DNA of 37,711 nt from Alphaproteobacteria bacterium (GTDB lineage: Bacteria; Pseudomonadota; Alphaproteobacteria; Sphingomonadales; Sphingomonadaceae), in contig QBLU01000016.1 of assembly GCA_003241875.1 (NCBI GenBank), positions 1 through 37,711 of the forward strand, in the 5' to 3' direction. The notes beneath the pieces are model-generated. The model saw nothing but the letters and a program-made list of their open reading frames with translations, was not told the origin of the DNA and did not search any database. The position numbers and the translations under genes were made by a program. Below, piece by piece: positions 1-37,711 of the stretch (positions are counted from its first letter, which is position 1; the number at the start of each line of letters is the position of its first letter).

Positions 1-27
1 CCCTCCCCGCAAGGGGGAGGGAGTTGC
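1..27. repeat. C/G-rich palindromic repeat, copy 1
   Basis: Arms of eight bases (1-8 and 14-21) enclose a five-base loop, followed by AGTTGC. The same 27 bases occur at 34980-35006, and structurally matching hairpins occur at 6545-6565 and 15642-15662. It abuts the stop codon of the flavin oxidoreductase gene on the minus strand, so it may end or stabilise that transcript. The window begins inside or at the edge of it. Confidence 0.85.
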
Positions 28-1086
28 TTACAGCACCAGCGGGCCGTGGTTCATCCGCGGCAGCACATGGCGGGCGAACAGGTCGGCTTCCGCCGCGTGG
101 GGATAGCCCGACAGGATAAAGGCCTCCATGCCGATCGCCTGATAGGCCTGCAGCTTGGCCAGCACCTGGTCGGGATCGCCGACGATGGCGGCGCCGCAGC
201 CGGAGCGGGCGCGGCCGATGCCGGTCCACAGATTGTCCTCGACATAGCCATCCTGGGCGGCGTCGCGCAGCTCGGCCTGGCGCAGCACGCCGACCGAGGT
301 CGCGTCGAGCGATTTGGCGCGGATGGCATCGCCGGTTTTGGCATCGAGATGCGACAGCAGCCGGTCGGCCGCCGCACGCGCCGTTGCCTCGGTCTCGCGG
401 ACCACGACATGGACGCGATAGCCGAATTTCAACGTGCGGCCGTGCCGGGCCGCCCGCGCCGTCATGTCGTCGACGATCGCCTGCACCGCCGGCATCGTGT
501 CGGGCCACATCAGGTACACGTCCGCCGCCTTGGCCGAGGCCTCGCGGGCGTCCTCGCTCAGCCCGCCGAAGTACAGCGGCGGGCATTTGCCGCTGACCGT
601 GGTCACGCCGGGCGGATCGAGCTTCAGCTTGTAATGCTCGCCCTGGTGGTCGAGCGGCTGGCCGTTGAGGATGGTCTTCAGGATCTGCATGACCTCCACC
701 GTTCGGGCATAGCGCGGCGCCGAGGCCATCGTCTCGCCCGGCATGTCGGACGAGATCATGTTGACGGTCAGGCGACCTTCGAGAATGCGATCGAGCGTCG
801 CGATCTGCCGCGCCAGTTGCGGCGGCCAGGTTTCGCCGACGCGCACCGCCATCAGCAGCCGGATGCGCCGAACCAGGGCCGCGATGGCACCGGCAAAGAT
901 CGTCGTGTCGATGCCGAGCGCATAGCCCGACGGCAGCAGCACATTGTCGAACCCGCCCTTTTCGGCGGCGAGGACGATGTTGCGGCAATGCTCCCAGCTC
1001 GATTTCAGCGCCGGGTCGGGCTGGCCCAGGAATTCATAGTCATCGTCGCACAGCGCCGAAAACCAGCTGACTTCACAAACGCTCAT
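28..1086 (-). CDS. LLM-class flavin-dependent oxidoreductase (SsuD-like)
   Basis: A 352-residue protein of the bacterial luciferase-like monooxygenase family, expected to use reduced FMN and oxygen on an unknown substrate. The N-terminus EVSWFSALCDDDYEFLG, the barrel strand GRLTVNMISSD and the later YFGG and SGYPH stretches resemble SsuD-type alkanesulfonate monooxygenases, but family alone does not give the substrate. I chose the ATG at 1086 because GAGAG lies just upstream and because it gives an ATGA overlap with the stop of the aldo/keto reductase gene, implying translational coupling in one operon. An upstream in-frame start at 1128 would add 14 residues unlike the family. The family call is secure; the substrate is not known. 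Confidence 0.88.
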   Translation of the reverse strand: MSVCEVSWFSALCDDDYEFLGQPDPALKSSWEHCRNIVLAAEKGGFDNVLLPSGYALGIDTTIFAGAIAALVRRIRLLMAVRVGETWPPQLARQIATLDRILEGRLTVNMISSDMPGETMASAPRYARTVEVMQILKTILNGQPLDHQGEHYKLKLDPPGVTTVSGKCPPLYFGGLSEDAREASAKAADVYLMWPDTMPAVQAIVDDMTARAARHGRTLKFGYRVHVVVRETEATARAAADRLLSHLDAKTGDAIRAKSLDATSVGVLRQAELRDAAQDGYVEDNLWTGIGRARSGCGAAIVGDPDQVLAKLQAYQAIGMEAFILSGYPHAAEADLFARHVLPRMNHGPLVL

Positions 1087-2018
1087 GGCAAATTCTCTCC
1101 CAGCGACGCGACCAGGACCGCATACCATTCGGCGCGCGTCCAGCGCACCTTGTAGGCATCGGCGCTCTCCGCGATCCGTGCCGGTGACTGCGTGCCGACG
1201 ATCGGGATGATGCCGGCCGGATGCGCCATGATCCAGGCATAGGCCGCGGCAGCGATCCCGACGCCGTATTTTTCGCCCTGCGCTCGCAGCGCCGCCTTGG
1301 TCGCGACAATGCGGGCATCCTCGGTCACCTTGCGCCCCGGCCGCGGGTCGCCGTCACCCAGCCGCCCCTGCCCCAGCGGCGACCAGGCCAGCACGGCGAC
1401 GCCGTGTTTCATGGCGCGGTCCAGCGTGCCGTCGAACAGCGGCGCCGTCGCCAGCGGCGAAAATTCGGGCTGGGTGGTCAGCACGCCGGCCTTCAGGTGC
1501 CTGGCCAGCGCGCCGGTCTGTGCCGGCGTGTGGTTCGACACGCCGACGGCGCCGATCTTGCCCTCCGCCACCAGCGCATCGAGCGTGGCGGCGGTTTCGG
1601 CCGGATGCGCCAGCATGTCGGGGCGATGGATCTGCCACAGGTCAAGGCGTTCGATGCCGAGCCGGGTCAGCGACGCTTCGACGGCTTCGCGAAGGTATTG
1701 CGGCGACGAATCATAGGGCACGCCCATGCGGATACCGCCCTTCGATGCCAGCACGATCTGGTCACGCAAGGCCGGCGCTTCGGCAAACACCTTGCCAAGC
1801 AGCAGTTCGGAGGCGCCGAAGGGCTCGTCGTTGTCGGGCCCATAGATGTCGGCGGTGTCGAAGAAATTGATGCCCGCGGCCAGCGCCGCTTCGACCCGCG
1901 CCCGTGCCGCGGCGACATCGCTGCCGCCAAAGCGCCACATGCCCCACGCCATCGGCGAGACATGCATATCGGACTTGCCGAGCGGGCGGCGTTCGGGGGA
2001 AAGGGCGATCTGATCCAT
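1083..2018 (-). CDS. Aldo/keto reductase
   Basis: A 311-residue cytoplasmic NAD(P)H-dependent reductase of the aldo/keto reductase superfamily (YdhF-like group). The catalytic tetrad can be read: Asp and Tyr in FFDTADIYG, Lys in LASKGGI and His in QIHRPD. IGAVGVSNHTPAQ and the cofactor-binding PIVGTQSPARI are also typical. Length is normal. Start is the ATG at 2018; an upstream in-frame extension to 2288 runs antisense through the neighbouring gene and was discarded. It overlaps the flavin oxidoreductase gene by four bases and is divergent from the Gfo/Idh/MocA gene, with only 28 bases between the two start codons, so the promoters must lie partly inside the genes. Substrate unknown, probably a carbonyl compound or sugar derivative. 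Confidence 0.9.
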   Translation of the reverse strand: MDQIALSPERRPLGKSDMHVSPMAWGMWRFGGSDVAAARARVEAALAAGINFFDTADIYGPDNDEPFGASELLLGKVFAEAPALRDQIVLASKGGIRMGVPYDSSPQYLREAVEASLTRLGIERLDLWQIHRPDMLAHPAETAATLDALVAEGKIGAVGVSNHTPAQTGALARHLKAGVLTTQPEFSPLATAPLFDGTLDRAMKHGVAVLAWSPLGQGRLGDGDPRPGRKVTEDARIVATKAALRAQGEKYGVGIAAAAYAWIMAHPAGIIPIVGTQSPARIAESADAYKVRWTRAEWYAVLVASLGENLP

Positions 2019-2046
2019 GAAACCCCAATGCCCGGAGCCGGCCAAA

Positions 2047-3132
2047 ATGAAAAGCAGCGAAACCATCCGGTGGGGGATCGTCGGGTCGGGGATGATGGCG
2101 ATCGAGCATATCGCCAACATCGGCCTGACCGAAAATGCGGTGGTGACGGCGCTGGCCGATCCGGTGGCGTCGTCGCTTGATCGGGCGGCAGCAGCGGTGG
2201 GCGGCGATGTCGCGCGTTTCGCCGATGCCGCGGCGCTGGCGGCAAGCGGCCTGTGCGACGCGGTCGTCGTCGCGTCGCCCAATTTCACCCATGTCGACGT
2301 GCTGCCGCCTTTGATGGACGCGCGCCTGCATGTGCTGTGCGAAAAGCCGCTGGCGACGACGATCGACGATGCCCGCGCCGTCGCCGTCGCCGCCGCCGGC
2401 TATGAGCGGGTGTTCTGGACGGCGATGGAATATCGTTTCATGCCGCCGGTCGCCGAGTTCGTGCGCCAGGTCCATGACGGGCGCACCGGCAAGCTGCAGA
2501 TGCTGTCGATCCGCGAGCATCGCTTCCCGTTCCTCGTCAAGGTCGGCGACTGGAACCGGTTTTCGGCCAACACCGGCGGCACCATGGTCGAAAAATGCTG
2601 CCACTTCTTCGACATGATGCGGCTGATCGTCGGCGCGGAGCCGGTGCGGGTGTTCTGTTCCGGCGCCATGGACGTCAATCACCAGGACGAGCGCTATGAC
2701 GGGCAAAAGCCCGACATCATCGACAACAGCTTCACCACCGTCGATTTCGCCAACGGCGTGCGCGCCATGCTCGACCTGTGCATGTTCGCCGATGGTGCCG
2801 AGCAGCAGGAGGAGATCGTCGCGGTCGGCAGCGAGGCCCGGCTCGACGTGCTGATCCCCGCGGGCGACATCGTCCATTCCCCGCGCGTCGGCTTCATGAA
2901 CCCCAAGAACACCAGCCGTGCCCATGTCGAGACGCCGGCGGCCGCGCTCAAGGCCGGGCAGCACCACGGCTCGACGTTCTTCCAGCACCAGGCCTTTGCC
3001 GCGGCGGTACGCGGCGGCGGCCCCGTCATCGTGTCCGCCGACGACGGCCTGCGCGCCGTCGCCATGGGGGTCGCCGCGGAGACCAGCGCCCGCGAACACC
3101 GCGTCGTCGAAATGAGCGAACTCGGCCTGTAA
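2047..3132 (+). CDS. Gfo/Idh/MocA family oxidoreductase
   Basis: A 361-residue NAD(P)-dependent dehydrogenase. The N-terminal Rossmann fold starts with WGIVGSGMMAIEHI, and the family hallmark CEKPLATT lies near residue 105; the C-terminal half is the alpha/beta substrate-binding domain. Related enzymes oxidise sugars, inositols or related polyols, or reduce biliverdin-like compounds; the substrate cannot be read here. I prefer the ATG at 2047 with GGAG at 2034-2037; an in-frame ATG at 2017 overlaps the start of the divergent aldo/keto reductase gene. The downstream TonB-dependent receptor is in the same direction 176 bases away, which suggests but does not prove joint uptake and oxidation of one substrate. 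Confidence 0.88.
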   Translation: MKSSETIRWGIVGSGMMAIEHIANIGLTENAVVTALADPVASSLDRAAAAVGGDVARFADAAALAASGLCDAVVVASPNFTHVDVLPPLMDARLHVLCEKPLATTIDDARAVAVAAAGYERVFWTAMEYRFMPPVAEFVRQVHDGRTGKLQMLSIREHRFPFLVKVGDWNRFSANTGGTMVEKCCHFFDMMRLIVGAEPVRVFCSGAMDVNHQDERYDGQKPDIIDNSFTTVDFANGVRAMLDLCMFADGAEQQEEIVAVGSEARLDVLIPAGDIVHSPRVGFMNPKNTSRAHVETPAAALKAGQHHGSTFFQHQAFAAAVRGGGPVIVSADDGLRAVAMGVAAETSAREHRVVEMSELGL

Positions 3133-3156
3133 GCCACCGTACCAAAGCCGCAAAGT

Positions 3157-3176
3157 CTGTTGCCGCTGCGCAACAG
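3157..3176. promoter_or_regulatory. Perfect inverted repeat upstream of receptor gene
   Basis: Seven-base arms CTGTTGC and GCAACAG around a six-base centre. It lies 24 bases past the oxidoreductase stop and about 130 bases ahead of the receptor start. It has no T-run. It could be an operator for the receptor gene or a weak terminator; nothing in the sequence decides between these. Confidence 0.35.
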
Positions 3177-3203
3177 CCTGTCGGCATTCGGGCATCATCC
3201 GGC

Positions 3204-3230
3204 TTGACGACGGGCAAGAACCGCTATCTT
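3204..3230 (+). promoter_or_regulatory. Possible sigma-70 promoter for TonB receptor
   Basis: A good -35 match TTGACG at 3204-3209 is followed 15 bases later by TATCTT at 3225-3230. The spacing is short for a housekeeping promoter, so this is only a candidate. It lies about 80 bases before the receptor start codon. Confidence 0.25.
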
Positions 3231-3308
3231 GCACGCCGGAACGGCACTGGGGCAAATCCCGGCTAGCAAGTGGCCATACGGCCTGCCGCCCGAATTGGGG
3301 AGAGAACC

Positions 3309-5666
3309 ATGATCCGTCCGACCTTGCTTTGCACCGCCGCATTGTTCGCCGTGGCCGCCATCGCGCCGGCAACCGCCCAGACCGCGAACGACACCGCGAT
3401 TGCCGCTTCCGACGCCCCCGGCGGCGAGCCGACCGAGATCGTCGTCACCGCGCAAAAGCGCAGCGAGCGCCTGCAGGACGTGCCGCTCGCGGTGTCGGTC
3501 GTGTCCGGTGACGCGCTGGCCCGCCAGGGCGCCGTCAACCTGGAGGGCGCGCAGTATCTCGTCCCCAGCCTCAATTTCCGCAAGTCGGGCACCAGCATCA
3601 ACCAGTCGCTCTACCTGCGCGGCGTCGGCACCGCGACCTTCTCGATCGCCGGCGAGCCTTCGGTTTCCACCGTCCTCGACGGCGTCGTCCTCGCCCGCGC
3701 CGGCGAAGCCTTCAGCGACCTCGTCGATATCGAGCGCATCGAAGTGCTGCGCGGCCCCCAGGGCACGCTGTTCGGCAAGAACTCGTCGGCCGGTGTCGTC
3801 AACATCGTGTCGAAGCGGCCGGGCAATGATTTCGGCGGCTATGTCGATGGCGGCTTCTTCTTCGACAACGGCAATGAATATCGCGTCCGCGGCGCGCTCG
3901 ACATGCCCATCGGCGACAATGTCCGCACCCGCGTGACGGGGTTCTACGGCAAGTACGACGGCAACATCTTCAACGATGCCGCCAATGTGAACCGCCGCGT
4001 CAACGGTTATGAGCGCTATGGCGTCCGCGGCATCCTGGAGGCCGATGTCAGCGACACCGTCCAGCTGACCGTCATCGCCGACTGGCGCCGTGCCAACGAC
4101 GATTGCTGCGCCGAAGTCATCGGCACCGTGCCGACCGGGCCCGGCGCCCTTGCCCTTGCCGGCATCCCGCTCAACGGCGACGAGACCCGCACCATCCGCC
4201 AGAACCTCGTCACCCGCACCGAGGAGGAAAGCTGGGGCGTTTCGGCCCAGCTCGATGCCGAACTCGGCAACCAGACCGTCACCTCGATCACCGCCTATCG
4301 CAACTACAAGAACCGCGAGATCCGCGACGGCGACTGGATCGGTGCCCCGATCGCCGGCGTGCCGCAGTTGCACGACGATGGCCCGCAGACCGGCAGCACC
4401 TTCAGCCAGGAACTGCGCCTGACCTCGCCGGCCGACCAGTTCCTCGCCTATGTCCTCGGCGCCTTTTATTCGAAGGCCGATACCGAGCGGACCTTTGCCC
4501 GCAGCGTGGTCCAGTGCGGCGCGGCACCGACGCCGGTGGCGCTGGTCACCTGCGGCTCGCCAGGCGCCGCGCCCTCGACCTTCCCGTCGGGCACCGCGAC
4601 CTTCGGTTCGGAACTGACCAACATCGCCGTTTTCGGCCAGTCGACGCTCAACTTCTCGGATCGCCTGCGCGGTATCGTCGGCCTGCGCTACACGATCGAC
4701 CAGAACCGCGTCTTCCACAGCCGCAGGACGGCGCTCGCCGGACCCGGCATCCAGCCGAATTTCGACCAGGGCGTGTTCAATTCGGCGCGCCCCGGCCTGA
4801 TCAACGGTGATCCGGCCCAGTCGAACGGCGTGCCGTTCCAGACGCAGACCAGCCAGGACAATCTGTCGGGCAAGGTCGGCGCCCAGTTCGATGTCAACGA
4901 CGACATCATGGCCTATGGCACCTACTCGCGCGGCTACAAGGGCCCGGCCTACAACATCTTCTACAATCTGACCGCCAGCGGCACCAACGTCATCGCCGCC
5001 GAAACGGCTGATTCATTCGAAGTCGGCCTGAAGAACGCGCTGTTCGACGGCACGCTGACGATCAACCTCGCCGGCTACTACGCCAAGTACAAGAATTTCC
5101 AGGCCAACAATCCCGACCTGGTCGCCGGCGTCGTCGTCACCCGTTTCACCAACGCCGGCGACGTGTCGACCCGCGGCGGCGAGCTCGATTTCGCCTGGCG
5201 GCCAGTGCCCGACCTGAGCTTCGGCGGCGGCGTCGCTTATACAGATGCCCGGGTGGACTCGTTCAACGCGCCTCCGGGCGGTGCCGCGGTTCCCGCCGGC
5301 ACCCAGCTCGCCTTTGCCCCGAAGTGGAAGGGTTCGCTGACCGTCGACTATCGCCTGCGCACCGGCGGCCCGATCGACATCAGCTTCGGCGCCCAGGGTT
5401 CGACCCAGTCGAGCCAGCTGTCGCTGTTCGACGCCAGCGCCGCCATCCGCGCCGCCGGCCTGATCGACGCCTACAGCCTCGTCGACGCCCAGATCGGCAT
5501 CGTCTCCCGGGACGATGCCTTCCGCATCAGCTTCGTCGCCAAGAACCTGTTCGACACCAGCTTCCCGGCGCAGATCACCAACGGCGGTCCCGGCGGCAGC
5601 CTGCGCTACCTCATCCCGCGCGAGGCCGATCGCTATTTCGGCGTGACGGGCCGGGTCAACTTCTAA
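3309..5666 (+). CDS. TonB-dependent outer membrane receptor
   Basis: A 785-residue receptor for energy-dependent uptake across the outer membrane. A signal peptide of about 24 residues (MIRPTLLC...APATAQ) is followed by the TonB-box-like EIVVTAQKRSERLQDVPLAV, the plug domain with IERIEVLRGPQGTLFGKN, and a long barrel ending in the C-terminal phenylalanine of FGVTGRVNF. The start ATG at 3309 has GGGGAGAG just upstream; an in-frame start at 3270 would precede the signal peptide. This style of receptor is very numerous in sphingomonads. The substrate is unknown; the neighbouring oxidoreductase genes suggest an organic compound rather than a siderophore, but that is inference. Confidence 0.95.
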   Translation: MIRPTLLCTAALFAVAAIAPATAQTANDTAIAASDAPGGEPTEIVVTAQKRSERLQDVPLAVSVVSGDALARQGAVNLEGAQYLVPSLNFRKSGTSINQSLYLRGVGTATFSIAGEPSVSTVLDGVVLARAGEAFSDLVDIERIEVLRGPQGTLFGKNSSAGVVNIVSKRPGNDFGGYVDGGFFFDNGNEYRVRGALDMPIGDNVRTRVTGFYGKYDGNIFNDAANVNRRVNGYERYGVRGILEADVSDTVQLTVIADWRRANDDCCAEVIGTVPTGPGALALAGIPLNGDETRTIRQNLVTRTEEESWGVSAQLDAELGNQTVTSITAYRNYKNREIRDGDWIGAPIAGVPQLHDDGPQTGSTFSQELRLTSPADQFLAYVLGAFYSKADTERTFARSVVQCGAAPTPVALVTCGSPGAAPSTFPSGTATFGSELTNIAVFGQSTLNFSDRLRGIVGLRYTIDQNRVFHSRRTALAGPGIQPNFDQGVFNSARPGLINGDPAQSNGVPFQTQTSQDNLSGKVGAQFDVNDDIMAYGTYSRGYKGPAYNIFYNLTASGTNVIAAETADSFEVGLKNALFDGTLTINLAGYYAKYKNFQANNPDLVAGVVVTRFTNAGDVSTRGGELDFAWRPVPDLSFGGGVAYTDARVDSFNAPPGGAAVPAGTQLAFAPKWKGSLTVDYRLRTGGPIDISFGAQGSTQSSQLSLFDASAAIRAAGLIDAYSLVDAQIGIVSRDDAFRISFVAKNLFDTSFPAQITNGGPGGSLRYLIPREADRYFGVTGRVNF

Positions 5667-5679
5667 GGCGCAGTGCCGC

Positions 5680-5741
5680 GCGCGTGTAGCGGGACGATTG
5701 CAAGGCAATCGCCTGCTACGCGCCCCCAGCCTTCGCTGGGG
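5680..5741. terminator. Double hairpin between convergent genes
   Basis: The first hairpin (5680-5723) has imperfect outer arms GCGCGTGTAGC and GCTACGCGC and an inner perfect stem CGATTGC/GCAATCG with a three-base loop. The second (5724-5741) has seven-base arms CCCCAGC/GCTGGGG around CTTC. They lie between the 3' ends of the receptor gene and the minus-strand zincin gene, so a bidirectional terminator is likely, although neither has a T-run. Confidence 0.55.
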
Positions 5742-5811
5742 CTGGCCGGTCTCGTCTGACATCAGTTGCGGCTTAGCCGCGGCCCTAGCTTCACTTCAAA
5801 GCCGTCGGTCC

Positions 5812-6213
5812 CTAGCCCGCCGCCGCCTCGATCGCTTCCATCGCCTCGTCGCTCAGCCCGAAATGGTGCCCGACTTCGTGCACCAGCACATGCGTGACCA
5901 GCGCCTCGAGCGAATCCTCGCCTTCGCACCATTCCTCGAGCAACGGCCGGCGATAGAGGAAGATCATGTCGGGCAAGACACCCGAAGGCTCATAGCCCTT
6001 CATCCCGACATGGCGCCCTTGATAGAGGCCGAGGATATCCCATTCGGTTTCGAGTTCCATCGCCGCCATGACCTCGGCATCGGGGAAGTCCTCGACGCGC
6101 AACAGGACGGTGCCGAGATGGTCGCGGAACAGCGGCGGCAGCCGCTCGACGGCGGCCTGGGCGAGCGCCTCGAAATCCGCGAGGCTCGGTGCAAAGGTTT
6201 GACGATCGGTCAT
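5812..6213 (-). CDS. Zincin-like metallopeptidase family protein (DUF1025-type)
   Basis: A 133-residue small cytoplasmic protein with the zinc-binding motif [12 protein letters not shown] near residue 110, matching HExxHxxG. The upstream [12 protein letters not shown] and the acidic loop are typical of the compact minimal gluzincin-like family seen in many actinobacteria and alphaproteobacteria. Proteolytic activity has not been established for the family as far as I know. I start at the ATG at 6213 rather than 6285, because the 6285 start would overlap the divergent dehydratase gene. Only 44 bases separate this start from that gene. No signal peptide or membrane segment is visible. Confidence 0.85.
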
Positions 6214-6257
6214 CGCCGCGAGATAGGCGATGCGCAGCCGCAATGCGAGGGATGAAG

Positions 6258-6533
6258 ATGGTCGAGAAACTGGACGAAGCGGCAATCACGGCGGCCCTGG
6301 CCGATGTGCCGGGCTGGACGCGAAACGGTGACGGCATCGATCGCCGCTATGCCTTCAAGGACTTCACCGCTGCCTTCGGCTTCATGGCGCGCGTCGCGCT
6401 GCTCGCCGAAAAGGCCGACCACCACCCCGAATGGTCGAACGTCTACAACAAGGTCGACATCCGGCTGACGACGCATGACGCGGGCGGGCTGTCGGCGCGC
6501 GATTTCGCGCTGGCGCGGGCCATCGACGGCTGA
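6258..6533 (+). CDS. phhB: Pterin-4a-carbinolamine dehydratase
   Basis: A 91-residue enzyme that dehydrates 4a-hydroxytetrahydrobiopterin, normally recycling the cofactor of aromatic amino acid hydroxylases. The motif [18 protein letters not shown] with the paired histidines, and [11 protein letters not shown], are diagnostic, and the size is standard. Two in-frame ATGs lie close together at 6252 and 6258; I chose 6258 because GAGG at 6247-6250 is then seven bases away. No phenylalanine hydroxylase gene is visible nearby, and in many bacteria the gene stands alone. It is divergent from the zincin gene and followed by a palindromic repeat. Confidence 0.93.
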
Positions 6534-6544
6534 CTACCCAGGAT

Positions 6545-6637
6545 CCCTCCCCCCTGAGGGGAGGGCGACTCGCGCAGCGAGCGGGGTGGGGGTCGCTCGC
6601 GTCGCCGCTGGCGAACCCCCACCCCGCTCGGAAAGCG
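6545..6637. repeat. C/G-rich palindromic repeat, copy 2, with extended inverted repeat
   Basis: A hairpin with arms CCCTCCCC and GGGGAGGG and loop CCTGA (6545-6565) has the same arms as the copies at 1 and 34980. It is followed by a wider inverted repeat, CGAGCGGGGTGGGGGT against ACCCCCACCCCGCTCG, that fills the spacer up to the 3' end of the DUF1508 gene. It follows phhB by 11 bases and probably ends transcripts from both sides. Confidence 0.75.
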
Positions 6638-6820
6638 TCAGGCGTCGCTGTTGTCTTCCGTCGGCGCGCCGGGGCCGTTCTTCTGGATCGATGCGATGGC
6701 ATTCATCGCCGACGCCTTGGACGAATAGCCCTCGGTCGCGAACATCGTCTCGCTGTTGTATTTGAAGCGAACGCGGAACTCGCCCTTCTTGTCCTTGTAG
6801 ATCTCGAACTTGTGCGCCAC
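6638..6820 (-). CDS. YegP/DUF1508 family protein
   Basis: A 60-residue single-domain protein. The pattern KFEIYKDKKGEFRVRFKYNSE followed by EGYSSKASAMNAIASIQKN is the DUF1508 fold (a small beta-hairpin plus helix), which occurs singly or in tandem. Here there is one copy. The start codon is GTG at 6818-6820, supported by GGGGAGAGG five bases upstream. Function is unknown in the family. It is an isolated gene with hairpin-rich spacers on both sides. Confidence 0.85.
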   Translation of the reverse strand: MAHKFEIYKDKKGEFRVRFKYNSETMFATEGYSSKASAMNAIASIQKNGPGAPTEDNSDA

Positions 6821-6947
6821 GCGGCCTCTCCCCGGATCGTTACGGGTCCGATGCTATGAGCGCCCCGGCGGCGCGTCAATCGTTACGGTGGCGCGCCTTG
6901 TCCGAGGGAGGGCAGGCTGCGTGTCATTGTGGGCCGGCAGGAAAGAG

Positions 6948-6966
6948 GCATGGGCAAAGCCCATGC
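6948..6966. repeat. Short perfect hairpin
   Basis: GCATGGGC and GCCCATGC are eight-base perfect arms around AAA. It lies in the 266-base spacer between the DUF1508 gene and the short-chain dehydrogenase gene, both on the minus strand. No coding potential is apparent in this spacer. Confidence 0.5.
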
Positions 6967-7029
6967 TGGCGCCGGACGGATTCGGCCGGCCATGCCGACC
7001 GCCCCGGCGATCGGGCTTGCGCCTGTCGG

Positions 7030-7070
7030 CGCGTAAGGCCGGGATTGCTGCGCAATCCCGGCCTTACGCG
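7030..7070. terminator. Long perfect hairpin after dehydrogenase gene
   Basis: Nineteen-base perfect arms (7030-7048 and 7052-7070) with a three-base loop, 16 bases past the stop codon of the minus-strand dehydrogenase. No T-run follows, so it may act as a terminator or as a 3' stabilising structure, or be a mobile palindrome. Confidence 0.55.
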
Positions 7071-7086
7071 TGCGCGGCGCTGCGCC

Positions 7087-7866
<780 letters not shown>

Positions 7867-7957
7867 GTCTCTACTCCCCAAGATTTGCCCGCTTATGCGA
7901 AGCGCCACGGCGGCACGCAACCGATTTAGAAAGGGAGGGCCCCACCTGTCAGGAAAC

Positions 7958-8881
7958 TCAATCCGGCCGTTCCGGCACCGCCGCGATCGCATTCCGCGCC
8001 AGTTGCCGCTCGCGCACCGCCAGATAGACCGTCGCACCAAAGATGACGATGCCGCCGACGATCGTCAGCGTATCCAGCCGTTCCCCGAACAGCGTGATCC
8101 CGGCGATCGTCACCAGCCCGAAACGCACGAAATCATAGGGCATGATCGCCGACGCCTCGGCGAGCGCGAACGCCCGGTTCATCGATAGCTGGCCGATGGC
8201 GGCGACACAGCCGATCGCCACCAGCAGCGGCCAGACGTGCGCCGGCGGCCATTCCCACACCGTCAGCGCCACGAGGAGGCTGGGCGGCGTCATCAGGATG
8301 AAGGTCCAGGCCGCCACCGAGCGGCTGTCGTCGGTCGCCACCAGCTGGCGGATCGCGATGATCGAAAATGCCGTCGACACCGCCGAAATCACCGCCGCCA
8401 GCACCCCCGCCGTCATCGGCAGCGCCCCCGGCCGCACGACGATCAGCATGCCGGCAAAGCCCGCGACCAGCGCCGCCACCCGCCGGGCATGGATCTTTTC
8501 GCCCAGGAACAGCACCGCGCCGACGGTGGCGAACAGCGGCGCCGTGTAGTTGATGCTGAGCGCCGTCGCCAGCGGTGCATGGGCGACAGCATAGAATGTG
8601 CCGGTCGTCGCGATGAAGCCCGACGTGGCGCGGCGCAGGTTGGCGCGCACCCGATCCAGCCGCATCAGCCCCTTGTTGCGCAGCATCATCGGCAGCAGCA
8701 CCGCCGTGCCGATGGCGTTGCGAAAGAACACGATTTCAAAGGCATGGACCTCGCGCGAGGCATAGCGGATCAGCACCCACATCGACCCGAAGGCGAGGCA
8801 CGAGACGATCATCCAGAAGACGCCACTTTTGGGGGAAGCTGCCACCCCCAAGCGGTTAGGTCCTGCACGCACAAATGTCAT
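7958..8881 (-). CDS. EamA/DMT family transporter
   Basis: A 307-residue inner-membrane protein of the drug/metabolite transporter superfamily with about ten hydrophobic segments arranged as two EamA repeats. The first begins at VFWMIVSCLAFGSMWVLIRY, and the halves end in LFLGEKIHARRVAAL and TLFGERLDTLTIVGG, the characteristic glutamate-containing stretches. Start is the ATG at 8881, with a weak G-rich ribosome binding site; an in-frame start at 8956 would add an unlikely charged leader. The substrate is unknown. It is divergent from the histidine kinase gene, across a 255-base spacer. Confidence 0.9.
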   Translation of the reverse strand: MTFVRAGPNRLGVAASPKSGVFWMIVSCLAFGSMWVLIRYASREVHAFEIVFFRNAIGTAVLLPMMLRNKGLMRLDRVRANLRRATSGFIATTGTFYAVAHAPLATALSINYTAPLFATVGAVLFLGEKIHARRVAALVAGFAGMLIVVRPGALPMTAGVLAAVISAVSTAFSIIAIRQLVATDDSRSVAAWTFILMTPPSLLVALTVWEWPPAHVWPLLVAIGCVAAIGQLSMNRAFALAEASAIMPYDFVRFGLVTIAGITLFGERLDTLTIVGGIVIFGATVYLAVRERQLARNAIAAVPERPD

Positions 8882-9020
8882 GCCCCGCCTGCAATCCGTC
8901 GCATCGGGCGGCGCGTAGCATTTCCCCGCCGTCGCGAATCGCGGCACCGGCAACAACGATGTCGCCGTGCAATACCCCTGCGACGCGGACCGCTCGCGCT
9001 TCTTCCGCCTGCGCTAGGCA

Positions 9021-9056
9021 GAGCCATGCCGGCTGCCTGCGCAGCCGGCATGGCTC
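9021..9056. repeat. 16-bp palindromic hairpin in divergent spacer
   Basis: Perfect 16-base arms (9021-9036, 9041-9056) around a four-base loop CTGC. It lies between the divergent exporter and kinase genes, where a terminator is not expected, 81 bases before the kinase start. Confidence 0.7.
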
Positions 9057-9136
9057 GGAACGTCAACCGGCATCGCGACTTTTACCTTCCTGAGGGGCGA
9101 CCGAGCGTCGTCCGATGAAGGAAGGAAGCGGCGGCG

Positions 9137-10525
9137 GTGACGGGTTCCAGCGACAACGGACACGCCAATCTGTTCGAAGTGATCGTCGAGAGTGCGACCG
9201 ATTTCGCCATCTTCACGACCGATGTGAACGGCGACGTCACATCCTGGAACATCGGCGCGACGCGGCTGCTCGGCTATGCCGAACCGGACATCCTCGGTCA
9301 TTCCGCCGACATCATCTTCACGCCCGAGGATCGTGCCGCCGATGTGCCCGCCGATGAGCGGATGCGGGCCCGGCGCGACGGCCGTGCGGCGGACGATCGC
9401 TGGCACCAGCGCCAGGATGGATCGCAGTTCTGGGCGTCGGGCCTGCTGATGCCGCTGGCCAACGCCGCCGACGGCTTCGTCAAGATCGCCCGCGATCGCA
9501 CCGAAAACTTCGAAGCCGTCGAACGATTGCGCGAGAACGAGGAACGGTTTCGATTGCTGGCGACGAGCATTCCGCAGCTCGTGTTCCGCACCCGGCCCGA
9601 TGGCGACCGCACCTGGGGCAGCCCGCAATGGGTGGATTTCACCGGGCTCGATCTCGAGCACAGCCTGGGATCGGGCTGGATGGATGCCGTCCATCCCGAA
9701 GACCGCCAGATGACCCGCACCGGCTGGGAGGCGGCACGGGCCAGCGGTGAATATCATGTCGAGCACCGGATCCGCCGCGCGACCGACGGTGCCTATCGCT
9801 GGCACCAGACCCGGGCGCGGCCCGTCGACCCGACGAAACCCGAAACCTTCGACTGGGTCGGCACGATGACCGACATCGACAATTTGCGCAGCCTCAAGGA
9901 CCGCCAGCAGGTGATGATGGCCGAACTGCAGCACCGCACCCGCAACCTGCTCGCCGTCGTGCAGTCGATCGCCACCCAGACCATCCGCACCAGCCCGTCG
10001 GTCGAAGACTTCGGCCGCGAGTTTTCCGGCCGCCTGCGGTCGCTGTCGCGGGTGCAGAGCGTGCTGGTCAGCGCCGATCATGGCGACATCGACCTGCGCG
10101 CGCTGGTCACCGCCGAGATCGAGGCCCATGCCGAGCACGGCGTCGGCGCCGGTAAGATCAGCATCGATGGCCCCGCGGTGGCGCTGCCGGCGATCTCGGC
10201 CCAGGCCTTTGGGCTGGCCCTCCACGAACTGGCGACCAACGCCGTCAAATACGGCGCCATCGCCCAGCCGGCAGGCCGGCTGGCGGTGACCTGGCAGGTC
10301 GAGACCGCCGACCCGCCGCGCGTGGTGCTGCACTGGCACGAATCGGGCGTGGAAATGCCGCCGGCCGACGCTGCCACCCGCCGCGGCTATGGCACCGAGC
10401 TCATCGAGCGGGCGCTGCCCTATCAGTTGCGCGCCGAGACCCGGCTGGAGTTCCGGCCCGACGGGGTGTTCTGCGCCATCGCCGTCCCGCTTGCCACCGC
10501 CGAGGGAGAGCGCTCCGATGACTGA
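9137..10525 (+). CDS. PAS-PAS HWE-family sensor histidine kinase
   Basis: A 462-residue soluble kinase. Residues about 12-125 form a first PAS domain (DFAIFTTDVNGDVTSWNIGA), and 133-255 a second of the PAS_3 type (QLVFRTRPDGDRTWGS, with WMDAVHPEDR). The phosphoacceptor is His266 in AELQHRTRNLLAVVQS, and the N-box is HELATNAVKYGA, both typical of the HWE/HisKA_2 group common in alphaproteobacteria. No membrane segment is seen, so it probably senses an internal or membrane-permeable signal such as redox, light or oxygen, though no cofactor-binding cysteine of the LOV type is visible. The start codon is GTG, with AAGGAAG eight bases upstream. It overlaps the response regulator gene by eight bases. 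Confidence 0.93.
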   Translation: MTGSSDNGHANLFEVIVESATDFAIFTTDVNGDVTSWNIGATRLLGYAEPDILGHSADIIFTPEDRAADVPADERMRARRDGRAADDRWHQRQDGSQFWASGLLMPLANAADGFVKIARDRTENFEAVERLRENEERFRLLATSIPQLVFRTRPDGDRTWGSPQWVDFTGLDLEHSLGSGWMDAVHPEDRQMTRTGWEAARASGEYHVEHRIRRATDGAYRWHQTRARPVDPTKPETFDWVGTMTDIDNLRSLKDRQQVMMAELQHRTRNLLAVVQSIATQTIRTSPSVEDFGREFSGRLRSLSRVQSVLVSADHGDIDLRALVTAEIEAHAEHGVGAGKISIDGPAVALPAISAQAFGLALHELATNAVKYGAIAQPAGRLAVTWQVETADPPRVVLHWHESGVEMPPADAATRRGYGTELIERALPYQLRAETRLEFRPDGVFCAIAVPLATAEGERSDD

Positions 10526-10892
10526 ACCGGGCGCTTTGCGGCGACGCATCCTGGTCGTGGAGGATGAATATGTCATCGCCATGGACCTGGCGCTGGAACT
10601 GGAAGAGCTCGGCTTCGAAGTCGTCGGGCCGGCGGGGTCGGTCAGCGAGGCGCTGGCGCTGGTCGACCGCGGCGACCGGCTCGACGGCGCCATCCTCGAC
10701 GTCAATTTGCGCAACGAACGCGTCTACCCGGTCGCCGATGCGCTGGCGGCGCGGGGGGTGCGTTTCGTCTTTGCCAGCGGCTATGACGCTCGGCTGATGC
10801 CCGACGCCTATGCCGATGTGCCGCGTTGTGGAAAGCCGATTGATCGCGCGGTGATCGTGCGATTCCTCGGCCGCGAGGCGCCGGCCGGCTAG
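10518..10892 (+). CDS. Single-domain response regulator
   Basis: A 124-residue protein consisting only of a receiver domain. The acidic pair is in LVVEDEYVIAMDL, the phosphoacceptor Asp in GAILDVNLRNE, the Ser switch residue in VFASGYD and the conserved Lys in CGKPID. There is no output domain, so it must act through another protein or as a phosphate shuttle. It overlaps the upstream kinase gene by eight bases and is clearly its partner. Pairs of an HWE kinase and a stand-alone receiver are common in alphaproteobacteria, often feeding the general stress response, but no phyR, nepR or ecfG gene is present here. Confidence 0.92.
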   Translation: MTEPGALRRRILVVEDEYVIAMDLALELEELGFEVVGPAGSVSEALALVDRGDRLDGAILDVNLRNERVYPVADALAARGVRFVFASGYDARLMPDAYADVPRCGKPIDRAVIVRFLGREAPAG

Positions 10893-10925
10893 CGTGGATT
10901 GCAGTTTGGTTGAACCAGAAGGCTG

Positions 10926-10958
10926 GCTCAGCCTGAGCGGACCAGATTGAATGCAATC
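10926..10958. terminator. Hairpins between convergent genes, with partial repeat copy
   Basis: GCTCA/TGAGC around GCC (10926-10938) is followed by GATTG/CAATC around AATG (10945-10958). The stretch GCTCAGCCTGAGCGG (10926-10940) also occurs in the large inverted repeat at 33027-33108, so this looks like a degenerate copy of that family. It lies between the 3' ends of the response regulator gene and dnaA. Confidence 0.45.
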
Positions 10959-10981
10959 AACTCTGGCGACGCCGTCTGGGT

Positions 10982-12436
10982 TCAGGCGTCGAGCAGCCGC
11001 GTCAGGTGCACGACATCCGCATCGATCTCGCGGTCGGCGGCGCGCAGCTCGTCGATGCGCTTGACCGCGTGCATTACCGTCGTGTGGTCGCGACCACCGA
11101 AGCGGCGCCCGATCTCGGGCAGCGACCGCGGTGTCAGCTTCTTGGCAAGGTACATCGCCACCTGGCGCGGCCGTGCGACTTCGCGCGCCCGTCGCGCCGA
11201 CAGCAGGTCCGACAGCTTCAGATGGTAATAGTCGGCGACCTTCCTCTGGATCTCGTCGATGGTCAGCTTCTTCTCGTGGCAGCGCAGCAGGTCGGCCAGC
11301 GTCTCGCGGGTGAATTCGAGCGTTACGGGCACATTGACCAGCGCCGCATAGGCGACGACGCGGTTGAGCGCGCCTTCGAGTTCGCGGACGTTGGCGGTGA
11401 TCTTGCGCGCCAGGAACTCGACGACCTCGTCGGGGACGACGATGTTCTGCGTCATCCCCGCCAGCTTGGCGTGGAGGATGTTGAGCCGCAGTTCATAATC
11501 CGCCGGGTTGATGTCGGCGACGAGGCCCCAGGCCATGCGGCTGAGGATGCGTTCCTGGATGCCCTCGAGGTTCTGCGGCGAGCGGTCGGCGGTGATCACC
11601 AGGCGCTTTCCGGCGCTGATGATCTCGTTCATCGTGTGGAAGAATTCTTCCTGCGTCGATTCCTTGCCGGCGATGAACTGGACATCGTCGATCATCAGCA
11701 GGTCGACCGAGCGCAAGCGCTGCTTGAAGGCGATGGTGTCCTTGGCGCGCAGCGCGGCGAGGAATTCGACCATGAACTTTTCGGCCGACATATAGGCAAC
11801 GCGCGCGTCGGGCTGGCCCTGCAGGAAGGCGTTGCCGATGGCGTGCATCAGGTGGGTCTTGCCCAGCCCGGTGGTGCCGTGGAGGAACAGCGGGTTGAAA
11901 CCGATCGGCCCCGGCTCGGCGACGGCCTGGGCAGCGTTATAGGCGAGCTCGTTCGACTTGCCGACGATGAAGCTGTCGAAGGTATAGCGGTTTTCGACCG
12001 GCAGGCTGATCGCCACCCCGCCCGGCTGCGGTGCCGGCGCCATCGGCATCGCGGCCGGCGTGCCGGCGACGCTGCCGACCCCCAGACCGGGCTGGACGAT
12101 GACCGCGACCTGCCGGGTGCCCGGCCGCTGGGCAGCCCAATGGGCGCGCAGCCGGTCGGCATAATGCGAGCCGATCCAGTCGGCGAGAAAGGCGCTCGGC
12201 GCTGCCAGGCGCACCTGGTCGCCATCGCCGGCGATCAGCGCCAGCGGCGCCAGCCAGGTATCGAAATTGCGGGTTCCAGCCTCGATGCGCAGCGCCTCGC
12301 GGACGCGCGCCCAGGCGGCAACATCCTCGGGGGCCGCGACCGGGCCGCGCGGACCCGCCAGCGACCAGGCGCCGCCGCGATCGGCAGGCCGATGCGCAGG
12401 CGCTGCCGATGCTGCCGAGAATGCCGATGAAGCCAC
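10982..12436 (-). CDS. dnaA: Chromosomal replication initiator DnaA
   Basis: A 484-residue AAA+ ATPase that binds DnaA boxes and opens the replication origin. Domain I is recognisable around WARVREALR...FDTWLAPL, followed by a Pro/Ala-rich linker (about 120-142), then Walker A GTTGLGKT (187-194), Walker [10 protein letters not shown] (246-254) and the C-terminal DNA-binding signature [15 protein letters not shown]. The start codon is GTG (12434-12436), with GGGGAGG about ten bases upstream. It is followed on the same strand by nothing, and preceded at a distance of 760 bases by rpsT, a common alphaproteobacterial arrangement. The long upstream region with clustered GANTC sites may control its transcription. 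Confidence 0.98.
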
Positions 12437-13159
12437 GAACCGCTACCTCCCCAATCGCCCGCCGATTTCCGGCGTGCTGATGACCGTTAAAGTTCCCGGC
12501 CGGTCACGGGCTGGGCCCGGGATCGATCAGGAAACACGTGACACGTCACCGCCCCCGGTGCGGATCGCACCCCGGGCAGCCGGCGTCCCCGGTCCGTCCG
12601 ACAGGCCCTGCGCAAAGGGCAAAAGCTCTCCCGAACGCGGCAAAGGCCACGCGCGAGGCTGAACAGGTCTGTCGATCGGGCCGATGGACGCAAGACCTGC
12701 GCCGAAGCCACGAAACCGGGGCCAGATAAGCAATCGCAGCGCTGCCAAGCAAGCGACAGAATTACCGCAGAACTGAAATATTTCCGTTGACACGCATTAC
12801 GGCCAATTCGCCTCCGGACAGTCGCCCAAGGCAAGCAACGCCCTGAAATTCTGTGACATCTTCATTACGGCAATGTGACGGGCGACCCCGATTCTGAACC
12901 AACCCCTTGATTCGCAATGTAGCAAATCGTTAACGCCGGGCGCCGATTCGGCACTTGTCGTTACGGAATCGTTATCAGCCTCGATGCGGAGCGGCCGCGG
13001 TGTCGGGCAAAACCCGGCCGGGGCGGCAACATCAGCCGAAACGGCCGGCAGCGCGGCAGCGAATCGGCCCAAACCGATCAAGACCGACGGCAGAAGCACC
13101 TTCCGGCCCTCAAAACGCAATCCGGCGCAGGCTTGGCGCCCACGCCGGATCGTTTCGTT
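12437..13159 (-). promoter_or_regulatory. Long dnaA upstream region with GANTC cluster
   Basis: This gene-free stretch separates rpsT and dnaA. GANTC sites, the target of the CcrM methylase in many alphaproteobacteria, lie at 12890, 12909, 12945, 12966 and 13061. Small hairpins occur at 12538-12549 (GTGAC/GTCAC) and 12557-12571 (GGTGCG/CGCACC). I saw no consensus DnaA box (TTATCCACA), only partial matches such as TTATCAG near 12972, so an origin is not supported. The part from about 12840 to 12975 is visibly richer in A and T than its surroundings. No protein-coding gene is convincing here. Confidence 0.5.
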
Positions 13160-13187
13160 TGGTTAACACAAGGCGCCCGCGGGCGCC
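13160..13187 (-). terminator. rpsT terminator
   Basis: A 16-base palindrome GGCGCCCGCGGGCGCC (13172-13187) is followed on the minus strand by TTGTGTTAA. It begins ten bases after the rpsT stop codon, which fits an intrinsic terminator. Confidence 0.65.
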
Positions 13188-13196
13188 CCGTCGCTG

Positions 13197-13466
13197 TCAG
13201 GCCGGGGTCAGCGCCTTGGCGCGCTTGGCCAGACGCGAGATCTTGCGGGCGACGGTGTTCTTGTGAAGCACACCCTTCGACACGCCGCGCATCATTTCGG
13301 GCTGGGCCGCGGCGAGCGCGGCGGCAGCGGCGGCGGCGTCACCGCCGGCAATGGTCGATTCGACCTTCTTCACAAAGGTGCGGATGCGGCTGACGCGCGC
13401 CTTGTTGATCTCGGCGCGGCGGTCGTTGCGGCGGATGCGCTTTTCAGCCTGGGGCGTATTGGCCAT
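13197..13466 (-). CDS. rpsT: 30S ribosomal protein S20
   Basis: An 89-residue basic helical protein that binds 16S rRNA in the small subunit. The N-terminus [17 protein letters not shown] and the C-terminal [19 protein letters not shown] are characteristic. Start is the ATG at 13466 with AGGA upstream; a further in-frame start at 13514 would not match the family. It lies between mutM and dnaA on the same strand, its usual place in alphaproteobacteria, with a terminator directly after it. Confidence 0.98.
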
Positions 13467-13584
13467 GGTCGTCCTATGAAACGGGTTCGGTTGCGTGTCG
13501 GTTTCCCGGCACATGACCGGAACGGCGTCGGGAAACCCAGCGCCGGAAGCCGTGCCGCATAGCCGCAGCGGGAGATTCGGTCAA

Positions 13585-14400
13585 CTACCGCTGGTCGTGC
13601 GCGCAAAAGAAGCTCGACCGCCCCGACTGGACGATTCGCGCGATCGGCGCTCCGCATTTGGGGCACGCCTCCCCTTCCCGCCCGTAAACGCAGAACGTCT
13701 TCTGGAAATAACCGAGCGTGCCGTCGGGGGCCGCATGGTCGCGCAACGACGAGCCGCCGGCACGGATGGCATCCATCAGCACCGCCGGCACCGCCTCGGC
13801 GAGCCGCTTCAGCTTTGTCGCGGGCACCTTGCCGCCGGCCCGCGCCGGGTGGATGCCGGCCTTGAACAGCGCCTCGCAGACATAGATGTTGCCAAGGCCG
13901 GCGACGATGCGCTGGTCGAGCAGCAGCGCCTTGGCGGGCGCCAGCCGGCCCCTGAACGCCGCCGCCAGCATCCCCGCGCCGAAGTCCGGCCCCAGCGGCT
14001 CCGGCCCGATGCCGGCGATGAGCGGATGGGCATCGACATCGGCGGTGGCGACAAGGTCGAGCGAGCCAAAGCGCCGCGCATCGTTGAACGCCACCACCCG
14101 GCCGTTGCCGGTCTCGAACACGACATGGTCGTGCTTGCCGATATCGTCGGGATCGACCCGCATCCGCCCCGACATGCCGAGGTGGAGAATCATCGTGTCG
14201 CCGCGATCGGTATCGACGAGGCCATATTTGGCGCGCCGCCGGCAGGCGATGACCGTGGCACCGGTCAACCGCTGGCCGAGCCCATCGGGGAACGGCCGAC
14301 GGAGATCGCCGCGATGCAGCGTCACCCGCGTGAAGCGCTCGCCGAGCCACACGGGCGCGAGCCCGCGCATGACAGTCTCGACTTCGGGGAGTTCGGGCAT
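13585..14400 (-). CDS. mutM: Formamidopyrimidine-DNA glycosylase
   Basis: A 271-residue base-excision repair enzyme that removes 8-oxoguanine and ring-opened purines and cleaves the strand. After removal of Met, the N-terminus PELPEVETV supplies the catalytic Pro1 and Glu2; LGMSGRM and KGRLAP-like RGRLAPAKALLLDQ follow. The C-terminal zinc finger has Cys in CVYGREGEACPKC and SFFC. Start is the ATG at 14400. The gene is preceded on the same strand by the SEL1-repeat gene, whose stop is only five bases upstream, so the two are probably cotranscribed. Confidence 0.97.
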   Translation of the reverse strand: MPELPEVETVMRGLAPVWLGERFTRVTLHRGDLRRPFPDGLGQRLTGATVIACRRRAKYGLVDTDRGDTMILHLGMSGRMRVDPDDIGKHDHVVFETGNGRVVAFNDARRFGSLDLVATADVDAHPLIAGIGPEPLGPDFGAGMLAAAFRGRLAPAKALLLDQRIVAGLGNIYVCEALFKAGIHPARAGGKVPATKLKRLAEAVPAVLMDAIRAGGSSLRDHAAPDGTLGYFQKTFCVYGREGEACPKCGAPIARIVQSGRSSFFCAHDQR

Positions 14401-14405
14401 TGCGG

Positions 14406-14834
14406 TCAGCGCCACAGCGCATATCGGCGCCAACGGCGCATTACCGCGTGGGGAAAGCGTTGGCGGAACTGGCGGAGTTCGTCGCGATCGTCGTCATCGA
14501 ATCGCGCCGCCTTAGCCAACCAGGAGCGATAGCCCCCCATATTGCCCTGATTACGATACATAACTGCAAGGTTATACATCGCGGTCTTGCTGCCTCGCGC
14601 AACTGCCCGGCGATACCACAGAATTCCAGCTGAAGGCGAATATATCGCTTCACGGTCATCTGTGTAGACGTTTCCGAGCTGATATTGCGCCTCGGCTACA
14701 CCTTGCGCGGCGAGCGACTGCCAGATCGGGAATGAGTCACCTGCCACCTTTCGCTGATCGATGGCATCGGCTCGCCGGATCATGCGCTCCTGTCGCTCGG
14801 TCCAAGACTTCGGAGACTTCATACGTTGCGACAT
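14406..14834 (-). CDS. SEL1-repeat protein
   Basis: A 142-residue protein with two or three SEL1-like repeats, seen in [31 protein letters not shown] and [20 protein letters not shown]. Such repeats form TPR-like superhelices for protein binding; the partner is unknown. The termini are rich in Arg and charged residues, and no signal peptide is present. Start could be the ATG at 14834 or 14822; neither has a good ribosome binding site. Sampled stretches (14521-14580 and 14641-14700) are about 47 to 50 percent GC, clearly below the flanking mutM and ubiE genes, which suggests later insertion between these two usually adjacent genes. Confidence 0.75.
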
Positions 14835-14879
14835 ACGGCGGGTTTGCGGTGCCGCCAAGGGGAGGCTAGGACGCACCAC

Positions 14880-15623
14880 ATGAACGACAGCACAGCAGAA
14901 ACCGTCAGCTTCGGCTATGAAGACGTGGCGCCCGCCGAAAAGACCCGCCGTGTCGGCGAGGTCTTTGCCTCCGTCGCCAGGCGATACGACATCATGAACG
15001 ACCTGATGTCGGCGGGCATGCACCGCGTCTGGAAGGACGATTTCGTCCGCGCCCTGAAACCGCGCGCCGGCGAGCATATCCTCGACATGGCCGGCGGCAC
15101 CGGCGACATCGCCTTTCGCATCGAGAAATCGGGCGCCGATGTCACCGTCGCCGACATCAACCCCGACATGCTCGCCGTCGGCATCGAGCGCGCCGCCAAA
15201 AAGGGCATCACCTCGATGATCTGGCGCGAGGAAAATGCCGAGGGCCTGTCGTTCCCCGATCGCAGCTTCGACGGCTACACGATCGCTTTCGGCATCCGCA
15301 ACGTCACCGACATCCCGGCGGCGCTGAAGGAAGCCCATCGCGTGCTGAAATTCGGCGGGCGCTTCTTCTGCCTCGAATTCTCGACCACCGAATGGCCGGG
15401 CTTCGGCGAGCTGTACGATGTCTATTCCGACAAGCTGGTCCCGCAAATCGGCAAATATGTGGCGCGTGACGAAGCCAGCTATCGTTACCTGATCGAATCG
15501 ATCCGGCGTTTCCCGAAGATGCCCGATTTCGCAGCGATGATCGAGACGGCCGGCTTTCGGAACGTCAAATACCGCCCCATCCTGGGCGGAGCGGTCGCGA
15601 TGCATTCGGGCTGGAAGATCTAG
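14880..15623 (+). CDS. ubiE: Ubiquinone/menaquinone biosynthesis C-methyltransferase
   Basis: A 247-residue SAM-dependent methyltransferase acting on the ubiquinone (and, where present, menaquinone) precursor ring. Family stretches include [37 protein letters not shown], the SAM-binding [11 protein letters not shown] near residue 70, AFGIRNVTD and the C-terminal [12 protein letters not shown]. Start is the ATG at 14880, with GGAGG about 14 bases upstream and AGG nearer; an earlier in-frame start at 14826 would overlap the SEL1 gene. It is followed by ubiB after 44 bases, forming the standard ubiE-ubiB operon. Confidence 0.97.
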
Positions 15624-15641
15624 GTGGCCACCCTTTACTTT

Positions 15642-15662
15642 CCTCCCCCCTCGAGGGGGAGG
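15642..15662 (+). repeat. C/G-rich palindromic repeat, copy 3, overlapping ubiB ribosome binding site
   Basis: Arms CCTCCCCC and GGGGGAGG around a five-base loop CTCGA, the same layout as the copies at 1, 6545 and 34980. The right arm plus AAGG is the only plausible Shine-Dalgarno sequence for ubiB, whose ATG is at 15668. Confidence 0.75.
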
Positions 15663-15667
15663 AAGGC

Positions 15668-17209
15668 ATGACCGCCACCGTCACCCATCTCTGGCGGATG
15701 CTCGTCTGGGGGCGCCGCCTCGCCCGCCATGGCGCGCTGCGGCCGTTCGAGACGCCCAAGGCGCCCTTTGCCATCCGCGCCGTCGCGCGCGTCGCCCGCA
15801 TCGGCACCGGCGCGCCCGAGACGCCCGATTTCGCCGCCGGCCTCGCGGCCGTGGGGCCCGCCGCGGTCAAGCTCGGCCAGGCGCTCGCCACCCGCCCCGA
15901 CCTCATCGGGCTGGAGGCGGCGACCGATCTCGTCCGGCTGCAGGATTCGCTGCCACCGCTGCCCTTTGCCGAAATGGAGGCCGTGCTCAACGCCAGCTAT
16001 GCCAACGGCAGCTGGCGCGACCGCTTCACCTCGATCGACGAAGTCGCCGTCGGCGCCGCCTCGATGGCGCAGGTCCATCGCGGCGTCACCACCGACGGCC
16101 GCCAGGTCGCCATCAAGATGCTGCGCCCGGGCATCGAGGCCCGGCTAGCCGACGCCATCGACACCTATGAATGGGCGGCCGGGCACATCGAGCTGCTCGG
16201 CGGCGAGTTCGCCCGGCTGCGCCCCCGCGCCGTCATCGCCACCTTCAAGAGCTGGACCGAAGCCGAGCTCGACCTGCGCCGCGAGGCCTCCAACGCCTCC
16301 GAACTGGCCGAGGCCGTGCTCGGCGAGCCCGATTTCGTCGTCCCCGGCATCGACTGGGCGCGATCGTCGCGGCGCGTTCTGGTCATCGACTGGATCGCCG
16401 GCATCAAGATGGGCGACACCGCCGCGCTGGCCGCGCTCGACTTCGACCGCCGCAAGCTCGCCGAGGTGCTCGTCCACGGCTTCCTCGCCCAGGCCATCGC
16501 CAACGGCTTTTTCCACGCCGACATGCACCAGGGCAATCTGTTCGTCATCCCGCCGACGGAACACCATGGCGCGCGCCTCGGCGTCATCGATTTCGGCATC
16601 ATGGGCCGCATCAACCGGCGCGCCCGCATGTATCTCGCCGAAATTCTCTACGGCCTCGTCACCGGCAACTACAAGCGCGTCGCCGAGATCCATTTCGAGG
16701 CCGGCTATGTGCCGCCGCACCACAGCGTCGGCGCCTTTGCCACGGCCCTGCGCGCCGTCGGCGAGCCGATCCGCGGCAAGCGCGCCAAGGACGTCAACAT
16801 CACGCAGCTGCTCGACGGGCTGTTCGGCATCACCCGCAGCTTCGACATGGCGGTGCAGCCGCACCTGCTGCTGCTGCAAAAGACCATGGTGATGGTCGAA
16901 GGCGTCGCGTTGACGCTCGATCCCCAGGTCAACATGTGGGAAGTCGCCGAACCCTATGTCCGCGACTGGGTTCGCGACGAGATGGGCCCGGAAGCCATCA
17001 TCGCCGATGCCATCGTCGAGAACACGCGCACCTTGGGCCAACTCCCGCGCCTGCTGCGGCAATGGGTGGCGGCCAACCCCATTCCCGGCGCCGCGCCCGA
17101 AGGCCCGCCGCTGCCGCCGCTGCCCGTCCGCCGCACCGCCCGCTGGTCGACAGGGTGGGTGGTGCTGGCATCGGGGCTGGGCGCAGCGGCGGTCTGGCTG
17201 CTGCAATAA
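15668..17209 (+). CDS. ubiB: Ubiquinone biosynthesis ATPase/kinase-like protein UbiB
   Basis: A 513-residue atypical kinase-like protein (ABC1/ADCK family) required for ubiquinone synthesis at the membrane. The motif KLGQALATRPDLIG matches the family's KxGQ motif; the nucleotide-binding region reads VGAASMAQVHRGV...VAIKMLRPG, followed by GFFHADMHQGNLF (catalytic-loop-like) and GVIDFGIMGR (DFG-like). A C-terminal hydrophobic segment, WVVLASGLGAAAVWLL, anchors it. Translation starts at the ATG at 15668, with GGGGGAGGAAGG supplied by a palindromic repeat. It ends the ubiE-ubiB operon. Confidence 0.95.
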   Translation: MTATVTHLWRMLVWGRRLARHGALRPFETPKAPFAIRAVARVARIGTGAPETPDFAAGLAAVGPAAVKLGQALATRPDLIGLEAATDLVRLQDSLPPLPFAEMEAVLNASYANGSWRDRFTSIDEVAVGAASMAQVHRGVTTDGRQVAIKMLRPGIEARLADAIDTYEWAAGHIELLGGEFARLRPRAVIATFKSWTEAELDLRREASNASELAEAVLGEPDFVVPGIDWARSSRRVLVIDWIAGIKMGDTAALAALDFDRRKLAEVLVHGFLAQAIANGFFHADMHQGNLFVIPPTEHHGARLGVIDFGIMGRINRRARMYLAEILYGLVTGNYKRVAEIHFEAGYVPPHHSVGAFATALRAVGEPIRGKRAKDVNITQLLDGLFGITRSFDMAVQPHLLLLQKTMVMVEGVALTLDPQVNMWEVAEPYVRDWVRDEMGPEAIIADAIVENTRTLGQLPRLLRQWVAANPIPGAAPEGPPLPPLPVRRTARWSTGWVVLASGLGAAAVWLLQ

Positions 17210-17222
17210 GGGCCTCCGGCGG

Positions 17223-17241
17223 CCGGGGCCTGAGGCCCCGG
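17223..17241. terminator. Bidirectional terminator hairpin
   Basis: Perfect eight-base arms CCGGGGCC/GGCCCCGG around TGA, in the 42-base space between the convergent ubiB and OmpA-fusion genes. There is no clear T-run. Confidence 0.55.
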
Positions 17242-17251
17242 ACCCCCATTG

Positions 17252-18160
17252 TTACGCCACGTTGATGTCGACGCGGCGGGCGTTTTCAAGGCTTGTCGTC
17301 GTGTCGCTGGTGGCTTCGGGCTTGACCAGATCGATGACGTCGGCAGCGACGCCGTTGGCAACCAGCGCATCGCGCACCGCAAAGGCGCGGTTCTTCGACA
17401 GCTCGGCGTTCATCGCCGCATCGCCGCGCGGATCATTATAGCCCGATACCGCCAGCCGGGCACCGGCATGGTCGGCGAGGTACGCCTTGAACTTGGCGGC
17501 AACCCCGACGATTTCGGGGCTGACATCGGTTTTCGCCGTATCGAAATACACCGAAGCCGATGGCACGCCGTCGATTTCTTCCTGCGTCAGGCCCATGCCG
17601 ACGGGGATGACCAGCACGGCGGGCGCGACGACCGGCGGCACCACGGGTGCTGTCGCGACCGCCGCCGGGCCGGGATGGCCGCGCGAGATGATCGCGAACA
17701 GGCCGATGGCGGAGAGCAGCAGCAGCACCAGCGGCACCGCCGGCCACAGGCCGGCGCCGACGCGGCGCTTGGCCGGCGCAGCGGCGGCGGCCATCAACGG
17801 TACCGGTGCTGCGGCAACCGGCGGCGCCGCGGCGACACCGCCGCCGAACAGGCCAAGCTTTCCAAAGGCGTCGGCGAGCAGATAATAGACGGTAACGCGA
17901 TTGCGCGTGGAATCGCTGTCCATGCGCTCGCCGACGGCGGCGATCGCGGCATCGAGCTCGCTGTCCGGGTTCACCAGGCCGAGCTTCTTCTTCAGGTAAT
18001 TCTCGCGGACACGATCGGTCTCGGTGCTGTCGCTGAACGATACCAGCGACGAATCGCGGTTGCGGAGCGCAATGCCGCAATAGCGGACAATGCCCGCAAT
18101 CGCGCCGGCATCGGCATCGGGCACATATTTCCTGACGTCGACCGACCAATCTTCATCCAT
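17252..18160 (-). CDS. DUF2853 - transmembrane - OmpA-like fusion protein
   Basis: A 302-residue protein in three parts. Residues 1-100 (DWSVDVRKYVPDADAGAIAG, YLKKKLGL, NRVTVYYLLADAFGKL) resemble DUF2853, usually a stand-alone cytoplasmic domain. An Ala/Pro-rich linker leads to one membrane segment at about 145-163 (LWPAVPLVLLLLSAIGLFAI). The rest is an OmpA-like peptidoglycan-binding domain with ASVYFDTAKTDVSPE, LAVSGYNDPRGDAAMNAELSKNRA and NARRVDINVA. The expected topology puts DUF2853 in the cytoplasm and OmpA in the periplasm. Start ATG at 18160 has GGGGAGG upstream. It is divergent from coaBC. Function unknown; possibly links cytoplasm and cell wall. Confidence 0.85.
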   Translation of the reverse strand: MDEDWSVDVRKYVPDADAGAIAGIVRYCGIALRNRDSSLVSFSDSTETDRVRENYLKKKLGLVNPDSELDAAIAAVGERMDSDSTRNRVTVYYLLADAFGKLGLFGGGVAAAPPVAAAPVPLMAAAAAPAKRRVGAGLWPAVPLVLLLLSAIGLFAIISRGHPGPAAVATAPVVPPVVAPAVLVIPVGMGLTQEEIDGVPSASVYFDTAKTDVSPEIVGVAAKFKAYLADHAGARLAVSGYNDPRGDAAMNAELSKNRAFAVRDALVANGVAADVIDLVKPEATSDTTTSLENARRVDINVA

Positions 18161-18319
18161 GACGAATCCTCCCCAAGGGTGCGGGCGCAACTATTTTCTG
18201 CCGCGACAAAAACACTCAGGCACGAACGCTAGCGCCATTCTGCGACGTCGTAAACAGACCGTGACGCACCGTAACGGCTCATTCGACAAGGGGGGCGGCG
18301 GTGCGCTAGACCCGCCATC

Positions 18320-19561
18320 GTGCAGGGCAAGACCATCCTCCTCATCGTCGGCGGCGGCATCGCGGCCTTCAAATCGCTCGAACTGGTGCGCGAATTGCGC
18401 CGCGCCGGCGTCCGGGTCACGCCGGTGCTGACCGAAAACGGCGCGCGCTTCGTGACGCCGCTGTCGCTCGGCGCGCTCGCCGAGGCGCCGGTGCGGACGT
18501 CGCTGTGGGATCTCGAGGCCGAAGCCAGCATGGGCCATATCCAGCTCAGCCGCTCCGCCGACCTGATCGTCGTCTGCCCCGCCACCGCCGACCTGATGGC
18601 ACGCGCCGCGACTGGCCAGGCCGACGACCTGGCGTCGACGCTGCTGCTCGCCACCGACACCCCGGTGCTGATGGTGCCGGCGATGAACGTCCGCATGTGG
18701 GAGCACCCGGCGACGGTCCGCAATATCGCGACGCTGCGCCGCGACGGGATCGACGTGATGGAGCCCGACGTCGGCGAAATGGCCTGCGGCGAGTTCGGGC
18801 CGGGGCGGTTGCCCCAGGTGCCGGCGATCATGGCGGCCATCGACCTTGCACTCGACGACTTCGACTTCGCCGAACGGCCCGGCCCCAACCGCTGGCTGGC
18901 CGGCAAGACTGCGATCGTCACCGCCGGCCCGACGCACGAGGCCATCGATCCGGTTCGGTTCCTCGGCAACCGTTCATCGGGCAAGCAGGGCTTTGCCATT
19001 GCCGCGGCACTGGCGCACCATGGCGTCGACGTGCGGCTGATCGCCGGCCCGGTCGATCTGCCCACCCCTCATGGCGTCAAGCGCACCGATGTCGTCAGTG
19101 CTGCCGACATGGCCGCAGCGGTCGCCGAACGACTGCCGGCCGATATCGCCGTCATGGTGGCCGCCGTCGCCGACTGGCGCGTCGAAAAGGCGCCTGGAAA
19201 GCTGAAGAAATCTGCTGCCGGGCCACCGCTTCTCCAGCTTGTCGAGAACCCCGACATCCTGGCGACCACCGGCCATTCCACGCAGAGGCCCCGGCTGGTC
19301 ATCGGCTTCGCCGCCGAAACCGGCGACCTGCTCGACAATGCCGCCGCCAAGCTGGCCCGCAAGGGCGCCGACTGGATCGTTGCCAACGATGTCTCGCACG
19401 GGATCTTCGGTGCCGACGACACCCATGTCCATCTGGTGACCGCCAAAGGCAGCGAGGATTGGGGCCCGTCGTCGAAGGATACGGTCGCGCATCGCCTGGC
19501 GCTGCGCATCGCCGACGTGTTTTGCCCGGACAAGGAACGACCCGATCCCGATGCAGACTGA
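18320..19561 (+). CDS. coaBC: Bifunctional phosphopantothenoylcysteine decarboxylase/synthetase
   Basis: A 413-residue enzyme for two steps of coenzyme A synthesis: condensation of phosphopantothenate with cysteine, then decarboxylation. The N-terminal flavin-dependent CoaC half shows [33 protein letters not shown] and the active-site lid CGEFGPGRL. The C-terminal CoaB half shows [29 protein letters not shown] and KLKKS. The start codon is GTG at 18320, with no strong ribosome binding site; an in-frame stop lies just upstream. It overlaps dut by 11 bases and heads a coaBC-dut-moeB operon. Confidence 0.96.
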
Positions 19562-20003
19562 TATCGCCATCGCCGTCGAGGTGCTGCCCCACGGGCAGGG
19601 CCTCGACCTCCCCGCCTATGCCACCGCCGGCGCCGCCGGCATGGACGCCGTCGCCGCCGTCGCCTCGCCACTGGTGCTCGCCCCCGGCATGCGCGCCGCG
19701 GTGCCGACCGGCCTCGCCATGGCCATCCCCGAGGGGTACGAAATCCAGGTCCGCCCGCGCTCGGGCCTCGCCTTCAAGCACGGGCTGACCGTCGCCAACG
19801 CCCCCGGCACCATCGACAGCGACTATCGCGGCGAAGTGAAGTTGCTGCTGGTCAATCTGGGGACGGAGCCGGTCACCATCGAACGCGGCATGCGCATCGC
19901 CCAACTGGTGCCGGCCGCCGTCACCCGCGCCCGGCTGGTCGTGGTGGAGTCGCTCGACGATACCGCGCGGGGTGCTGGTGGTTTCGGCTCGACCGGCCAA
20001 TAG
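19551..20003 (+). CDS. dut: Deoxyuridine 5'-triphosphate nucleotidohydrolase
   Basis: A 150-residue trimeric dUTPase that hydrolyses dUTP to dUMP and keeps uracil out of DNA. All five motifs are present: [39 protein letters not shown] and the C-terminal arm [11 protein letters not shown]. Length is standard. The ATG at 19551 lies inside the end of coaBC, so translation is probably coupled. Confidence 0.97.
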
Positions 20004-20010
20004 ACCTCGC

Positions 20011-20781
20011 GTGCTCTCCGACGCCGAACTCGATCGCTACGCCCGGCACCTGGTGCTGCGCGAGGTCGGTGGCCGTGGCCAGGCGCTGCTCCACGCCGCC
20101 AATGTCGCCGTCATCGGCGCCGGCGGGCTCGGCAGCCCTTGCCTGCTCTACCTCGCCGCCGCCGGGGTCGGCCGCATCACCGTCGTCGATGACGACACGG
20201 TCGCGCTCAGCAACCTGCAGCGCCAGGTGCTGTTCACCACCGCCGACGAGGGCCGCGCCAAGGTCGAGGCCGCCGCCGCGCATCTCCACGCGCTCAACCC
20301 GCACGTCGCCGTCACGCCGGTCGCCAACCGCCTCGATGCCGCCAACGCCGCGGCGCTGCTCGCCGGGCACACGGTTATCGCCGATGGCTGCGACAGCTTT
20401 GCCACCCGCCTCGCCGTCTCGGACGCGGCCCTGGCGCTGCGCATCCCGCTGGTCTCGGGCGCCGTCGGCTCGTTCGATGGCCAGGTCGCCACCTTCAGGG
20501 GCCATGATCCGGCCCTGCCCTGCTACCGCTGCCTCGTCGGCGCCGCGCACGACCGCGACGCGCAAAGCTGTGCGGAGGCCGGCATCATCGGCGCGCTGAC
20601 CGGTATCATCGGCTCGCTGATGGCGCTCGAAGTCATCCGCGAGATCACCGGTTTCGGCGAAAGCCTGGCCGGGCGCCTGCTGCTCTACGATGCGCTCGGC
20701 GCCCGCATGCGCACGGTGCGGCTGCCCAAGGACCCGGACTGTCCCGGCTGCGGCCCGCGATCGGGCAGGGGTTCCTTGTAA
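20011..20781 (+). CDS. moeB: ThiF/MoeB family adenylyltransferase
   Basis: A 256-residue E1-like enzyme that adenylates the C-terminus of a ubiquitin-like sulfur carrier (MoaD or ThiS). It begins [20 protein letters not shown], with the ATP-binding [37 protein letters not shown], the DGCDSFATR loop and two zinc-binding Cys pairs, CYRC and CPGC. I chose GTG at 20011, which gives the family N-terminus; GTG at 19972 inside dut would add 13 residues. Sequence alone does not separate MoeB from ThiF. It lies seven bases after dut. Confidence 0.88.
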
Positions 20782-20812
20782 CCGCCGCAATTGCCGCCTA
20801 TCTGCGCCGTCC

Positions 20813-22861
20813 GTGGCCCGCTCCCCCTCCTCCCGACGGCAGCCGAGCGGCATTGCGCGGTTCTTTTCCGCCGTGCTCAAGATCGGCGTCATCGCCGGGC
20901 TGATCGGCATCATCATGCTCGCCGCCGCGATCGCCATCACCTATTCGTCGCTGCCGAGTTTCGACGAGATGATGCGCTCGCCGAACGGGCAATCGGTGGA
21001 GCTCCGCGGCGCCGACAACACCGTCCTCGTCTCGCTGGGGCCGAGCTATGGCGAATGGCTGCCCTATGGCCGCATCCCGCGCACGATGACCGGCGCGATG
21101 ATCGCCGTCGAGGATCGCCGCTTCATGAGCCATCCCGGCGTCGACCCGATCGGCATCGCGCGCGCCGCGGTGGTCAATTTCAAGGCCGGCCGCAACGTCC
21201 AGGGCGCCTCGACGATCACGCAACAGCTCGCCCGCAACGTCTTCCTCACCTCTACCAAGACCTTCGGCCGCAAGGGCCGGGAAATCATCCTGGCGCTGGC
21301 GCTGGAGCGCAAGTTCACCAAGGAAGCGCTGCTCGAGCTCTACCTCAACCGCGTCTATTTCGGCGGCGGCGCCTATGGCATCGATGCCGCGTCGCGCAAG
21401 TTCTTCGGCCATTCGGCAACCGCGCTCAGCCTGCCCGAGGCGGCGGTGATCGCCGGCCTGGTCAAGGCGCCGTCGCGCTATGCCCCGTCCGCAGATGCCG
21501 ATGCCGCCCGCCGCCGGGCCGCGACGGTCATCGCGACGATGGTCGATTCGGGTGCCGTCACGCCGGGCGAAGCCGCCACCGCCGACATGGCGACGGTCGC
21601 CTTCGTCCCCCAGGAACGCAAGGCCAGCGTGCGCTATTTCACCGACTGGGTGCTGTCGGAGGTCGAGAACCTGACCGACGAGGCCATCGAGCCGTTGCAG
21701 GTAACGACGACGCTCGACCCCAAGGCGCAGCGTTTTGCCGAGGTGGCGCTGGTGGCCGAAACTCCCAAGGGCGCCCAGGCGGCGCTGGTGGCGCTGGCCC
21801 GCGACGGCGCCGTCAAGGCGATGGTCGGCGGCCTCGATTATGTACAGTCGAACTATAATCGTGCCGTCGCGGCCCGCCGGCAGCCCGGCTCCGCCTTCAA
21901 GTTCTTCGTCTATGCCGCCGCCATCGAGGACGGCGTCACCCCCGACGACCAGATGGTCGACCAGCCGCTGTCGATCGGCAAATGGAGCCCGCGCAACAGC
22001 AACGGCCGCTTCCTGGGGCCGATCAGCGTGCGCGATGCCTTTGCCCTGTCGGTGAACACCGTCGCCGTCGAACTCGCCTCGCGGGTCGGCTTCGACACCG
22101 TCGCCGACATGGCGCGACGCTTCGGCATCACCACGCCGATCAGCCGCCAGCCGGCGATGGCGCTGGGCTCGTCGGACGTGACGCTGCTCGAAATGACCCA
22201 GGCCTATGCGACCGTCGCGGCCGGCGGCGTCGAGGCGCGCCCCTATGCCGTCACCCGCATCGTCACCGGGTCGGGCAAGGTGCTGTACGAGCGCGAACCC
22301 GAGCCGCCGCGGGTCATCGTCGCGCCGTTCGTCGCCGCCAAGATGACCGAACTGATGCAGGCGGCGGTCGAGACCGGCACCGGCAAGGCGGCGCAGATCG
22401 GCCGGCCGCTGGCGGGCAAGACCGGCACGACGAGCTCCAACAAGGACGGCTGGTTCCTGGGCTTTACCAGCGAGTTGACCACCGGCGTCTGGATGGGCCG
22501 CGACAATGCCCGCGCCGTCGCCGGCCTGGCCGGTGGCCGCGCCCCGGCGCGCGCCTTTGCCCAGTTCATGGCCCGGGCCGTCGGCGGCACGCCGCCGGCG
22601 CCGCTGGTCACCGACATCGACATGGGCGAGACCTTCATCGAGCCCGACGACCAGGTCTATGGCATCAGCGAGAGCGACGCACCGGAAGCAACGGAAGTCG
22701 ACAGCTTCGGGCGCCCGATACCGCGCAACATCCAGCAGCCGCTGCCCGAAGCGCCCTATGCCGAGCCCACGCAGGCGCCGCCGCCGGCCAACGGCGACAC
22801 CCCGCAGCTGAGCGACGAATGGCTCGACCGGACGCTCAACGACCGGCGCCCGCCGCAGTAG
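20813..22861 (+). CDS. Class A penicillin-binding protein (transglycosylase/transpeptidase)
   Basis: A 682-residue bifunctional peptidoglycan synthase. A short basic cytoplasmic N-terminus is followed by one membrane segment (about 21-43). The GT51 domain has the catalytic Glu in [15 protein letters not shown] and [12 protein letters not shown]. The transpeptidase domain has the SxxK serine in [13 protein letters not shown], and KTG in [15 protein letters not shown]. The two domains follow each other without the large OB-like insertion of E. coli PBP1A, so this is a compact form. The tail is rich in Pro and acidic residues. The start GTG at 20813 fits the family's basic N-terminus; longer in-frame extensions overlap moeB. 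It lies 31 bases after moeB. Confidence 0.93.
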
Positions 22862-22867
22862 CGGGCG

Positions 22868-23905
22868 TTACGCGAGCCGCGCCAGCGCCCAGCGCGCCGC
22901 ATCGGCCACCGCCGCATCGGGATCGTCGCACAGGCCGGCGACGACAGGGCGCAGCCGGGTATCGCCGCTATTGCCGGCTGCATAAAGGCAGTTGCGCACC
23001 ATCCGGTCCCGCCCGATCCGCTTGATCGGCGAGCCGGCAAAGACCTGGCGGAAGCCGGCATCGTCGAGCTGCAGCAGGTCGGCGAGCGCCGGCGCGGTCA
23101 GCTCGGCGCGCGGCTGGAATGCCAGATCCCGCGCCGCCTGGGCAAAGCGGTTCCACGGACAGGCCGACAGGCAATCGTCACAGCCATAGATGCGGTTGCC
23201 GAGCGCGACGCGGAATTCGTCGGGCACCGGCCCCTTGTGCTCTATGGTCAGGTACGAAATGCAGCGCCGCGCATCGAGCCGATAGGGCGCCGGAAAGGCA
23301 TCCGTGGGACAGGCGACCTGGCAGCGACTGCATGAACCGCAGCGGTCGGCGTGCGGGACATCGCTCGGCAGCTCCAGCGTCGTCATCAACGCGCCGAGAA
23401 ACAGCCATGAGCCATGGTCGCGGCTGACGAGGTTGGTGTGCTTGCCCTGCCAGCCGAGCCCGGCCGCCTCCGCCAGCGGTTTTTCCATGACCGGCGCGGT
23501 ATCGACAAAGACCTTCAGCGGCGCGTCGGGCGCCCTTGCCACCAGCCAGCGCGCCAGCGCCTTCAGCCGCTTCTTGATGGTGTCATGATAGTCCGACCCC
23601 TGCGCATAGACCGAGATGACCCCGGTATTGGGATGGCCCGCATGGCGCCGCGGGTCGAGCGCAGGGGCATAGCTGGTGCCGAGCATGATGACCGAGCGCA
23701 CGTCGGGCCACAGCCCGGTCGCCGAGGCGCGGCGGGCCTCGGTCTCCGCCATCCAGATCATGTCGCCGTGGCAGCCGTCGGCGAGCCATTGCCGCAACCG
23801 CGCGCCGGCCAGCGGCGCCGCATCGGCCGGCGCGATCCCGAACGCGACGAAGCCGAGCCGGGCGGCTTCTGCGGCCAGCGCGGTGCGAAGCGTGGCGGGG
23901 TCCAT
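22868..23905 (-). CDS. queG: Epoxyqueuosine reductase
   Basis: A 345-residue cobalamin-dependent iron-sulfur enzyme that makes queuosine from epoxyqueuosine at the wobble base of certain tRNAs. Two [4Fe-4S] ligand sets are visible, [16 protein letters not shown] and [13 protein letters not shown], with [29 protein letters not shown] before them. The C-terminus contains HEAT-like repeats ([31 protein letters not shown]). Start is the ATG at 23905. It is convergent with the penicillin-binding protein gene, six bases apart. A palindromic element lies just upstream. Confidence 0.95.
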
Positions 23906-23929
23906 CACCAACCGTCAATTCGTGAAACA

Positions 23930-24020
23930 GTCACCCCGGCGCAGGCCGGGGTGACAGGACCAGGCGAGCGCCCACCTAAGCCGGAGATGGTGATTCATGG
24001 ATCCCGGCCTGCGCCGGGAT
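23930..24020. repeat. Paired-palindrome element between queG and hydrolase genes
   Basis: Left hairpin: perfect 11-base arms GTCACCCCGGC/GCCGGGGTGAC around GCAG (23930-23955). Right hairpin: ATCCCGGC/GCCGGGAT around CTGC (24001-24020). The layout, outer sequences and total length (91 bases) match the element inside tsaD at 31568-31659. The right half codes for the end of the hydrolase protein. Confidence 0.85.
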
Positions 24021-24788
24021 ATGCGCCGGGGACTGCCCCAGCCAGTCGGCAATATAATCCCCGACCAGGGTTTCGATGCTGCCCCAGAACAGCCAGTGCC
24101 CCGATCCCGGAATCTCGTGGTAATCGACCGTTCCCGCCAGCTTGCGCGCCGTGGCGCGGCTGATGCCGGGCACGGTGATGCGATCCTCGGTGCCGACGAT
24201 GACCAGCGCCGGGCGGTCGAGCCGGCGGTAATCGACCTTGGTGGCCCCGGTCGTCGAAACGCTCGGCAGCGTCATTTCGGCCAGTACCCGGCCCGAATCC
24301 CAGACGTGCGCCGCATATTCGGCGCGGGCGATGGCATCGGGGACATTGTTGTAGATGCCCCACATCGCCGCCTCCGGCGAAATCTGCGTCGGCGATCGCC
24401 ACCAGCCCCAGCGTGTCATAACGCCGCCCATCGTACGGATCGTCGCCACCGACGGCACCTGGGTCGCAGCGGTCGCCGCCGTCGACAGCAGCACCAGCCC
24501 GGCGTGCGGCACCCGCGCGGCAACGATCTGCGCCAGCATGCCGCCCATCGAATGGCCGATGATCACCGGCGCTACCGCCAGCTTTTCGATTTCCGCCACC
24601 AGGAAACGCGCATAGTCCTCGACCGTCAGGGTGCCGATCTCCGGCGCCGGCGCCAGCGACGGATCGCGCTCGTGGTACGGCAGCGCCGGGGCGTGAACCT
24701 CATATCCCAGCGCCGCAAACCGTGTCTTCAGCCGGGCAAAGGTCGCAGGCGTCGACCAATAGCCGTGGATGAAGAACAGCGGCGGCAT
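23976..24788 (-). CDS. Alpha/beta hydrolase with element-derived C-terminus
   Basis: A 270-residue alpha/beta hydrolase. The oxyanion region is FFIHGYWSTP, the nucleophile Ser is in IGHSMGG, the acid Asp in IVGTEDRIT and the His in IPGSGHWLFW; substrate unknown. The fold appears complete by DYIADWLGQ. The last residues, [15 protein letters not shown], are translated from a palindromic repeat and are not part of the family. The start ATG overlaps the maeB stop (TGATG), so translation is coupled; a TTG three bases earlier is less likely. The order maeB-hydrolase-queG on one strand may be an operon, although the repeat lies before queG. Confidence 0.87.
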   Translation of the reverse strand: MPPLFFIHGYWSTPATFARLKTRFAALGYEVHAPALPYHERDPSLAPAPEIGTLTVEDYARFLVAEIEKLAVAPVIIGHSMGGMLAQIVAARVPHAGLVLLSTAATAATQVPSVATIRTMGGVMTRWGWWRSPTQISPEAAMWGIYNNVPDAIARAEYAAHVWDSGRVLAEMTLPSVSTTGATKVDYRRLDRPALVIVGTEDRITVPGISRATARKLAGTVDYHEIPGSGHWLFWGSIETLVGDYIADWLGQSPAHIPAQAGIHESPSPA

Positions 24789-27079
24789 CAACGGCAGACA
24801 CCCGTGGACGCCAGCACCGCCAGCGTCACCAGGTCGGATGCCGTTGCCGTCATCGGCGCGATCTGGATCGGCCGGCTCATGTTGACCAGCAACGGCCCGA
24901 TGACCCGGCCGCCGGCAACTTCCTTCAACAGCTTGGCGGCGATATTGGCCGAATGCAGCCCCGGCATGATGAGCACATTGGCCGGGCCCGACAGGCGGCT
25001 GAACGGGTACAGGCTGCGCATCGCCGGGTTGAGCGCGACATCGGCCGACATCTCGCCTTCATATTCGAAACCGACGCCGCGTTCATCGAGCAGCCGGACC
25101 GCACCGCGCAAATTGCCGACGAATTCCCCCGGCGGGTTGCCGAAGTTGGAATAGCTGACAAAGGCGACGCGGGGTTCCTGGCCCAGGCGGCGCGCCACCG
25201 CTGCCGTCTGTTCGGCGATGTCGGCGAGCTGCCCGGCATCGGGCCGTTCGTTGACGGTCGTGTCGGCGATGAAGATGGTTTCCGACTTGCCGACCAGCAT
25301 GTGGATGCCGAACGGGCGATGCCCTTCCGACGGATCGATGACCTGGCGGACCTGGCGGAACGTCGTCGCGAAATTGCGGGTGACGCCGGTGATCATGATG
25401 TCGGCCTCGCCAAGCTCGACCAGCATCGCGCCGAAGATGTTGCGCTCGTGATTGACCATGCGCTGCACGTCGCGCAGCAGATGGCCGCGACGCTGCAGCC
25501 GGCTGTACAGCCGTTCCACCATGCGCGGCACCAGCGGGCTGATGCTGCTGTTGTGGATTTCGTAGCTTTCGACATCGGGCACGCCGATGCGCGCCAGGCC
25601 CTCGCGCACCGGGATCTCGCGGCCGACCAGAACCGGCTCGCCATAGCCCGAGTTGCGATAGGTAACGGCGGCGCGCAACACGACTTCCTGCTCGGCCTCG
25701 GCAAAGACGCAGCGGCGCGGGCGCGCCTTGGCGGCCTCGACGGTGCCGGCGAGGATCGACGTCGTCGGGTTCAACCGGCTGCGCAGCTCGTGGCGATAGG
25801 CGGCCTCGTCGAAGAACGGCTTGCGCGCCACGCCCGATGCCATCGCCGCCTTGGCGACCGCGGTCGGGATCTCCTCGATCAGCCGCGGATCGAACGGCGC
25901 CGGGATGATGTACTCGCGACCAAAGGTGCGGGCCTTGCCGCCATAGGCCGCGGCGACCTCGTCGGGCACCTGCATGCGGGCCAGCGCCGCAATGGCGTTG
26001 GCGGCGGCCAGCTTCATTTCCTCGTTGATCGACGTCGCCCGCACATCGAGCGCACCGCGGAACAGATACGGGAAGCACAGGACATTGTTGACCTGGTTCG
26101 GGTGGTCGCTGCGCCCGGTGGCGACGATGGCATCGCTGCGCACCTTGGCGACATCATCGGGCGTGATCTCGGGATCGGGATTGGCCATTGCAAAGATGAT
26201 CGGATTATCGGCCATCGATGCGACCATGGCCTCGGACACGGCACCCTTTTGCGACAGGCCGAGGAAGATGTCGGCACCGCGCATCGCCTCCTCCAGGGTG
26301 CGATCCTCGGTCACCGCGGCATGGGCGGATTTCCACTGGTTCATGCCATTCTCGCGACCTTGGTAGATGACCCCGTTGGTGTCGCACATCAGCACGTGGC
26401 GGACGCCATAGGCCTTGATCAGCTCGGTGCAGGCGATGGCGGCGGCACCGGCGCCGTTGACGACCATCTTGGCGTCCTCGGCGCGGCGGCCGGTCAGGTG
26501 CAGCGCGTTGATCAGCCCGGCGGCGGCGACGATCGCGGTGCCGTGCTGGTCATCGTGAAAGACCGGGATGTTCATCCGTTCCTTCAGCGTCGTCTCGATG
26601 ATGAAGCACTCCGGCGCCTTGATGTCTTCAAGGTTGATGCCGCCGAAACTGGGCTCCATCAGTTCGACGGCGTCGATGAAGCGGGTGACGTCCTCGGTCG
26701 CCAGCTCGATGTCGATCGAATCGATGTCGGCAAATCGCTTGAACAGCACCGCCTTGCCCTCCATCACCGGCTTCGACGCCAGCGCGCCGAGATTGCCGAG
26801 GCCGAGGATGGCGGTGCCGTTGGAGATGACAGCGACGAGATTGCCCTTGATCGTATAGTCATAGGCGGCATCGGGATCGGCGGCGATGGCCCGCACCGGC
26901 GCGGCAACGCCGGGCGAATAGGCCAGGCTGAGGTCGCGCTGCGTCGCCATCGGCTTCGACGCGATGATGTCAAGCTTGCCCGGCCGGCCGCCCATGCGGT
27001 GAAAGGCAAGCGCCTCGCGGTCGCCGAAATCGTCGGTAATATCGTCGGGCACTGGCTTCTCCTGGCAGGTCTGCTTCAT
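24788..27079 (-). CDS. maeB: NADP-dependent malic enzyme with phosphotransacetylase-like domain
   Basis: A 763-residue enzyme that converts malate to pyruvate, CO2 and NADPH. The N-terminal malic enzyme domain shows [43 protein letters not shown] and [10 protein letters not shown]. The C-terminal third (about 440 onward, [17 protein letters not shown]) is the phosphate acetyl/butyryl transferase-like domain, usually regulatory in MaeB. Start ATG at 27079 lacks a strong ribosome binding site. It is divergent from mutS, a common pairing in this group, but here a peptidase gene lies between them. The hydrolase gene follows, coupled by one base. Confidence 0.96.
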
Positions 27080-27388
27080 AGGGTCTGCTCAGGGTCAGCG
27101 GCAAGCGAAACACCGACACGACACCGCTTCGCCTACTGGTTTCACCATGCCCACCTGTCGGTTCCAGGCCTCAGGTGGCGTCGCGGCGGCAGGTGTCTAC
27201 CCTCATGGAACCGCTATCTGGAGTATACAAGCTTGACTCTTCCGATGTGAGCCTACCACTATCGGGGCCGTAACGGAGTAAGCGAATCTCGAAGTCTCGA
27301 GTATAGTCGATACTTGTCTAGTGATTTTTTACCAGTCCCAGTGAAAATAGCTGGATTAATCCTAGGCAAACAGCGTGGGAGACGTCAT
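27080..27388. other. AT-rich spacer upstream of maeB and peptidase gene
   Basis: No gene is seen in these 309 bases. GC falls to 35 percent in 27301-27360, compared with well over 60 percent in the flanking genes. Features seen: a -10-like TATACT on the minus strand near 27224 that could serve maeB, TTGACT at 27233 on the plus strand without a good -10 partner, a direct repeat TCTCGA (27287-27300), and a short inverted repeat AGTAT/ATACT (27300-27314). Confidence 0.45.
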
Positions 27389-28075
27389 ATGGGCTTCAAG
27401 AACGGTAACATTTCCAGCAATACTTTTTATCATGTTCTCGATTTAGAGAAGATGATGCTCTCAGCAATGAGCAATTGCCGCGATAAGCTCGAGGCAGGCG
27501 GTCCAGCGGTCGATTCCGCGTTAACCCGATGGTTCGGTGACAACAGCCTGGCGTTTCGCAAGAAAATGAAATCCGACGTCGCTCGAATGCGCGGCGTGCT
27601 CAATGGCAACAGCATCAACTGCCTGTCGGAGGCCGTGACAATACATGTGCAGCCGGCGAAGGCTGGATCCCCAATCCAGCCGACAAAGGTGGCTGGAACC
27701 AAGCTGGCCGGTGGCGCTGCCAATAATAACGCCACGGCCTTGCACTACACCACCGGCATGTTCGGCGGGACCGAGGCTCAGCGGGTCGTGCAGATGCAGA
27801 ACACCGACCTGTACATCAAGATCGGCGTGAACTTCGGCAACCTGCCGAAAACTTCGCTCGGGCTCGCTGCCAGCTGGAATGGGCAGGACCGACTCGAGAC
27901 GATGCTCCATGAACTCAGCCACTATGTACACGGCACTGCCGACGAGAAGCTGGATGATGGTGTAACGACGGCTTATGGAGGCCAAGATGCCCGGTTGCTC
28001 GCCACGCAAAGCGTCGACAGGGCAAAGAACAATGCCGAGAATTGGGGCTTCCTCATCGAAGAACTGGGGACATGA
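27389..28075 (+). CDS. M35-like (Asp-zincin) metallopeptidase, probably acquired
   Basis: A 228-residue protein with the zinc motif in TMLHELSHYVHG (His174, Glu175, His178), followed by GTADEKLDDGVTTAYGGQDA and AKNNAENWGFLIEEL. This order resembles M35 deuterolysin/lysine-specific endopeptidases (HExxH, then GTxDxxYG, then an Asn-rich helix). The spacing between GTxD and YG is longer than canonical, so the third zinc ligand (Asp185, 189 or 190) is uncertain. No signal peptide or membrane segment is seen; the N-terminal 110 residues match nothing I recognise. Start ATG at 27389 has GGGAGA upstream; an earlier in-frame start at 27314 lies in AT-rich DNA. It sits in an AT-rich islet between maeB and mutS. 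Confidence 0.7.
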   Translation: MGFKNGNISSNTFYHVLDLEKMMLSAMSNCRDKLEAGGPAVDSALTRWFGDNSLAFRKKMKSDVARMRGVLNGNSINCLSEAVTIHVQPAKAGSPIQPTKVAGTKLAGGAANNNATALHYTTGMFGGTEAQRVVQMQNTDLYIKIGVNFGNLPKTSLGLAASWNGQDRLETMLHELSHYVHGTADEKLDDGVTTAYGGQDARLLATQSVDRAKNNAENWGFLIEELGT

Positions 28076-28224
28076 AGTCCGTCCCGGTTCCTGGTGCCCG
28101 AGTGTCGCGGATCAGCCGGGGCGTTGACGCTTCTGCTTGAGAGCAACCTTGTCCCGGCGCCCGGCTGCTCCATCGTCTCATGCCGCTTCCCGCGCCTAAA
28201 GAAGGCAGCTAACCCTGTCCTTTA

Positions 28225-30825
28225 GTGAACGCCCCCGCCGCCTCTCCAATGATTGCCCAATATCTGGCGTTGAAGGACGAGGCGCCCGATTGCCTGCTGT
28301 TCTTCCGCATGGGCGATTTCTACGAATTGTTCTTCGATGATGCCGCCGCCGCCGCCGCGACGCTCGACATCGCGCTGACCAAACGCGGCGAACATGCCGG
28401 CGTGCCGATCCCGATGTGCGGCGTGCCGGTCCATAGCGCCGACGGTTATCTTGCCCGGCTGATCAAGGGTGGCCACCGCGTCGCCATCGCCGAACAGATC
28501 GAGGACCCGGCGGAGGCGCGCAAGCGCCCGGGCAAGAGCATCGTCGCTCGCGCCATCACCCGCGTCGTCACGCCCGGCACGCTGACCGAGGCCAATCTGC
28601 TCGAGCCCAAGCGCGCCAACTGGCTGGCGGCGATTGCACCCGGCAGCACAGTCGGCCTCGCCTGGTGCGACCTGTCCACCGGCGCCTTTGCTACCCGCGC
28701 CTGCGCCGCCCCGGAGCTGGCCGCCGAACTGGCGCGGCTCAACCCCGCCGAACTGATCGCCCCCGAAGGCTGGGCCCCCGAAGGCTGGAGCGCCGCGCCG
28801 GCGACGCTGCGCTCGCCGCTCGAATTCACCCACGCCCGCGGCGAGGCCCGGCTGAAGGCGCGCTTCGGCGTCGCCACGCTCGATGGCTTCGGCAGCTTTT
28901 CTGCCCCCGAGATCGCCGCCGCCGGCGCGCTGCTCGCCTATGTCGAGGCGACCGCCAAGGGCGCGGTGCCGCTGCTGGCGCCGCCGCGACCCGAACTGCC
29001 GGGCAGCACCATGGCCATCGATGCCGCGACCCGCACCAGCCTCGAACTCGCCCGCGGCGCCGGCGGCGGCCGGGCCGGCAGCCTGGAGGCGTGCATCGAC
29101 CGCACCGTCACCGCCGGCGGCGGGCGGCTGCTGGCCGGCGACCTCGCCGCGCCACTGACCGATGCCGCGGCAATCGCCGACCGGCTGGAACTGGTCGCCT
29201 GGTTCTGCGAAGGCGGCGTGCTGCGGATGCGGACCCGCGAGGCGCTGGGCGCCATGCCCGATGTGGCGCGCGCGCTCGGCCGGCTGGCGGTCGGCCGCTG
29301 GGGACCGCGCGACCTCGGCCAGATGCGCGATGGGCTGGCTCTCGCGCTGGCGCTGAAGACGGCGCTGGGCGCACCGAGCCTCGCGACGCCCGCCCTGCTG
29401 ACGGCGACGCTGGCGCGCATCGGCGCCCATGGCGGGCTGGTCGAGGCGCTGCGCCGCGCGCTGGTGCCCGAACCGCCGATCGACGCCAATGCCGGCGGAA
29501 GCATCGCGCCGGGCTATGACGCCGCCCTCGATGTGCTCCGCGAAACCGCCCGCGACGGCCGCAGCGCCGTCATCGCGCTGGAAACCCGGTTGCGCGGCGA
29601 AACCGGCGTCGCGGCGCTGAAGATCCGCCATAATGGCGTCCTCGGCTATCACATCGAGGTCGCTGCCAAGTTCGCCGACCCGCTGCTGCGCGCCGATTCG
29701 GGCCTCATCCACCGCCAGACCCTCGCCGGCGTCGTCCGCTTCGGCAGCGTCGACCTCGCCGCGCTGGCAACGACGATCGCCCAGGCCGGCGACCATGCGC
29801 TGGCGGCCGAGGCGGCGCATCTCGAGGAACTGCGCGGGCTGGTGCTCGCCGACAGCCAGTCCATCGCCGAAACGGCAGCGGCGCTGGCCCGGCTCGATGT
29901 CGCGGCGGCGCTGGCGGAGCTGGCGGCGACCGAAAACTGGGTGCGGCCGCGCGTCGACGGCACCGCCGCCTTCCATATCGAGGGCGGCCGCCATCCGGTG
30001 GTCGAGGCGGCGGTCAAGGCACAGCGGGGACAGTTCGTCGCCAACGATTGCGACCTCGGCGCCGACGCCCGGCTATGGCTGGTCACCGGCCCCAACATGG
30101 CGGGCAAATCGACCTTCCTGCGCCAGAATGCGCTGATTGCGGTGCTCGCCCAGGCCGGCAGCTTCGTGCCGGCGCGCGCCGCCCATATCGGCGTCGTCGA
30201 CCGGCTGTTCAGCCGCGTCGGCGCCGCCGACGACCTGGCGCAGGGCCGCAGCACCTTCATGGTCGAGATGGTCGAGACGGCAGCAATCCTTGGCGGCGCC
30301 ACCGACCGCAGCCTCGTCATCCTCGACGAAGTCGGGCGCGGGACCAGCACCTATGACGGTCTCGCCATCGCCTGGGCGGTGCTGGAGGCGGTCCACGACG
30401 ATCTCAAATGCCGCTGCCTGTTCGCCACCCATTACCATGAGCTCGTCCAGCTTAAGGACAAGCTGCGCTGCCTCGCCACCGTCAATGTCGCGGCGCGCGA
30501 GTGGAAGGGAGAGCTGGTCTTCCTCCACGAAGTCAGGCCCGGCGCTGCGGACAAAAGCTATGGCCTCGCCGTCGCCCGCCTCGCCGGAGTCCCCGGCCCG
30601 GTGCTGGCGCGGGCGCGCGGCGTGCTGTCGCGGCTGGAGGCCAATCGCGACAGGACCGGCGGCATCGCCGCGGGGCTGGGCGACCTGCCGCTGTTCGGCG
30701 CCGCCCCGCCCGAGCCGGTGGGCGACGTGCTGCGCACCCGGCTGGCGGCCATCGACCCCGACGCGATCACGCCGCGCGAGGCGCTCGACCTGCTCGCCGA
30801 GCTGAAGGGACTGGCGGGGGAATAG
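28225..30825 (+). CDS. mutS: DNA mismatch repair ATPase MutS
   Basis: An 866-residue mismatch recognition protein. The N-terminal mismatch-binding [15 protein letters not shown] carries the Phe-x-Glu-type contact region; the connector, lever and clamp domains follow; the C-terminal ATPase has Walker [16 protein letters not shown], the Walker B stretch [17 protein letters not shown] and FATHYHEL. Full length, no damage seen. The likely start is GTG at 28225, without a strong ribosome binding site; ATG at 28249 is an alternative that would still keep the mismatch-binding motif. The 149 bases upstream contain TTGACG at 28124 but no convincing -10. Confidence 0.97.
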
Positions 30826-30857
30826 ACCCGCCGCGGTGCAGCGCCTATGGGGAGCGC

Positions 30858-32036
30858 GTGTCATCCCCCCTCATCCTCGGCATCGAATCCTCGTGCGATG
30901 AAACCGCCGTCGCGCTGGTGCGCGGCGACCGCACCATCGTGGCGCAGCGCATCGCCAGCCAGGATGCCGAGCATCGCCCGTTCGGCGGCGTCGTCCCCGA
31001 GCTGGCGGCGCGCGCCCATGTCGACCGGCTGACGCCGATGGTAGCGGAGGTGCTCGGCGAGGCCGGCGTCACCCTCGCCGATGTCGATGCCGTCGCCGCC
31101 ACCGCCGGGCCGGGGCTGATCGGCGGCGTCATGGTCGGGCTGGTCACCGGCAAGGCACTGGCCTGGGGTGCCGGCAAGCCGTTGCTCGCTATCAACCACC
31201 TCGAAGGCCATGCGCTCAGCCCGCGGCTCGCCGATGCCGGCTTGCAATTTCCCTATCTGGTGCTGCTGGTCTCGGGCGGCCATTGCCAGCTGCTCGGCGT
31301 CGAAGGCGTCGGCCGCTATCGGCGGCTGGCGACGACGATCGACGATGCCATCGGGGAGGCGTTCGACAAGACCGCCAAGATCCTCGGGCTGGGCTTTCCC
31401 GGCGGGCCGCGCGTCGAGCAGGCGGCGGCGCGTGGCAATGCCCGGCGCTTTGCGCTGCCGCGGCCGCTGCTGGGCAGCGACGAGCCGCATTTCTCCTTCG
31501 CCGGGCTGAAATCGGCGGTGCTGCGGCAGTGGCAGGCACTTGGGCATGGGGTGCACGCCACCCCATCCGTCATCCCCGCGCAGGCGGGGATCCATCACCC
31601 GGCCGTTGACGCGGGTGGCGACGTTCCGGCGATGGATCCCCGCCTGTCCGGGGATGACGAAGCTAAGGGCGATGCCATTGCGCGGGACCGCGACGACCTC
31701 GCCGCCGCCTTTCAACTCGCCGCCACCGATTGCCTCGTCGATCGCACCGCTCGCGCCCTCACGGCGTTCCCGCAGGCGACGGCCCTCGTCGTCGCCGGCG
31801 GTGTCGCCTCGAACCAGGCCATCCGAGCCGCGCTGTCCGGCCTTGCGGCGCGCCACGACCTGCCGTTCGTCGCGCCGCCGCTGTGGCTGTGCACCGACAA
31901 TGCCGCGATGATCGCCTGGGCCGGAGCAGAGAGGTTCGGGCTCGGCCTCGTCGATGGTCTCGACGCGACCGCCCGTCCGCGCTGGCCGCTCGATCCGGGC
32001 GCCGAGGCGGTGCGCGGTGCCGGTGTAAGGGCATGA
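30858..32036 (+). CDS. tsaD: tRNA N6-adenosine threonylcarbamoyltransferase with repeat insertion
   Basis: A 392-residue protein that makes t6A37 in ANN-decoding tRNAs with TsaB, TsaC and Tsa[17 protein letters not shown] starts the ASKHA fold; metal ligands are His114 and His118 in NHLEGHAL and Asp347 in [46 protein letters not shown] and VAGGVASNQ are all present. Most relatives have about 340-360 residues. The excess is residues about 237-268, coded by a palindromic element between the LKSAV helix and the DDLAAAFQ helix, and the frame stays open. Start is GTG at 30858 with GGGGAG upstream. The stop overlaps gpsA by four bases. Confidence 0.95.
31546..31566. repeat. Small hairpin next to tsaD element
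   Basis: Perfect eight-base arms ATGGGGTG/CACCCCAT around CACGC, directly left of the 92-bp element and also inside the tsaD reading frame. It may be part of the same insertion. Confidence 0.5.
31568..31659. repeat. Paired-palindrome element inserted in frame in tsaD
   Basis: Outer inverted repeats of 29 bases (31568-31596 and 31631-31659) match at 27 positions and enclose 34 bases. Each half is itself a palindrome: ATCCCCGC/GCGGGGAT around GCAG, and ATCCCCG/CGGGGAT around CCTGTC. In the tsaD frame it reads [10 protein letters not shown] on the left and MDPRLSGDD on the right. A related copy is at 23930-24020. Confidence 0.92.
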
Positions 32037-33004
32037 CCGTCGGCGTCATCGGCGGCGGCGCCTGGGGCACGGCGCTGGCCCAGGTCATGGCCGAAACCGA
32101 GCATGTCCTGATCTGGGCGCGCGAGCCCGAAGTCGTCGCCAGCATCAACGCCGCCCATGAAAACCGCGATTTCCTGCCCGGCGTCGCGCTGTCTCCCCGC
32201 ATCCACGCCACCGGTGCCATGGCCGATCTCGCCGGCGTCGCCACCTGGCTCGTCGTTGCCCCGGCCCAGCACCTCCGCCGCGTCCTGGCCGCCGCGCCCT
32301 TGGGCCAGCGCCCGACTTTGGTGCTCTGCGCCAAGGGTATCGAGGCCGGCACCCATCTGCTGATGGCCGAGGTCGTCGCCGATGTGGCGGGCGCCGACCT
32401 GCCCGTCGCCGTGCTGTCGGGCCCCACATTCGCGGGCGAAGTCGCGCGCGGGCTGCCGACCGCCGTCACCCTCGCCTGCGCCGATGCCACGCTCGGCGAG
32501 ACGCTGGTCGCCCGCCTCGCCCGGCCGGCGTTCCGGCCCTATCTTTCCGACGATGTGACCGGCGCGGAGATCGGCGGCGCGGTCAAGAACGTTCTCGCCA
32601 TCGCCTGCGGGGTGGTGGAAGGCGCCGGCCTCGGCCTCAATGCCCGCGCCGCGCTGATCGCCCGCGGCTTTGCCGAAATGACCCGCTTCGGCGTCGCCCG
32701 CGGCGCACGGCTGGAAACCCTCGCCGGCCTGTCGGGCCTCGGCGACCTGGTGCTGACCTGTTCCTCCGCCAACAGCCGCAATTTCACGCTCGGCCTCGGC
32801 ATCGGGCGGGGCGAACGCGCCGCCGACCTGCTCGACACCCGCACCGTCGCCGAAGGGGCTGCCACTGCGCCGGTGCTGGTGGCCGCGGCCGCCGCTGCCG
32901 GCGTCGACATGCCGATCTGCACCGCGGTCGCCGCGCTGATCGGCGGGGCACCGCTGAAGGAAACCATCGCCGCGCTGCTGTCCCGGCCGTTGAAGTCGGA
33001 ATAG
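32033..33004 (+). CDS. gpsA: NAD(P)H-dependent glycerol-3-phosphate dehydrogenase
   Basis: A 323-residue enzyme that reduces dihydroxyacetone phosphate to sn-glycerol 3-phosphate for phospholipid synthesis. The Rossmann motif is [54 protein letters not shown] with the catalytic Lys, and [12 protein letters not shown] follow. The start ATG overlaps the tsaD stop (ATGA), a coupled pair. Transcription probably ends at the large inverted repeat after the gene. Confidence 0.97.
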
Positions 33005-33026
33005 GAACCGGGCCCGCACCAAGGAA

Positions 33027-33108
33027 CCCGCTCAGGCTGAGCTTGTCGAAGCCGGGTTTTCCAAGGGCTGCCTTCTTGTCCGGCTTCGACAAGCTCAGCC
33101 TGAGCGGG
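33027..33108. repeat. Perfect 29-bp inverted repeat between convergent genes
   Basis: Arms 33027-33055 and 33080-33108 are exact inverse complements, separated by 24 bases. Each arm contains an inner palindrome, GCTCAGGCTGAGC. A degenerate piece lies at 10926-10940. It sits between gpsA and the minus-strand Stealth gene and could end both transcripts. Confidence 0.9.
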
Positions 33109-33136
33109 CCTTTACGGCGCCAGGCCGAAACCGCCC

Positions 33137-34099
33137 CTACGCCGCCAGCTGCTGCCCGCCGATGGCGCGCTCGATCCAGGCGCGGGTATCGGGGATGGCC
33201 GCCTCGACCTGCGGCAGGTCGTTGACGCAGAGGAACTTGAACTGCGGCTGCAGCGCGCGGGCGAGATAGGCGCGCACCGCCGGCAGCGGGTAATCTATGA
33301 CCGCGCCGGTGCGCAGGTGCAGATGGTCGTCGGCGCCGTGCAGCACAGCCAGGCCGTCGCGGATGCAGCCATGATTGTGCAGCGCCTGGGGCAGGAACTG
33401 CGACACGTCGCGGAACCGGTGGCCGATATTGGCCAGGAACGCGTCGCGATGGCTGTCGAACAGCCCCGCCAGCACCGATCGCCGCATCGGGTGGACGACA
33501 TGGGCGCCGGCGAACAGCCGGTTGGCACCAAAGCCGAGCAGCGCCGCCGCATTGATCTGGGTGATGGCATTGAGCCGGGCCGGGTCGCCGCGGCCACCGG
33601 CATCGGCGGCGAGGGCGCTGTCGTCGATCCATTTGCCGCGCAGCACCGGCGCCGGCCCGGCAAAGACATCGCCCGGCAGCAACGGCCCGGTCAGGAAGAC
33701 ATCGTCGTTGAAATAGACAAAGCGCTCGGCAAGGCCGGGAATGCGCCACAACAGGCTTTCGATCGCCAGCGAATTGAACGTCGGCAGCGCGTCTTCATGC
33801 CCGGCAAACAGCAGCAGGTGATCGACGATGGTGATGCGGTCGATGATCGCCGCCGGCAGCCGCGACAGGTCGGGCATCTGCGCATCGGTGACGATGAAGA
33901 TCCGCCCGATCCAGGGCGCATGGTTGGCGATCGAGCGCAGGCAATAGCCAAGCTCGTCGCTGCACGCCCAGCGGTGCGGGTTGATGCCGTTGGCGTGAAG
34001 ATCGGTGCCGATATGCCGCGCGCGCTTGGCGGCATGGGCCGGGTCGGCGCCATCGACCCAGGTGATGACGGCGTCGATGCGATCGAAGGAAAATGGCAT
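33137..34099 (-). CDS. Stealth-family sugar phosphotransferase
   Basis: A 320-residue protein with Stealth conserved regions: CR1 IDAVITWVDGADP at the N-terminus, then CR2 with DELGYCLRSIANHAPW, IFIVTDAQMPDL, FNSLAIESLLWRIPGL and FVYFNDDVFL. Characterised members transfer hexose-1-phosphate units in capsule or exopolysaccharide synthesis. Here no glycosyltransferase or capsule export gene is visible nearby, so its product polymer is unknown. Start ATG at 34099 has only a weak ribosome binding site. It follows the acetyltransferase gene on the same strand after 71 bases that contain two small hairpins. Confidence 0.88.
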   Translation of the reverse strand: MPFSFDRIDAVITWVDGADPAHAAKRARHIGTDLHANGINPHRWACSDELGYCLRSIANHAPWIGRIFIVTDAQMPDLSRLPAAIIDRITIVDHLLLFAGHEDALPTFNSLAIESLLWRIPGLAERFVYFNDDVFLTGPLLPGDVFAGPAPVLRGKWIDDSALAADAGGRGDPARLNAITQINAAALLGFGANRLFAGAHVVHPMRRSVLAGLFDSHRDAFLANIGHRFRDVSQFLPQALHNHGCIRDGLAVLHGADDHLHLRTGAVIDYPLPAVRAYLARALQPQFKFLCVNDLPQVEAAIPDTRAWIERAIGGQQLAA

Positions 34100-34165
34100 G
34101 CGGGCGGACCGGTTGCGCCCGCCAGGATAGAACAGGATGCAGGGCCGTTACGGGTCCGCACCCGT
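34100..34165. terminator. Hairpins between acetyltransferase and Stealth genes
   Basis: GCGGGCG/CGCCCGC (34100-34106, 34116-34122) and ACGGGT/ACCCGT around CCGC (34150-34165). The second is five bases past the acetyltransferase stop on the minus strand and may weaken read-through; neither has a T-run. The first lies directly before the Stealth start codon. Confidence 0.35.
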
Positions 34166-34170
34166 CACTG

Positions 34171-34956
34171 TCAACGCTTGCCGGCGGTCCGCTCGATCCA
34201 TTCGACGCCGAAGGCGCATATGTCGCGGGCCGAAACCAGCACCGAGGCCGCGTCGCCGACACGCCCCTGATTGCCTGCGCCTTTCGCCAGAAAGGCCGTC
34301 ACGATCTGCTCGATGAAATTTTCCGGCAGGCGCGATGAGCAGGGTTCGCTGGTGTCATACTCCTCCAGCCAGTGCCAGCCGTCCGTCAGCTTGACCTCGT
34401 AGCGGCGCACCACCTTGTCCGGGATGTCCGCCAGATGCTCGGCGTGGTGCATCAGCGTCATGGTGTCGAGCGGCGCGCCGAGCATCAGCACCCGGGCGTC
34501 GGCCGCGACCAGCCGGGCCAGCGGCGTGCCGGGGCCATAGCCGTAATCGAGCGGGTGATCGGCCACCAGCCAGCCGGCCTGCGCGCCGATGGCGGTGAGC
34601 GAGGCCCCGGGGTTGGCGCTGCGGACCGCGCCGGGTGTCGTGCGCAGAAACTCGGGCAACACGCCGTTCATCCGCACTGCCCGCGACGCCGCGGCGTCAA
34701 AGGCTGGCACATGGTCGCGCCAGGCGTCGGGCACCCGGCCGTCGTCGTCCATCAGGTCCTCATAGGCGCTGTCGGCGCTGGCATAGGCTGCGATCGAGCC
34801 CGCCGGGCCGACGACATCGCGCAGCGCCGCGATCATCGCATCGGGGCCGCCGAGGATGTCCCCGACGCTGGCCATGGCGGCGTGAACCATGACCATGTCG
34901 CCGGCGGCGACACCGAGCGCCGAAAGATCGGCGGCGAGGCTGGCGCGGGTGTGCAT
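34171..34956 (-). CDS. AAC(3)-family aminoglycoside N-acetyltransferase-like protein
   Basis: A 261-residue member of the antibiotic NAT family that transfers acetyl from acetyl-CoA to the 3-amino group of aminoglycosides, or to unknown amines in chromosomal members. Key stretches are VMVHAAMASVGDILGG, NPGASLTAIGAQAGWLV, the DYGYGPGTPLARL loop and VLMLGAPLDTMTLMHHAEH with the conserved Glu and His pair. Start ATG at 34956 has GGAGGAAG about ten bases upstream. It has no mobile-element neighbours and normal GC, so it is likely an intrinsic gene. Whether it confers resistance cannot be read from sequence. Confidence 0.88.
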   Translation of the reverse strand: MHTRASLAADLSALGVAAGDMVMVHAAMASVGDILGGPDAMIAALRDVVGPAGSIAAYASADSAYEDLMDDDGRVPDAWRDHVPAFDAAASRAVRMNGVLPEFLRTTPGAVRSANPGASLTAIGAQAGWLVADHPLDYGYGPGTPLARLVAADARVLMLGAPLDTMTLMHHAEHLADIPDKVVRRYEVKLTDGWHWLEEYDTSEPCSSRLPENFIEQIVTAFLAKGAGNQGRVGDAASVLVSARDICAFGVEWIERTAGKR

Positions 34957-34979
34957 GGGGCTGAAACTTCCTCCTGATT

Positions 34980-35006
34980 CCCTCCCCGCAAGGGGGAGGG
35001 AGTTGC
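34980..35006. repeat. C/G-rich palindromic repeat, copy 4
   Basis: Identical over 27 bases to positions 1-27. It lies five bases past the stop of the small SdhAF4-type gene, in the same relation to a minus-strand stop codon as copy 1. Confidence 0.88.
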
Positions 35007-35011
35007 GACGC

Positions 35012-35161
35012 CTAGAAATCTACCGCGATGCCGCCCTTTTCCCAGTCGCCATAGCGCACCGGGTCGGGGCCGCCGCGGCCGCCGACTTCCTTTTCGCCCG
35101 GGACCGGCGGTGGCGGCGGCGTTTCCGGCTTCGGTTCGGGGGGTTTCGGCTCGTCGGACAT
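35012..35161 (-). CDS. DUF1674 / SdhAF4-type succinate dehydrogenase assembly factor
   Basis: A 49-residue protein, MSDEPKPPEPKPET... ending RYGDWEKGGIAVDF. The N-terminal half is Pro/Glu-rich and probably disordered; the C-terminal GGRGGPDPVRYGDWEKGGIAVDF-like core (given in parts: GGRGG, DPVRYGDWEKGGIAVDF) is the hallmark of DUF1674, the bacterial counterpart of SDHAF4, which helps assemble flavinated SdhA with SdhB. Start ATG at 35161, weak ribosome binding site. In alphaproteobacteria the gene is often close to rsmB, as here. It is short enough to be missed by gene finders. Confidence 0.88.
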   Translation of the reverse strand: MSDEPKPPEPKPETPPPPPVPGEKEVGGRGGPDPVRYGDWEKGGIAVDF

Positions 35162-35245
35162 GCTGGGTTTCCGTAAATCGCGCTTTGGCGCTACGAGGCC
35201 GCATCTAGGCGCTGTGGGCAGTGCTTAACAGGGGGCAGCGGCAAC

Positions 35246-36085
35246 ATGGCGGGGACGTTCGACAACCGGGTGATTGCGCTCACCGGCGCCGGCAGCGGCA
35301 TCGGCCGGGCGCTGGCCCTCGGCCTTGCGGAGAAAGGCGCCGTGCTGGCGCTGGCCGACAAGGACGGCGACGGCCTCGCCGAAACCAGGCGCCTGCTCGG
35401 CAACCGCCCGGCGAGCATCACCACATTGGATGTCACCGACACGCAAGCTTTATTCGCCTGGGTCGATGGCGCCGCCGCCGAATTCGGCCGCCTCGACGGC
35501 ATCGTCAACAATGCCGGGTTGAGCGTCGTCGCCCCCTTCGCCGATTGCCCGCGCGCCGATTTCGATCGCGTCATGGCGGTCAATTTCGGCGGCGTCGTCG
35601 AAGGCTGCCGCGCCGCGCTGCCGCACCTGAAGAAGCAGGCCGCCGACACCGGGTCCGCCTGGCTGGTCAACATCTCGTCGGTGTTCGGCATGATGGGCTA
35701 TCCGACGCAAAGCGCCTACAATGCCTCCAAATATGCCGTCCGCGGCCTGACCGAGGCGCTGTATCTCGAACTCGGCGTCACCGATCCGGCCATCTGCGTC
35801 ATCCGCGTCCACCCGGGCGGCGTGAAGACCAATGTCGCCAGGAATTCCAAGCGCATCGCCACCCTGCCTGGCCAGCGCACCGACCTCGATTTCGCCGCCG
35901 AATTCGAGAAAGCCGCCAAAACCACCCCCGAACAGGCCGCCGCGATCATCATCGCCGGCATGGAAAACCGCCGGCATCGCGTGCTGATCGGCAATGATGC
36001 GCGTTTCATCGACTGGATGACCCGGCTGTTCCCGGTTACCTATTTCAAGCGCATCGGCGCATTCCTTGGAGGCAATGATCGCTAG
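35246..36085 (+). CDS. Short-chain dehydrogenase/reductase
   Basis: A 279-residue classical SDR. TGAGSGIGRALA binds the cofactor, NNAG is present, and the active site is Ser in NISSVFGMMG with YNASK. The Asp in ALADKDGDG after the second strand suggests preference for NAD. The C-terminus, MTRLFPVTYFKRIGAFL, resembles membrane-associated acyl or retinol-type SDRs. Substrate unknown. Start ATG at 35246 with GGGGG upstream. Its end overlaps the start of rsmB, so the two are cotranscribed. Confidence 0.9.
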   Translation: MAGTFDNRVIALTGAGSGIGRALALGLAEKGAVLALADKDGDGLAETRRLLGNRPASITTLDVTDTQALFAWVDGAAAEFGRLDGIVNNAGLSVVAPFADCPRADFDRVMAVNFGGVVEGCRAALPHLKKQAADTGSAWLVNISSVFGMMGYPTQSAYNASKYAVRGLTEALYLELGVTDPAICVIRVHPGGVKTNVARNSKRIATLPGQRTDLDFAAEFEKAAKTTPEQAAAIIIAGMENRRHRVLIGNDARFIDWMTRLFPVTYFKRIGAFLGGNDR

Positions 36086-37376
36086 AAAAGACCCGCCGCC
36101 CGTGCAGGCCACGCAAGGCGTTCCCGCCCGCCGCGGTGCGCTGCGCCTGTTGATGGCCGTGCTCGGCCGCGGCACCCCGCTCGAGCTGGCGCTCGAATCG
36201 GCGCTGGACGGCATCCCGATGGCCAATGATCGCGCGCTGGCCCGGCACCTCGCCGCCACCGTGCTGCGCTGGCTGCCCGATCTCGATGCGTTGATCGATT
36301 CGGCGACGCCCAAGCCGCTGCCCGACGATGCCCGCGCCCGCCAGGTGCTGCGCATCGCGCTCGCCGGCTGGCTGAAGCTCGGCACGCCGCCGCACGCCGT
36401 GGTGTCGACGGCGCTGCCGCTGGTCGAGGGTGGCCCGCGCCGGCTCGTCCACGGCGTGCTCGGCAACCTGATCCGCCGCCCGGCCGAATTGCCCGAGGTG
36501 CCGCACCTGCCCGACCTGTTCGCCATCCGCTGGGCGATGGACTGGGGCCCCGACGCCGCCGAGGCCGCCGCGCGCAGCCTTGCCGACGAGCCTGCCACCG
36601 ACCTGACGCTGCGCGACGGACGCGAAACCGAACGCTGGGCCACGGCCCTGGGCGGCGTTTCGCTGCTGCCCGGCCATGTCCGGGTGCCGCGCAACAAGGA
36701 ACTGGGCGGCGCCATCACCGAATGGCCCGGCTTTGCCGAAGGCGCCTGGTGGGTGCAGGACATCGCCGCGTCGCTGCCCGTCCGCCTGCTCGGCGCACAG
36801 CCGGGCGAGCGCGTGCTCGACCTGTGCGCGGCGCCCGGCGGCAAGACGCTGCAGCTGGCGGCGCTCGGCTGCGATATCACCGCCGTCGATGTGTCGGATG
36901 CCCGGCTGGAGCGGGTGCGCGAGAACCTCGCCCGCACCGGGCTGTCGGCGACGCTGAGCGCCGGCGACGCGCTGCGCTGGGAGCCCGATGGGCTTTTCGA
37001 CCGCATCCTGCTCGATGCGCCCTGCTCGGCGACCGGCATCTTCCGCCGCCATCCCGACGTGCTGCACCTGAAGGGGGCGCGCGACCTGACGCCGCTGACC
37101 CTGCTGCAGGCGGCGCTGCTGCGGCAGGCGGCGAACTGGCTGAAGCCCGGCGGCACCCTCGTCTATGCCACCTGCTCGCTCGACCCGCGCGAGGGCGAGC
37201 GCATCGCCGAGCGCGTCGTCGCAACGCTGCCGCGGGCGCCGTTCGAAGCCGCGGAGCTGCCGCTGGGCCTGCAACCCACCGCCGACGGCTGGGTGCGCAC
37301 CCTCCCCGGCCAGCTGGCGGCCGAAGGCGGCATGGACGGCTTTTTCATCGGCCGGATGAAAAAGCTGGGACAATGA
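36075..37376 (+). CDS. rsmB: 16S rRNA (cytosine-5) methyltransferase RsmB/Fmu
   Basis: A 433-residue protein with an N-terminal NusB-like RNA-binding domain (about 10-130) and a C-terminal SAM methyltransferase of the NOL1/NSUN family. Motifs: LDLCAAPGGKTLQLA for SAM binding, the Cys of LLDAPCSATGIFRRHPDV and the second Cys of YATCSLDPREGE. The expected target is C967 of 16S rRNA. ATG at 36075 overlaps the end of the SDR gene; GGAGG sits only two bases before it, so TTG 36066 or GTG 36102 cannot be excluded. Its stop overlaps the next gene by four bases. Confidence 0.93.
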   Translation: MIARKDPPPVQATQGVPARRGALRLLMAVLGRGTPLELALESALDGIPMANDRALARHLAATVLRWLPDLDALIDSATPKPLPDDARARQVLRIALAGWLKLGTPPHAVVSTALPLVEGGPRRLVHGVLGNLIRRPAELPEVPHLPDLFAIRWAMDWGPDAAEAAARSLADEPATDLTLRDGRETERWATALGGVSLLPGHVRVPRNKELGGAITEWPGFAEGAWWVQDIAASLPVRLLGAQPGERVLDLCAAPGGKTLQLAALGCDITAVDVSDARLERVRENLARTGLSATLSAGDALRWEPDGLFDRILLDAPCSATGIFRRHPDVLHLKGARDLTPLTLLQAALLRQAANWLKPGGTLVYATCSLDPREGERIAERVVATLPRAPFEAAELPLGLQPTADGWVRTLPGQLAAEGGMDGFFIGRMKKLGQ

Positions 37377-37711
37377 CCGACGACGGACGGACCCGGCTGT
37401 TCGCGGCGACGCTGTCGGCGACGGCGGGATTCGTCGACGCGGTCGGCTGGCTGACCTCGGGCGGGCTGTTCGTGTCGTTCATGAGCGGCAACGTCACCAA
37501 GCTCGGCCTCGGCCTGGCGGGCCGCCTCGACAGCGTGGCGCTCGGTGCCGGGCTGATCACCGCCTTTGTCGGCGGCGTGATCATCGGCTCGCTGGTCGGG
37601 CGGGCCGCCGGGGTCCGGCAGCGCGGCGCCGTGCTGTGGCTGGTGACGGCGATGATTGCCGTCGCGGCAGCGCTGACGGGCATCGGCCAGGTGGTGCCGG
37701 CGGTGCTGGGG
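37373..37711 (+). CDS. YoaK/DUF1275 family membrane protein (partial)
   Basis: The first 113 residues of a membrane protein cut by the window end. It starts MTDDGRTRLFAATLSATAGF and has the family features AGFVDAVGWLTSGGLFVSFM, followed by SGNVTKLGLGLAG, and then hydrophobic segments at about 55-75 and 86-108. Family members have six membrane segments and unknown function, possibly transport. The start ATG overlaps the rsmB stop (ATGA), so it belongs to the SDR-rsmB operon. Confidence 0.88.
   Translation, partial: MTDDGRTRLFAATLSATAGFVDAVGWLTSGGLFVSFMSGNVTKLGLGLAGRLDSVALGAGLITAFVGGVIIGSLVGRAAGVRQRGAVLWLVTAMIAVAAALTGIGQVVPAVLG

Follow-up and report, generated by a model that had tools for sequence, protein, structure and literature searches.

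A CGTC-1 REP dimer in frame within tsaD of a sphingomonad-like bacterium, probably tolerated as a flexible loop

The tsaD gene of the bacterium studied here (family Sphingomonadaceae) very likely carries a non-autonomous CGTC-1 REP dimer, inserted in a variable surface loop such that the reading frame is kept, the encoded peptide is tolerated and the core of the enzyme is intact. Intragenic CGTC-1 REP dimers are already known, and on the sequence tsaD appears to be a further host gene. The gene lies in a window of 37,711 nucleotides (the whole stretch of DNA that was analysed), whose relevant features are given below, with residue 1 being the one that follows the start codon.

28225-30825, plus strand: mutS, upstream neighbor of tsaD (Pfam MutS domains I-V)
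30858-32036, plus strand: tsaD, GTG start, 392 codons plus stop, holding the element (PF00814, TIGR03723, open frame)
31542-31688, plus strand: extended loop in full, spanning residues 228-276 (49 residues versus 7 in relative L036)
31546-31566: hairpin with an 8-bp stem that starts with AT and a 5-nt loop, lacking the CGTC tag (part of the extra left flank)
31568-31659, plus strand: CGTC-1 REP head-to-head dimer, 92 bp (arm search, RNA fold, published family definition)
31568-31596, plus strand: left REP arm with CGTC tag, 8-bp stem, 4-nt loop and CCA tail (exact consensus match)
31597-31630: spacer, 34 bp, differing among copies (comparison of copies)
31631-31659, minus strand: right REP arm, differing from the left arm at two positions (arm search)
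32033-33004, plus strand: glycerol-3-phosphate dehydrogenase gene, gpsA-like (Pfam PF01210, PF07479)

The element and its host gene

A first-pass annotation had described a 92-bp element with imperfect 29-bp inverted repeats inside tsaD, and we confirmed it at positions 31568 to 31659, where it encodes TsaD residues 237 to 266. The 29-bp arms match at 27 of 29 positions, an inverted-repeat search lengthens the paired arms to 39 nt (85% matching), and the 92-nt element is predicted to fold as RNA with -72.0 kcal/mol. Compared with the consensus, the right arm shows a single mismatch in the stem and a single change in the loop. No Rfam match was found between positions 30800 and 32100 at E values up to 1. 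The hairpin reported to adjoin the element (31546 to 31566) is real, with an 8-bp stem; its status as a separate repeat was rejected, as the genome held no other copy at up to 3 mismatches.

The host gene bears the marks of a genuine TsaD, with a Pfam PF00814 match at 5.3e-89, an NCBIfam TIGR03723 score of 391 bits (cut-off, 296), the family's conserved residues and a structural match to known TsaD proteins; its best named relatives come from Sphingomonas, Novosphingobium and Erythrobacter relatives. The frame had been called open on both sides of the element, and it does run uninterrupted from the GTG at 30858 to the stop codon at 32034 to 32036, where stop and gpsA-like ATG overlap as ATGA. 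The description of the gene as otherwise intact, with its catalytic motifs kept, also held: the 78 alignment columns that do not vary among 40 other TsaDs are all retained despite the insert. Within the window tsaD is a single copy. A second intact tsaD elsewhere, which would have pointed to a pseudogene here, was sought by a protein search of the genome; the other 16 matches were confined to query residues 201 to 287, the element region, and so no second tsaD was found.

Orthologues without the element define the size of the insertion. We searched for TsaD in 41 genomes, own included, and aligned 29 relatives (21 congeners, 1 other member of the family and 7 others of the order), with 8 further matching genomes outside the alignment. 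As the first-pass annotation had predicted, orthologues show a gap: the segment is absent from 29/29 aligned TsaDs, and positions 239 to 258 have no counterpart in any of 40 further TsaDs, whose loops there measure 4 to 18 residues. The insert was thus seen in one genome only in these searches. TsaD was found in 21 of the 23 other genomes of the genus; the only match in congener G012 was to the element peptide, and G023 gave none. Relative to L036 the net gain is 42 residues, or 126 bp, which is divisible by three. Beyond the 92-bp element itself, this gain comprises 34 bp that take in the hairpin at 31546 to 31566. The earlier argument that extra bases must accompany the 92 bp therefore stands, whereas the duplication it offered as their possible source was not detectable. 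Separately, the TsaD of L053 (G024, same family) has a different in-frame insertion of ~40 residues (SPFVPSEVEG...RPSTSLG) in a second loop, before LVVAGG. Peptides of this kind may be translated sphingomonad repeats.

Copies in the genome and relation to known repeat families

The arm consensus was searched for across the whole genome at up to 3 mismatches, with the backward pattern as a control. It occurred 24 times on the forward and 24 times on the reverse strand, compared to 0 and 0 for the control, so the element is not a chance palindrome; the 24 places and 48 arm matches show a dispersed, multi-copy family. Combining the element search (24 places) with the arm search gave 29 places, 22 of which were given gene context, the seven left out being weak or variant-stem matches. 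Head-to-head dimers of 73 to 93 bp account for 19 of these 22 places. When the genome was searched, as had been proposed, for other copies inside reading frames, the tsaD copy alone among the 22 had coding-like composition on both sides in its frame. A Pfam scan of ten frames over nine own-genome dimer or single-arm copies and others returned one match, pheS, and this copy probably lies before the gene, not inside it, as the first Pfam domain starts at residue 81, beyond the element.

Further palindromic features were noted alongside. The base preceding CGTC is C (11) or T (8) in 19/19 own-genome dimers, possibly an additional terminal base. In the interval that separates the gpsA-like gene from the following gene, window positions 33027 to 33055 and 33080 to 33108 are perfect inverted copies of each other (29-bp arms, CCCGCTCAGGCTGAGCTTGTCGAAGCCGG, spaced by 24 bp) and differ in sequence from the tsaD element. 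A lone REP-like palindrome (TGTCACCCCGGCCTGCGCCGGGGTGAC) lies on the minus strand at 23930 to 23956.

The closest known system is the CGTC-1 REP. In the available parts of its description, a CGTC-1 REP consists of a CGTC tag, a stem of 8 bp whose first bases are AT, a loop of 4 nt and a CCA tail (PMC3733652), and CGTC dimers carry their tags on the outside, have spacers of 20 to 100 bp and occur in many copies (Di Nocera, De Gregorio, Rocco 2013, PMC3733652), without a dedicated transposase (PMC3733652). The tsaD element shares the tag, stem, loop and tail, the outside tags, the spacer range, the dispersed copies and the lack of an associated transposase, the last judged by a search for the RAYT domain PF01797. 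Dimers that are intragenic and in frame are reported to encode 20 to 30 residues, and their targets include tRNA synthetases and truB (PMC3733652). The available text of that paper does not name tsaD as a host, and here the 34 bp of extra flank adds to the gain. The same source equates Rickettsia conorii RPE-6 with CGTC-1 REPs and RPE-4 with CGTC-4 REPs (PMC3733652). The Rickettsia palindromic elements invoked as a precedent by the first-pass annotation are thus an apt one, as CGTC REPs that are likewise read in frame within genes, although they belong to another bacterial order and the likeness depends on that paper's description (PMC3733652). Palindromes in frame inside conserved genes, as in Rickettsia, are found here in tsaD and in valS of a congener, both presumably translated.

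Other families fit less well. REPs associated with RAYTs (REPtrons) are likewise short palindromes in inverted pairs, but their tag is GTAG rather than CGTC, and the genome studied here has no PF01797 protein (0/1). A RAYT was therefore rejected as mobilizer: the domain occurs in 1 of 24 genomes of the genus, and this sole carrier (G008) has no arm matches. MITEs are also short, non-autonomous and dispersed with terminal inverted repeats, but for the tsaD element neither a target-site duplication nor a parent transposon was found. Duplication was assessed from the flanks of 19 own-genome copies by comparing own-flank with between-copy scores, which were 3.84 versus 4.21 over 20 nt, 4.89 versus 5.19 over 30 nt and 6.05 versus 5.91 (standard deviation, 1.33) over 40 nt. 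Literature searches found nothing on Sphingomonas REPs together with RAYT, no text match to the arm peptide and, judged by titles and abstract openings of the matches listed, no palindromic in-frame insertion in TsaD; for synthetases combined with REPs, they returned PMC3733652 only.

Predicted structure and competing explanations

An AlphaFold2 model of TsaD with the insert had a mean pLDDT of 89.4. Residues 235 to 259 fell below a pLDDT of 50, flanked by helices at 216 to 226 and 260 to 302, so that the insertion point lies in a low-confidence loop between two helices, in agreement with the surface loop expected beforehand. Residues 261 to 270 were modeled as a helix extension with a block mean pLDDT of about 71; with the end of the insert modeled as helix at middling confidence, the loop need not be entirely disordered. 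Foldseek returned Salmonella and E. coli TsaD structures as the best matches (3zet_B, Salmonella TsaD: TM score of 0.81 by query and 0.93 by target, rmsd 2.0). The TsaD fold is thus predicted to be kept, with the insert mostly at low confidence, and on the model the simplest reading is that the inserted peptide is probably a tolerated, mostly flexible loop, accommodated rather than functional.

We propose that in this lineage a non-autonomous CGTC-1 head-to-head dimer entered a surface loop of tsaD that varies naturally, presumably by transposition, and that dimer and 34 bp of extra flank together would have added 126 bp with the frame preserved. Synthesis of t6A is generally essential and only one tsaD copy was found, so insertions that disrupted the frame would not have persisted, in which case survival in frame needs no special explanation. 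The element would then be transcribed and translated as part of TsaD, its 42 added residues forming a largely flexible loop that connects two helices while leaving the catalytic core intact; such a loop beside an intact core suggests an insertion that is tolerated, not useful. We infer translation in vivo, TsaD activity and neutrality from these observations. Counted against this explanation are the lack of a linked transposase and of a target-site duplication, the 34 bp beyond the element, the occurrence in one genome, the failure to find TsaD in 2 of 23 congeners and the helix-like end of the insert.

An alternative hypothesis is that the insertion is regulatory, with a strong mRNA hairpin that impedes transcription or translating ribosomes, or undergoes processing, and in this way tunes TsaD or the downstream gene. 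The stability of the predicted RNA fold (-72.0 kcal/mol for 92 nt) and the ATGA overlap of tsaD with the next gene are compatible with such a role, and many transcribed REPs have been argued to work as RNA elements (PMC3733652, available parts). However, the element sits deep in the coding region, occurs in one genome only and has no Rfam match, making regulation very unlikely. It is highly improbable that the insert instead inactivates or weakens TsaD and that the copy is being lost: 42 residues have been inserted into a generally essential enzyme and the 34 extra bp suggest a later change at the site, but the frame is open, 78/78 conserved residues are present, the fold is kept in the prediction and no replacement tsaD was found. 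Repeats can also mislead assemblers, as in a congener in which valS is joined to a leuS-like fragment, and the repeat might have been misplaced into tsaD. Such an artefact is scarcely credible, given that the reading frame continues across both borders, the flank next to the element has no second copy in the genome, the right arm departs from the consensus and an exact in-frame gain of 126 bp is unlikely to arise by error. Insertion of a REP dimer into a tolerant loop remains the reading that we prefer.

In-frame dimers in other genomes and tRNA enzymes

A second insertion of this kind was found in valS of congener G012, where a 92-bp CGTC dimer (L171, 577 to 668) has the reading frame seen in tsaD, and the net gain over relatives is again 42 residues; the equality of the two gains may be chance. 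In G017, valS is split between contigs C181 and C113 (L181, L212) at the loop that holds G012's dimer, and other, non-conserved sequence stands at both contig ends. An apparent large insertion in valS of G004 (L214, C37) was rejected as an assembly error, as it runs into a fragment, leuS-like by our reading, beside undetermined bases.

Two profile searches with the element peptide extended the sample. The first covered 396 genomes of the order at an E value of 0.001 (101 with matches), and 91 places outside the own genome, taken among the matches listed, yielded two in-frame cases in genes with family support, namely glyS of G359 and pheT of G250. The second covered 396 genomes of the family, partly overlapping the first, at an E value of 1e-5 (59 with matches); its follow-up of 40 places, 22 of them chosen for long open frames, yielded four, namely glyS in G568, glyS in G422, dnaX in G537 and a phosphotransferase (APH)-domain gene in G446. 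Candidates with a Pfam match in which the element precedes the first domain were not internal (L246, L251, L252 on the plus strand, L256, L257 and L351). Those with no family match were not counted (L248, L250, L252 on the minus strand, L262, L293, L294, L377, L379, L380, L381, L396, L399 and L407), nor was L254, whose far-end family match was only below the cut-off. In a 1.2-Mb census of three genomes, none of 31 clusters of at least two REPs lay within a gene by the tests used, single-REP matches being excluded as possibly chance.

Adding tsaD and valS brings the family-supported in-frame cases to 8. Six of these, representing 4 of the 6 kinds of gene, are in tRNA enzymes (tsaD, valS, glyS in three genomes, and pheT), and the remaining two are in dnaX and the phosphotransferase-family gene. 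The same glyS loop holds CGTC dimers in G568 (L386) and G422 (L392) and another repeat-like peptide in G359 (L247), the three genomes representing three genera; glyS of G359 additionally carries a CGTC dimer elsewhere in the gene. The glyS stretch was matched in 88 of 89 family genomes, and 32 of the 88, G422 included, align in one piece of 648 to 732 nt through the insert region, compared to 582 nt for a two-piece example (G334), which points to longer loops in those 32 genomes. On sequence evidence a tRNA-enzyme bias of in-frame insertions is suggestive, but reading frame, frame length and the ease with which genes are recognized all skew the sample, so the bias should be taken as no more than a lead; the dnaX and phosphotransferase cases speak against it. 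A stronger proposal is that in Sphingomonadales, unrelated palindromic families repeatedly enter the same few loops of tRNA-charging or -modifying enzymes (glyS, valS, pheT, tsaD) through insertion preference or selection on the peptide, beyond mere tolerance. We consider this unlikely.

With its element-free orthologous sites, tsaD offers a clean case of a selfish-looking palindrome within an essential-type enzyme outside Rickettsia, and suggests that REPs can lengthen proteins. If the tRNA-enzyme bias survives a full census, it demands explanation; if there is no bias, the recurring loops would still mark where tRNA enzymes take foreign sequence.
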